A stretch of DNA of 64,000 nucleotides from Rhexocercosporidium sp. MPI-PUGE-AT-0058. Taxonomy: Eukaryota > Ascomycota > Leotiomycetes > Helotiales. Below are positions 1 through 64,000 of this stretch, in pieces (the first letter of the stretch is position 1; each line of letters opens with the position of its first letter). Location of the stretch: the NCBI GenBank assembly GCA_020746875.1, contig JAGTJL010000001.1, positions 2,914,001-2,978,000 on the forward strand. Reading direction: 5' to 3'. The notes below the pieces were generated by a model. That model saw nothing but the letters and a program-made list of their open reading frames with translations. It was not told the origin of the DNA and ran no database searches. A program made the translations under genes and the position numbers.

Positions 1-1299
1 ATGAATCTTGTAGGGAAGGGAGGGTTGATGAAATAAACAGAGACGCTGAAAATCCCTAGAGAAAAGGGTTTTTTCCCTCTTTTTTTCTTTTTTTGCAGAA
101 TCCTCGATGTCCGAAAGTACCCTTTCAATACATTTGATACCTTTCTACACGATACGCAACTGCAATGCATCAGATGAAAAGAAGACACCGACGCAAAAGT
201 AAAGAGTCAACAAGAGCGAGGAAATCCCCCTTTCCGCTCGCTTATGATCCTCATCCCAGAACAGAAATGCCCAGAAGCGACACCCTTATCTTCAAGCAAA
301 GTAAGTCTATCAATACTTATGCACGCAAGGAATTTAGCCTCGGCTGAATGAGTCAATTCATGATACTTGCTCTCGAGATTCGAATACATCATACCGGGAG
401 AAAAAAAAAAGGAAAGATGAAAGAAAGAAAGAAACGAGACCAGCCAGCAGTGCTCAGCCAGCTGTAGAGCAGAGAGACATGGATTCGAATATCAAGCCCT
501 TCCAAAACCAGACAAACGACAAGGGAACAGACAATTACTCTCACCCGACGATTACCCCTAAATACCGAACAAAGCTCTTTGCTAGTCACTAGATCAAGCC
601 ACGCTTCAACACAATGCCATGCGCGGCGGCGGTGAGAAAGTGACAAAGTGACCTACGGAGCAAGTGTCCTCCACACTACAGTAATTACAGTACGGACGGG
701 TGATTTGCACGAGCGTCGCGCGGTCTGGGCCGGTCGACGCCACGGCGGAGATGTGGCTGGTGCGGAGCAAGCCATGCCGGAGGGGTGGACGGGAAGGGAG
801 GGGGCTAGAACTTTACGAGTTTAAAATAGTGGGATCTGATGTATTGTTGCTGCTGTAATGGGAGAGGAATGGAAGATGAGAGAGGGGGAGGGAGGGAGAG
901 AGAAAGTCGGATATAGCCGTACTACTGCGATGTGATTGGGAATCTACCTGTATCGATATCGCGATAGAAAACACCGACCCCATCCATCTATCCATCAGTC
1001 TGTCAGTCAGTCACGCACCAAATAGAACTCTCCGGGACTGAGAGAAACACAGTCCGGGGATCCCGGGGAGGAGGAGTCCAAGGTACCTCTACCCATCCCT
1101 CCCGCCCTTCCTTCATGCCTCCCCACGATCCTCCCCACGACCTTACAAATTTTCGTGTCATTCGTTAATTCAGTCAGTCAGTCAGTCTTACAAGAAGTCT
1201 TACAAGATGATACGGTGCTTGCATGTCGTGTGTCCATTCCTCTCGGCCGCAATCTGCACGTCACCTAGTGTAGCCGTCCGGGGGTAAGCAAACATCATT

Positions 1300-1343
1300 A
1301 ATCAATCAGTCAATCAGTCGATCAGTCAGTCGATCAGTCAGTC
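1300..1343. repeat. CAGT/CAAT tetranucleotide microsatellite
   Basis: Imperfect array of 4-bp units (CAAT, CAGT, CGAT). Shorter relatives occur near 1000 and 1170. Simple repeat, not a CRISPR: there are no spacers. Confidence 0.8.
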
Positions 1344-2042
1344 GGCGAGTTTCTTGTGATACCTGCTTGTTCCGGGACGAGGGAGGAGGGAGGAGGGATG
1401 AGGTAGTTGTCGGGATCACAGGGGCTTCGCCGCGTTGGATTTGAATCCTTGGGTAGGAGGTATGTTGTGGTTGTGGTTGTGGTGCGTGGGTGGTGCTGCA
1501 TGTCATGGCCGTACAGATGCAGAATATGATATGCAGTCAGATAACCTGGGTGGTGGGAAGGTAGGGTAGGTATGGTAGGTAGGGTAGGGGAGGGGAGATA
1601 GAGTAGGTAGGCGGTTACGAATTTCCTTGCTGGTTTTGAAGGAGTTGGAAAGAGGAAGAGGGAGGGAGGGATAGTTTGGGATTTGGGGTCCGGTGAGAAA
1701 GTATTTGTTAATTCGTACCACCACTCACCCGACTTGGCATTGACGACTTGAACTCGGTAGAGGAACATGAGAAGTGCGTGTTATTGCTTGGCTAGTTGTG
1801 GAAGACATTGCGAAGAACAATAATTGACGTATTGTCCTACTTGAGTGGGATGTCTTTGAACGAAGGACTTCCTTTTCCTCGATTCTTCCATTAGTGCAAG
1901 ATGGGGGCCGAGGATGGTATCCAATACTACTGCACTTTGCAGCCCCTCCTTCTCCCCTCTCCCCTTTCCCCCTGCCTCCCTCCCCACCTCCGTCTCTCCC
2001 GCATTATTAGCCACACCAGCCGGGTAAAATGCCACCATGGTC

Positions 2043-2070
2043 GGACTGGACTGGACTGGACTGGACTGGA
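2043..2070. repeat. GGACT pentanucleotide repeat
   Basis: About five and a half tandem copies of the 5-bp unit GGACT in gene-poor DNA. Confidence 0.85.
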
Positions 2071-3475
2071 CAGTCTGGATTGGAAATGGGTTCGAGGTAG
2101 CCGAGGCCGAGATACTTTCCTTAGTCGAGGGAGGTCCATGTACTTTTCCGTACTACTGCCTTGCATAGCACGAGCAAGTGTTGGAGAAGTCCTGAACCTC
2201 GATCGGTAGGTACAGTACTGTACTGTACATGTCTATCCTTGGAAGTAGAAACATGTCCGGAACGTGGACCTGATTAGACTTCGGACGGTACGAGTCATGA
2301 GATAATTAAATCTTGGTACAGTAGAGATGTTTCGTTTTGTTGACCACCTCGTAGAGTTGAACGAGTTGCCGAGACAAGAGGGGGGAAGGAAGCACCGTGT
2401 CCTGCGGCCGTCCCGTTACGGCGGGTACGTACGGAGTACTACATACTGCGTTCCTTTTCCCTTTCCCTCCCGACTCAAGCGTAACCCTTGCGGAGGAAAG
2501 TCAACTCGCACGATTCAAGAGCCTCGGGGTGGGTTCGCTAGAGTCACTACTACTACACTCCTGGGCTGGAAGGGAAGGTCGGGTAGCCGGAAGTAGCTTG
2601 TGGTGAGGGCGAGAGGGAGAGATACTCCGAGATACCTTTGTTCCCACCTATCAAGATGGCGGTGGGCATAGGAGGATAATGGAGGGAGAATGGGCTTTTT
2701 CGGGAATTCGAAGCCGAGTACCGTCAGTGAGTAGCGGGTTGGTAGGGATAGCGGGAGAGCCGTAGCTATACTTTTGAATCGAGGACTGAGATTGTCGGTG
2801 TGTTGTCGATGTAATGTAATGTACTGTAACTACTCCATTACTGTTTTGATGAGAGGAAGGCAGAGGGAGGATGATGCATGCATGCTCTGCTGAAGTGGGC
2901 AGATGTGATACTGATGTGATACTGAGGGAGAGAACGAGGACCGGACAACCATTATTACAGTACGATTGATGTGTCAGCTCAGTCCTTACCGATCATTTGT
3001 CGGCACGAGTCTGGTGGTATCTTATATCTATCTGTACTGTGCAGTAAGAAGGGAATGAGATGGGGTGGGATGGGCATGGGGATGGCATGGGGATGGGGGT
3101 TCTCAGATTTTAGTCCCATACTTGTCTGTCCTCGTCGTACTCCGGAAAGAGGATAAGGGTTCCTCCCTGTCGAGCCGGGGGCATGATATTATTATTAACC
3201 AATCCAATCCAATCGCACACCCTGGTCGAGCCCTTCGGTCCCTCGCTCGCTCGGGGAGGGAGAAAGACCGTGCGGGCCACCTGGAAGTCCATTGAAGTCC
3301 AGCATCCATCCAGCATCCATCCAGCATCCAGTATCCAGATCCAGATCCAGCCCCCCCCCCAGCCAGAGCAAGCCAGCCAGTCAGCCAGCCAGCCTTGGGG
3401 CTTGACTTTTGACTTTAACTTTTGGCTTTACCGTACCGTGCCCGCTCCGCTGATGCTGCGGCTGCGGCTGCGCTC

Positions 3476-3498
3476 ACTGACTGACTGACTGACTGACT
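3476..3498. repeat. CTGA tetranucleotide repeat
   Basis: Five to six tandem CTGA units upstream of the Zn2Cys6 gene, followed by CTTC-rich pyrimidine tracts. Confidence 0.8.
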
Positions 3499-4617
3499 TC
3501 CTTCCTTCCCTTACTTCCATGCGACTCGCTGCCTTCCTCCCTGCCTCGACCTACCTCGACCTTCTTTCTATCCACCTCGTCCCATCCTCATCCACTCAAC
3601 TCCACTCAACTCACCACTCGAAGCAGAAGCAGCAGCAGCAGCAGCGGCAGCAGCTCCCTCCCTCTTTCTCTACTGTTCGTTCCCCGGCATCCTCGATCGT
3701 CTCACCTCACTGCCGCTCTCTACTCGCATCCAAGCTTTCTCTGCGACCATATCTTCTCCTCACCTACAGTTACAGTACAGTACGACCGACCGAGTGCGCA
3801 GACCAAGCCCGGCTTTTGCGCATCCCGCCCGCATCCTACATACGCCTTCCTTCGCCTTTATTCCCACCACTCACCTGCACCCTCCATCCAATACCGCTTG
3901 CTTACCTCCCGGACCTCGACACAAACAACTACTACCCTCCTCGTCCTCTAAACTTTCGCAAGCCTCTCCAAACTATAAGTCGTTTTGTGCCTCCGAGCAA
4001 TCAATCGCCTGTCCAATTGCTTCCCGCATTCCCGTTGAAGATCCAACAGACGCGCTATCATTGGACGAGATCCTGTCTTCGGCGAAGCACCTTGCGATCC
4101 CGGGGTAGCACAAGCAACCCTCACCTCGCCATCCTCACCCTCAGTCTCACCGCGCTGTGGATGACGAGCTAGCAAGAGACCTACCACTATTATCACAAAG
4201 CTGCAGCGACCCAGAGCGACTCCCGTTCTTTGATGCGCAAGATTCCCTCCGCGCGCGCCCAAGAAGCAGCAAAGAGCAAGCAAGCAAACAAGCAAGCAAG
4301 CAGCGAGCAAGCAATCCGTTAGAAAACCACCTGCCTTCAGTCCCCCGGGTCTCAAAAGACCCCAAACCGCCACGATTCCCTCCCCGCACCTCTCCCTCGC
4401 CGCGATCCTGTCGCCCAGCTCTGCACCACCTGAAGAGCCCATCGCAGGTGCCTCGCGCTCTTCCACTCCGAAGCGCTCGCACGCAGAAGCATTCTCAAAC
4501 TCGGATCAGCAGCCGTACCTACACCTTGCTTCTCCGACCCAACATCGTGCCAGTATTGCTTCAACGGGGGAGCCGAGCCCAGGCACGCAGGGGGCGGATG
4601 ACGGGAGTGGTGTAGTC

Positions 4618-7291
4618 ATGAGAGGTGGGCAGGAGGATAAGAAGCCTCAGAAGATGGTGCGAAGTTCAATTGCTTGCGCGAGGTGTAGGAGGAGTAAGGT
4701 CAAGTGTAAGTTGGGCGCATTCTACATAATCGAGGGGCTGTTCAATGAGAAGTGCATATGGACCACTGGTGATACTGGGGGTTTCATCCAACTATTTGTG
4801 GGCTGGGAATCAAAAGAGCAGAGGATACAACCGTCTTCTTATTGGGCAAATGCTGATTACCTTTCTAGGTGTGAACAATGGTGTTCACTCAACTTGCAAA
4901 GCCTGTGCTTCGGCCAATCGAGACTGTACATACCCTATAGCAGGGTCCACACCAGCTCCCAAACGAACCGAGCCATCCATGGGAATAAAACAAGAGGGGG
5001 ATGCGGGGGAGAGCAAGAAGCGAGTCAGGAAAGCAGAGGATACTGGACGAAGGAACAGCACAAAGCCAGGGGAAGATGTCCTAGAATCGCCAATTCTCAC
5101 GAGAAAAGTCTGGGATGAACTCTACGAGATATTCAAACTGCACTTTTCTACGGAAATGCCGTTTCTCCATCCTCCTACTTTCCGGAACCGAATGCGTCAA
5201 GCTGCTTATCCAAGGGATCCATCAACCTCGGCAGCAGATCTGGAGGATGGGAGAGTTTTGCTACTTGGTGTTTTGACACTCACTGCTCGATTCCATCCTG
5301 GATTGGTAGCTCATCATTCACCAAACCAAGATGATCCACTTGTCGCGAGTGAATATTACGCTGGGCCTCTGGCTGCAGCATTTGGACCAACTATCCGAAA
5401 TCTCACAGTCCCCTCGCTCGAAAACATTCAAGCATTGCTCATGCTTGGCCTCTACGAGTGGGGCCAAACACGAGGTCTTAGTGCTTGGCTGTATGTTGGA
5501 TTAGCAATTAGGCTTGCATTCCCCATGGGTTTGGCATATGAGGATGACCCCGACCAACAATCCAATACCCTCGTCGCAACAAACACCCGGAGATCTTCCA
5601 AGCAACCGCCATCGCCACGAGAAGATGCCATTGAGAAGGAAGTCCGTAGGCGAACCGTCTGGAGTTGCTTCATTATGGATCGTATGTTGGCAGCTGGAAA
5701 GTATCGGCCAACAATGATGAGCGTTGACAAGCTCCGAGTCCAGCTCCCTTGCTCAGATGATCAATTCCTCTTTGTCCGAAACGTCAAAACTGGATTCTTG
5801 AATTCGGATTGGCTGGAGGACAGCTCCTCTGAATATGAATCTACCGTCAACGATGATGGAGTTTTGAGTCGATACATCCGCTTGGTCGACATCTTTGGAC
5901 GGCTATCTGAGTACAGCTACGCCGGAGGGAGGAGAGCCGAAAAACGACCTCCATGGGACGAAACGACCCAATTCTTCCAGTTACGCCAGCAGCTGAAAGA
6001 CTTCCATGATGCTTTACCTTCGAATCTCGCATACACAGAAGCAAATCTATCAGCTCACATCGAGAAACGTAACGCCACAACTTACGCATCTCTTCACACC
6101 CTGTATTCCCTCTGTCTGATCATGCTGCACCGGGAATACATTCCATTTATTCCAATCCGCTGCGAGAAGCCAATCGGACCTCTGGATGAGCCAACTTTCC
6201 CAGAAGACAAGTACAAAACCCCTCCCGGATTTTGGGAAGAGAGTGCCGAGGGAATCATGAAAGCGTCCCGAGACATTGTTGATATTGTCAAGACCTGCCA
6301 GGAAGACAATGCATTACCAGAATCGCCTCTGATTGGCTTTGCTATTTACCAGGCAGCTTTCGTTTGTCTGTATGCTGCGAACTTCCCAAAGATGGACATG
6401 GCTTGCCATTTAGTACCAGAAGGGGGAATGAATGTAGACAGCGAAACAGGTCTCCCCGGTTTGACCAAGAAAATGCTCAGTGAGATGGTCCCCAGATTGA
6501 AGATGGTGAGAGGTTACCTCAAGACACTTCCGAGGATGCGGAACTACTTCCAGCGAGTCTTGGTTGAGTATTATTGCCGGTACAAGAGGAAAATTCAGTT
6601 CGAAGGGGGAGGATTGGAGGAATACAAAAAGTACGAAAGCATCTTGAAGGAGTTTGGCGAGCTGAAGGATTCGGATCTAGCCATGGGATCAGATGGATCT
6701 GACACCGTTGACCAAACCCGTTCTCGAGCGAGTACCAACGATATTTCGGGACCTGGTGTCAATGGAGACGCAATGCAGGGTGTTGAAGCCGTTCCTCCTC
6801 AACGAGCAAACGGAGCTACATCCTGGGCGCCCATCAACGCAACCAGCCCTCCAGTCGAAGTAGAAGACCGACCAAAATACACCTACGGTCCCTCTCCATA
6901 CGGCATGCCCCCATATCAACACTCCCCCAACCAATCCTCCACCGCCCCCAGCCTCATCAGTGCCAGCAACGGTGACTCCACCCCCAGCATCAATTCCCCC
7001 TACGCAAACGTCCCGCAATATCAACACCCCGCCCAACCCCCACACGTCGCCGCCTACCCCTCCGTAGCGCAACATACCATGGCTCCACCCAACGTCCAAC
7101 AACCGTACCCTTCAGAAGAGCAGTGGGAAAAATGGATCGGCGGCCAGGAATCCATCCGTATGAATACCGGCTTTGACAATTTCGCGCAGGAGAACTCGGG
7201 CGATACGTGGGTCCTGCAGGATTCGAGAGCGAATCCGAATTATATGCAGGCGGCGTGGAGTATTCCTCTTGCGGACGCTACATGGTCGTAG
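4618..7291 (+). CDS. Zn2Cys6 fungal-specific transcription factor
   Basis: Nuclear DNA-binding regulator; target genes unknown. Exon 4618-4705, intron 4706-4868 (163 nt, GTAAGT...CTAG), exon 4869-7291; 836 aa from this ATG. The N-terminus carries a binuclear zinc cluster with Cys at residues 20, 23, 30, 39, 42 and 49 (C-x2-C-x6-C-x8-C-x2-C-x6-C). The intron falls inside the codon for the third Cys. The middle matches the fungal_trans domain (PF04082 type), with the typical segments LLLGVLTLTARFHP, ALLMLGLYEWGQTRG and AWLYVGLAIRLA. The C-terminal 200 residues are P/S/Q/N-rich, as in activation regions. The start is uncertain: the same frame stays open and protein-like back to 4234 (for example RSSTPKRSHAEAFSN), but has no ATG there, so an upstream coding exon probably exists. 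The subfamily was not recognised. Confidence 0.85.
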
Positions 7292-9171
7292 GCAGTCAGG
7301 GACTTGAACTTGGGCTATTGGGATAGCACTGGTGGAGGTGAATCGGGATCGGAATTGTGGAATTTGACGTGACGTGTTTTCCTTAGATTTTGTTTGTTCG
7401 ATCTTCGTTAATGGATTGATGGATGTATGGATGAGCATGAGCGGGCAAGTAAGCAGGAAAGCGACTGGAGTTACTGTTTTCTTTGATCAATTTACTTGGT
7501 TGGCTGTTGGTACATATCAGATGACTTGTAATTAGCGATGGGCCGGGCTGGATTGGGAACTGGGTATGGGCAGGGCTGGGCTGGGTTGGGCGTGTTTGGA
7601 TGAATGGATGAAATGAGTGGAATGGTTCACTTGGATGAAATGAATTGTAGTGCTACGAAAATTCTCTTGTTCTACTCGATGGGATGGTAGTATTTTCGAA
7701 GTGTATCTGTTGTGTTTGTGTGTGTCTGAGATTGTATGTGTTGGGGGGGGGGGGAGGCGAGGAGGGAATGGGAGATTGTATGCAGGATGACATAGCATGT
7801 GCGTTGCAATTCACCTGGTGGAAAGTGGAAAGCGAAAAAGGGGAAAGGGAGAAGTTGAAAATCGGCCGTAGCTAGATCATCATAGCTAGATAGTTAAGGC
7901 GAAAAAAGAAAGAAAGAAGAAAACAACAATAGCAGATATGATAGATACAACCAAGCACCCGAACCCCGTGCTTGCTCAATGCCTTTCTCCTAATTACTAC
8001 TATGGCTAGGCGACTCGACTCGACTTGACTTGACTTGAGATGAGGTTGGGGGATGTTAAGCGAGGGGGGGGAGGGGGGAAGGGGGAGGAGTGATGAGTTT
8101 GTTTTCTTTTTTTTTTCTTTCTGTTTACTCGCTCGCTCGCCTCAGACGCCGGGGTACTGAAGCTGGATCAGTATGCATGCATGCATGCACAGGAGGTACG
8201 AAAGGAGGGTACAGTATGGGTATGCGTATGCGTATGGCATGGGTATGGTTAGGAAACCTAGCAGGGACGGCAGAGCTTGATTGATCATTCGGAGGGAGAG
8301 GTAGACGGGTCAAGAGCTCTGTGCTGTGACGGCGGAGGAATCCATTGGAGGGGGCGAGGGATGGGTGGTAGGGGATTTTTCGGGATACTAGGTACTAGAT
8401 ACTAGATACTAGGAGTAGTGGAGGGGTTTGTGTATACTTACTGCATACTGTACTTATGAAATTGGGTTTAGGAGGAGTGGGACGAGGGAGTGTTTTCAGT
8501 GGGTAGTATTCCCGGAGGGGTTTGGGTTCTTGAGAGGGGTGTGGATTGTTCGAGGGGTGCTGTTGAGGGTTAGGGGTTGGCGGTTTTCGTGATTGCGAGG
8601 AGGGTAGGAGGATGAGGAAGTGGTTCGGCAGGTACACAGGCGGGGGATGTGAGGAAATTAGAGGGTGGGTGAAAGATGGAAGGTAGAAAGAAAAACAATT
8701 GGAGAAGCATACGATACAGATTTGTATAATATTGTGAGGAGGTGTGTCGAGGTACGCATCTAATTTGCCTGTGCTGATATAAGTGCTCAACAAAAACGAA
8801 TCAATTTACTTTTGTTGGCAATAAGGAAATAGGCGATGGGTTGATATATTTTCACGAGTGTTTGCGTCTCTTCAATAGCTCATGATTGAAGAGAAGATGG
8901 GGAGTGAGACAATACAGAAAGAAGTGAAGGAAAGAGGAAAGAAAGAAGCTAGGGAAGGGAAGAGAAGGGGGGAAGGAGGAGAAGGAGGAAAACACGAAGA
9001 GTCCCCGTTTATTTCTCGGCACCTCCTCGCCTCGTTCCCCCATCGCTACAAAAAGCCACAAAAGGAACACTTACTCTTTCTTTCTCCATCTAATCCACAT
9101 CGCACAAGATAAAATTTTCAAAAAGTATATAGTTTTGTCAAGACCATCGAAAAAACAAAAATTAAACCCCC
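7292..9171. other. Intergenic, low complexity, no gene seen
   Basis: 3' flank of the Zn2Cys6 gene, followed by G-rich and purine-rich simple sequence, including a 12-G run near 7743. The short frames here are repeat-driven and unsupported. Confidence 0.5.
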
Positions 9172-9176
9172 AAAAA
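9172..9176 (-). terminator. RNA polymerase III T-run terminator
   Basis: On the minus strand a TTTTT run starts 6 nt after the tRNA 3' end, and more T-runs follow within 50 nt. This is the normal Pol III terminator position and supports Pol III transcription of the tRNA gene. Confidence 0.7.
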
Positions 9177-9181
9177 GGAAA

Positions 9182-9333
9182 TGATCAGGCTGGGGCTCGA
9201 TCCCAGGACCTTCTCGGAATATGTCACAGTTGTAAAGCTGTTAACGAGATGTGCTATTTTTCATATTAGTCCTTGTCCTCACTTATACACAAGGAAGGGA
9301 TTATACTTACATAACCAACTACACCACCCGACC
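9182..9333 (-). tRNA. tRNA-Val(AAC) with two insertions
   Basis: The minus strand folds as a tRNA. The acceptor arms GGTCGGG (9327-9333) and CCTGATC pair in all 7 positions (G-U allowed), with discriminator A at 9182. The A box TGGTGTAGTTGG is intact. The anticodon stem is TCTCG/CGAGA, with loop TTAACAC once a 21-nt intron after position 37 is removed, giving anticodon AAC. The T-arm stem CTGGG/CCCAG is perfect. The D-arm is broken by a 57-nt insertion (9254-9310); without it the D-stem GTG/CAC and D-loop are normal and the mature RNA is 74 nt before CCA. The T-loop reads ATCGAGC, so the usual T54 is A, which is odd for an elongator tRNA. The gene is either functional with an unprecedented intron or a disabled copy. 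Confidence 0.85.
9254..9310 (-). other. 57-nt GT-AG intron-like insertion in tRNA D-loop
   Basis: It lies between the D-loop (ending GGTTAT) and the D-stem 3' strand (CAC). On the minus strand it begins GTAAGT, holds ACTAAT about 10 nt before its end, and ends AAATAG. These are the 5' splice site, branch-like site and 3' splice site of a fungal spliceosomal intron, at a typical length. It also contains a perfect 7-bp inverted repeat (TCCTTGT/ACAAGGA). Seen in sequence; how, or whether, it is removed is unknown. Confidence 0.75.
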
Positions 9334-10330
9334 ATTGTGATTTTGTATCCATGATTGGATGAGAAGCGTTTGCTTATTTGGGTTTATGGAGGGGGTAGTG
9401 GTCTTTTCTTTTCGCTTTTTGAGACCTGAGGGCTTTTGTGGGGTGGGGCGGGAGGGGTTTTCTTCTTCTTTGGGAATGGAGGGGCAGGAGGAAGAGAGGC
9501 AGGGGTGTAGGTGGTGAGGTACTTGGGCAAGGTGGGGTACTCTGTTGTGTTTGTTCCTGTGCTGTAGCTTATGACATTTGGGTCTATAAATGTGTTGAGG
9601 AGTAAATTGCTGTATACCTACCAAGGTACTTATCAGAGTAAGTCCAGAGTATTACTCTGTCAAAATTGGAGGAAGAAGGAATGTAGCACTGTAGCACCCC
9701 CACGTACAAGACAAGAGCAAAAGAGGGCCGTCTTGCTGTCTTCCTGTCTCCTGTTAGAGCAAGAAATGCGCACCAGGGCAGGTCGGCTATCTATCTATTT
9801 ATCACCGGAAAAGAGCTCCATAACAATGGAACGTCCTGGCAAAGTCATCTACGTTGTACTACTCAAGGCATTTATAACAAGAGAACCCTTGTCGTGGATT
9901 TAGTTCACAGCTTTACATCAGTCCCAAGATGCCAGATAATCACAGTTCTCAACCAAAGCATACTTGACGAGAAAGAACACTTCTGAAATCAGAGGAAGCA
10001 GTATCGTGTTGTAAAGAAAGCATGCATTTATTCTTTCATTTATCCATCACCCAAAGCACGGGTATGAATCTCTATCAATCGACGCATTCATCCCTGCATA
10101 GCATTTGGACGCAAGCAAACTACCACCAAGAGGGCCGTTTGTCCATCCCATTCCATCCATTCTCGCATATCAAAACATCCCTCCAAACCCGCAAACCCAT
10201 ATATTCATCCTTCCATCCAATCCCGCCATCAAACCAAGCCCAACCGAACCAATTGTATTGTGTGTCGTTTCGCATTGTCGAGGTAGGCAAAGACAGAAAA
10301 GCAGCATGTATGTATGTGTAGGAAAGCGAT
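9334..10330. other. Intergenic, no gene seen
   Basis: 5' flank of the tRNA gene and 3' flank of the thioredoxin gene. The short frames have no recognisable domain. Confidence 0.5.
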
Positions 10331-11253
10331 TTAGACGACCGAAGCCTCAATGGCCAACTTCAAGGCATTGGGGTTCGCACCAACGACCTCCTTGACCTTC
10401 TCGCCGTCCTTGAAGATAAGGAATGTGGGCATGGCGCGGATACCGAGTTCTTGGGCTACATCTGGGACCTCGTCGACATCGAGCTTGACAAAGTGGGCGT
10501 TGGGAAACTCGTCGGAGAACCTGCAGGAGGGAGTGTTAGTATTTGAATATCGAATTTGGATCTGCAGATTGATAGGGAGGGGGATGACATACTTGACGAC
10601 TTGAGGAGCAATAACCTTGCAGGGACCGCACCAGGTTGCGAAACAATCGAGGATGACGACCTTGTTGTCGTTGAGGGCGGCGGTGAAATCAGCCTTGCTA
10701 AATGGCGAAGTTCTGTTAGCATGTGTGCTTGAAAGATTCTACCAAATAAGCAATGGACTAGGTTGATAAGGAAACAATTCCAAAGGAAGTCAGTTCAAGG
10801 ATAGAGATGGAAATGAAGAGGGGGGATAGGAGGAAGGGAGGTTGACGGAATGCCGTCTCTTCCCATCCCATCCCATCAACCCCTCGATCTACTCCCATCT
10901 TGAGAGCTCTCTTCAACTCGAATCCATCAGAACTCGAATTATAATCCCTTAATCTGGCAGTTTCTTCATCCGCAGACACCTCTTGTATCCGCATATCCAT
11001 CGATGGATCCATCCACGCTACCATCCAACCAAGAATGCAATCAAGTAGGGAAAAGCTCTCCAACGCACCTAGCGAGATTATGAACACCCATTCTTGCGGT
11101 AGTACTCTTAAAGCCTCTTGTCTGTGCGGCGTGTGTATAAAACTTTGCGTCGACCTTCGTCTGAATCGTGCGTGCGGATGTTCTCGTAGCTGCTGCTGCT
11201 GCTGCTGTTGTTGTTCGGAATAGAGAAGAGGTGGAGCGGGCGAAGAGTGACAT
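10331..11253 (-). CDS. Thioredoxin, probable mitochondrial isoform
   Basis: Small thiol-disulfide oxidoreductase reduced by thioredoxin reductase. Exons 11069-11253, 10593-10697 and 10331-10520; introns of 371 and 72 nt; 159 aa. The core is about 105 residues with the catalytic WCGPC motif in exon 2 and the cis-Pro segment [14 protein letters not shown] in exon 3. The first 54 residues are rich in Ser/Thr/Ala/Arg and almost free of acidic residues, as in a mitochondrial presequence. A second in-frame ATG at 11091 (MGVHNLAS) would give a presequence-free protein of normal cytosolic thioredoxin length, so dual localisation from alternative starts is possible (inference). The ATG at 11253 is used because the codon before it is TTG. 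Confidence 0.92.
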
Positions 11254-13544
11254 CAAAGGAGGATTAAGTAGTGTTGCAGATGGTGGTGGTGGTGGTGGGG
11301 GAGGGGTAGAGGGAGCAGGTTTGATACAGGCGTGCAGGAGGAGGCTGTGAAGAAAGGTAAATCCGACGATGCGAGCGAATCAATTGGGTTGCTTGGTAAG
11401 GGGAGGGAGAGGAGAGGAGGAAGGCTGGACTGGATGACAGTTCTAGCCGCGGAAGGCGGCCTCTTTGATTTCTAAGAGCCCGATGACGCCTTCGCTTCGC
11501 TTGCGCTTCTCCTTTTCCTTTGCTTGAAGAGAAGTAATTAGTAAGCGGGATTTGCTTGGTCTTTCTTTGTATTGTTTGGATTTAATTTGTGTGGAATCAT
11601 AGAGATAGGTATGGTATTGAAAGAATCCAAATAATAAAAGGTAATGCCTTATGCGGTCATGGATTGTCTTCATTTGCTGGCTGGCTGCATTTGATTTCCA
11701 TCCAGGGATTTGATTCCAAACCCTCCCTCCTCCCCCAGCCTCACTCACTCACCTCACTCACTCACTCACTCACTCACCTCACTCACTCACTCACTCACTC
11801 ACTCATCAACATAGATACCGAGGAGATAGATAGACTGACACACGCATACACGAAAGAATGACAATTGCTGACTTGCACCTCACAAGACGTCATATCGCCA
11901 AATCTTCTATGTCCTGGTTTATCTACAGACCAAAAAAAAAGAAACATCCGGATCTTACCTTCTTCTGCTCTTCAATTCTATTCACATCTTGTCATTTACC
12001 GAGTAGGAACTTCTTCCTGACCTGACCCGAATCCCGAGAATCCCCCAATCCTCCAATTGCCTCGTTCTCGTTGGAGAAACCCTCCCCCCCCCCCATAAGA
12101 TTCCCTCAACAGCTGAGTGAAAATGTGCCTCTTCGTATCATACAAGCGTAAAATAATCAGATCCAAAGACATTCCTCACACCCATCCAATCCAATCCAAT
12201 CCACTCCACTCCCTACTCTCTCCTCCCCCACCTTCATATCTGCCTTCTCCCCGAGTGAGACATCTCGCTCCTCCCCTCCCGTCCATTCTCCAGCTTCCAA
12301 GGGCGGCCCCGGCCAGCGAGCTGAGACATGCATACCATCCCTCGGCTCGCATCACCTGCATTACATGTATGTCTCATCTGAACCTGCTTTTCCCTTCTAC
12401 GGAGGTACTTATCGCCTTACCTTATCGATAGGAGAATTGATACAGTACAGTACAGTATGCAGGGTAGATCCCGCGAATGATAAGATGCAAGTGACGGAAT
12501 GCGAATTGAGGGGTTGGAACAGGCACGCACGGCGGTACGAAGGGACGAGAACACTGGGCGGATATTGTAAGAAGAAGAAGCACAAGTGCAGTGGGGGGGG
12601 GGGACTCTTGATGGTGTATTCATCTTTCTTTCCAGATAAACTACAGTATTCATCTCGTCTTTTCATCTCTGCTGACTCCTTTTTCTGTCCCATCTCTCCA
12701 TGCATGCATAGCAATAAATACTTCATACACATCGACAGCCATCCGGCCCGCCCGCTCGCGTCGGCGGAAGTAAGTAGGTACTTGTAATACAAACAAAAAC
12801 ATGCTCGCTCATCATTACAACCCAGGTCCATCCTTCGGTACATAGTCTGCTATCTACTATCCACCAACCTGTCTCCTGATCCGCCCATCCATCTAAACCC
12901 ATTCCCATCCCCATACCTTCATCCAGAGGGAAGCAGACAGAACACCAGACAAAGGATCGTGTGAGAGAGACTTTTTATTACCCCCTCAAACCCCATTCCG
13001 TACCACCTGAGACCCCCAAAAAGCAAGCCATTCACCCCGTCAGTCCAGCCGTACTTCCAATACAATCAAAAAGTGAGGTAAAACGCAGAAAAACGAAAAG
13101 TCTATGTGCGGGTGGGGAATCATAATTAAGAAAGGAAATCGTTCTTTTATTGCTCCGTATTGTATGCGACATCTTGCGATCTTGTGGAAACGAGAAGAGG
13201 TCCAGTGGCGAGTAGGTGATGGTGTGTTGACGTTTGATTCTTGAGATACTTTCCAGGGACATGATTTGACAAAGACGAAGAGGAGCGAGGTTGCTTATTG
13301 TAAGGAAAAGTGTCGGAATGAGAGACTTGAGTTTTGTATCTCGGTCGAAGAAAATGTTCGAAGCGAATGTTCGTTGAAGTTGTATCTCGGTCCAAGGAAA
13401 GGTTCAAAGGAGTGTGGTGTCGAAATGTCGACGATTGTTGTGCATTGAGTAAGGAAATCATTAAGTGAGTGTCGTGCTTGTCTTGTCGATGTCATGTCAT
13501 GCCTCTGGTAAGTCTAATCTGAAAATTCAACGTCGTGTCAGCCA
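11254..13544. other. Intergenic, microsatellite-rich, no gene seen
   Basis: Likely promoter of the thioredoxin gene, then simple-sequence DNA including a CACT array, C and G runs, and a TACAGTACAGTAC motif near 12440. A diverged direct repeat lies at 13334-13410, just past the 3' end of the next gene. No frame has a recognisable domain. Confidence 0.5.
11741..11805. repeat. CACT tetranucleotide array
   Basis: About 65 bp of nearly uninterrupted TCAC/CACT units. Confidence 0.9.
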
Positions 13545-16076
13545 TCATACCTCCTCTGCTAAACTGTCTCTCTTGTGGTCTCCTGATGGGCGAGGCTTAA
13601 GATCCAGTAATCGTGCACTCCCAGCGCTCATATGCCGTGCGTGCTTCTTGCCCAAATCAATGCTGGTTGCTCTTTGCATTCCGTTGTTGGGATTGGGAGA
13701 ATCAGGAGAGTCCGGAGTTTCGCTTGCGGAGTCCTGGTCAAAATCGTTCAGAAGACCTTCCCTCGATTTGGCTCTTGGCTCGCGGTGGACGACGGTAGGA
13801 TGTCTTCCAACAGCACCCCACTTGGATTGTACCGAAGTGGGACTGGCAAGACTACCACCCTCCTCGTCATCACTAGAAGGCATTGGGTTGTCGGTGGAAT
13901 GCCCTTGGATCTTGTGTTGATCCTCAGGACCTGGGGTCAAGCGACTGAAATATTCATCTTCGGCAATACCAAGCTCCTCGGCCGACTCGGAGAATTGCTT
14001 CTTGCTCATTGGACTTGAGCCGTCCGGGATAGGTTGTGGTGTTTGAGCTGATCCTCGTTTCGATCCTGCTTTTCTACCTGAAAGCCATGAGCCCTCGGAA
14101 TCTATCGAAGCTAGTGATTGTGACAGAATGTTGGCTGGCTCTGGGGAGGGGTCTTCGATGGTTCGGTGCCCGCTCGTAGGGGTTTCGTCCCGTAGGCGCA
14201 TAGCATCTATGGATCTGTAGCCACTTGTAGGTGTATCATATCTTGTTCGAGGATCTTCCAATTTCCTATCTGGTATGGGGGGTACCATATCAGCTTCCGG
14301 AGACTGTACTCTCGAATCTGGTGGTGATATTGGTAATTCTGGAAGGTCTTCCCGGAATTTCGACATGGTTCGTTTGGGTACATTAGATGTTGATCGCATT
14401 GGTGTGTATCCGATTTGTGGTCCTTGTCCTCCGCTGTGCATCGAATCCCGCGACGTATTGGAGAATGATGAAGGGGCAGAATCCTGTTGCTGCTTCTTTA
14501 CACCACGAATCTTGAAGAATGATGTCCAGGATTGAGGTGCTTTTGGTGGGGGTGTTGGAGTTCGCCGTGGATCTCGTCTTGCCGCTGTCGGTGTTGGGAT
14601 TGGTATTGGTTGTGATGCAGCTGGCTCTGGTCTGGTGAGATCCATCATTTGGGAAATACTGGATGCACCTCGTGCATGACCATGCTCTCGTGGTGAGGAA
14701 GTTGGTGATATATTCGCCCGTCCGACAGTTCCTACAATGGCCGTCTCGATGACGGGGTCCTGGAATTCGGAAGTCGGCGTTAAGTTCTCTGTGAGAAGAC
14801 TTGCACTGCGGTGGAAAGTAGGTGGTTGTATGCTGGTACCAGAATCTTGTCTGAACGCATCTGCGGGTCTTTTCCCTCTTCCATTATCCGACCCTACAGA
14901 TCCTTTCCTCTTGCTCGAGGTGACCACTGCTGCAGTACCAATTCCTAGGCCAACTATCTCTCTCCCAAGGACTCCTCGTTCCATGTTTGGTGGTGGCGGG
15001 GTTCCTTCTCGAGCAGCCGTAGCTTCATCTGCTATTTGCTTCTCTTGTCGCCTTGCTAACCTCCTCTCCATCTTGATTCTTTCAGCAATCTGCTTCTTTT
15101 CTCTCCTTTTCTGATCCCTCTCCATGAGTTCGCGCAACTCTCCTGCACTTAAATCATCTGCAAGATCATCTACCCTCTTATTGACCTTCAATGCCTCCTT
15201 TGGTATCGACACCCGGTCTGATACTTTTCTCTTCCTTGTAACTGAACCATCTGAGCCAAATCCACTTGCACCAGGTACATAGCGAGGGTTTTCGGCATAT
15301 CTAATCGTCGGTCGAGGGGCAAGCATATCAAATGCATTCAAGATGTAAGAAGGTTGGTGATCGGAGTTGGCGGAAACCGAGGACCGTAGCGACTCGGCCA
15401 GAGGAAGGGATATGTCGGAGGATGGGTTGTCCATATGTCGATTGAGCCCGCCTCGCATCTTCTTACTCTCACGCTTCATTGGTCTCCCAGACGTAGTCGA
15501 GTCCGTTGCAGGTCTGCTAGGCATGAACGCAACCATAGCCTTGATCTCAGCCTCTCTCTGATGTTCCTCCTTCCGTTTCTTGCTCGACTTTCTATGAGCT
15601 AGCTCTTGAGCACTCCTCTTGTGTAGTGTCGGCATCCTTTGCCAGTTCTGGGTGTCCTCGGGAGGTTGTGTGCTGGCTCTGAGAGGTCTCTTACCAGCAG
15701 CTGTAACTTGCTCTGGTTTGTCCGTGTTTGATCGTGCATTCCCTATGATATTCGCAGGCAGTGGTGGGACAGGAGGACGATCCAAAGTTCGAGGCACTCG
15801 GATGCTGTCTTTTCGACCTGGTGAGAAGCTGTACGTGCGGCGTCTGTCTGGGTCTCGTTGTAACTTCTTCGATTCTCTTGAGGATTTTCGTTTTGTGTCC
15901 CTCCGACTTCTTCTCCTTTCTGGGCCCGCAGTAATTATTTCGGAAGCATTATGCCTCGCAGGGTCTCCGAGTGCCCCAGCGTCATGCATTTCGGACTGAG
16001 GAATTGCTGCCCCACCCGTGGCCGCAGACGCAGACTTCCTGCGATTGCTTCTCCTCCGGAACGGCCACATGCCCAT
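13545..16076 (-). CDS. Large disordered fungal protein, function unknown
   Basis: Single uninterrupted frame of 843 aa; no family assigned. The N-terminus is strongly basic (MWPFRRRSNRRKS and several Arg/Lys/Ser-rich patches up to about residue 180). A charged, coiled-coil-like segment around residues 310-350 is rich in Lys/Arg/Glu (for example RDQKRREKKQIAERIKME). The rest is Ser/Pro/Thr-rich with polyproline patches (RRTPTPPPKAPQSWTSFFKIRG) and many SP/TP sites, the composition of a phosphorylated scaffold or regulatory protein. A second ATG two codons downstream (MWPF...) is an equally good start. The frame length and steady composition support a real gene; no enzyme motif or membrane segment is visible. 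Confidence 0.8.
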   Translation of the reverse strand: MGMWPFRRRSNRRKSASAATGGAAIPQSEMHDAGALGDPARHNASEIITAGPERRRSRRDTKRKSSRESKKLQRDPDRRRTYSFSPGRKDSIRVPRTLDRPPVPPLPANIIGNARSNTDKPEQVTAAGKRPLRASTQPPEDTQNWQRMPTLHKRSAQELAHRKSSKKRKEEHQREAEIKAMVAFMPSRPATDSTTSGRPMKRESKKMRGGLNRHMDNPSSDISLPLAESLRSSVSANSDHQPSYILNAFDMLAPRPTIRYAENPRYVPGASGFGSDGSVTRKRKVSDRVSIPKEALKVNKRVDDLADDLSAGELRELMERDQKRREKKQIAERIKMERRLARRQEKQIADEATAAREGTPPPPNMERGVLGREIVGLGIGTAAVVTSSKRKGSVGSDNGRGKRPADAFRQDSGTSIQPPTFHRSASLLTENLTPTSEFQDPVIETAIVGTVGRANISPTSSPREHGHARGASSISQMMDLTRPEPAASQPIPIPTPTAARRDPRRTPTPPPKAPQSWTSFFKIRGVKKQQQDSAPSSFSNTSRDSMHSGGQGPQIGYTPMRSTSNVPKRTMSKFREDLPELPISPPDSRVQSPEADMVPPIPDRKLEDPRTRYDTPTSGYRSIDAMRLRDETPTSGHRTIEDPSPEPANILSQSLASIDSEGSWLSGRKAGSKRGSAQTPQPIPDGSSPMSKKQFSESAEELGIAEDEYFSRLTPGPEDQHKIQGHSTDNPMPSSDDEEGGSLASPTSVQSKWGAVGRHPTVVHREPRAKSREGLLNDFDQDSASETPDSPDSPNPNNGMQRATSIDLGKKHARHMSAGSARLLDLKPRPSGDHKRDSLAEEV

Positions 16077-18305
16077 ATTTCCATTCGGGTCGCTGACCGT
16101 GGCACGACGCTACCGCGCTGCGGCTTGGTCTTTCGTGTTCTTGTTCCTCTTGTTCCTGTCCTGCTCCTCTGTCGTGGACGCGACTGCCGGAGCACCAAAT
16201 CCCAATGACCCAGTCGTCTTCCTAGCTAGCCGTCGTATGCGGGTCGAAGAAAGCCATGAACGAGTGTAGAGAAGGGCGCAGGGATGGTTTCGAAGTATAT
16301 TCGCACGCTGGCGAGGCCTTCCTTGCGGAAAGATGTTTAGCAGACGGGAGTATGGGGATAAGTTTCTAAAGAAGGGCGTGCGGTTTGCGCTTGCATGGTC
16401 AGTGCGGTGGCAAGTCGAGGGAGGAAGAGGCGGGATACCGTATCGTCGTCGTCGTCAGATCGAAGCTGCGTTGGGCACGAAAGAGGGTAGGAATTGGGAA
16501 GAATTGGTTCGTCGGTTTGGGTTGAAGTGGTTGCAGTGATGGTGCAAGCGCAGGTAGTGGTGTAGCAGTCAAGACTGTAGTGCCAGCGCAAGTCCCGAGA
16601 CGAAGCTCTTAATGCAAGGGGGAGTGCTGTAGATTGCTGCGTCGCAGTGGGGAGGGAGGAGGAGGACGGTGACTGTCTGTCTGGTGAGGCAGGATGATGG
16701 ATGTGTGAGGGCTCAAGTATTGTTGTGCAGGTGGTAGGTATGGCAAGGCAGAGCAAAGCAAAGCAAAGCAAATCAAATCAATGCAGAGTAGGGTAGGAAG
16801 GCGAGTTAAGAAGAAGTAGTGCAGCTTGGATGCAGAGGGAGGGAGGGATGGATGGAGGGATAGGATGGGATGGGGTTGGTAGTTGATAGACGAGCCATCC
16901 ATCCATCCATCCATCTATTACTCGTACCGTACTGTACTGTAGGAGCCATCCATAAGCCAGGCCCGTTTCCTGGTCCAACTCCAACTCCAGCTCCAGCTCC
17001 TGCTCCCACCCCCTCGCTACAGGATCTTGGCTCTCCCGTCCTCCCCTTCCGACGCCCAACGTCCAGGACCCAGGACCCAGGCCCCCTCGGCCAGACGCCC
17101 CTTCAGCCATTGCGATCACCCCTCTCTTCTCCCATCTCAGCTTAACTCGACGGACTGCCGATTTAAACAGAAGACTACCTGCCCAGTTTGATATGATAGA
17201 GTTGATCACAGGAATCTTAGTCTTCGAGTAGTGGTATTCCATTTAATGAAAGAAAGAAAAAACATCCTTCTGTTCTCTTTTGTCAACCGTCTCAAGGTTT
17301 CCTAGGTGTTGTTTCACACTCTTGTACAGCACGGCTTATTGTTAGTTGCCCATGGGATTTTGCGCATGGTAGCTAACTTCGTAAGCCTTCTTGGAAACAT
17401 TTACAGTACAGTACAATAGTGCAGTAGAGTTAGACTTTCTCTAGGGGGCGCCAATTATTGGGACAACGAACGCAGCACCAGCACTGTTAGTTAGTAGTTG
17501 GTTACGGAGAATTGACCCGCCCGCCTACCTGCATCATTCTCCCCGTAGTTGCTTTCTGCTATCTTCACCAGCTACCATACGGTACAGTACAGTACGACGA
17601 GTCTTGCATACTTGCATACGAACCTACTCTTTTGTCATCTCCTATCCCATCCTATCCTCCCTTCCGAACTTACTATTGGCGCCGTTATCTTCTCCTCACC
17701 CATGCCGTCCATGCCATGCCATGCCATGCCATGCAGAGCCTCGACGCTGCAGGTCCTCCCACATCCGGAACGAAACGTGCCCTCCGCACAGCAAGTCAGC
17801 AAAGCTGCAAGAAAGAGGGCCGTGGTACCTCCAGACTTTCCGAATTGACAACTGACACGTATGGAGAGGGAGGGGCATGGTACCGTATGGTACTGTAAGG
17901 TAAGGTATGAATTGGCATTGAAGGGATGGGATGATTATTGGAACCTCGAAGGCGGTCCCTGAATACACCTGGCGGGCATGAAGCAGAACCACAACAACTT
18001 ACGAACTGACTGTTAACGCCACGCCCGCTTTGCTTTCGTCCGTTGTGCAGCGAAATCAATTAATTTCTGCCGGCAACCCGCATGAGAAAGGCGACTACTG
18101 GGAGACACCAGACGAACATTTCTCCCAAGTAAGATGGATACTTTTACTGATCCACAAGCGAACGGCATTGATTTGATGCCAGGCTATGCTGGTCACCAAA
18201 CTACTCTCCCCCCTCCCCCTTCACAATCATTGCGATGCGCTCATCACCTACTAAGAGGACGTCGCCATGATCATGTCCCTTCGACGACCAGTTGACCGAC
18301 GGTTC

Positions 18306-18340
18306 AGCCACAAGTGCCGTTTTCCCAAGCACTTGTGGCT
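18306..18340. repeat. Perfect 12-bp inverted repeat (hairpin)
   Basis: AGCCACAAGTGC (18306-18317) and GCACTTGTGGCT (18329-18340) are exact reverse complements separated by 11 nt. The surroundings show no gene and no transposon ends. Confidence 0.85.
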
Positions 18341-21300
18341 TACAAGCAAGGTTCTAATGGCCCCAGGTGACCCTTCGAGACTTCTGACAGCTTGTAAAAG
18401 AAGAGCCAGAAGAACACCCCCCAAGGAGATGTATGATGTCGGCAGCCTGTTGATCAAGACAGCACCACCCTATCACGCTCGATTGTGGCTGCTTGATGCG
18501 CCAATCGGTGGAGAGACGCTGCCAATAGTACGAACAGGCATTACTCGTATCTTTGCGGACTTGCAGAGGGTGAAGGAAAACTTGACGATGCACTGTGATG
18601 ATACACCCAAGCGTACCATCCTCGAAAGAGCAAGTAGGTTTTCTCGAAGTCGACCTCAAGCTTGAACTTGATTGATCTCGACTTCCACTTCGGAGTCTGA
18701 GCGTCTGGCGGCGATTGTACAGTAGCGACGTCGATCGATCTAAATTTGGGGGGCCAGGGCAGCCAAGACCTTCGCGAAGAATTATTTCGTCATATAATTA
18801 CCGAAGGAGATGACGACCAAAGCGGATCGGTCCAGTTGATCTGTCTCTCAACTGAGTCCTTCGACTCCAAAAATACGGAGTACACTACGCAGAGGCTCGT
18901 TCGCATCAACTAACCCTTTCCCGCGATAAGAGGCTGAGATATGTTTCAAGACTTGCCTCCGCACATCTGCTCACTGGCCCCGACTCCGTTTCGAAAGCAA
19001 AGAATATCCCGAGTGTGATAGCCTGCTCATATCACCACCCTTCTCCCACACCTCAGCTCCGTCGAATCACCTCGCGATAGAAGCTGAGAAGCTGTGGCAA
19101 GGGAAGAAAGGGGAGAAACACAGAAAACAGGGACGTGGGTGCGAAACCCACAGGTACAATCGCTGATAGGCTTGTCGATCAATGAGCCTGGCCTGGATGC
19201 CAGGGGGGCTGCCACAGGAATGTTTCTTTGCCCTGCGCTCGTTTGCCCTGTTCCGCTGCAGCATCAAAGTGCGTACATACATTACCGAGCTCTTTGGACC
19301 GACGAATAGGACCCACCACATCCGAATCTCCAAAGCACTCGCATCAACACTTATGCTCTTAGATCGATCCCAGTGTAATCTGGGGCTGGCAGGCTGCTGC
19401 TGCTGCTGCTGTGTTGAAGAAAACATTTAAGATGAGCATGATATCAGCTGCCGCTCCCTGAGTACAGATGATGCAGCCCTACCATCAGCATCTCGGAATC
19501 TCAAGTCTTCAGTGGAAAGTCCCCGCAAATTACTCGTTGCACGAACCTGTCGAACGAGATCACGACAACCTGCACGACAATCCCATTGGAAAGTATTCCA
19601 AATGCCCAATTTCGCGGAAGCGACGTCTGACTTATTTTATCTTATTTCCTTTTCGTTCTTGTGACACGGATCGATGTATGCGATGCAAGATTGCCTTTTT
19701 TTCGTTCCTGGCCGTTCCTTGTCTCTTATTCGTTGGGTGCGTAAAATGTCTGTTTGCCGTTTACTTTTTAGTCGAGAGTTTCGCTCTGGGAGCTGAACCT
19801 TGTTTCCTACAAGTACATCGGGGCTTGAAGCCCGGAACTCTGCCTCGCGTACCTTGTTGATGCCTGAGAGATCGTTCTTCTCCAGCCTCCTCATTTTCCT
19901 TACTAAACACCGGATCGGTTGGTTTTTACGGCGCTCCAACTCACGAAGTGCTTCTGAACACACAGCTACGCAACTGCCACGGAACGTGAAGTAGACTCCT
20001 CCATTCTAAGCTCCATACTTTGAGCTATAATCCTATTATTTCATATCCATACTCCCATGCGAGGTTTGGATTTATAATCACGACTGAAATCCAGGCCATT
20101 CACAGACGCACGGATTTCTCGAACCCAGTCACTCCCACAACACAAGCAATTCGCTCCTCGCCTAAGCAATATTGGCGTTTCACAAAAACGACCCGATCCA
20201 GCCTACCGTTCTCTTCTTCCATTTCTTAGTCAGCGTTAATATCATCATTTCGATCATGTATCAACGCAGCAGCAGCAGTAGCAGCAGTGGAGAAGTAAGT
20301 AGCTGTCAAGCTGGCAGCCAGAAGAAAGAGACGCGCGGGTCGCCAAAACCAGGCAGTTCCCAGCCACAACTGCATCCTGCTAGACAGAGTATGCAGAGCA
20401 GGCAGGGTGAGTATCGAAAAAGAAAGTGTATAATAATTGGAGAAACAAAACAATGCTGTTTTTCTCTAGACTACTGAACGAATTACAATCAACCAGTTTG
20501 ATCTCATTCATATCTAGTTTTACAGTCAACATCCCACCCCTCTCCTCTGCAGTTTGAGATAGAAATCTATCCATCTATCAACCCGTTATACCCAAATTTC
20601 ACCTCCTCATCTCCACCCACCCACCTCTTCTCATTCAGTTCCGTTCTTTTCTCTTGCAAGTTAATATCAAAATACAATGCCAACCAACTCTCACCCCTCT
20701 CCTACCCCACCAACCACATCATAATCCACAAACTACTCACCTGCTAATTACACGACATCTAAAGCTGCAATCAAACACGCAAAATCCGAAATCGAGAAGC
20801 TACCTTCTATCAGCAAATATGCTGTGAGCGAAACACTAAGTCAAAATGTGCCTGAAATGTGCACGGCGAGGCGCCTGGGGAATACTTCCGCGAAAACGTG
20901 GAGGGTTGTGTTGAGTGTGCTGAAGATGGAGGTACTCTATTCCAAGGGGCTGGAGATTCGGATTGAAGCTGAGGTTGAGGTTGGGGTTGAGGTTGAGATG
21001 GATGTGGATGGGCATACAACACCCGATCCGTACGTTCTTCGCAGTTACTTCGTACAATATCGCAATAGAAGGGAGAGAGAAATGAGTGACTGGTGGTGAA
21101 AAATGGGAAAAGATGTTAATCGGATTTGGAAGCAGAATTGGAAGGGTACTCGGATTCGGGGACGCATTTCCGCGATTCCTATACCATGGTTGAGAATTTG
21201 CATCGTAATCTCGATTCCAAGGTAGAGCTCGGGTCCAAGTCCAGGATTCTGAGGAGCGAAACAAGATATTAAATCCTGATATCAGGTCGACGAAGCCACA

Positions 21301-21501
21301 GAGGAAAAAAAGAGGATTTCGGGATCTGGGGATCTGGGGATCAGGTGGGAGTGACAAGGGATGTAACGAGTAGGGTTGTTGGTACGCCTGCTTTTTGATT
21401 CGAAGTTGAGGAAGATGATTTGTGGTCTGGCGATGGTCGGTCATGAACATAGAGAGGAGCGAGATGTTAAGAAGGTGAGTGGGAGCCTTTGAAGTACGGA
21501 C

Positions 21502-21523
21502 GGGGGGGGGGGGGGGGGGGGGG
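21502..21523 (+). repeat. 22-nt poly-G run
   Basis: Uninterrupted run of 22 G. Its exact length is likely polymorphic or uncertain in an assembly. Confidence 0.85.
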
Positions 21524-23390
21524 TGTTATCATATGTACGTTTTTTATATTTCCTTATTTTTCTTTGGGATGTCAATTGCGTAGTAGGCAGTGTGCTGTAG
21601 AATTTGGCTTACATTGAGAATGACTCCTTCAGTAATTCATTGGCTCTCTCTTATAGTAGGTAGATATGACCTATCTCACACTCACGGAGTACCATGGTTA
21701 CCAGGAGCCTTACTTTGAATGACATTTCCCCCTCACTCTCGGCGTCTTTGCGGTCTTAGCTAGTGTCTAATCAGGACCTAACATATACCACGACAATGTT
21801 GTTTTCTGGTCTTAGTTGAATGCTTCTAGAGATCAGATCCTTTGAAGTGTTTGATGTGTTATGATATGAAATGTCCTAACCTTTAGGATGTGAGTCCTGG
21901 CTAGAATGGGCCGGCCAAGTTGCAGGCCAGGGGATCATATAGTACATCGAGTGACAGCACGCATAGAGCATACTTGTACTTCACCTCTTGCCGTTTGTGT
22001 TTTCTAATCGCAAAATGTCGCGGGTGTTGAAGGTTATATTCATATCGATGGTAAATGTGGAATCAAAGGAAGGGGTTGTGGGATGAATGTGGTTCTGCGC
22101 TGTGAATACCAGAGATCCGGATTAGATGCTGTTTTATGAGATATTGTGAGGTTAACCATGTTCTTATACAGAAATCTGACTCAACAACAGTTCGTCAGTG
22201 TAGGGGATTCAGAAATGGGTTATTTTATTTCACGAAGAGTGCTTTGTTTATCTATTTACCCAAGGCTGTGTTGGGACATGTGACATCGTGAGCAGGCATA
22301 AAATCTGGTATCAACTTTGAGATTAGTTTAACGCAAATGATACAGGTATGGAGACCAAGAAGAGGTACTTTCTGTCGAACTTGGGGGGTTCTGTTTTAAA
22401 AATAACAACGTTATGCTAGACATAAGATACGAAAAGGGAAGCATGGTCTCAAGTTTGGATAACTAGTTGCCCTGACTCATTGGTCTATAGTTATATTGGA
22501 TGTACCTGAATGTCCTCCTCAACCAATTTTATTGTTATTCGGGATTTATTGATGGTTCGTTCGTTTTGGGAAATATCTCCCAAGACGGAGGGCAGACTCA
22601 AGCATGCATGGAAATTCTCAAGGTAGCTACAGCATGTGAAGGAAGGTTTGTGATATTTCGTGCTTGAGTAGTCGTTGGCTCTTAAATTTATTCATTCTAA
22701 TAAAACCTCAAACCTTCTTGCTGTATCTCTTTTCCAGAGAGTAAAAGACACCTTGGGAGAAGTGGGGTCGACCTCCACTTTATAATTCAAGACGCGAGTG
22801 ATCCGCAGAACGAAGAGTCACTTCGCTATCAACCATGTGAAGTTGACATGCTTTTGGATCAGTCAAACGGTGATATGACCAGACTCAATTCGACAATCAC
22901 TGTGACTCAAGCTAAGCCCTCAGAAGCAACTCTTGCTTGAAATTGCTTGGCAACATGCCATTGTAACATGCATTGACGAAAATGCGAGAAAGGGACACTT
23001 TCGAGACCCAGAATATTTATCCTATCATCCCCGGAGACCACAGCCACAAATTCAGCCTTTCTAATGCAGAAGACTTTGGCTTTATATGGACGGCTGAGTA
23101 ATCAACACACCGCTACCTTGGCAGCCCAAGCAAAAACTCCCTGTCCAATCACACGCAATCGCTGAGGTTACACAAACGTGAAAGCACCGGAATTACTTCA
23201 CGGCCGTATGTTCACCGGCCGTACGATCTAAGCTCGCAGCGCAACAACATCACCACACTATGCAGTCCTAAATCCAAATATGGAAACCAGAACGGTATGA
23301 TAAATATTCAGCTGAATCCCCTGACAAAGCAAGGTCTCACGAAAAACGTATCAGTCGCCACTCGCTAGGAATGTCAATAGATCTGCAACA

Positions 23391-25244
23391 ATGTCAAGCC
23401 CCTCAAATCCCTTCCTATTCGTGAACGAGACCAGCAATGCACCGACATACAAAGTTGGATATCGCCCTGACGTACGCTCACATATCCGTAAACACGTCGC
23501 AAGAGGTCTGAATAAAAGAAAACGCAGCCATGGTGACCAGCAAGTCGAGTTAGCTTCAGGGGAATCGGGCATGCAGCTTGCAAGTAGTTCGACAGGGGTG
23601 TATGATCCGCAATCGAGCCCAAGTTTATATTGTCAGGCTTGTGGGAGCTACTTCAACTCTTCATTCGCTCGGAGTCCTTCGGCGAATGAGAATCATATTC
23701 ATACGCCGAACCAGATGTGGAGAGCAGTGTTGGGGCTCAGTCCTCGTGAAGTACTCGGGTCTGGGAGGAATGATCCATTTCTAACTTCCGCTGAGATACC
23801 AGATCCTGGGTCACATGAGTTGATGGATCTCGGTGAGTGATTTGCTCTATTAAGGATCCTCAACTTTTTTACGGGACTTGAGAACTTTAAAGCTTATGGA
23901 CTTACGCTCGACAGCCGTGACGTATCTGATACCGGGCCTTATGCCCGACGACCACCCAAATCGCAGTTTAAGTCTTACCAGCACCTCATCCCGCACCTGG
24001 GTCTCCGCCGCCCTCGAACTCCCCTGCCTCTTTAACGCTATGCTAGTCGCATGTTCTCTTGAGCGGGACTTCTTGCGACATTCCACAGTCGAAGTAGAAT
24101 CACCATATATCCTCTCTAAGAAACTTATCGTGATCCAAAAACTGAACGAGTTCATCTCGGATCCGAAGAATGCTTCTCGCGATGAGGTCCTCCTTACGAT
24201 CCTCATCCTCGCATCGCATGAGAGGGTCGATGCTAAGGAAGAGCCGAATAAACCGTTCAATTCACCGCTGAAGACTATGCAGTGGTTGAATATGTATGGG
24301 AATTGCACTTATGCTCCAACCCATATGAAGGCGCTGTGTGATCTGGTGAATTTGAGGGGTGGACTGGAAGTTATAAAATTGCCATCTATGGCAGAGATGA
24401 TCGTGCTGTGAGTGAACCCACCCCAATGCTTCTCAGTGGGCAACTTTTGACGTAGAAAATGTGCAGAGGTGACACTATTTCCTCCTTGAATACATTCTCA
24501 AAACCCACTTTCGCTCCAATTCGTGTACATGAGGCATACATCGCTCTAGCTATGGAATGGGCGAAGACCTCACCACATCTACCTTCTCGAGTCTTGGCGA
24601 CATCTTTTGGTCGGTATGCTGAGTTTGGGATATCAGAACCGTTACTTGAAATTCTAGAGCCGTTGGGAATCACAGCTTGGGCTATTAGCTACCATCTTGA
24701 AGGAAAGCCAGCCGGACTAACGATCGGGGAGATGGGGAGAACGCGGACTGCCGTCATGAAACGACTGTTATTACTGCCTTCTGCTGAAGAAATGAGCATG
24801 ACATCCGCAGAATCAGAACGTCCCAATTTATACGAATGTTGCAGACTCACGGCGTTCATATTCAGCGTCGCAGTGACCTTCCCTATCCCAAACACATTCG
24901 ACGTGCTGCAACATTATGTGCGACTCCTCAAAGCGGCGATCGAAGACTCATGCGTCATGAGCTACGATGACGTTGGGGTCTCGGAGATTGTGCTTTGGAT
25001 ATTGACACTTGGAGGTATTGCGGCTTTGGATAAGCCTGAGAGAGCATGGTTTGCGGAGCAATTGTCTATAGTGAGAGAAAAGCTGAGGATCAATTGGCAT
25101 GATGCGACAAAAGACTTCGAGACGTTTCTCTGGCTTGAAAGCGCATGTGGTGCTGGTGGACTATTGCTATGGGAGGAGTCGAGTGCTCTTGTTTCGCCGG
25201 AATATATAGATACCCCTTGTCCTAGTTCAGTGCTGATAATTTAA
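23391..25244 (+). CDS. Fungal_trans_2-like (DUF3468-type) protein
   Basis: Exons 23391-23832, 23915-24407 and 24467-25244; introns of 82 and 59 nt; phases agree and give 570 aa. The N-terminus (PFLFVNET..., then KVGYRPDVRSHIRKHVARG and a basic KRKR stretch) is the layout seen in many Pezizomycotina proteins with a C-terminal Fungal_trans_2 region and no zinc cluster. The C-terminal 400 residues are helix-rich (LELPCLFNAMLVACSLERDFL, LYECCRLTAFIFSVAVTFP). No Zn2Cys6 cluster is present; a CQACGSYF pair near residue 84 is not enough for one. It is probably a regulator or a domesticated relative of one. Its 3' end is 57 bp from the convergent oxidase gene. Confidence 0.8.
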
Positions 25245-25301
25245 TGTTTAGAGACCTATTTCATTGGTTTCTACTATATCGCTAGTGCCTCTTCTCTAAA
25301 T

Positions 25302-26549
25302 CTACAGTTTCGACTTACTCGACAGAACCTCCTCAACTAACTCTACTACCCCCTCAGAACACCCATACGAACCCTGATACCCCCATCCACCATGCCCATA
25401 ATTATGCACAACCCACTGCCCACCCTCAATCCTCTCTTTCTCAAGTCTCACGCCACCCGTTCTCAGAGGTCTCAACCCCACACCATGCCTCACCACACTC
25501 AAAGCCTCAATGCCCTTCCCACCCGTCAACTCAGGGCACATCTCAACCGCTCTCTTCATAATCCGTAGCGCTTGATTAGGATCAGGCTGTGATTCCCAGT
25601 TCCCCTTCTGGTACGTACCACCCAGAATCGTACCACCGCCAGCCGCTCGCTGCATGATATACGAAACCTCATCGTCGCCATCGTCGGTCCCAGAGACGGT
25701 GAACATAGCCCCAGGAGTATTTCTTACAACGACGATTTGACCACGGCATGCAATGACGTTTTCATCCATGACACCGCCGAGTTTGGAGGCAAGCAAACCG
25801 GTGCAGTTGATGACGACGTCGGCTTTGCCCGAGGAATGTAGTGAGGCTGCTTCGTTGATGTGAGAGATTATGCCACGGTTGATGACCACGCCGTTCTTAA
25901 GACATTGAGATGCCAGGTACGGGAGGTAGATTGCCGTATTGATGCAGACAGATGTGAAGATTGTGCCGGAGTTTACCGAAGTAGGGAGTTCGGATGGAGA
26001 GAGGACGCGGAATTTGGGAAGTAGAGATGCGAACCAGGGTTTGGTGGATAGGAGTTCGTTGAACCATTGACCGGTTGTTGCTTGAGCGTCTTTGTTGCGG
26101 TTGTAGATTACTGCATCTATAGCTTTTACTTAGTGATAGTTGATTGGTATATGGAGAATGGCAAGGGTGAACCTTGGAAATGAATTCCGGCTTCTGGTAC
26201 GTCTTGGGCTAGACGAGCTAATTCAGGCCATGTATTCTTCTCCCAGCGATTATCTGATGCAGGAGAAACACTGTAAGTATTTGTTAGGAGACGATACACG
26301 TGATGGGTAGTGGCATGACTCACGGAAGATAATTTGCTCCAGCCCATGGTGAGGTATATTCGATATCATAATCACCTGGCATATGTTTCGCTACTATCGT
26401 GACTTTGTATTCTGGGTTCTTCGAAAGCAGTAGAGCAGTGGTGAGGCCCGACACGCCAGCACTGTGTGACATGTCAGTAAATCTCAGAAGAGGAAGCTAA
26501 TGAAGAGTGGCGAGAGTGTCACAAACCCGATAACGACAATGTTCGGCAT
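25302..26549 (-). CDS. D-amino-acid oxidase (FAD), peroxisomal
   Basis: Oxidative deamination of D-amino acids to 2-oxo acids, ammonia and H2O2. Exons 26527-26549, 26324-26461, 26173-26270 and 25302-26116; introns of 65, 53 and 56 nt; 357 aa, the usual DAAO length. The N-terminal FAD-binding motif GAGVSG lies at residues 8-13. The C-terminal DAO signature HNYGHGG...GYQGSYG lies around residues 324-338, and GVGLRPLR holds the conserved substrate-carboxylate Arg region. The last three residues, SKL, are a perfect PTS1 peroxisomal signal, which suits an H2O2-producing enzyme. D-aspartate oxidase belongs to the same family and cannot be excluded by eye. The first exon is only 23 nt and encodes the start of the FAD strand. 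Confidence 0.92.
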
Positions 26550-27334
26550 TATTGCTGTGATAAAAATGAAAGTTGTACAAGTGAAAGGAAGGGCATGGAA
26601 GTTCTAAAGGAAAATGAGGAACCTGAGGACTTCATATACGAGACCGAGTCAAACTCAGACAGCCACATCGTGCAAATATTGGCACGATCCCCACTTTTGG
26701 TGCGGAAAACCCGAAAAGCCCTTCATCCTTGGGCCGCTTGCCTCCCATTGGCAGAAAGAAAATCTGGCTGTCAACGACACACTATGAAGTAAGCTTGTTG
26801 AATATCGGAAATTATTCGCGGTTCTGGTCCGTTGGTACCCGTCGGTTGTTTGTTGTGCTGAGCCGAGAGTTAGGCTAGGGAAATAAATGACAGGTAACAT
26901 CTGACGAGCTGGTCTAAGACTGTGGTCGATAAGGAATTCCTTTTCACCAAAGATTTTACAGATTTAAGATTCACATATTGTATACAGATAGATAAATGTT
27001 CGGGAAAAGAGCGAAGTGAAAATAAATTCTCAAAAGACATAATAACATAATGCACAAGACTGTACAATTAGTACTTCGCTAATATTGCCTCTTTTTTCCA
27101 TAAAGCTGGCCCAACGACTGTGCGAGTTGGCATGTATCTGGACCGTCTCTAAGTCATCCTGCTTTATTACACCTCCCTCATTGGGTTTGTCATGGGCACC
27201 AAGATCAGGCTATCGTCATCATGTATGAAAGAGCAGACGAGCAGTAAAGATTATGTATCTGCCAATCTATCCTTTCTCAATGCTACAAGTATCACTTGGA
27301 GATCAATGCGAATTCCCTCTTCCCACATCGACAC
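26550..27334. other. Intergenic, no gene seen
   Basis: Promoter side of the oxidase gene and 3' flank of the next minus-strand ORF; nothing else recognised. Confidence 0.5.
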
Positions 27335-28072
27335 TCATCGAAAACAAGGAGACTTCGAACCCAGCGCCATCCGCCCAGATCTCGCCATCGGGAACTTCAC
27401 AGTCGGACAAGCTCCCTCATCATGTTCAAATTCGAAACTCGTAGCAGTTCTGTCTCTCCCCTTATAATCATACGTCGAGATAGTGCGATGGTGCTCATAA
27501 TTCTGGCCGCGTTGCGAGATGCTATCAAAGTCCTCATTCTCAGAGCCAGCTTCTTGCCATTCTTCAGGTGTGACGACCTCTCCAACTTGCTCGTCATCCA
27601 TGGTATCGCCATCTGAGACTTCGTTCATCATCTCATACTCCGCATTCTGGCTCTCCATCCAGCTGAAAACCCACGTGTTATCTCTCCAGCACATTCGACA
27701 GGTCTTGGTTTCGTCGAGTTGTCCTCTGCACTGATAGCACACGAAACTTTTGTGGGTGCTGATACCTTCACGGTTGTAATCGTCCCAGGCCCAGAATTTT
27801 TTGCAGGGATTGTTGCTGCTGAGTCTGAGACGCGTTATGACACTTATCGGGAAACCCTTTCCTGCCTTTCTCAATATCTGGGAGTGCTTAGGAGCGCAGT
27901 GGTCAAAGCTTCGTGATGGAGTAAAAGTGTAGCTTGGTCTGTGTTCTGGTGATCTTCCTCGCCAATCTTGGCGAGCGCGGTACGGATCCATGCTTGTCTG
28001 GAATGGCTTGGAGTTCAAGTGAAGGAATGTGTAATGAGAAGTCTGTGACATTGAGATCGAGAATATGCGCAT
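27335..28072 (-). CDS. Orphan 245-aa protein with CxxC pairs
   Basis: Single frame from an ATG at 28072; MDPYRARQDWRG, 27 codons downstream, is an alternative start. Family not recognised. A compact segment in the middle has CYQCRG, ten residues, then CRMCW, a spacing that could bind one zinc ion as a small ribbon or knuckle, flanked by aromatic residues (KKFWAWDDY, WRDNTWVFSW). The C-terminal third is acidic (NEVSDGDTMDDEQVGEVV) and probably disordered. No signal peptide or membrane helix. Length, ATG and ordered Cys motif favour a real gene, but undetected introns are possible. Confidence 0.5.
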   Translation of the reverse strand: MRIFSISMSQTSHYTFLHLNSKPFQTSMDPYRARQDWRGRSPEHRPSYTFTPSRSFDHCAPKHSQILRKAGKGFPISVITRLRLSSNNPCKKFWAWDDYNREGISTHKSFVCYQCRGQLDETKTCRMCWRDNTWVFSWMESQNAEYEMMNEVSDGDTMDDEQVGEVVTPEEWQEAGSENEDFDSISQRGQNYEHHRTISTYDYKGRDRTATSFEFEHDEGACPTVKFPMARSGRMALGSKSPCFR

Positions 28073-30310
28073 CTAGATTTTTAATTTTGGACTAGCAAGG
28101 CTACCGACGGCGAGCTAATTTGGAGAGTACCACAGTGCAGAAAAGCTTGCTTTGGAGTGAATATTAATGAATCACAGGAGGCGAGTAGAGTGAGCAGAAG
28201 AACCCATGCCATTACATTCATTGTAAGTTTTAAATCAATTATGAAGGGGGTGGATACAGAATGTATCGATTCCCTCAGGTTTTGGCGCTGGTGATGACGA
28301 AATTATCGCCAGCTTCACTTGACAAGATGGTAGGACTTGTGCATCGGTCGGAATATTTAAGATTCTGAATTCATACGTAGATAGGCCCAACTTAAGCCTG
28401 AGATCATTGAATAGGGCAAATTAGCCTCCAATTGTATTGTTTCGTTGAAATGAAGTTGGCAAAATTTACTCGTTTAAAATGTGGTCATGTGATATATACG
28501 CCTTGTCAATCGTCAGCATATTCTGATCCCTAGCGAATGGAGATACTAGTGTTGTAGAACTAAGTTCAAATATATCTCAAGGTCTTCTGCGCGAAACCCT
28601 CCTCCTTCTTGGCAGAGATACCTCATCGGTTTTGAGATCATTGATGTGATGTCTTTGTCTCATTTATAGGGCGATAATGCAGAGTGACAACGATTATTTC
28701 ACCGATTCAAATACGACTGGGTACAAATCACTAGGTTCCACAACTGGGCATCTTGAAAAACGCCCTGTGATCAGTTGTGACTCTGTATGATAGTATGAAT
28801 CTATGATTTGTGTGACTGATCTAATTAACAGTAATATTATTTCTCATTCTAATATCTGGTCCAATTTCCCGGAGCCCAAAATGTAGGTGCGACGATCTTC
28901 ATCGAAAAAATTCTATTTCCATGTGACATACATCACAGTCCAATCTCAAGTTCCGTCATCCTGTTCTCGCTTTCCCTGAAGCCGAGCAAATTATGGCAAT
29001 CGTCATGTTCATTCCTTCCCACCCTTTCTTCAGAGCTGGAAAAGTACGAGATCTAGTTGCGCGTTGATGCTCTCAAATTATTGTGCTAAATAGTCTCTGT
29101 CTCTGTAGGTCTCGAGGTGAATGGTCTAAGCCATGCTACTACAAGAGTCCCAGAATTCCGGTAAGCTAATTCAGATTGTGTGGATCTTGTTGTGGGTATG
29201 GTGATCGTAAATATTTGGTTCGACGCTAACCCTCGCTTATTTGCAATGTACTTAATTATTCATTCACACACGTCTTCCCCATCGAGGTGGCTTTAGTACC
29301 GATGCAACGGCTGAGGTAATTAAATACTGAGATATTTCTAAGTAATTCGTTCAGTATACAGAGCACGCCGATTGCCTGTTCCATAATTCACTATTTTCAA
29401 AATGTAGTCCCACCCCCACATGTTCCTGTGTGCCTGCCCCTCCGATTCTAATCCCATAGATTCACCGCACAAATTCTACGGTAGAAAAATTATGGACTCG
29501 GGTCGTTTCGAGCCTCTACCTAGTCTGCAGGGACATAGTGCTGAAATGCCTGGAAGCTGCGCCGCATCCGACGTAGAGGTCATGGAGTCTAGGTAGCCCA
29601 TCTAACTAATCCACTTTGAGATGTCAACCAGTGTTACAAAAATGTGGAAAAAGGGATGAGTCAGGGCAAGGACGTTCTAGAAACAGGAGCAGGTTGCATC
29701 ATAGCTTAGTACCAGATCTAAAGACAGAAAAAAGACAGACGGTTGATGGAGCTAGACGTTGTTTCCGCACGGGGATGGATATTCAGTTCAGCCTTATGTT
29801 GATACAGAGTGAAATGCTAATATATGGATGGAGGTGAATATAGGAAATATTTAATTCCAAGTGAAGATAAAATAGCCGCCTTGAGATGAATATCTGTTAA
29901 GATACTGTCTCGGCTTTCTCTGCTGCGACAAGGTCATATTTGGTGTGTCTGCCTGCACTGTGTGGTTTTCGGCTACAGATTAACGTTGTATGATGTCTCG
30001 CGAGCTTCTTTTTCAGCGTCAACACTGCAGCGCTCTGATCTCATACACTTCTCGCACTTTCTGGCTTCAACATAGCTCAACTCAAATTTTAACTACACCG
30101 GAATTTTAGGGTGAATGAAAATGCATAAATTCAGGAGTTCCCTCCTTGGAGCGCCATCGTCCTTTCCCATTACTATCACATACACATTCACAAAACCCTC
30201 AATTTTTCCAGCTTAATAGCCTCATAATTCACTTCCAGACATCTCAGATCCCTTCGCATACCTCAGATTCCTCACACACATCCTCAATCGAACCTCGAAA
30301 GCATCTCAAG
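28073..30310. other. 2.2-kb AT-leaning intergenic region
   Basis: Almost no frame above 60 codons on either strand between 28.1 and 29.6 kb, and no RNA gene recognised. The last 300 bp before 30311 is pyrimidine-rich and is the likely promoter/5' UTR of the OTU gene. Confidence 0.5.
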
Positions 30311-32646
30311 ATGTCTCGAGTCGATCAAGCTGCCTTCCCAGCCCTGGCTGGCCAAGGTCTCAAGATCGTCAACGTCAAAGGAGACGGTACGTAATCCCAC
30401 TGCCCTGTAGAACTTCAATCTTGTATTCTTTTGCGCGTCGAAATCACGCTTCTTGCTTTTTTTTGCTTTGTTGTCATGCTTTTTGCAGTCGTCGTTGCCG
30501 TTGTCGGCGTCGCCGTTGGGATTCGCACAGATTTCCACTAGCACCAGTGTGCGGACTGCGGACTGCATAATTCATTTTTTGAAATTATTTGTGGGAGATT
30601 TATTGTTTTATTAGTCTATGATGTATTTCGCCGAGTTACGAGCATGTGATGAGGGGCGTGACTATACTATCGTCACTTCCTTACCTCATCTCCGGCATTG
30701 TTGTGTTTCCGCTTCCGTTATGTCGTCAGCCACATGCGCATTTTCTTGACCTCATCCTCCTTGATCTCGCTGCTGTTATCCTTCCTGTTGTTGACCTTAT
30801 CATCGTCTCAACATGATATGGCAAACAGCATTCAGTCAAAGCTTCCATCTCTAGACATCGTCTTCAGTCAGGACTGGTGTCATCGTTCCTTCCTTGACAG
30901 ATTTTTCACTCTACTTCAACGTCATTCAACTTCAAGCTACTCAAGCATTCAACTTCACCTTACCCATACATGTCATCTCATTACATTCCTACTCCATAAT
31001 CTAGAGGGCTGAGTCATTGTGTCTTCCCATTACATCACTTCAACACTACATTTATTATGTCAGTATTTCTTCAATCATACATTTCATTATCAGATTGTTC
31101 ACAGCTTTGTGTCTCTTGCCAGGGCGGACGTTCTTTAATTTGCGCAATTACATCATATCCATAAATATTTGCGAGGACAAAATCTGATGCTTTTCTAGGC
31201 AACTGTCTCTTCCGCGCCCTTTCCGACCAGCTGTACGGACATCAAGAAAGGCACGAGAACATCCGTGCAAAAGTCGTCAACTACATGCGAGAAAATCCAA
31301 ACGACTTCAAGCCATTCGTCGAGGTCGGTGGTAGTCTTCGACACGCGCCAAAGCGCAGATGCACATCAAAAGGTTCTACCAAGGGACCTACCCAGGATGA
31401 GATCGACACCACCTGGGAACAATACCTTAAGGACATGGCCAAGTCAAGAACTTACGCAGATCAGCTTGAGGTCAGGGCTTTTGCAAAGGCCTACAACATT
31501 GACGTCCTGGTCCATGGGTCGGAGACAATCTACAATGTCCACATTACCGCCATGGACACACCCAACGCCGCTCCTCGCCGAATTATTCACATCGCAATCG
31601 TACGTTTCCCCTTGCATAATTTCCAAATTGATACTTTGTGCGAACTGCCTAAGTGGGCAGCTCGTCATCGTAGATGGTTCTGGGTGAGGGTTGAGCGCTT
31701 GGTATTTTACCTAAGCCAGCCCCTTTTCCCACAACCGAGAATCTCGCTTAATTGATTATTTTGCCTACGAATTGCAACTAACGTTCCACAGGCAGCCGAG
31801 CATTATCGATCGGTCCGGAACATCAACGATCCAGACAAGGGTCCAGTTATGACCCGAGTAAAGGGCATGGACCCCTTCAAGGTCCGTACGGCCAAGCACC
31901 TGGCCGGATGCGGATCGTCCTCGGTATCCGAGAAATTTGTTGGAGCATCTAGCGGAACTGTCTCGTCCACAAGCTTGGTGACTCCACCACCGGCAACAAG
32001 ACCTCCCCGGGACCCAGGGCTCGCATTCTTGTCAGAGGAGTCAGATTCCGAGGAAGAGAAGAAGCCGGTCAACAAGCCGGTCGACAAGCCAGCCAAGAAG
32101 CTGACCCCAAAATCTAAGCCAATCGTCAACAGACCGACCCTTGGATCCATCACCTCCTCCTCCGCCCTAGCCAGCAACTGTGACAGTCGACGTGCGCTAA
32201 AAATCGCCCCGGCTCTATCGTCAAGACTAACTCCCCTCAAGGATGAGGGACTTGGATTCTTGGACGCTTTCAGGGATGACTCCGAGGACGAGGACGAAAG
32301 CTGGAGTCCTGGCCTCCCAACAAAGAAGGCTCTAGCATCAACACCGGCAACACCTTCGTCGCCAACCAAGAAACGAAGGCCTATTGTTGGTCCAGCGGCG
32401 GGAGGACCAGCACCAGCACCAACCTCGTTGCCAGCAAAGAAACAAAAGTTCGTCGACGGGCTAACTCGGGCTCCAAGGTCAATAACAACTTCGGCAACCA
32501 CTAAGAGACGAATGCGTGCCGACCCTCCAAAGGCCACTCCACGTCCAACACCAATGCCGGAGCCGGACCCGGCACTTGCGTTCTTGGACGCCTTCGCTGA
32601 CGACCCCGACGACAAGGACGAAGACTGGCAACCTAGTTTTCGCTGA
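30311..32646 (+). CDS. OTU-family deubiquitinase (OTUD3-like)
   Basis: Cysteine protease that removes ubiquitin. Exons 30311-30386, 31199-31599 and 31792-32646; 443 aa. The OTU core begins at once: D25-G-N-C28 (KGDGNCLFRALSDQLYG) is the catalytic start, RTYADQLEVRAFAKAYNIDV is the conserved Q/E helix, and EHYRSVRN supplies the catalytic His163. Intron 1 is 812 nt and splits the GDG codon three residues before the catalytic Cys; intron 2 is 192 nt. The rest (about 230-443) is Pro/Lys/Ser-rich and acidic. It repeats a motif three times: DPGLAFLSEESDSEEE near 233, DEGLGFLDAFRDDSEDEDESW near 310 and DPALAFLDAFADDPDDKDEDW near 418, the last at the C-terminus. Substrate preference cannot be read from the sequence. 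Confidence 0.88.
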
Positions 32647-34692
32647 ACGTCGCGCTTCGCAGCCGACTTCACCGGAGTCGAGTTCACTAACCTCTGAAGG
32701 ACAAGCGTTGGATCTAGAACAATAGCAACCGCAACTGGAGACGGTGAACTTTGAAGTTATCGTAGTCTTTATGATTAGATGAGTAGGATGTCAAATGTTT
32801 TAGCGGGTCATTAGATTGAAATTAGCGACGGCCCTTCATGGTATAGGATGGAGCGGACAATCTGTATATTTCCTTTATTGGCGACGTTGGATTTGTTTGC
32901 TTTGATTGGAAACTTTGGTTGCGATACATCATGGCGATGGATTGTTCGATAACTGGGACGCAGAGACTCGCAGAGACAATTTTGTATTAGAATACCTAGC
33001 CATGGGACACTGGTGCTTCATTCCATCTGTTTTTGGGTGGAGTGAGGTTGCTCATAGGTGCCCTAGATGTGTCGTTCATTCTTACGAACTATTTTATGCA
33101 CTATGATACTTTGCAAATTGAAAAATTGTATCGTATGAATACTTCAAATCGATGCTTTCCCGCCTCTTGAGGCCTAGACACCTTGCCACATATTCTTGTC
33201 GCTGATGAGACATGAACCTATTCCCACGTCTCACACACTCAAGTTTTCCCCACGTTCGACTGCATCCTCTTACATCCTTTCCCTCCGCGATATCCATCTG
33301 ATAGAGGGCTGAATCTGAGGGGTTCATCCCTGCCCTCGCCACCGGGTTCCCGAGGTGTAAGCTCATCTCAAGTCCACCGTCCGCGCCTGCCTTCCCAAGA
33401 CTCTCCATTTCTAAACAAGATTTACTAATGCATCACAACTACCTGTCTTGATACCTCGCGGTTCCCGCACAAAGTTTCCAGGCTGCCTCCATTTTCCTTA
33501 TTTCCTTCCTTCCTTTTTTTCACGATACATGCGCACACTATTCTGCGACGGCTCAAACTTACCTTTCTTCTATCTCTCTTCATCATGCTTATTAGGGAGG
33601 CTAAGAATTATGATTTGCGAGCTTCACGAGATATTACTTCCACGTCTGTGTTTGTCTTCCTCGATATTACTGCTATCTTGGGCTAGTATTCTATTACTAA
33701 GACAGGCCCATCATGCCGGCGGTACTTTTGAAAATCAAGATCCGCACACCCATAATCACCATCAGCACTTCTCATATCATGACTCTCCATATACCGACGT
33801 CCCCAAATACAGGAAGGAGTTTGATCACTCCAGTCTTAAACACCAAATATTTAAATTCCCATAATCCAAGGCGGAACTTTTCTCATTTCCTCAGTTCACC
33901 TTGTGGCCCGCTTTCTCAGCACTATGCCCACCCCTCTCTGGATGAGGGTGAGGATGACCATGAAACTTTTTTTCTTTTCTCTTTTTCTTTTTCCTTTTTG
34001 AGACTCACTCAAGCTCCCAGTAAATGATTCACTCGTGGTGGCTCTAGGTGATGATTTCCGAGGCTAGTTTCTGGCGGTTGATGATGTGAGAAGGAAAGAT
34101 GATTGAAAGAAGTGTGATCATGTGGGGCAGAGGCTCCAATGCAATTTATGTCACTTGAAAGACTTACATTGGAGGCGAGCGTAGATTAATTTAGACAAGG
34201 CTTTTTAAGTGAGTCAGTGAGGCCAAAATATTTTGCAGTGAGTTTAGATGTGGATTTTATGGATCAGCAACGGGAAAAATAAAAAAGTGGGAGGATGATT
34301 AAAGGGAAGATAATAACATTAAGTTGAACCATGAACAACAGCCAGATCAATATTGGAATCTCGACATGACCATTTCCACTTCGTCTTTGGACCTGAGTAG
34401 TGCTGTTATAGCCCGAGCTGTGGGCGAGTTAAACCTGAGCTAGGCTGAGCAAGTGAGCCAAGGAGGTGAGCCCACGGTGGGTAGGGGTGACCGGCTTGGG
34501 TTCCTCGGCTACGACGGCTGCCGTGCTGGCTAAAATTGGCAAGAGTAAGGGAGATTCTTTCGGGGTCGATTTTGGATCCCTGTTCGCAAGAGCCGCACTG
34601 AACAAATTACCGAATATAGTTGGGCTGATGACTAGAAGGTTGTTAAGATCGGAGTTTGGAATCTTTAGGCATGAAAAGTAGAAGGTATATAC
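32647..34692. other. Intergenic, no gene seen
   Basis: 3' flank of the OTU gene, then 1.5 kb with only short frames and T-rich runs (near 33970). The + frames at 33448-34027 have no recognisable domain. Confidence 0.5.
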
Positions 34693-35525
34693 CTGGTTAC
34701 AGAGGTAGGCAATATGGTCCGCATTAGACTTTAATGTAGCCGTCCCGAGCTGGGGGAGCGTTCGAGCAATACCCATAGCGTAACGGTACTTCCCACGCAA
34801 CTAGTCTTCACATGTTGCCTATCTAGAATCAGTATGCCTCACAAACAAACACTTTGTATATACCTTTATCCGTTCAAAATGTGACGATGCGTCCTCAATT
34901 GTATCTAGCTCTCCTATTTGTTTATTGTACCGTGCTACTACACTCGAGAGGTCTTGATCTCCTTGTCCAAGATAGAACGCCCATGACCGATCGACATTAC
35001 AATTCACATTAAATTCCCACTTGATACAACAGAGGAGAAGGCAATCATGGACATTGAGTTGGGCAGCAATAACACGAAGGAGCTTTAGAGCAGGGTGAGA
35101 AAGTGTGATTGATGAACCGACGAGGATATCTGGCTGGACTTTCACCATCCAAAGTTCTTCCAGTGCAATACAGGCAACTTCAAGGATATCATGCTCTGGC
35201 AGTGGTGTCAATATTAGTTTGATTTCCTAAATGCGTCAGCATGTTGCCACGCGTATAGTGAGTCAGAGATGCCCACCAACATCTCTTAAACCTGTATGGT
35301 GGCTCCGAAAACAGGATGTAGAATGAGGTCAGCGCGCCCTTTCGAAGCAAACACTGGTTGTCTTGAATACGAAGGAGAAAGGGATAACAAAGATGCTGTA
35401 AAAGAAGAGGAGGAAGATATTGTAGATGTGGGAGATTGGTGATGTCTGAGGTGTAGGCTCGATCGATTGCGGGAAAGATCACAAGATACACTAAAGTACG
35501 GATCTTCGTGGATACCAGGGCTCAT
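34693..35525 (-). pseudogene. Multi-exon gene remnant with in-frame TAG
   Basis: Exons 35292-35525 and 35226-34864 join in phase 0 across a clean 65-nt GT-AG intron. The joined product runs from MSPGIHEDPY to ASSHFERIK and reads like a folded protein (ILEVACIALEELWMVKVQ, HPALKLLRVIAAQLNVHDC). A third exon from 34818 gives six codons to a TAG (34801-34803). Beyond the TAG the same frame continues with protein-like sequence (LRGKYRYAMGIARTLPQL) to a donor at 34692. This fits a nonsense mutation (CAG to TAG, a CpA to TpA change as RIP makes) in a once longer gene. The frame also continues upstream of the ATG, so the 5' end is probably missing. The family is not recognised; a fungal transcription-factor tail is one possibility. 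If the TAG is the true stop, it is a 204-aa gene. Confidence 0.35.
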
Positions 35526-36330
35526 ATCTCGGAGCTGTTCTGGATCGAAAATTGCAGGTGCGCCTGCTGCCTACCTCCTCGCCGTGCCGTGCCCTTTATA
35601 GAACGAACGGCACGCAATTGTTGAAAGGATGGAAAGTGGGAAGTGTCCTGACTCTGTGTTAGTGTGCCGTCTTCTTGCTGTTGATCAAATGTTGAGAGGA
35701 ACAGATTCTGGAGGGTGCTCCTGTTCGTGCCTATCAAAGTAAGTAACTTACCTACTTATAACGTCAGCGCTGGTGATTCGCTTCTCAACCTTGACCACGC
35801 TCCTTACTTCTCTTCGAGGCAGTAGAAGCTAGAAACTTTAGTGAATCTTCTGGCTTTAAATTTCCCTTCTCCCTTCGAGTTTCTCCTTCTTTCTTTTCTT
35901 TCTTTTCCATACACTCTCGCGAGTGAAAACTTCGAATGTGGTGTTTGTGCGCCTGCATGTCGTAAATTCTTTGGAATCCAAAGGATGTCTCTGTTATTAC
36001 ACTGCCTCTAGTCGACGGCCGACACCCTTTTTTCATTGGGATATCAGCTTCGTGCTGGATGTGAAGAAGGTTGGTCTCTTGGGTTGTTGCCGTCATGATG
36101 TTTCTGCAGCGTGGTCGCGGGCGCTGTGTCTGTATCTGCACGCGAGCAAAGGCTGCACCTTGTATCTAGAATGGGATGGAGATGTGGCATAGTTTAGAAT
36201 GCATACAAATAGCACATCTTTGCTCACATGTCGTGTTGTGTTGTGATGTGTTGTCGTGATAGTTCCTGATGTGGGTGTCGCATGCTAGTGTCGTTGCGTT
36301 GAGGATGAGCTGTAGAAAGTGCTTGCCAAT

Positions 36331-36396
36331 GAGGACTAGCACAGCGGTAAGAGACAGTGCTCCTCTCGATTCCTGGTACGAAAATTGCTACATACC
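36331..36396 (+). repeat. tRNA-like segment, possible SINE head
   Basis: TAGCACAGCGG at 36337-36347 matches the Pol III A-box consensus TRGYNNARNNG. About 35 nt later TGGTACGAAAA resembles a damaged B box (GGTTCGAAnCC). No acceptor stem closes around it, so it is not a tRNA gene. Pol III-derived SINE heads look like this, but one copy in the window cannot prove it. Confidence 0.25.
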
Positions 36397-36870
36397 TATC
36401 CGTAGACTCCTTTAGTAGGTATTGTTACAACTTTGCGTGGATGTTACCGTCGCGTCAAGTTGTGGGTGAGCATATCGATCGCGATCGCAGGTCGTATGTA
36501 GCTATGGATAGAAGCTCAGCAGATTGATGTGATTTGCCACAACGTCTAGCAATGGACGCCACACGACAAAGAACCTAGTCTAGATTGACCAATGAATATA
36601 TTGAGCAGGGTTCTGTTGCAGTATTTATCAACCCCCACCATCACGTCACGTCGAGAATGTGAATGTGTTCTCAGGATGCATATGACCTTAAACTCCTAAA
36701 TTCTCGTTGCATCCTGCCATGACTACCGGTGGTACAGAGCATCCAGCGTATTATCTAGCTTTAATCGCGCGAAGAACAAAACTGAAAATGAAACGAAGCT
36801 TTCGAGGCGAGATATTATAAGAAGAGACGACGACAGACTACGATAGAAGACTACGAGGAAGAGATTATAA

Positions 36871-36957
36871 GGGAGACTACGAGAGAGACTACGAGAGAGA
36901 CTACGAGAGAGACTACGAGAGAGACTACGAGAGAGACTACGAGAGAGACTGCGAGGG
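36871..36957 (+). repeat. 12-bp tandem repeat encoding RDYE
   Basis: About seven near-perfect copies of a 12-bp unit (AGAGACTACGAG). One frame reads (RDYE)n and stays open into a Lys/Glu-rich tail, but no ATG starts it. It sits at the left edge of AT-rich DNA. Confidence 0.85.
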
Positions 36958-37420
36958 AGAATATCAAGACGACGAAGAGAGAAAAGTCTTTAGAAAAATA
37001 AAAGAAGTAAAGAAAGAAAACACAAGAACAAGAGAATATAAAAAGTATATATATCTAATAAATCCTCACTTTAAATCTCTATATTTACTTCTTTAAAGAG
37101 ATTAATATTGAAAGTAAATTTTACTTTATTTTTACATACACCTCGCTTCACGAAATGAGACTCTTAGTAAAGAAATCTACTCTTCTTTAGCGTATAAGTC
37201 TTTCTCCTTAGCATATAATACATTGTAATTACAAGTCACCTCGAGGAATTACCTCGAGAAGTCCTTTTCTAAGGATAATAACAACAAAGACCGGATTGAC
37301 AGTAAAATATTAATAGGCCAGTGGAGAATTCTGGCACGCGTTTTATGGATAATAACTCGCAAGTAAGAAAGTACATTTAAGAAATGCAAAACATCATACA
37401 ACTGTTATTTTATTAAATTC
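36958..37420. other. AT-rich block, possible RIP-mutated relic
   Basis: Sharp rise in A+T with many TA dinucleotides and stops in all frames, unlike the flanking DNA. This is the look of a repeat decayed by repeat-induced point mutation. No terminal repeats or transposon domains were identified. Confidence 0.4.
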
Positions 37421-38662
37421 GAAGAGGGCGAGATCTAGCTCATGGATGATTGTGCTCTAGGCATGCATTTGAACATCCATCGTTGATCTCACGTAAAGAT
37501 TGCCATCCATGAGAGAGGAATGGTGTTTTTATAGTTCGGTATGCCATGAACTGGAAAGATGGATAGAAATCTCCTTGTTTGCAGGAAATAAGCTTAGCTG
37601 CTCAAAGAAATTAGAGACCCTTCGATCATCTTTCAAAGTTCCAGAGGGGTTTGTGAGCGACGATCACGTGAATGTGTGAAGCCAACTCTCATCGGGCTTG
37701 GGAGGATCTAGAGCCCAAGTGACGACGGCAAATAAGACGAGGCAAATTCGTTTACCTAATCAGGTGCTCAAAGCCATTGACTGCTGCCTATTGCCCATTA
37801 TGTTGCCTTGAAGATGTAAGACGACGTAATCTTATGTAAACTCTCGCCGTTTAGTTCGACCCAAAAGCAAGCAAGTACTCGCAAATGCAGAGGCTGCCAA
37901 GACGAAGAAGAAAGTTATAAAGAACGGCAGTTGGTTTTACTTGGTGGCAGAAGACAAGCGAGACTGTCGGAGTGGACTTGAAAAGGCTCTAAACATGTCC
38001 TGCACAAACACGGAGTAAACAATCCAGCTATCGAGGATAATAAACGCAGGGACAACCACGGAGTCTTTTCTCCTTCATGATGATCACGATTTGGAATCCG
38101 TCATAAGTTTGTGAGCTGCTAATACTTACTGATAGTTCTGATAGCAACTGTCAGCGAGCACAGGGACAGTCTAGTTCTGATCTCGTAATCTAGTGCTCGC
38201 TAACTGGCCAGACCTTGCTAACCGAGAAAAATTATCATGCAGTGCCGAGCTTCGGGCCAAGAGGTTTCATAATCTAATCAGTTTCGGGAGAAGTCTGCAT
38301 GGATTTCTCGGGCGGGGTGCAGGACATTCACCGACAAGAAGAATATCTTGGCAGGTCTAGATTGTGGGGATGGTGATAACAGTCTCGACAGTCTTTAGAT
38401 CACCAGTCTCATACACTGTGACGCTCGGGAAGGTATGTCGAGCAGGGTCCGAAGAATCAACAGAACTATAATCTGATGCCAAGCTGAATGCATCTCGAGA
38501 GATCGGGTTACTAAGGACCAGAAAGAAGAGCCCAGTGACATCCAAAGTCCGGATTCGGAGTAGAGCCAACAGCGTGTGCAGCTTGTTCCGGGAATCTGTT
38601 TGGCTGGATAAATCTGACGGGTTGAATTCCGGCAAGGCCGTTCGAATATGTCAATCTCCCGG

Positions 38663-38671
38663 TTATCAGAT
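38663..38671 (-). promoter_or_regulatory. Candidate SreA-type GATA site ATCTGATAA
   Basis: The minus strand reads ATCTGATAA, an exact match to the ATCWGATAA consensus known for SreA/SRE iron regulators, 1.65 kb upstream of the sreA-like start. A match of this length can occur by chance; autoregulation is inference. Confidence 0.2.
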
Positions 38672-40322
38672 GCTTTAATGATGATGGACTTTCTGCTTGA
38701 CGGAATTGACCGGAGGACATCTCGATCGTTATTCTGGTTATGTCAAAAATGACTGACGACGACAACGACGATGTCACCATGGAGTGCAGATTGGACTGAT
38801 GTTGACCCCCTGGCCATGACCAGTTGATACTAGACCGCGATGGGATTTTTATATCTTGGCTGACCCACCCAAGAAAGGACTAGCCGTGTATAGCCAGCCA
38901 ATCAGACAGACGGTATTTTCAATCCGAAGGGCTGGAAGCGAGCTGGCTCCACTCAAATGGCATGAAAGATTAGATTCGCCGAGACGGTTAGGGCCCTGGA
39001 CACCAAACATAACGTGATCTGGTTCTGCCTGACTTCAACCACCTGTACACCTACACCCACACCACCGACCACCACAGTCGCCAAACCCTCCACACCCAAC
39101 CTTGATGAACGATACGACTCTGCTTCACATCCCACGGCCTTTCTCCCTGCCGCCGACCCCCCACGGATTGACTTATGGAAGCATCTCCTCTCACGACAGT
39201 ATTCTAATTAAGCCTCACCTTCACCATCTGGAAACGGGCACTGGCCGAAGCCGGACTGAAGTTGTTCAACCGGTGAAAGAGAGGAGAATCAATACCCCAA
39301 AATCACCAATTTCAAGGCCTGAGCCGACAACCTTTCCCCCCGAATCTGTCACTGGATGGCCCAGATTGGATTCAAGCAGAGTCCACAAAACCGCACAAGA
39401 AAGCCAAGAGGGGACGAGGAGGAGGTGCGAATCAGAGTGCAATAGCCCGAGTCAGCACAAACTTCAAGGCCCATCCCGCAGTCTCTCCATATCAAGCCTT
39501 CTTACTGGCAAGATAAACTACGACTCGCATGAAACAAAGAGTTTGAGTACACGCCACATCGTTTAACGGCCTATCCCCAGACTAAGGAGTGGCAGTGGAT
39601 TATTACGCCGTTGGACTATCTGAATCATCGCGTTTCCATTATACGTCCCGGTTCCGTGCTTGGAATTCTCAACTTCACACCTTCATCCCGAGATATCGAG
39701 ACAACCTCATTTTGGATAATCCGCTGATCAGGTGAAAGCTGGAAGTCTTAGCATTATCCAACCTTCTATTTGGTATCAGCCAGCACTATCGACGTCTCGA
39801 GAAAACACTGGCATTGGCATCTCCCTTATATCAAATTCAACTGATTGAGTGACAATCACAATCGTTGGACACTAATCCTTGACCAATCAGCCCATTTGGA
39901 GACATTCAGTCAACCCCTGGTCATCTCATCCCTCGACTCGAGCATCTTCCATCAGTATTCAAGCCAGCGATCCACGGGTGTTAATTTTGTGCGTCGTCGC
40001 TCTTGAATTCGACGCTGCCTATTCTCATCACTATCGTCCCTGCTTCTGCATACATGTCTGCATTGTGCTAGTCACAAGCCACCTAGGAGTAAACATAAAG
40101 CAAAAAGCTTATCTCGGTCGAACCCCGCATTCAGGTCCCGTTGCATTTTGCAGTCTGTCACTACCTTGGCATCGCATTATCGCTCAGCTTGTTTGCAACT
40201 TTTATCAACCCCATATCGTCTGGTTTGATTGACTCCACGCGCCTAATCCTCACCAGCGCCAGCTTGAGGGCACAGTAGCTCGATCTTGATCATCTACCAC
40301 ATCACGCACTCATCGTCTATCT

Positions 40323-42208
40323 ATGTGCTGTATCGTTCGACAAATACCAGGGACTGGCTTCATGTCGGATCACCCCATCTCAAACCACCCATTTGCCGAG
40401 ATGAGCAACAGAGATGCATTGTCGTCGCAGCAGCGTAGAGAAGACACATTTCCACTCCGGACAGCACTTCCAGCCAGGGAGCGATCAAGAGAGGAGATCG
40501 AACTCGCCCAACAATTACTAGGACACTCGCAAGGTCACCGCGATGTTTCTGGCGATAGTCCCTCACCAAGATATGACTCCCAGCAGCCTGCTTCCACAAG
40601 TCCATCCACAGACCGCTTGCGTCCAGCAACACCAGGCTCATTTTCGGAAGAAAATAGTCAAAGAGAACAGTCTTTTGCACCGTTATCCTCATCACAGCCT
40701 GATGTAGCCCCAAGTGGTCAAGTATGCAGGTAAGTGATATCAATTCAAGTGCATAGCCAGTAGCTGATTGTCACAGTAACTGCGGAACAAGTAGAACACC
40801 GCTCTGGAGACGATCTCCACAAGGCGCTACGATTTGCAATGCATGTGGTCTTTACTTGAAGGCACGAAATGCGTCGAGGCCAACAAACCTTAAGCGTCCG
40901 CCCTCAATCGTTGCATCAGGTCAAGGTACCCCAGAGCAACGAAGGTTATCGCCCTCAAGAGCTGGACCCAGTGGACATGTTGCGACTGGCGCTACCTATG
41001 TAACAACGGACAACAACACTGCAGGATCATGTCCTGGTGGTGGTAGGTGTAATGGAACCGGTGGGGCTGAAGGATGCAGTGGATGTCCGGCCTTCAATAA
41101 CAGAGTTTCGAAGAGTGCTCACGTTTCGGCTCCTCAGGGGTCGCCAGCACCGTCACAACCGCAGAATGACCAACCTACTGACGCTCCTTCACCAATTGAT
41201 GTTACCACGTTCAATATTCAGAGTCAAAACACAACTGTTGTTGTGGCTTGTCAAAATTGCGGGACGACTATCACTCCATTATGGCGTAGAGATGAGAGTG
41301 GTCATACCATATGCAATGCCTGTGGTATGCATTTCCTTGCTGGGTTTGAATGCTTTCTAACATGTACAGGTCTCTACTACAAACTTCATGGCGTCCATCG
41401 TCCCGTAACCATGAAGAAATCAGTCATCAAACGTCGAAAGCGCGTAGTTCCCGCATCCCAAGGAACGCAGGCCTCCGAAGTAGCAAGCACAACCATGGGT
41501 GGCTCACCTGAACCCGAACACGGATTATCATCCGAAGAAGCAGCCCGCGGTACCATCAATCCCGACGGCTCTGTAAATCTCGGACTCCGTCTTCGTGATG
41601 ATCAGGGCCGCTCTCTGCTTCCCGACCCAGTACAATCAAGTCGCGGCCATAATGGGCTCAGTTCCGACCTAACAGCCTATTCATCAGCATCTCTTTCCCA
41701 CACACACGACCATTCCGACTCTCTCAATAACGAGAATCGCTTACCGCCCATGACATCGTACCCACCCGCTCATCAACGACCATCCGTTTCACCCCATTCC
41801 TTCCTCTCCCCCTCACGGAAACGATCATTCTCGACCACAGAAATGGAACAACTGCCACCAATATCAGATAACGTCAACGCGAATTCCACGCAGCCCAAAC
41901 GTCTCAGCTCAATAAAATCCATCCTGAACCCAGGATATGCGGATCCAGCGGAATTGGATATGAGAGGAGAGAGAAGAAGTTCCTCGGGACACTATAGAGG
42001 GAGCCAGAGTCCGAATATGGGGTATGCGAGTAGTTCTGGGACTGCCGGGGGTAGAGAAAGGGAGCTGGAGAGGGAAAGGGAAACGCAGAGTGAAGGTGAG
42101 AGGAGTAAGATGGAGAGGAGGGAGATGTTAAAGTTAGAGGCAGAAAGGATGAGAGAGGCGCTCAGGGCGAAAGAGAGGGAGTTGGAGGAGTTGGGTATGG
42201 GGGAGTGA
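40323..42208 (+). CDS. sreA: SreA-type GATA regulator of iron uptake
   Basis: Nuclear repressor of siderophore and iron-uptake genes under iron-replete conditions (known for the SreA/URBS1/SRE family). Exons 40323-40729, 40777-41324 and 41370-42208; introns of 47 and 45 nt; 597 aa from the first ATG. In-frame ATGs at 40362 and 40401 are alternative starts. Two GATA zinc fingers of C-x2-C-x17-C-x2-C: finger 1 Cys 135-159, finger 2 Cys 294-318. Between them is the cysteine-rich region diagnostic of this subfamily, C-x5-C-x8-C-x2-C (CPGGGRC...CSGC), thought to sense iron. Downstream are a basic KRRKR stretch and a C-terminal Glu/Arg coiled coil (about 545-597). Intron 1 splits finger 1 after its first Cys; intron 2 splits finger 2 after its last Cys. 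Confidence 0.95.
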
Positions 42209-43780
42209 TATTTGGAGTGGTGAGGAAGAGAAAGTTGTGCAAAAACACTACACACAGTTCGGTACCTCACCCGAGCGACAGCGAAACCCATCAAATTGCG
42301 AAAGTTGCGTATTAGCGCGCGTGTTCTCTTCTATTCTGCATGGTCGCAAAAGGAGGCCTACGTATCCGCCGGAACTACGAAACAGATCAAACCCGCAACA
42401 GAGCGAATCGATGTGGAACGCATGGCGATTCGGATTGCTCCGGAAAAGTGTTATCTCATCGCAAGGGCGGGGGTAATTTGTCAGGTTCGGTGTTCAGGTA
42501 TGGGATTATAGGAGATGGGATGACATGGGATGTGTAGAGAAAAGATTATCAATAAGGGGTGAGGCTGTCTAGGTACTGTTGTAAATTACATCAGGATTCA
42601 GATGCAAAATATTAACGAGAACACTGAAACGGAGCCAGTAGATTGATAGATGAGTGTGTACTCCGTTCGTGCTCGGTGATTTGTGTCTAGAGTAAAGGGA
42701 AGGAAGAATGAAAAGACGGGGCCACAGGGTCTTTTGATCACAAGTGCTTCAATACGGTGCTCGGTCAGACAAGTGAAGTATTGAGAGGGAGAGACTAGAG
42801 GAGAGTTCGCTTAATGTAAGCTTGGGTAGGAGAAAGGTGGAGGCTCAAAAGGAAATATGGTATTTGTGGCCTCTGCTTCAATACATGCGCACATTAGGAA
42901 ATCCCCTAACAATGAATTACTCGAGACTCGTAACGTGGATATAAATCAACCAAAACAAGTAAAAATAAGCTGGAAAAGAAAAACGAAAAGTACTTTTGAC
43001 GACTACTCTTTTTAAGCTCTAAGCTTATTGTTTGCTACTGGCAAACAATGAAGCCCTGTTCCTCGATATATCACGCTCATGCTGACGCTCATTGAGCAAA
43101 TAGACCTTGGAAATCGAATTATCGTTCCTCCACCGGATTGGACCACCCGTTCTTGTTAATTCTATCACGTGCGTCAACATTGACACTGGCGAAGGTTTGA
43201 AATATGAGAGGTTTGTTTTAGGCTATCACGTGAAATATCTCGTTGTATTCTCTGAGATCTCCTGAGCCAAAGGCAGCCTAGGAGGTTCAGGTGTGGAGCT
43301 TCACTTACATAATCCTCCAAATTTTTGCACCATTACGTAGAAGCAGGATGTTCTGGCTGATCAGGGCATTCTGAACTCTTTCAAAGATGCATATGGTAAT
43401 TCAGTCTTCCGCCGTGAAGCAAAGTGAGAAGATTCGAGATGTCACGTTCAAAGATCTGTTCAAAAATGGGAATTCTGAGCTGGACAAATCTCATACTCTA
43501 CATTACAACATACATAGAATACAACTACCTATTATGGAAACAGCTTGATAGACGTACGTAACACCTTCGCATCTACAAACAGGGACAATCATTAGGAATT
43601 ACAACGTGGGACTGTTTTACCTCATCAAATCATATCCCCATCGCTGCGCTGGAACAAAAGTAATCATAACGCCATGCTATCAAAGGCAGGAACTCTTCCA
43701 ATGAGGATCAGCTTCGCCAAAAGGCTAAAGCACCAACCAAGTATCCAAGGTTCAATCATCGCGGAGTGTCTAATATCCAC
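42209..43780. other. Intergenic between converging genes
   Basis: 3' flanks of the GATA-factor gene and the aquaporin gene. Short frames at 42.2-42.5 kb overlap one another and show no domain; they are probably 3' UTR. Confidence 0.5.
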
Positions 43781-45066
43781 TCATCTTCTCCAATCAGCAC
43801 TGCGGTGCTCACGCGGCAACCCAGCGTGCGTGTTCTGCACGCTCCCCAAGCCTGGACCTTGGACACCTTGCACAGCACCTGCACGGGATGAGCCGTTATA
43901 CCCTGCTCCATTCACGTTCTGACGCTCCGAATCGCGCGGTAGCGCAGCGTGACTGCTCTGAACACTTCCCAAACCAGCGCCGTTGATACCAGCTGCGTTG
44001 GAATGGTCATGAGGATGAAGTGTCGTTGCCTGGCTGTGTGGGCTGCCAACTGCAGGTTCATGATGGTCGATACGCTGGATTTCGAGATCCTTGTCAGGTC
44101 GCTTGGTCTCGGTTGATTCCTCGCCGTTGACGGTGGTGTATTCGAGGGCTTTGATGAGCTTGAACTCGATGACTGCTAGGATGGAGCCTGCGAATGGGCC
44201 GACCCAGTAGATCCATTGGGTTGAGGCGAAAGACTTGGTTACGACAGCGGGTGCGAAAGAGCGGGCTGGGTTTAAAGAACCCCCTGTCCAGAATACACCT
44301 TTTCAGAGTCAGTATAATAGCTTGCAAGTATGAATATAAATAGGAGTGCCCACCAGTCAACTCGGCAATGAAGAGAGAGAGCCCAATGCCGACTGGTGCG
44401 ATGAAGTTGCCAGTATGCTTCTCAGCAGCCAGCATGAAAATCGTAAAGACGAGTGACATGGTGAGGAGCATCTCGATTATGACACCTTGTGCTACAGTAG
44501 TCGTTGCGCTTAGCTCTGTGCTGACGTTCAGACCACCTGTGAAGAGCGCGCTGACAATTGCCGCAGCGGCAATAGCAGCTACGATTTGTGTTACGAACAG
44601 GAGGACTGCCCGGACGAAAGTGATGGCGCCGATGAGGTACATTCCAACAGTCACCGCGGGATCTATTCAACCGGCATCAGCCATCAATCATGAAAACATT
44701 GAAACGGCTCAAAGCAAAATGGACATACTCACTGAACAAACCACCCGAGATTCTGAAGAAAGTCCACGCATTAACAGCAAGCGAGAATCCAAACGCAAGA
44801 CTGATGTACAGTAACTGCTGGGGTGTTTTCTGAACAGTCTCCGTGATGACCGTCGTGCCCGTGTTGGGATTCGACGAGACATTGGCGACTTGCGTCCCTG
44901 CGAAAGCGAAGAAAAGGAAGAGCAGCGTTCCAACGAATTCTCCAATTACGGCTACGAGGTGGCCGCGGATTGGTTTGGGGAGCGCCTGGAGGGTATTCTT
45001 GATGATTCGCGCTGTGGCATGTGCTAGTTTGCTGTCGTTGTGATGGCCAACGGCTTTGCTGAGCAT
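43781..45066 (-). CDS. Aquaporin (MIP family)
   Basis: Membrane channel for water and possibly small solutes. Exons 44733-45066, 44354-44662 and 43781-44298; introns of 70 and 55 nt; 386 aa. The first NPA (residues 112-114) is built across intron 1; the second is in GGSLNPARSF (224-226), followed by the selectivity Arg227. Six hydrophobic helices are visible (for example LVAVIGEFVGTLLFLFFAFAG and VVTKSFASTQWIYWVGPFAG). The NPA-to-NPA layout without the extra loop residues of glycerol facilitators suggests an orthodox aquaporin. The last 120 residues are a hydrophilic tail with two repeats of GLGSVQ(S/N)(S/T)HA(A/G)LPR. The frame is open upstream of the chosen ATG, but those codons encode a Leu-rich stretch unlike aquaporin N-termini. 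Confidence 0.93.
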
Positions 45067-48000
45067 TGTGGCTGATTTGTATGGAGAATGGACCTTGAAT
45101 GTCAAGATATAGATGTTTTGCAGGGGAGTGAGCAGACAATGAGCAAGGAGCAAGGTAAGTAGTAAGACAGGGTGAGACAACAATACCATATCCAGGAAAA
45201 CAAATCTCCTTATACCCCTTGTGTCTCCTCACCCATCCCCCCGGATTCCCAGCCACAGATCACCACCAGGATGATGACGATCCCCCACAGCCCATCAAAG
45301 AAGCACTCGGAGCCAGTCACAGCTAACAAGTTCAAAAAAACAGGTATTTTAAAGGACCCGTCCTTGGTCTAGCTACCACTCTTCCGTCTTCAAGCGCTGG
45401 GAATATGAATTGGCTTGACGACTAATGCGAAATTTCCCTCATTGTTTGACTTCAGTTGAGCCTAGCCACAGTTCAGCCACACACGTTGAGAGCTGCTGGT
45501 TGAGGAGAAACTTTCGTTGTTACGCGCTAAGTTGAAAAGCACCGCATTGGCTTGCCTACTCTCGTATCAGATCGCTAGATTGAATGAAATGATCTAATAA
45601 GGAGCGAGAGGATGTTCGTCATCGATCGACAAGTTTGTGGTTGCTGGTGCCGAACGCCACAGTTGGCGTTGTTTTAGTCTGGCGTTAGATGCGCGGCTCG
45701 GGTATGTTCTAGATCTAGGTCTCAATGTGTAGCGAGATCGTGATTGACCCCCTTTTGACGTTAGCCGATCTTCAAGGCATGGAAATCGGGAAGTGTCGCA
45801 ACGCGTGCTTTCCATATACTCGATGAGATGCTCGTCGTCACCGGCTAGTAAACACATCTCCAATTCGTGTTTCTGGAAAATGTGCTCGGAATAGTGAAGT
45901 GAAGATGGGAGTTGAGCTCTTCTCAATCTGCAATTCGAGATGTCGACTGTCAGCTCAAAGGGAGTGTCTCGAGATAGCTACTGGGCTCCGCTCCAGATTC
46001 TGCTAGCACTGATTAGGGGGATTTACTGTTGCGGTTACAAAGTTATGCAACATCACAGCAGGTTTCGGCTCCGGCATCAACGGATCGTAGTTCTGGTTAC
46101 TCGTGATCACTGAGTGCAGTCGCTGGTGACCATCTTCAAAAGGCAGGTATTGGAATCTCGAGGTAGGTCTAAATTAGGCTGAACTTCTGAAGGGTGAAAA
46201 TTCAGAAACCAGGAAGGCAGGCTGGTAGTACCCGCAAATGACAAAAAAGGAGGTTGCCTTTGACAGACGGCAAGACACTAACATTGCTCTCAGGATCTTC
46301 TGTACAACTTTGATCAAGGAAAGAATATAGGGTTCGCTCTCTTGCAGTCTCTCGAAACATTTTTGTGAGTTTGAAGGGGAAATGAGGTCGCTCTGCATGA
46401 CTCGGGAGCCGAAGCTGTCGAAATTATGCACTCATCACGACTGCCTAAGCAGCCCGACCCAGAGCGATTTTCATCTCTCGCTCGTCACCATTCACTCATC
46501 GACTTAACTTTTATCTACCAGGTCTATATCTTATGAGCATCCAAATCTTTGTTTCCTTTCTTGAAGCATAATGCAAACAGTTCGAACTTCGAACTTTCAC
46601 ATGCTCACCGTACCACCTCCTGGGGAAATTTGACTTGCCTAACTGTCATACCGTAACAGCACTAAAGGCCAATGACGCAGGATCCTTTCAGGATCTTTAC
46701 ACACAGATTCATAATGGCTTCGTGGCTGTGACCAGGTAGGTCGCTCTGGGCAAGATTGCCTTGTTTTCCCTGTCGGCAAGAGCACCTTCTTCTGCATGCT
46801 GCCAGGCTAGGGCAACCGGGTAGAGATGTGGGGCGGCCATCTCTATGTACGTATAGAATAATGTGCTTCGGATCTTGTACGAAATTAACCACCGAGGAAG
46901 AACCAGAGCAGTGCAAGGCTGAGCCGGTTTCGAGTTCTTACTGCACTCGGACCTAATGAAACTTGTGCGGAGTTCAACAACAGTTGGCTTTGAAATTGAG
47001 AGTTTGAACTTACCTCACTTGACTCGGTCATGGATATCTTCCTCATTCAAAGCTGATTCGTTCAAGTTACATGAGAGGAAGCATAATTGAAAACTCGGCT
47101 AATCGGGAGAAGTCGAGTCCGGCTTGATGAGAAAGACATTAAACTCGAGTCAGAATGGAGAATTGGCATTCCTCATCACATTGTCAAGACTGAGAGCTCA
47201 AATAATTGCGATATCATCGCAAATACATCATTCATATCAGTTTGGGGTTATACGATCACTTATCGCAGTAAATTAGTTTCTTGAGCTTATTCGAGGATCG
47301 GAAGCGGGACATGTTCCAGAGTGACATTTAAGCCTTTTTCCCTATGTGGAAAGCTGGAAGCTATATATTTCGAGAGCCGAGAGACTGTCTCAGATGTATA
47401 TTTTTCAATGGACCGAGGAACAATTCCGGAAATTATCGTCCCAGCGTTACCTGCTCAGGCGTAATAGTAGCTCGCTAAAGTTCGGTTGATGCCCAGACTC
47501 GTCAACAGAAAAAACAAAGTATACCAGCTTCCCAGATTAAGTCGGCAAGACTTTTAGGACTCACAAGCACGCCAGTTCAGACATTTGTTTTAGCTTGGCA
47601 GTTTTAGGATAGACTTCGGGAAATAACTCTATACGAGTTCAGCTGTCAAACTCAAAGTACACTGGTAATTGTTGTTTACAACTTGACTTGCTGCAGGCCA
47701 CCTGATCTCGCATATTTATTTTATGCCCGCCTGACTTTGTCTTTTACAAGTATTCCAGTTATGCAAATATACAAGGACATAATTATTTAATAATTGCCGT
47801 AAACTTGCAGATCTATAGCTCCAGTCTTTGCAGCTCAGATCGCGAGGATGAATTTGCTACAGACCTCATTCGAGACCAGCATTTTATCACCCGATGTCGT
47901 TTCTCTGATACACAAGCTAATTCTTTTCCCAAACCTTATCAGACTCTACGATCGCCAGTGGAGCAGCAATAGGCGACAAAAATGCAGCTCTCGTGCACGA

Positions 48001-50534
48001 ACAACATTCCGACTACTAGCCTAAAACCTCTGATTAGAATCAAACGTTACATTATCTATATTGGTGGTTTACATTTTGACGATTTGTATTACATAAGCAC
48101 ACAGTGACGGATAACTTGGCTCCGAGCTTCAAATAATACATAAGATACTCGATCCTTCTTGCCCTTACGAGTACCTGACCACATGATCAAAAGTAGCAAG
48201 CACAAGAGCAACTCAGACTTGAGACTAGAATCATTCAAACAACAAGCGATAAACTCAGCTGGTTATTGCCTATGTGAAGCGCAATACTCTATAGCATCCA
48301 AAGATCACTCGCGCCCTCGCAAATCTTATCCCACGAAGCCAGTATTTTGAGATACCAACCTGAATATGAGAACGAAGTATGAGAAGAAATTTCTGCGACG
48401 TGCAGCAAAAGAAGCCAAGAGATTCAAATGATGATGGATTGTGATTTTACCGCGTTTTGGTAGGCGTGATACCGGTTAAATTCACGCAGATATCAGGCTG
48501 AGGTGGAGTAGAGTTCAACTTCAACTCCCACCTGCTTTAAGCTCAAGCAAGAAGACCCGGCAGCGAAAAGGTTCATTAACCTTCAAGTAGTATAAAAGAG
48601 CATAATCACAGCTCTGAAGCTCTCACATATGATCATCTGGGAACAGAATCCAGAAGCGAAGTAACCTCGCGGGCAGGGAGAAGCTGGGAATCGCAGACTT
48701 CGCTTCCAGATCTGGCAGCATTCTGGTATAGCTATAGATAAACCCCTTGAACCATTGAATAGTAACACTTCCCTTGATATTCGAGGAAGGATAATTTGTG
48801 TGGAGGGCAAAAGGTCGTCTGCCCGAACGGTTGTCCACAAGCCTTTTTCTGGCATCTTTACTATGCAGGCAAATAGCTGACAAGCGGCTTCTATCAATAC
48901 ACTGTTATGGCTTGTATGTGGAGTCTGATACATAAGCTACCTGCGGTGTCTCAAAATTGATTATCTCGAGAATCCGACGCCACAATTCGTGCCTGTCTTT
49001 TTTTTGTGGCCTCTCAATGACAACACAGAGAAGAACTCCCTAATCACGGCATGCTTTACATTACGTCCACGTAGACAATGAACAATATAATTCATTTTGA
49101 TCCATGCTCAATGTAAGTTAACCAAAATCAGAGGCATGAACAAGACTAGGCCAGTGCCTCGTTCCAGCCTGGGCCGCTCAATGAATAAAGACAAGACATG
49201 CATATATCACCAGGCGACACTTTGTGCTGAAGGACAACCTGGAAAGTAGATCATGAATGATAAGCAATCTGAGAGCTTCTCTGAGTGGTTTCTCTATACT
49301 ATCGTCGCCTCGCCTTTTTCGGGAAGAGAAATGGAGTTGTCAGATGCTTTCAAAGCTTAGGCTGGTCCGAGCTAATTATGGCACTTGTCTATAGTATTTA
49401 TTGCTAGCGTCTACATCAACTCATCGAGATCATATTGTTGTTATCGTTGTTAACGGAACTACATGTCATTGTTGTCAAGAAGATTGTTACTGTCGGCTTC
49501 TGTTCTCTCTTTTCATAGGTTCTCCTGCCAAACCCAGACCTTTTGGAGCAAATCCCTATGGATAAAAACCCCAAAGTCTCCCTGCAGGCCGCTTGAGGAG
49601 CTGTTTAACTCCAATAATCGAATGAACGAAGCGCTACCATCTCCGCCGGGTTGCTTCGCACATTTCCACCATGAAGTCTCTGGTCGCCCCTCATAAGTTA
49701 TAAGTAGTGCTTTGAACCGCCCAGAGACCATTTCTTAAGGCAATAAGCGACCAACTCGGAAATGTGGTAGGGGATTCATGGCCTCTTAAGCAGCACCAAA
49801 CAATGGCTTGACTATGAAATTTCTCCTTTCTTCTCCGAGCTCTTGGCACATGTAGAAGCAATTTTAGCGCGCTCTGCGCAACTGGCGCTACTAGTGACGA
49901 CGTTTGCAATTCGCATCATTTCTGAACATGCTAGAGCCGAGAGCCTATTCTACCAGATCCGACAGGAGACTGTTGGAACTTCTGGCACGCTTGTGGTCCT
50001 TTGAATGAACCGTGCTACTCGACAAGAGTAATGTTTGAACTTTCGACGCAAAATGTTGCAAATTTTGAGAAATCGGACGAAAGCTACCATACATTGTAGT
50101 GGGCATATCATCCTTTCTCATTTCAAGAACGTTCAAATGATTTCATTCCGAATTATGAGACCACAGCGCTGATGTACACGCAAAAAGAAAAACCCAACCC
50201 TCTATCGTATCATAACCGCTGCATCTCATCCACCCATCCATCCATTCTCAATCATCTCATTCCGTCCATTTTATCTTATCCATACACAGAGCAATGCATC
50301 CTTATCATCCAAAGATAGTCGATGAAAAGCGATTCTTTACAACCAAGTTGTAGAAGATATCCCTAATTGCAAGACCAATCCAGGCATCATCCTCGAGAGC
50401 GACAAAATATCATAGGCGAGAATCGAGACCATTTCCATTTCCATTTCCGCGCCACTTTACCAATGTACACACATCTATAGCAGCGAGACCACTATTCCGT
50501 AAACAGTCGATTGTGTATTTATAAAGTCCGCTTC
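45067..50534. other. 5.4-kb gene-poor region
   Basis: No supported gene on either strand. The longest frames (45594-45926 -, 48583-48933 -) lack recognisable motifs. The former has no ATG and would need an upstream exon; it might be a gene fragment. No RNA gene or transposon end was recognised. Confidence 0.5.
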
Positions 50535-51253
50535 TTAAACCTGCTCGGCTCCCCATCCTCCGTCCGCTTCGCGCATATTTTGGGGTGGTTCGATGGAAGG
50601 AGCGAATTCGAGGGCTACATATGCGATACCAATTGCGCCAACAACAGCTCCGATGATCTTGTCCATGATTCCGTCTGCGAGGAGAAGTGACCCGACGAAA
50701 ATGTAGACTGCATACTATTAGTTGGCAAGCACGCGAAACGGGGCGTTGTAAGGGATTGTTCAACATACAGACTCCGCGACCGATGAATGAGAACAAGAAA
50801 GAAGCGTATCGAGCAACTTGAGGAGGAATTTGGAATTCTGCGCTCTGAATTAGTACGCAGCTTCGCAAGGTTGGGGATAGTGTGGACAAACCAAGAAGCA
50901 CAGTAGCTAATTAAAATATTAGCATTCATATCTTACTCCAACACAGGAAGCACTTACCAAGACCAAAGATGATGATGTAGACAGATGTGACAATGGCCGA
51001 ACTAAAGCCAGCTATTAGTATCTCTCCAATAAGGCTAGAGTTCCGCATATCAGGGGAACACTTACATTGTCCAGCTCAGATGAAAAGCAGCTCCAACGAT
51101 CATAAGAGCACCCACTGCCAAGTTGACAATCCGGCTACAGGAAATGACATCAATCAGCTATTATACAACAGAACTGGTGCATGCTCAATTGTTTGCAGCA
51201 ATCTGCACTTTGAATGGACTCGAGGAGACTCACAAGGCATCAGAGAAATCCAT
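50535..51253 (-). CDS. tvp15: Golgi membrane protein TVP15
   Basis: Small four-helix membrane protein of late-Golgi (Tlg2-containing) compartments. Six exons: 51234-51253 (20 nt), 51066-51134, 50958-51001, 50892-50906 (15 nt), 50769-50837 and 50535-50707. Introns are 99, 64, 51, 54 and 61 nt; phases agree throughout and give 129 aa, near the usual TVP15 length. The protein starts MDFSDAFRIVNLAVGALMIV. Further family segments are EFQIPPQVARYASFLFSFIG, then GRGVFYIFVGSLLLADG. Four hydrophobic stretches cover most of it. The tail after the last helix is short and acidic (MREADGGWGAEQV). For the 69-nt exon the third AG of three close together (GCGCAG) is the one that keeps the conserved frame. 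Confidence 0.9.
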
Positions 51254-53893
51254 GGTGGAAGTGTTCTTTTAAGTGATGAAAGAGCGAGGGGCGGTAACGG
51301 GGAACTGCGGTTGAAAGAGGGTATCAGCGTTGTACTGGTCGAGGTGAGGCTATTGCAAGCTGAAGTGGTGATGTTTCTGGAAGAAGTTGGCCTGCTGTTG
51401 GGAGAAAGCAAGACGTAGCTGCGCAAGGGCCAGCCTTGGCAAGGTGGGCAGGGTTCAAATGCCGCTTAACTGCTTTGGGGAAAAGGAGACGACGACTGGA
51501 CTAAGAACTTCCCTGCTGCCTTCGATGCGACATTCCTCATCCTCAACCACGATTCTTAAGAGCCTATTAAAATGTTAAGAATGGAGTTGCCTAAAGGGAA
51601 GAAAGAAAAGTTTACGGGTGTGTAGTCCACATGCCTCGAAGAAGACTAATGCCATAAGTCGTGCCAGCTCATTGAGGTCAATGAGGCGAGAGGCAGCGGT
51701 AGGGAACATTCCCAGCCACCCAGAATATGCAACATCATGTTGACCAAGAGAATAGTAATGAGGAAGAAGGCCAGTCTGGACGGAAAGAAATATGGTGATA
51801 CCTGTCGTCACACGATACTATAGCATTCCATCACTCAGGTAAAAGTAGATGTAATATACAATGCCCGGAATACGATATAACAGATATTGAATGTTCTCAG
51901 CACTACTCAAGACATCCAAACAATAGTTCCCGGCCACCCAGTACGACATAAAGTGCTCTCAACGTCCTGTAGTCCATTTATACTTTGCATGTCAGGTGTT
52001 GAGACAAGTAAACACAGAAGCGACAGATCAAAATGCGACTGACTGAGCCAACGGCAGCCGACCTGGGAGGGTGTGACGGCGAGCCACGGGTACTTAGGCT
52101 CCATTGGAGTTGAGGGACAACAGTAGGAGTAAGAGGAGCACCGGCACGGTAGACACGCACAAACCTAACCCGAAGGGCGATCTTCCTCACCTATACGATG
52201 CCTAGGAAGGGGGGAAATAGGAGGACCATGCCCAAGACGAGGCCTATGCTAGCAACTTTAATTTCTAGAATTCCTGGAATAGCTTGGGACATTAGATTGA
52301 GGTATTGTACGAACTGGAGAGAGGCATTGTGGTGGTGGGTTGGGAGATTTGGTGTGTTACTCTTCTAAGAGTCGATCTGAACTTAGACATTCGAGTAGAG
52401 TAGTTAGCTTCCCCCAGTGGGTGCTTTACTGTTTTTAAGTGAACTTGAATCACTCGCTGAGGAACGAAAGTTTATCTTCAAGTTAAGGTTTATGTTTTGG
52501 TTTTAATGTCCCCGGCTGCTTCTAGACATTCGATCACGTTGAACAATCGATACGCCTGGGATCTAAACAGCATTAGACAACCGAGTTTCTCTTGACATTC
52601 GAGTCTTTTGAGAGTCTGATGTTTCTCAATATTATGATATCTACTGATCTTGTCACATATATACGTCTCCAAGTACCTGAGATGGCCTAGACAATTAGAC
52701 ATATTTGAAGCATTTTAACTGTTCTCGGACTTTTCAATACAACCCAATGCGGCCTCTCTCTCTCGATAGAGTTCTAGTATGCTGTATTGCGGCTCTTCCC
52801 ACCGAATGCTTAGACATCCCTCGTTTGCCCAGAGGTATTCAAGGACATCGTATCTCACAACTGTACTATTTCTCGCTTAGAAGTTTTTGCTTCTGTTACT
52901 GAGCAACCCATGTCAAAGTAATAAGAATATCTTACAACTTATTAAGCCGTAAACGAAAAAGAATAATCACTTCTATTTAAAAGTCAAAGACTTTCCCGTT
53001 CGAAATAAGATACTCCTTTCAATTAGCAAAGTCATATAATATCGCTTTATATAAAAAAAAACCCTTATTATATCAAGTTCGGCTTCTGCGGCTTTAACCT
53101 CTATCTACCTTTATAATAGCAACTATTAAAATAGCTATCTTTATAACCTTAACTACCGTATCTCAGAATCTTTTAGCCGACTCTTCCAATAAGATTTTAA
53201 AAGATGTTTTCGAGCAAGAAAGTAAAAGCAAATAGATAGTCATCGAGACAAAAATTGTCGGCGACGAGGTTCTAAACATCTAACGAGCGATCATTAGGTA
53301 AGCGGATCGTAAAGATCCATTCAATTTGATCGTCACGACGGGCGATACAGGTTTTGCAGTACTTAATAGTACGCCTAAAGTTAATATAATCTCTAAAATA
53401 TAGAAATGACTTCAATGTATACGAGTAATACTAGTAGCCAACGAAGCTCGAGGGTTAAAAGCTTGAAGTACGCAAACGCATTACTTTACTTGACAGCTAA
53501 AAAGGAGACTTTAAGTAAAGGGTCGAAGAGCGAGGCTCTATTAATAGGTAAACTAAATAGTGAGTTTAATATGTGATAAAATGTAATATTATCCTCGAGG
53601 TACTTCACTGTTTAAGTCTGTATTTAGTAGTCCACACGCCCGCCCTGATTTTCTAGTGCCTCAGACAAGTAATGCTTTAGGATTTGAATAGTATTATAAT
53701 TTAATCCTAGTAACAAGAGGTGTTCAAAGATTCTCGGGCCTCTAGGGCAAGAACATGGGTGACCTACTGGTGGAAGTTTTCCGACAAGCAGAAAAAGGAA
53801 CTGATCAGAAGCAAAAACATTGAGCACGTTCGTCCGCAGTTCTCGATGTCCTGACATCTCCTTTCATTCATACAATAACCATCCACATCAATT
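51254..53893. other. 2.6-kb gene-poor region
   Basis: Promoter of the TVP15 gene, then unique-looking DNA without supported genes, then an AT-rich block (52.9-53.6 kb). Confidence 0.5.
52920..53600. other. AT-rich block, possible RIP-mutated repeat
   Basis: High A+T with frequent TA steps and stops in every frame. Isolated protein-like islands between about 53250 and 53400 are not clear enough to name an element. It resembles the block at 37 kb. No terminal repeats seen. Confidence 0.4.
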
Positions 53894-54265
53894 ATGTGTC
53901 GATTCGAATATTGGTATTTCGAGTCTTGCTCCCATCAAGTCATCGACATTTCTAGGTACTGCCGTGATAGACTGTGGGAAGCCAGCAAGACTCGAATCCT
54001 TCGGCCATGTATGAAAAGAAAATACATGGTGGCCCAACTCTACTACAGTATCGAAGTCTGGCATGAAATATCTGGGAGCTGTCCACATTGTATTGAGCTG
54101 AATGGAGGAAATGTAAGTGGGCGAGCCTCTACTCAATCACCATGAACATTACATTGACTGTCAATACTAACTCTACAGGTCTTTACGAGGTTGTTAGCAC
54201 GACAGCGACGATACCCACGGACACAGGTGCTGCGAGCAGCCAGAAGCCATCAGGCGCACGAATGA
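53894..54265 (+). CDS. Small Cys-rich fungal protein, unknown function
   Basis: Exon 53894-54112, intron 54113-54178 (GTAAGT...ACTAAC...CTACAG), exon 54179-54265; 101 aa. It begins MCRFEYWYFESCSHQVIDIS, resembling a group of small Pezizomycotina proteins of unknown function that start MCR-aromatic and keep a few Cys/His. Two further Cys lie in SGSCPHC, so Cys/His pairs could bind a metal ion (inference). The second exon is Arg-rich (RLLARQRRRYPRTQ). The intron signals are excellent, which supports the model. No signal peptide, so it is probably intracellular. Confidence 0.5.
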
Positions 54266-54571
54266 AAGACTCTATGTCACCCACGCCAACTATAATGGCT
54301 TCTATATTAAGGCGCCGTTTCGAGGCTACCCTACCCGAGCTTCTTGGCCCACAAACGAAGACATCATAGGGTGGTAGGGCGACTAGAACTCATCCAGCAG
54401 GATAATGGTATTTCGCTCTGAATGGAGGACTCCTCTCGGAGCATAGGAAGCTCGTTGAGATGCGGAGGAGATGAAAAGATGACATAGCGATTTGGAGGTG
54501 AATTAGTTGACACTTCTGTCTGTTTGAATATTATTAACGCTTGCAACAGCTAGCATTTTAGGCCAAGAGGG

Positions 54572-55672
54572 ATGATGTTAGAAGACTTCAATACTCATGC
54601 CGACAGAATAGAGGCAACCTTCCCCAAGGGCACTGAAGTAGGAGATTTCACTGGCAAGTTTCTCCACCTCCATGCGAAATACGTTCAAAGATTGAGAAAT
54701 GAAACGATCGCGGCCTTGGCCAACGTGGGTGAAGTGGGTGGCGTGTACGAAATTGCTGAAATTTTGGACCTGTCATCTAGTTGGAATTCAAATCCAAGCT
54801 TAGACAACCATGAAAGTCCACGAGGCACTTCGGGGCCACAAGAGGAGAAACCATTCGGCTCTCCAAGCGGGAATCTTGATAACTTAACTCGGGAAGTATT
54901 ACCGCCGGTACCGACTTTCTTATCCCAGGGGCCGACTGTTTTGACAAATCCATTTTCAACAGCTTTGAAATTGACAACAGTGCATCTAGACAGACCATGA
55001 GTGGGGGACAGCCTCTTGCTTTGAATGCTACAAATGTGGCCGGACAACCTATGGGTTTGGGACAGCTGTTTGAATGCATGGTATTTTGGCTCGAGCTAAA
55101 TAGGTACACATTAAGATGTCTAAGGCCCTTCTGCATCAGGCGTATTCAACAGGTTGGGTCTGCGCGGGTTTGAATCTAGAGACCATCGATTGGAGGAGCT
55201 TTTGAGACCAATAAAAATTTCCCAAATTGAAGAGAAACTTATAGATCAACACGTATTCTCTAACAAAGTTAGAGGAGGTGTCTCTGACCAATTTCCCTCA
55301 TCAACGCCAAAGGCTGGGTGGTTAGACAATACTCAGGGAACGGAATTCAATGGCTCCAGTCATGACTTACCGCTTTCAAACAGCGGCAATCAACAAATAT
55401 CCAACAACTTATATGAACATCCCTTTGGCTCTGAATAGGAAATGGATTTTCCTGCAGGCTTTGGCGACCAGCAAAACTCCGCTGTGAAGCAGGTAGGCGG
55501 AAATCCTCAAGCTAGTTCCGCATTCGTACAGGATAATGAGATCCAACAGCCACTTGCTGGAGACGTCGTAACCTGTGATGAACTAAATGATCAGCTCTTG
55601 CAGGGAGCCAGGAGACTTCTACGCAAAACCACTGACCCAAGGTTACGGATGAAGAAAGACTTCGCAGGATGA
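54572..55672 (+). pseudogene. Broken ORF, origin unknown
   Basis: Protein-like sequence in one frame (LEDFNTHADRIEATFPKGTE..., 54572-54960) moves to another frame (SGGQPLALNATNVAGQPMGL, about 54970-55080). It then returns to the first frame (RLEELLRPIKISQIEEKL, 55154 on), which is cut by one TAG at 55436-55438 before ending at 55672. Missed introns could explain part of it, but no good splice pair restores the frame around 54960, so decay is more likely. No domain recognised; it is Gly/Gln/Asn/Ser-rich. Confidence 0.35.
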
Positions 55673-55895
55673 ATGGGACCGCTGTCACGCGAAATGAAGT
55701 GGTCATAGCGAGAAATATGATACATACAGTCTAGTAGCCCTAGACAATAAGAATGCAGCCTTCCAGAATCCATGGTTTCTACCTGAACGCCCTTCATCCT
55801 GTGCTGCTAGCTCCATATACACATACACTTCACTTTCCCCTGCTTCTGCTTACTTCTCTTGTTCATGATGCCCTTCGTAATTATCTCGCCATGCC

Positions 55896-56697
55896 TTACT
55901 CTCCCAATTCTGCTGCTTTTGAAGCAACCAATAACCCAATGATCAAGCCGAACAGGCCTAAGACTGAGCTGAAAATCTCGACGACGAGAATTTTTACGAA
56001 CCTGTCAAGTGGTTAGTAACAAGGACAGCCGTGGAGTCGACTACACTCACAAGCTTGGATCCGCAGCATCAGCCAACGCGGCACCACTTCCGTTGATACC
56101 AACTGATACACCACAGATCAAGTTGCACATTCCCACTGTCAAACCAGCCCAGAAAACGGCATATCCAGTATAGTAGTTGCTTCCCGAGTAGATCGCGTCT
56201 TGGTCCATACTCTTGATCTTTGAGGAGAAGATGATCGCCATGATGACGCCGTAGATAGCCACGACTTCGCAGAAGATGATAGAGATCAAGTTCTTCGTTC
56301 TGATGCGGGGAGCCTTTACCCCCCTCCGAGAATCGAGGAACCTGTTATCATGATGCCCCTTTTCTTCCTGTCAGTCGTGCTCCTCTGTTTCCTGGACTGA
56401 GGGGTTTTTACCATGCTGCTCCAACAACTGATAATCCAATACACAATCCGATGCCGGAATCTGCCCACGCATACGGCGATACATCTTCCAAGAACTGCCC
56501 GAACTGTGCCAAATGTCAATATTCGATCCCCCGTCATCTGCCAGTCTCGAACGTACGTTGAAAGCTTCTCCGTCGCCAGTGAAGAGCATATCTCGTCGAT
56601 GTCAGTCTCAACCCCCAAATCCAGCTTCGATACACTCACAAGCTCCCACTACTGCCAATGCAGTTGTAGCACCGCCAACTCCATATTTGAGGCTCAT
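55896..56697 (-). CDS. vma16: V-ATPase proteolipid subunit c'' (apparent frameshift)
   Basis: Membrane-rotor subunit that carries protons in the vacuolar ATPase. Exons 56640-56697, 56557-56591, 56412-56503, 56051-56358 and 55896-56001; introns of 48, 53, 53 and 49 nt. Conserved segments in order: [20 protein letters not shown], then [33 protein letters not shown] with the proton-carrying Glu (about residue 93), [19 protein letters not shown], and a C-terminal helix ending ASKAAELGE. The coding exons total 599 nt: one base is missing between GSSILGGG and VKAPRI, where a run of six C (56319-56324 on the + strand) should be seven. As written, the frame hits TAA at 56316-56318. Because this is an essential housekeeping gene and everything downstream is intact, an assembly error is more likely than a true mutation. 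Confidence 0.9.
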
Positions 56698-56948
56698 CTT
56701 GACGGCACAATCGAATGTTGGTTGGAGTCCTCGGGGTGAATCGTTGAAGCTATTCGTTGACTTGCTTCCGTCTCGGCCTCATCAACCATTCACACCACCA
56801 AGCTCTGAAGCGAGATCCAGGCTGCCGTACAAAACCACGCTAGCGACTCCTGCGCTGGCTTATGTCATCGCTTGGACATATCACGGCTGCCTCTTGACCA
56901 AAGGCAACCAGCGCTCTACAACGTCGCTCCGTACAAGAAACAGCAATC
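56698..56948. promoter_or_regulatory. Shared divergent promoter of vma16 and toa2
   Basis: Only 251 bp separate the two start codons, which point away from each other, so this interval must hold both core promoters and both 5' UTRs. No TATA box stands out. Confidence 0.6.
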
Positions 56949-57421
56949 ATGGCGACGACGGGACAGTCCTTTTACGAGCTCTACCGCCGTAGCAGGTACT
57001 GTGCCTTTGCTCCACCAGCAGTCTTGCTACTCATACTGACCTGATACCGTTTCTAGCATCGGCATGGCGCTCACGGATACCCTCGACGACCTGATCAGCG
57101 AGCGCCGCATCGAGCCCCAGCTCGCGATGAAGATCCTGGCGAACTTCGATAGGAGTATCACGGAGGTGCTCGCCGATAAGGTGAAGGCGCGCTTGACGTT
57201 CAAGGTATGCCTTGCTTTTGGGTTGAGTTGAGTGGGGGAGGGGTTCGTGAGCTAATGATGGAATCAAGGGTCATCTCGATACGTACCGCTTCTGTGATGA
57301 GGTCTGGACTTTCCTTATTAAGGACGTTACCTTTAAGATGGAGAACTCGAGCCAGACGGTTCAGGCGGACAAGGTCAAGATCGTGAGCTGCAACAGCAAG
57401 AGGCCTGGTGATCCACAGTAG
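56949..57421 (+). CDS. toa2: TFIIA small (gamma) subunit
   Basis: General transcription factor subunit; with the large subunit it binds TBP on promoter DNA. Exons 56949-56995, 57057-57204 and 57269-57421; introns of 61 and 64 nt; 115 aa, the normal length. The N-terminal helical half reads [20 protein letters not shown], then [20 protein letters not shown]; the C-terminal beta-barrel half contains [19 protein letters not shown] and ADKVKIVSC. All are hallmark TFIIA-gamma positions. Divergent from vma16. Confidence 0.95.
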
Positions 57422-58513
57422 TGGGCATGGGCTGAAGTCGACGGAGGCAACGGACTGTTCAGGTTGGGCACTTGAGAAGGCTCTACCTCCCCATGGAACC
57501 TCGAATTTCGGCGATATTCTTTGCCATCCGCTTGCACGGTGCGATTGCGAACTTCCATACTTTTCTTTCATCGTGGCGGCCGTCACAGAATGATACCACT
57601 TCCAGCAGGCAGGATAGACACAAGGCTAGGGACGGTGTTCATGGATTTGGGGCGTTATTATGGCGTGGAATGGATGCATCCTAGGCAAAACTATACACTT
57701 GAGAGGGCTTTGACCACATATTAGCAATGAAGCAATGGTTTTCTACACATTGTCATTACAAGGAGCAGGTTTCGTTCCTTGTGAACGTGGTAAGTCTGAT
57801 GTAGAAGATGTCAGATTTCGTACTTAAGAAGCCCCTTCACAAAATTCATGAGGGTGGGACATGATTATTTCGATCACCCTGGCTATTACTTATCACAGAA
57901 TCCACTAGCAATCGCTGTTTCTGGAGGCCAGTCTGGCAACCTTGTCCTTGTACATTAGACCGTCCAATTCGCGACAGCTTCAGAGGAGCTCCCTCTTGCC
58001 AGATATTCCATCTCAACGAGTGTTCCTAGCGAGGGCTTTTCATGCCTTAACTCATTGTAGAGAGTAAATAGCAAACAATCTCGTCTGGCATTGAACGAAC
58101 GAATGAGTGGTTTGACGAGAGCAATCTTCGCTGGCCATGAGTAAAGACTTATGCCTACTTAATTGGGCTGTTACTTCATCATTCTTCAAGTGCCATATTT
58201 CTTAATACAGAGGTATAACACCAGATTCAACCAACTCGGTAAGCAGATCTTGTTCTAACCATAAGTCTTTGACGTTTTTGCCCGCTGAGCAAGGGTCGAG
58301 CGAATAACTCAATTATACCACACCAGAAGCCACTGCAGAACTAAGTAACAAGAACGTACTAGAAGCTTTAATTAAGCTAACAATATAATAGCGTAGCGGT
58401 CAAAGTGCTGGATGATAGACAAGCAAGCCAAGCGAGCTCGTTATCCGTTTCAACTTTCCCCTTTCCCCAACTCAGTCTCAAACACTAACACCAAAGTTCA
58501 CCTCACCACAACT
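57422..58513. other. Intergenic, no gene seen
   Basis: 3' flank of toa2 and promoter of the next gene. The next gene's frame has an earlier ATG at 58412, but its 34 extra residues look like translated leader. An A-box-like TAGCGTAGCGG near 58391 has no partner B box. Confidence 0.5.
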
Positions 58514-59714
58514 ATGCCCACCCTACGTCAGCGACCACCCAAAACGGGAACTCCCAGTAGTCCTCCAACCAGGAAAATCTCTTCCAAACCCCCCTCAACC
58601 GCCAAAATGTCGCCGTCCTCCGTGTCCAGCAGCTCCGAAGCCAACACGCTTACCCCCCTACTGCACGCCAAGACCGACCCAGAAGCTTTATCTAGACGAC
58701 GTTTGAACCCCTCCATACCTCCGGAAGTGGTACGACAGGATTTAGGACAGGAAACGGCTCTTGGAATGGAGAACTTGAGTCGGAAATCGCAGTGGATTGT
58801 CCTAGCGCTTGCGAGTGGGGGCTGTGCAGCTTTTAATGGGGTGTTTGCGAAATTGTAGGTTTCTACTTTCTTTACTGCTTTGAGATCTAGGGTTTAGAAG
58901 CAGAGAATGGAAGATAAGGGAGTTGCTTTGGGGTAGAGAGATGGGGGGAACCAGGGAAGACCGTAGGACTGTAAGACAGGCTTGGAGTGGAAGTACTGGT
59001 GTCTCTTGTCATTATCAAATGGGATTGGGGATATTCTTGCTATACTTGCTTCCAGAACTGTAGGGCTGACACATCGCAGAACAACCACGGAATTAACAAC
59101 GAGTTTCGCAACATGGGTAGCCAATACAATAGGCCTTGGCAGTGTAGAAGGAGGCGTAGAAGTCGTCGTTAGAGCAGTAAGTCTCCCTCTTTCATCCACC
59201 AAGCCCGCCCTCCCCCTCTCTTCCACACCACACAAACAAAGGAACTAACAGCAACGACCCCTCATAGATATTCTTTGGCCTCAACCTAATCTTCAACGGC
59301 ATAATGTGGACATTATTCACAAAAGCCCTCGCACGCGGTACATCCACAACACAAGTCAGCATCCTGAACACATCCGCGAATTTCATGATCACAGCCGTGA
59401 TGGGCTGGCTTATCTTCTCAGAATCGCTGCCGCCGCTTTGGTTCCTGGGTGCGGCGTTGCTGGTTGCGGGGAATGTAATTATTGGACGGAGGGAGGAGGG
59501 GGAGGATAAGGAGGGGGAGAGGGTGGTGGGTGGAGAGAGGAGGGAGGGGGGTGAAGGTGTGGATGGAGAGGGAGAGGGGTTATTAAGTGAGGAGGTTGAG
59601 CTTGATGCGGATCTTGATCCTTTGGAGGAGGAGAGGAAAAGGAAGAGGGATGGGGATGATGTTTTACATTTGGATATGGATAATGCTCATGGGAGCGAGG
59701 GAAGGTTGATTTAA
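58514..59714 (+). CDS. EamA/TMEM42-like membrane protein
   Basis: Half-size member of the drug/metabolite transporter (EamA) fold; substrate unknown. Exons 58514-58854, 59080-59176 and 59268-59714; introns of 225 and 91 nt; 294 aa. The first 90 residues are a Ser/Pro-rich cytosolic lead. Hydrophobic helices follow: WIVLALASGGCAAFNGVFAK, a segment around FATWVANTIGLG, GLNLIFNGIMWTLFTKALAR, then TSTTQVSILNTSANFMITAV and PPLWFLGAALLVAGNVIIG, the typical EamA pair. The last 75 residues are extremely acidic and Gly/Arg-rich and contain repeat-like GAGGAG runs. TMEM42-type proteins have the same single-EamA layout. An earlier in-frame ATG at 58412 is less likely. Confidence 0.82.
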
Positions 59715-60835
59715 GCTTTGTATAATTTGTTGGTTGAAGTACTGTATATGGACTTCTGTACCTTATTCTGTATAGATATGTAGTATAGAAGAAATACGGC
59801 ATGCAGTTTTGACAGGCCAGGATCTTCCCTAGGAGAGACGATCTTCGGACTTAACATTTTCCCGTCAAATTTCATGTCACGAACATTGCGGCAGCATTTC
59901 AAGTCGATGCCATTCCAATACCCTTTTGATCAAAATGGTTTTCAAGCACAATAACTCCTATAGTTTGAGAGAGACCAGATCCACTTTGTGTGGCAATCGC
60001 AAGTACCGATTTCTTCCCTCCACTGCCTTCCTTTCGCAGATACTCTGGTTGGTTGTTATGTCGATCTTGCTGTCTTCTTCAGGATCATCTCCGCAGTTTT
60101 AACTTGCACATATAATCTTCTCATATCTAGAAATATGGATTCTGGGTCTTCGCTATTCATCTGATCAATGGTAGTTTATGCTTTACTATCCTTGATCTGG
60201 GGGCATTGTCTAAACATGAGAAGATTTAAAATGCGAAAGGAAATTGGCATGAGCTTACTGATATCTCCGTGTTAAGAAAGAGCTATCGAGCCAGGTACTG
60301 CTCTTCGACTTCTCAATATTTCCCTTCCTTCGTCCAACGATGGCAGTTCTTGGAAGATCGTTCTAAGTCTTGCAAACCTAGTTTCTTGAATTCCTTCATG
60401 ATTTTCCCGAAGACATTGAAATATGGAATATGTTAACATCATTCTGCACTTCTGACGGTGAGAGCAAACCATGGGTGACTCAATAACCACAATATACTGC
60501 ATTGCTACATGCTTCGCTGATAAAATCAACATCGAGATCATGGGGCTGGAACATCGTTACCTGGATTGGTAAAAAAAAATATTGGTGTGGGCGTTTTCTA
60601 TCGGTTGAGAATTCAAGAAAACTTGTGTTATTTATTCCATACTTCATCTACACTTGCCTATGGTTTTGTTTGCTTGAGATCACTCGCCCCTTCCCTCGCT
60701 GGCATTGTATTAGAAGCTTTCTGAAAGCCACATCTTTCATACCCAGCATCCTCATGACCTACCCAACTCCTCGAGTCCGTTCCTAAGATACAACATTCCT
60801 AGTATTTCTCACTCCACAACTATTCAACCACTGAG
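59715..60835. other. Intergenic, no gene seen
   Basis: Short frames only. Likely 3' UTR of the EamA-like gene and promoter of the kinase-like gene. Confidence 0.5.
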
Positions 60836-61963
60836 ATGACATCTGGTTGTGCCTGCAACCCTGCTTGCAATCAAGTAGAAGAATCCCAAAGACTACAGCC
60901 CAACACCACTCGGCCTTCACCATGCCGTCTGGCTACCTCTCCAGCTTTCCATACTACCTCTGAACGCCCTCAACCACCTCGTCGATCTCGCTCGATATCC
61001 AACGGCACTTCACTCCCATGCCTGACACCAAATGAAGCCTCAACACGAGCATGCACACCCACACCTCTCCGACCTTCAACTGCACCACCAGAAACTTACC
61101 CCAATATCCCAGAAAGCTACCTCCCTCATCTGTTCCTGATAGGGACTGGACAATCCGGCAAAATCCACCTCCTGACACCCACCACCGTCCTCAAACTACC
61201 CATGGAAGACCACCTCATCGACCTGGAAAACGAACGAAACATTTACAATCGCATCTCGGTGTTCGAACACCCCAGCATACTGCAATTCTTCGGAACGCTA
61301 CATACGGGCATCGTGCTATCCTACCATCCCATCGGCTCCCTACGCATATTCATCCATGGAGCAGCTGATACCGGCCTCGGCGTCACAGACGAACATATCG
61401 AGCAGCTCGCGCAGAATCGAATGAAGTGGGCGCAGCAGGTAGCCGAAGGCGTGCAATTCCTCCATCAAAATGGTATCGTGCACTGCGATACCTCATCAGC
61501 AAACACACTCATCACATCAACCTATGATGTCGTGCTCTGTGATTTTAGCAGCTCGATGATAGACGGCGTCGCGAGAGGCGGCAAGACTAGATGTTCGCGC
61601 TGGTATAAGTTCGTCGAAGAAGCAGGCGGTGATAGTTTTGGCGAAGGAAGACAGTATACTGTTCAAGATGACCTGTGGGCTGTTGGGACTGTGTGCTATG
61701 AGATGTGGGCACGAAAGAGGTTGTGGGGTAGTTTTCCTGAGAGTGAGAGAGTCATATTGTATAAGCAGGACAAGTGGCCTTGTCTTGAGGGGGTCGGACA
61801 TATGGGGAACGTTATTGCGAAGTGTTGGGCTGATATGTATGGTTGTGCTGGGGAACTGTTGACGGATATTAGCGAGGTTGCCGAGTGGGAGAACAGTCAG
61901 GAGAAGGGAGAAGGGGCTTGTGATGGCGCGGAAGACGGTGTTGCTTGGAATGAGGTAGATTGA
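60836..61963 (+). CDS. Protein kinase-like protein, degenerate motifs
   Basis: Single-exon 375-aa protein with a kinase fold after a Cys/Pro/Ser-rich 95-residue lead. Visible: a glycine-rich loop GTGQSGK (about 103), the VAIK-type Lys120 in VLKLP, and a Glu in the C-helix region (DLENERNIYNRI). The catalytic loop is HCDTSSAN (216-223), so Arg of HRD is Cys and the usual Lys two residues after Asp is Ser, while Asp218 and Asn223 remain. DFG is DFS (236-238). The APE and F-helix part remains recognisable (DDLWAVGTVCYEMWARKRLW). The set of retained residues leaves weak activity possible; a pseudokinase is as likely. Many fungal genomes carry expanded families of such divergent kinases. It converges on the helicase gene 273 bp away. 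Confidence 0.82.
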   Translation: MTSGCACNPACNQVEESQRLQPNTTRPSPCRLATSPAFHTTSERPQPPRRSRSISNGTSLPCLTPNEASTRACTPTPLRPSTAPPETYPNIPESYLPHLFLIGTGQSGKIHLLTPTTVLKLPMEDHLIDLENERNIYNRISVFEHPSILQFFGTLHTGIVLSYHPIGSLRIFIHGAADTGLGVTDEHIEQLAQNRMKWAQQVAEGVQFLHQNGIVHCDTSSANTLITSTYDVVLCDFSSSMIDGVARGGKTRCSRWYKFVEEAGGDSFGEGRQYTVQDDLWAVGTVCYEMWARKRLWGSFPESERVILYKQDKWPCLEGVGHMGNVIAKCWADMYGCAGELLTDISEVAEWENSQEKGEGACDGAEDGVAWNEVD

Positions 61964-62236
61964 TTGTGTTAGATACTTGATCGTATTGATAGTCCTACAA
62001 AGGAAGCATCCATTTGGACTTTGGTGTACAAGGTCTTTCTAGAATGTTGTCTACAGTGGTAGGAAAATTGGATAATTCTGATACAGATAATTCTCGCTTC
62101 CCGCCAAAAGAAAAACAAACCAAGCAACAGACTCCACACCTCAGCAAGACCTTGAAGTTAGAAATACAAAAATACCAGAATCGGACAACATGCTTTTATG
62201 GAGCGCCCACAGAGCCTTCATCTGAGAGAGGGCAAC

Positions 62237-64000
62237 CTACCCAAGCAACTTCATAATATCCCCCATCCTAGTAGTCTTCCCCTTCCCACCCTTCGCCTTC
62301 TCCTGAAACGCCTTCCCAACCAACAGCCTCTTCTCAGCCTGAATATCCAAGACCCTCTCCTCAATGCTATCCTCCATAACCAGTCTCCACACCGTACATG
62401 GCCTCGTCTGACCCAGCCTATGCACCCGATCAACAGCCTGGTCTTCAATAGCAGGCGCCCACCAACTATCAGCTAATATCACAGTATCCGCAGCCACGAG
62501 ATTCAAGCCCACGCTGCACACCGCTAGACTAGCTAGTAAGATCCGACAGTCCGGATCGCTTTCTAAGGATGCCATACCTTTGTCTCGGATAGGGGCCGAC
62601 ATACTACCGTCGATGCGGGCGAATTTCATACCGGCCTCAAGAAGTTGCGTCTGGATGATATCGAGGAAAGATGTCCATTGCGAGAAGATGACGACTTTTG
62701 ATTTCGGGTCTCGTCGTGAAGCGGTGAGGATACTCATCAGTGCTTCAGTCTTGCTGCTTTTAGTATCGATATCAATGTTTGCGTCTGGGATCGCGGGCTC
62801 CTCGACAGCGGGGTGCACGAGACTTTCTTTGTCTTTGAGCTCGGCGCGGCACAGGGGGCATTTATGCTGGATTTCGATGGTGCGCTCGATGCATTCGCTA
62901 CCGAAGACGTGTTTGCATGCTGTGATTACGGGATTGTGCAGGTCGTCGAGACAGATAGGACATTCTTCGTGTGAGTCGATCGTTAGTTGCAGGAGAGCTT
63001 GTAGGGCGGCGCAGTTCTCTTTTGTTAGCGCGACGACCTCGTCGTTTTCGAGGAGCGCGAGGAGGTCCGTTACGCGAGTGCCGCAGAGTTTCCAGTGGCA
63101 GCATACTTGGCGCATGCGTAGCAAAACTTCTAGGACGTGGCGGTAGACGTTCTGGCCTGGCTTTCCGGCTTGCAGTTTCTGCGCCATGCCTTTAGCTTCG
63201 GCTTGGAGGGCGTCATATTTCTCGCGCTCATCTTTGCGGAAGGCGATGCGGTGCACGTATTCGGAGAGTTCGGGGAGCTTGAGATCGACAAAATTCATGT
63301 CTTTCTTGCGCCGGAGGCACATCGTTCGCATGATGCTGTGGAGAATTAGGTCGGCGTTACGGTCGCCTAGACCCAGTGGGCGGGTGAGGATTGCGTTGAA
63401 GAGCTCGAGGCGCTCGAGGCCGCCGGTTATGCCCAGGAATTTGAGCATGGAGTAGAGATCTTTGATTGTGTTGACGATGGGTGTACCGGTTAGTACCCAA
63501 CGGCATTTTGCCAGGCAGGCTGTTGCTGCGATGGCAGATTTGGTGCCAGGATTTCGGATGGTATGGCCCTCGTCTAAAACGATGCGTGTCCAGTTCATGG
63601 AGAAGATGCCTTCCTTGCGAGGAAGCTTCTCGGGGGTCTTGGTACTTCGGGGGAGGTACTCGGTGCTCAGCGTGCCATAGGTAGTGATAACGACGTCGTA
63701 TTCGGAGAAATCTTTGAAGTTCATGCGTTTGCGGCCACTGCCGTGATATGTGAGGACCTTCATGTTGCGCTCTTTCTTGACGTGTCTTTCGATCTGCTGA
63801 GCCCAGTTGGACATTACACTGACAGGTGCAATGATCAAGGTAGAGCCAGGACCACCTTCAAGAATCGTGCTAATGACTTGGAGAGTCTTTCCCAGACCCA
63901 TATCATCGGCAAGAATACCCCCTCTGGCTAGAGCTGGCGCTTGAGATGTAACGTACTGAGTAGCAATATTTTGGAATGCGTTTGGACGAGTGCCATGTCT
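62237..64000 (-). CDS. SNF2-family helicase with RING (HLTF/Rad5-like), partial
   Basis: C-terminal 587 codons; the gene continues beyond the window edge at 64000. Nuclear DNA translocase and likely E3 ubiquitin ligase in post-replication repair (known for HLTF/Rad5). In order: Walker A DDMGLGKT, the Ia-type segment [16 protein letters not shown], motif II DEGH (DEAH-type), motif III TGTP, then a RING finger inserted between the two helicase lobes (CPICLDDL...[10 protein letters not shown]...CPLCRAEL). The second lobe follows, with [15 protein letters not shown] and motif [18 protein letters not shown] between the lobes is the defining trait of the Rad5/Rad16/HLTF group; the N-terminal HIRAN domain that would separate HLTF/Rad5 from Rad16 lies outside the window. 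No intron is visible in this part. Confidence 0.92.

Follow-up and report, generated by a model that had tools for sequence, protein, structure and literature searches.

According to the available portions of published accounts, eukaryotic tRNA genes are limited to one intron, with a search for noncanonical introns described for archaea (PMC8450103), tRNA splicing is independent of the spliceosome (PMC13149111), and spliceosomal introns are tied to RNA polymerase (Pol) II transcripts (PMC5499181). Ectopic tRNA introns occur in Cyanidioschyzon merolae, and many are found in the nucleomorph of Guillardia theta without a defined bulge-helix-bulge (BHB), as stated in the part of that source that was available (PMC3978253). 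The inserts described here resemble the introns removed by the tRNA endonuclease, both those at position 37/38 and the ectopic ones of C. merolae and archaea, in that they interrupt tRNA genes and may sit in the D-arm or the variable arm (PMC3978253, same part); endonuclease introns are recognised by the BHB, whereas the present inserts have GT-AG ends and a branch site, and the BHB structure is lacking at their junctions.

With the U2-type introns of fungal mRNA, these inserts share the GT-AG ends, a start in GTAAGT or GTACGT, a CTRAY element 10-14 nt before the AG and a length of 50-59 nt. They differ in lying within tRNA genes that have internal Pol III promoters and in following tiny first exons, with 19-23 nt before the D-arm introns and no AG before the 5' splice site. 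Introns in the U6 genes of fungi are known, and these likewise place a GT-AG type spliceosomal intron in a short Pol III RNA; U6 is, however, itself a part of the spliceosome, whereas a tRNA additionally needs processing by RNase P, RNase Z and the tRNA endonuclease. Spliceosomal introns in the rRNA genes of ascomycetes were reportedly described by Bhattacharya and colleagues, and would represent mRNA-type introns in a stable non-coding RNA of this group, although rRNAs are Pol I transcripts and tRNAs Pol III transcripts. A limited literature search, by which novelty was partly checked, returned by title no report of spliceosomal introns in tRNA genes. Judging from the nucleotide sequence, we consider it likely that the Pol III transcripts of several nuclear tRNA genes of Rhexocercosporidium sp. 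MPI-PUGE-AT-0058 contain U2-type spliceosomal introns besides ordinary endonuclease introns.

The tRNA-Val(AAC) gene and its paralogs

The window (the whole stretch of 64,000 nucleotides that was analysed) contains on its minus strand, at 9333-9182, a tRNA-Val(AAC) gene with two inserts, one of 57 nt in the D-arm and one of 21 nt at position 37/38 (Table 1). Both had been put forward in the original prediction, together with a well-folded tRNA body, and the sequence reads as claimed: the acceptor stem (GGTCGGG/CCTGATC) has 7/7 pairs, two of them G.U, the T-stem (CTGGG/CCCAG) has 5/5 and the anticodon stem (TCTCG/CGAGA) has 5/5, the anticodon AAC being read from the sequence. The A box, TGGTGTAGTTGG, lies entirely within exon 1, and a TTTTT run is present. 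The D-arm insert reads GTAAGT...GGACTAATATGAAAAATAG, and its ends are fixed, allowing no sliding (exon 1 ...TTAT, insert GTAAGT...ATAG, exon 2 CAC...).

Table 1. Features of the interrupted tRNA-Val(AAC) gene (window positions)
Feature	Position	Strand	Basis or remark
tRNA-Val(AAC) exon 1	9311..9333	-	nucleotides 1-22, 23 nt with 20a; sequence GGTCGGGTGGTGTAGTTGGTTAT
57-nt GT-AG insert, spliceosome-type	9254..9310	-	between nucleotides 22 and 23, D-arm
5' splice site GTAAGT	9305..9310	-	sequence; commonest in the 34 ORF-supported introns, 8/34
Branch-site-like CTAAT	9265..9269	-	11 nt upstream of the insert's 3' end
3' splice site AG (AATAG)	9254..9255	-	sequence
tRNA exon 2, CACATCTCGTTAACA	9239..9253	-	nucleotides 23-37, anticodon AAC
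Canonical 21-nt tRNA intron at 37/38	9218..9238	-	ARAGORN i(39,21)
tRNA exon 3	9182..9217	-	nucleotides 38-73; contains B box GGGATCGAGCC
T-run TTTTT, Pol III terminator-like	9172..9176	-	sequence

With the D-arm insert cut out, ARAGORN returned Val(aac) with a 21-nt intron; the uncut gene was misread as Trp. Because 26 of 78 wrong excisions were also called some tRNA, ARAGORN alone cannot set the exact boundary of the insert. The boundary is set instead by an uninterrupted paralog, L003, with which the D-arm of the window gene is identical after removal, as evidence that excision does restore a normal D-arm in the manner predicted. A scan of the whole window with ARAGORN, and with Rfam at gathering threshold, gave no tRNA or other match; the only sub-threshold Rfam hit in the window, to the snoRNA Afu_304 (17 bits, E 0.75), was taken as chance. 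Elsewhere in the window, at 31803-32687, long open frames of 294 and 265 codons lie on opposite strands and overlap each other. A Fungal_trans transcription factor domain was also detected and, together with the style of the introns, would point to a filamentous ascomycete.

Val copies were collected from the genome (62.7 Mb in 60 contigs) by a whole-gene DNA search, which gave five matches, and a search for the exon-1 pattern, which gave 41 (three mismatches in 36). Four Val(AAC) copies were found, and three of these (window, C45 and C12) are interrupted at the same bond. The fourth, L003 on contig C1, lacks the insert in its D-arm and retains a 17-nt intron at 37/38. At exactly the bond of the window insert, the C45 copy (L004/L008) carries a different one of 50 nt, GTACGTTCTACTTC...CTACTAACACCTTCACAG, which runs GTACGT...CTAAC...CACAG. 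The 23 nt of exon 1 are identical in the window gene, L003 and the C45 copy, and the 37/38 intron measures 17 nt in the latter two (ARAGORN i(39,17)) as against 21 nt in the window. Viral contigs scanned for the pattern of the interrupted Val D-arm gave 0 matches.

The C12 copy lies in two pieces 13.3 kb apart. The 5' part, at C12:3184288, consists of exon 1 with two changes followed by GTACGTTC, and the 3' part, at C12:3170990, reads ...GCTAATAGGATTAAAG and then exon 2; strand, order and distance suggest that the two belong to one gene. A transposase frame with stops, which we take to be Tc1-type, adjoins the 5' end of the intron on the opposite strand (...FWPPFSPDSNPTERVW...; L009, C12:3182770-3185788), and since its end adjoins exon 1, this copy has been invaded.

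Flanking sequences of the Val copies were compared against shuffles. Upstream, the flanks of the window and C12 copies show relatedness (a score reached by 0/2000 shuffles) and L003 and L004 do so weakly (14/2000), while by the same measure no relationship was seen in the remaining four upstream pairs or in any of the six downstream pairs. Because the insert is present in both members of one flank pair and in one member of the other, the simplest history may be, tentatively, an ancestral D-arm intron that was lost from L003. Such a loss would have been precise and possibly proceeded through a spliced RNA still holding the 37/38 intron; the retention of that intron in L003 would fit an RNA intermediate that had lost the D-arm intron alone.

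Interrupted tRNA genes of other isotypes

A search for further interrupted tRNAs, suggested in the original prediction, turned up Arg(TCG), Leu(TAG), Leu(CAG) and Gln(CTG) by covariance and pattern methods. In an incomplete tRNA census, the Rfam tRNA model scored 63 of 2,658 candidates and gave 47 matches, all of which were read. Among the 47, only the Arg(TCG) gene at C23:1751603 has such an insert; it also has a 37/38 intron, and it was found without any use of splice signals. Its insert of 59 nt (GTAAGT...TTCTAATGCGAAGTTTCATAG) lies between variable-loop nucleotides 47 and 48, and removal gives AGATT, which is also present in L034 and L035, Arg(TCG) genes that have no such insert.

The D-loop pattern, an A box closely followed by GTAAGT or GTACGT, gave 58 hits as against 96 for a reversed-pattern control; 50 of the 58 were fetched, one more is the known C45 gene and 7 were left out. 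Since the pattern required the 5' hexamer and its hits fall below the control, this hexamer is not independent evidence in the Leu and Gln inserts. A score for acceptor and T-arm pairing separated the real tRNAs, with 21-23 of 24 points, from the rest, with at most 14. The real ones were the Val genes of the window and C45, Leu(TAG) on C2, Leu(CAG) on C8 and Gln(CTG) on C6; exon 1 of the C12 Val copy was also among the hits. A wider 5' splice-site pattern (77 hits, reversed control 184; 30 of the 77 had loci, 20 of them new) yielded no further tRNA among the hits read, which comprised those with loci, the hit at C23:504862, itself no tRNA, and those shared with the fetched hits of the narrower pattern.

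Both Leu inserts, of 55 nt in Leu(TAG) and 54 nt in Leu(CAG), sit at 20/20a, run GTAAGT...CTRAY...AG and end in CTGACAATTCATCAG and CTGACAATAAACCAG, respectively. ARAGORN misnames both genes after removal of the insert (aag and SeC), and their anticodons were read by eye from the anticodon stems CTGTG/CGCAG and CTAGT/ACTAG. The Gln(CTG) insert, of 60 nt between GGTTA and GCAC, ends in TTAT and thus has no AG if the D-arm is restored exactly. This copy, with a T-stem of 4/5 and TTTT inside the insert, looks decayed; on these three features at least one insert-bearing gene looks dead. Other irregular loci include two tRNA-Ile(AAT)-like sequences (L055, C3:886381-886454; L065, C58:568351-568424), probably decayed, in which the 5' strands of the acceptor mismatch the 3' strands, and a Gly gene (L059, C59:2214997-2215152; anticodon read CCC) whose anticodon loop holds an unusually long insert, about 84 nt, lacking a terminal AG.

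Acceptor (7/7) and T-stem (5/5) are intact in the window, C45, Leu(TAG), Leu(CAG) and Arg genes, and the two Val and both Leu genes among them possess the full set of acceptor, T-arm, anticodon arm, A and B boxes and T-run; the Arg gene has all of these apart from a full T-run. Runs of 5-9 T lie within 5-16 nt downstream in five of six genes; the Arg gene is followed by no more than TTTT, at 38 nt, and its Pol III termination is therefore less clear. In the box numbering given in the available part of PMC3978253 (A box, nucleotides 8-19; B box, 52-62), the start of each D-arm insert directly follows the A box, and the end of the Arg insert immediately precedes the B box. Both boxes are spared in each gene, which, to judge from the four bonds interrupted, would fit transcription by Pol III. 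Of the six genes found in addition to that of the window, Val C45, Leu(TAG), Leu(CAG) and Arg have intact GT-AG inserts, the C12 Val copy has both ends and Gln lacks the 3' AG; all six inserts start with GT, and they lend support to the predicted GT-AG intron in a putative Pol III tRNA gene.

DNA searches with the insert-free Leu(TAG), Leu(CAG), Arg and Gln genes found in the genome only the respective query gene. The intact Leu D-arm pattern occurs in five places, namely three Leu(AAG) genes, L068, whose Leu anticodon is read as CAA (taa according to ARAGORN), and one site with no Leu-like anticodon loop in the next 25 bases. By these two approaches, in an incomplete tRNA census and with a pattern that would miss Leu genes of other D-arms, no uninterrupted Leu(CAG) or Leu(TAG) gene was found. 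Under ordinary wobble, CUG is read by Leu(CAG) or Leu(UAG), and both of the genes found are interrupted. CTG accounts for 53 of the 269 leucine codons in six window ORFs.

The U6 model matched C12:3467522-3467630 (109 nt, 66 bits), C1:767328-767482 (155 nt, 39.8 bits, below the family cut-off) and one weaker locus. The core reads ACAGAGAAGATTAGCATAGCCCC in the C12 copy, which is uninterrupted but has GCATAGC in place of GCATGGC. In the C1 copy it reads ACAGAGAAGATTAGCATGGC (also read ...AGCATGGC) and then GTA, and this copy is apparently interrupted by about 50 nt starting with GTA. U6 would then be another Pol III gene class with an apparent insert in this genome.

Intron signals and competing explanations

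GT at the 5' and AG at the 3' junction were found in 6/7 inserts (window, C45, both Leu, Arg and the C12 ends), Gln being the exception, and CTRAY lies 10-14 nt before the insert end in 7/7. Six inserts measure 50-60 nt; the C12 insert spans 13.3 kb, outside the range of host mRNA introns. As a null pool, 266 GTAAGT/GTACGT starts were cut at 50-60 nt, giving 2,926 segments in which real mRNA introns are included; a terminal AG occurs in 7.9% of these, CTRAY close to the end in 10.1% and the two together in 0.92%, compared with 5/6 size-limited tRNA inserts. Leaving out the window's own insert, which had been chosen for this look, 4/5 combine AG with CTRAY (3.6e-8). The 34 ORF-supported introns of this genome, defined by joined open frames with CTRAY and YAG as selection criteria, are 44-99 nt long and start with GTAAGT (8), GTGAGT (5) or GTACGT (4) among other sequences; CTRAY, whose presence was thus selected for, lies 7-18 nt from their 3' ends. 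Selection by Pol III against T-runs in the inserts was considered and dropped as not significant; the inserts other than that of Gln have no T-run, but this carries little information, TTTT occurring in only 4/23 ORF-supported introns of 45-65 nt.

The anatomy of the genes, its recurrence, the intron grammar and, for Val, the exact match to an uninterrupted paralog were established directly. That the inserts represent intron-like or random DNA in decaying tRNA genes, with no splicing taking place, is improbable. Two of the genes do look broken, Gln by the want of AG at the exact 3' junction and C12 Val by its transposase-bearing insertion, and the window Val copy could be dispensable, because the uninterrupted Val(AAC) gene L003 exists. 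Decay is opposed by the intact acceptor and T-stems of the window, C45, Leu and Arg genes, by the restoration of the D-arm or variable loop upon exact removal in four isotypes (Gln counted), by the retention of branch site and AG despite diverged interiors, and by the failure of the genome searches to find a replacement Leu(CAG) or Leu(TAG) gene. The main alternative named in the original prediction was a recent insertion by which this copy had been inactivated. This is disfavoured, as three of the four Val(AAC) copies found carry an insert at one and the same bond; a lone dead copy is further disfavoured by the Val inserts having no detectable interior similarity and by Leu and Arg genes having inserts of this kind too. 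A working intron was to have been doubted if several Val(AAC) genes elsewhere proved intact, and the genome-wide search did find an intact copy, but a single one, L003. Comparison of insert interiors in 15 pairs revealed no similarity above that of shuffles (lowest 75/1000, for Leu(TAG)-Leu(CAG)), so that the inserts are not copies of one recent element; a family of introner-like elements, for which near-identical copies are expected, was rejected, none being present in these pairs.

It is very improbable that the inserts are tRNA-type introns at ectopic sites, of the sort that the tRNA splicing endonuclease removes in C. merolae and some archaea, even though this host already has introns at 37/38 and such ectopic introns are described for the D-loop and variable arm in the available part of PMC3978253. 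In a simple pairing count, which is no structure probe, the BHB outer helix at six insert boundaries had 1,1,1,1,0,3 of 3 pairs and the central helix 3,1,3,1,2,2 of 4, whereas five canonical control introns, delimited by hand, gave 3,3,3,2,3 of 3 and 1,1,1,3,2 of 4. Because the central-helix counts are low in the controls too, discrimination is left to the outer helix, which corresponds to the anticodon stem in the controls; the Arg insert passes this test and the other five do not. The conserved part of the inserts is moreover GT...CTRAY...AG, which endonuclease introns do not need. A BHB intron was rejected on the pairing at the insert junctions, and the new endonuclease site in the D-loop that had been considered for the window gene is disfavoured by the same geometry.

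There is also very little probability that the GT-AG introns belong to Pol II transcripts crossing the tRNA genes, with any tRNA coming from uninterrupted copies only: the spliceosome does act mainly on Pol II transcripts, and exon 1 of the window gene contains the end of a 101-codon frame read from the same strand (9624-9319), but the introns lie exactly inside tRNA bodies of four isotypes with A and B boxes spared, the ORFs at 7200-13600 have at most 151 codons save for frames of 848 and 843 codons at the edges, and an uninterrupted Leu(CAG) or Leu(TAG) gene was not found. Self-splicing group I or II introns were rejected because their catalytic core needs more than the 50-60 nt available, and no Rfam match at gathering threshold was obtained in the window.

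Proposed maturation of the interrupted tRNAs

If the inserts are U2-type spliceosomal introns, the entire gene would be transcribed by Pol III, with the A box ahead of the D-arm inserts, the B box behind them and both boxes spared by the Arg insert. In the transcript, GUAAGU would base-pair with U1 and CURAY with U2, and excision of 50-59 nt by the nuclear spliceosome would restore the D-arm or variable loop. Because the tRNA endonuclease gauges its cut from the folded body of the tRNA, it could remove the 37/38 intron only after this spliceosomal step. From sequence features we infer that Pol III transcribes these genes, that the spliceosome acts on the transcripts and that the two reactions follow in this order. 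The stronger proposal, that the spliceosome is an obligatory tRNA-maturation enzyme in the lineage of this fungus, we regard as evenly balanced; the only CUG-reading tRNAs (Leu-CAG and Leu-UAG), one Arg and most Val(AAC) would then need GT-AG removal followed by the cut at 37/38.

If this reading is true, tools for tRNA detection would be liable to miss such genes, as ARAGORN and the Rfam gathering-threshold search did in the window, and tRNAs supposedly missing from other fungi would need rechecking. Two introns of two kinds per gene would, if true, contradict both the one-intron limit and the statement of spliceosome independence, as these are worded in the available parts of their sources. 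The spliceosome would be acting on very short Pol III transcripts with first exons of about 20 nt, and the order and coupling of the two splicing systems would be directly testable. Should the obligatory role hold, translation would depend directly on mRNA-type splicing of Pol III transcripts.
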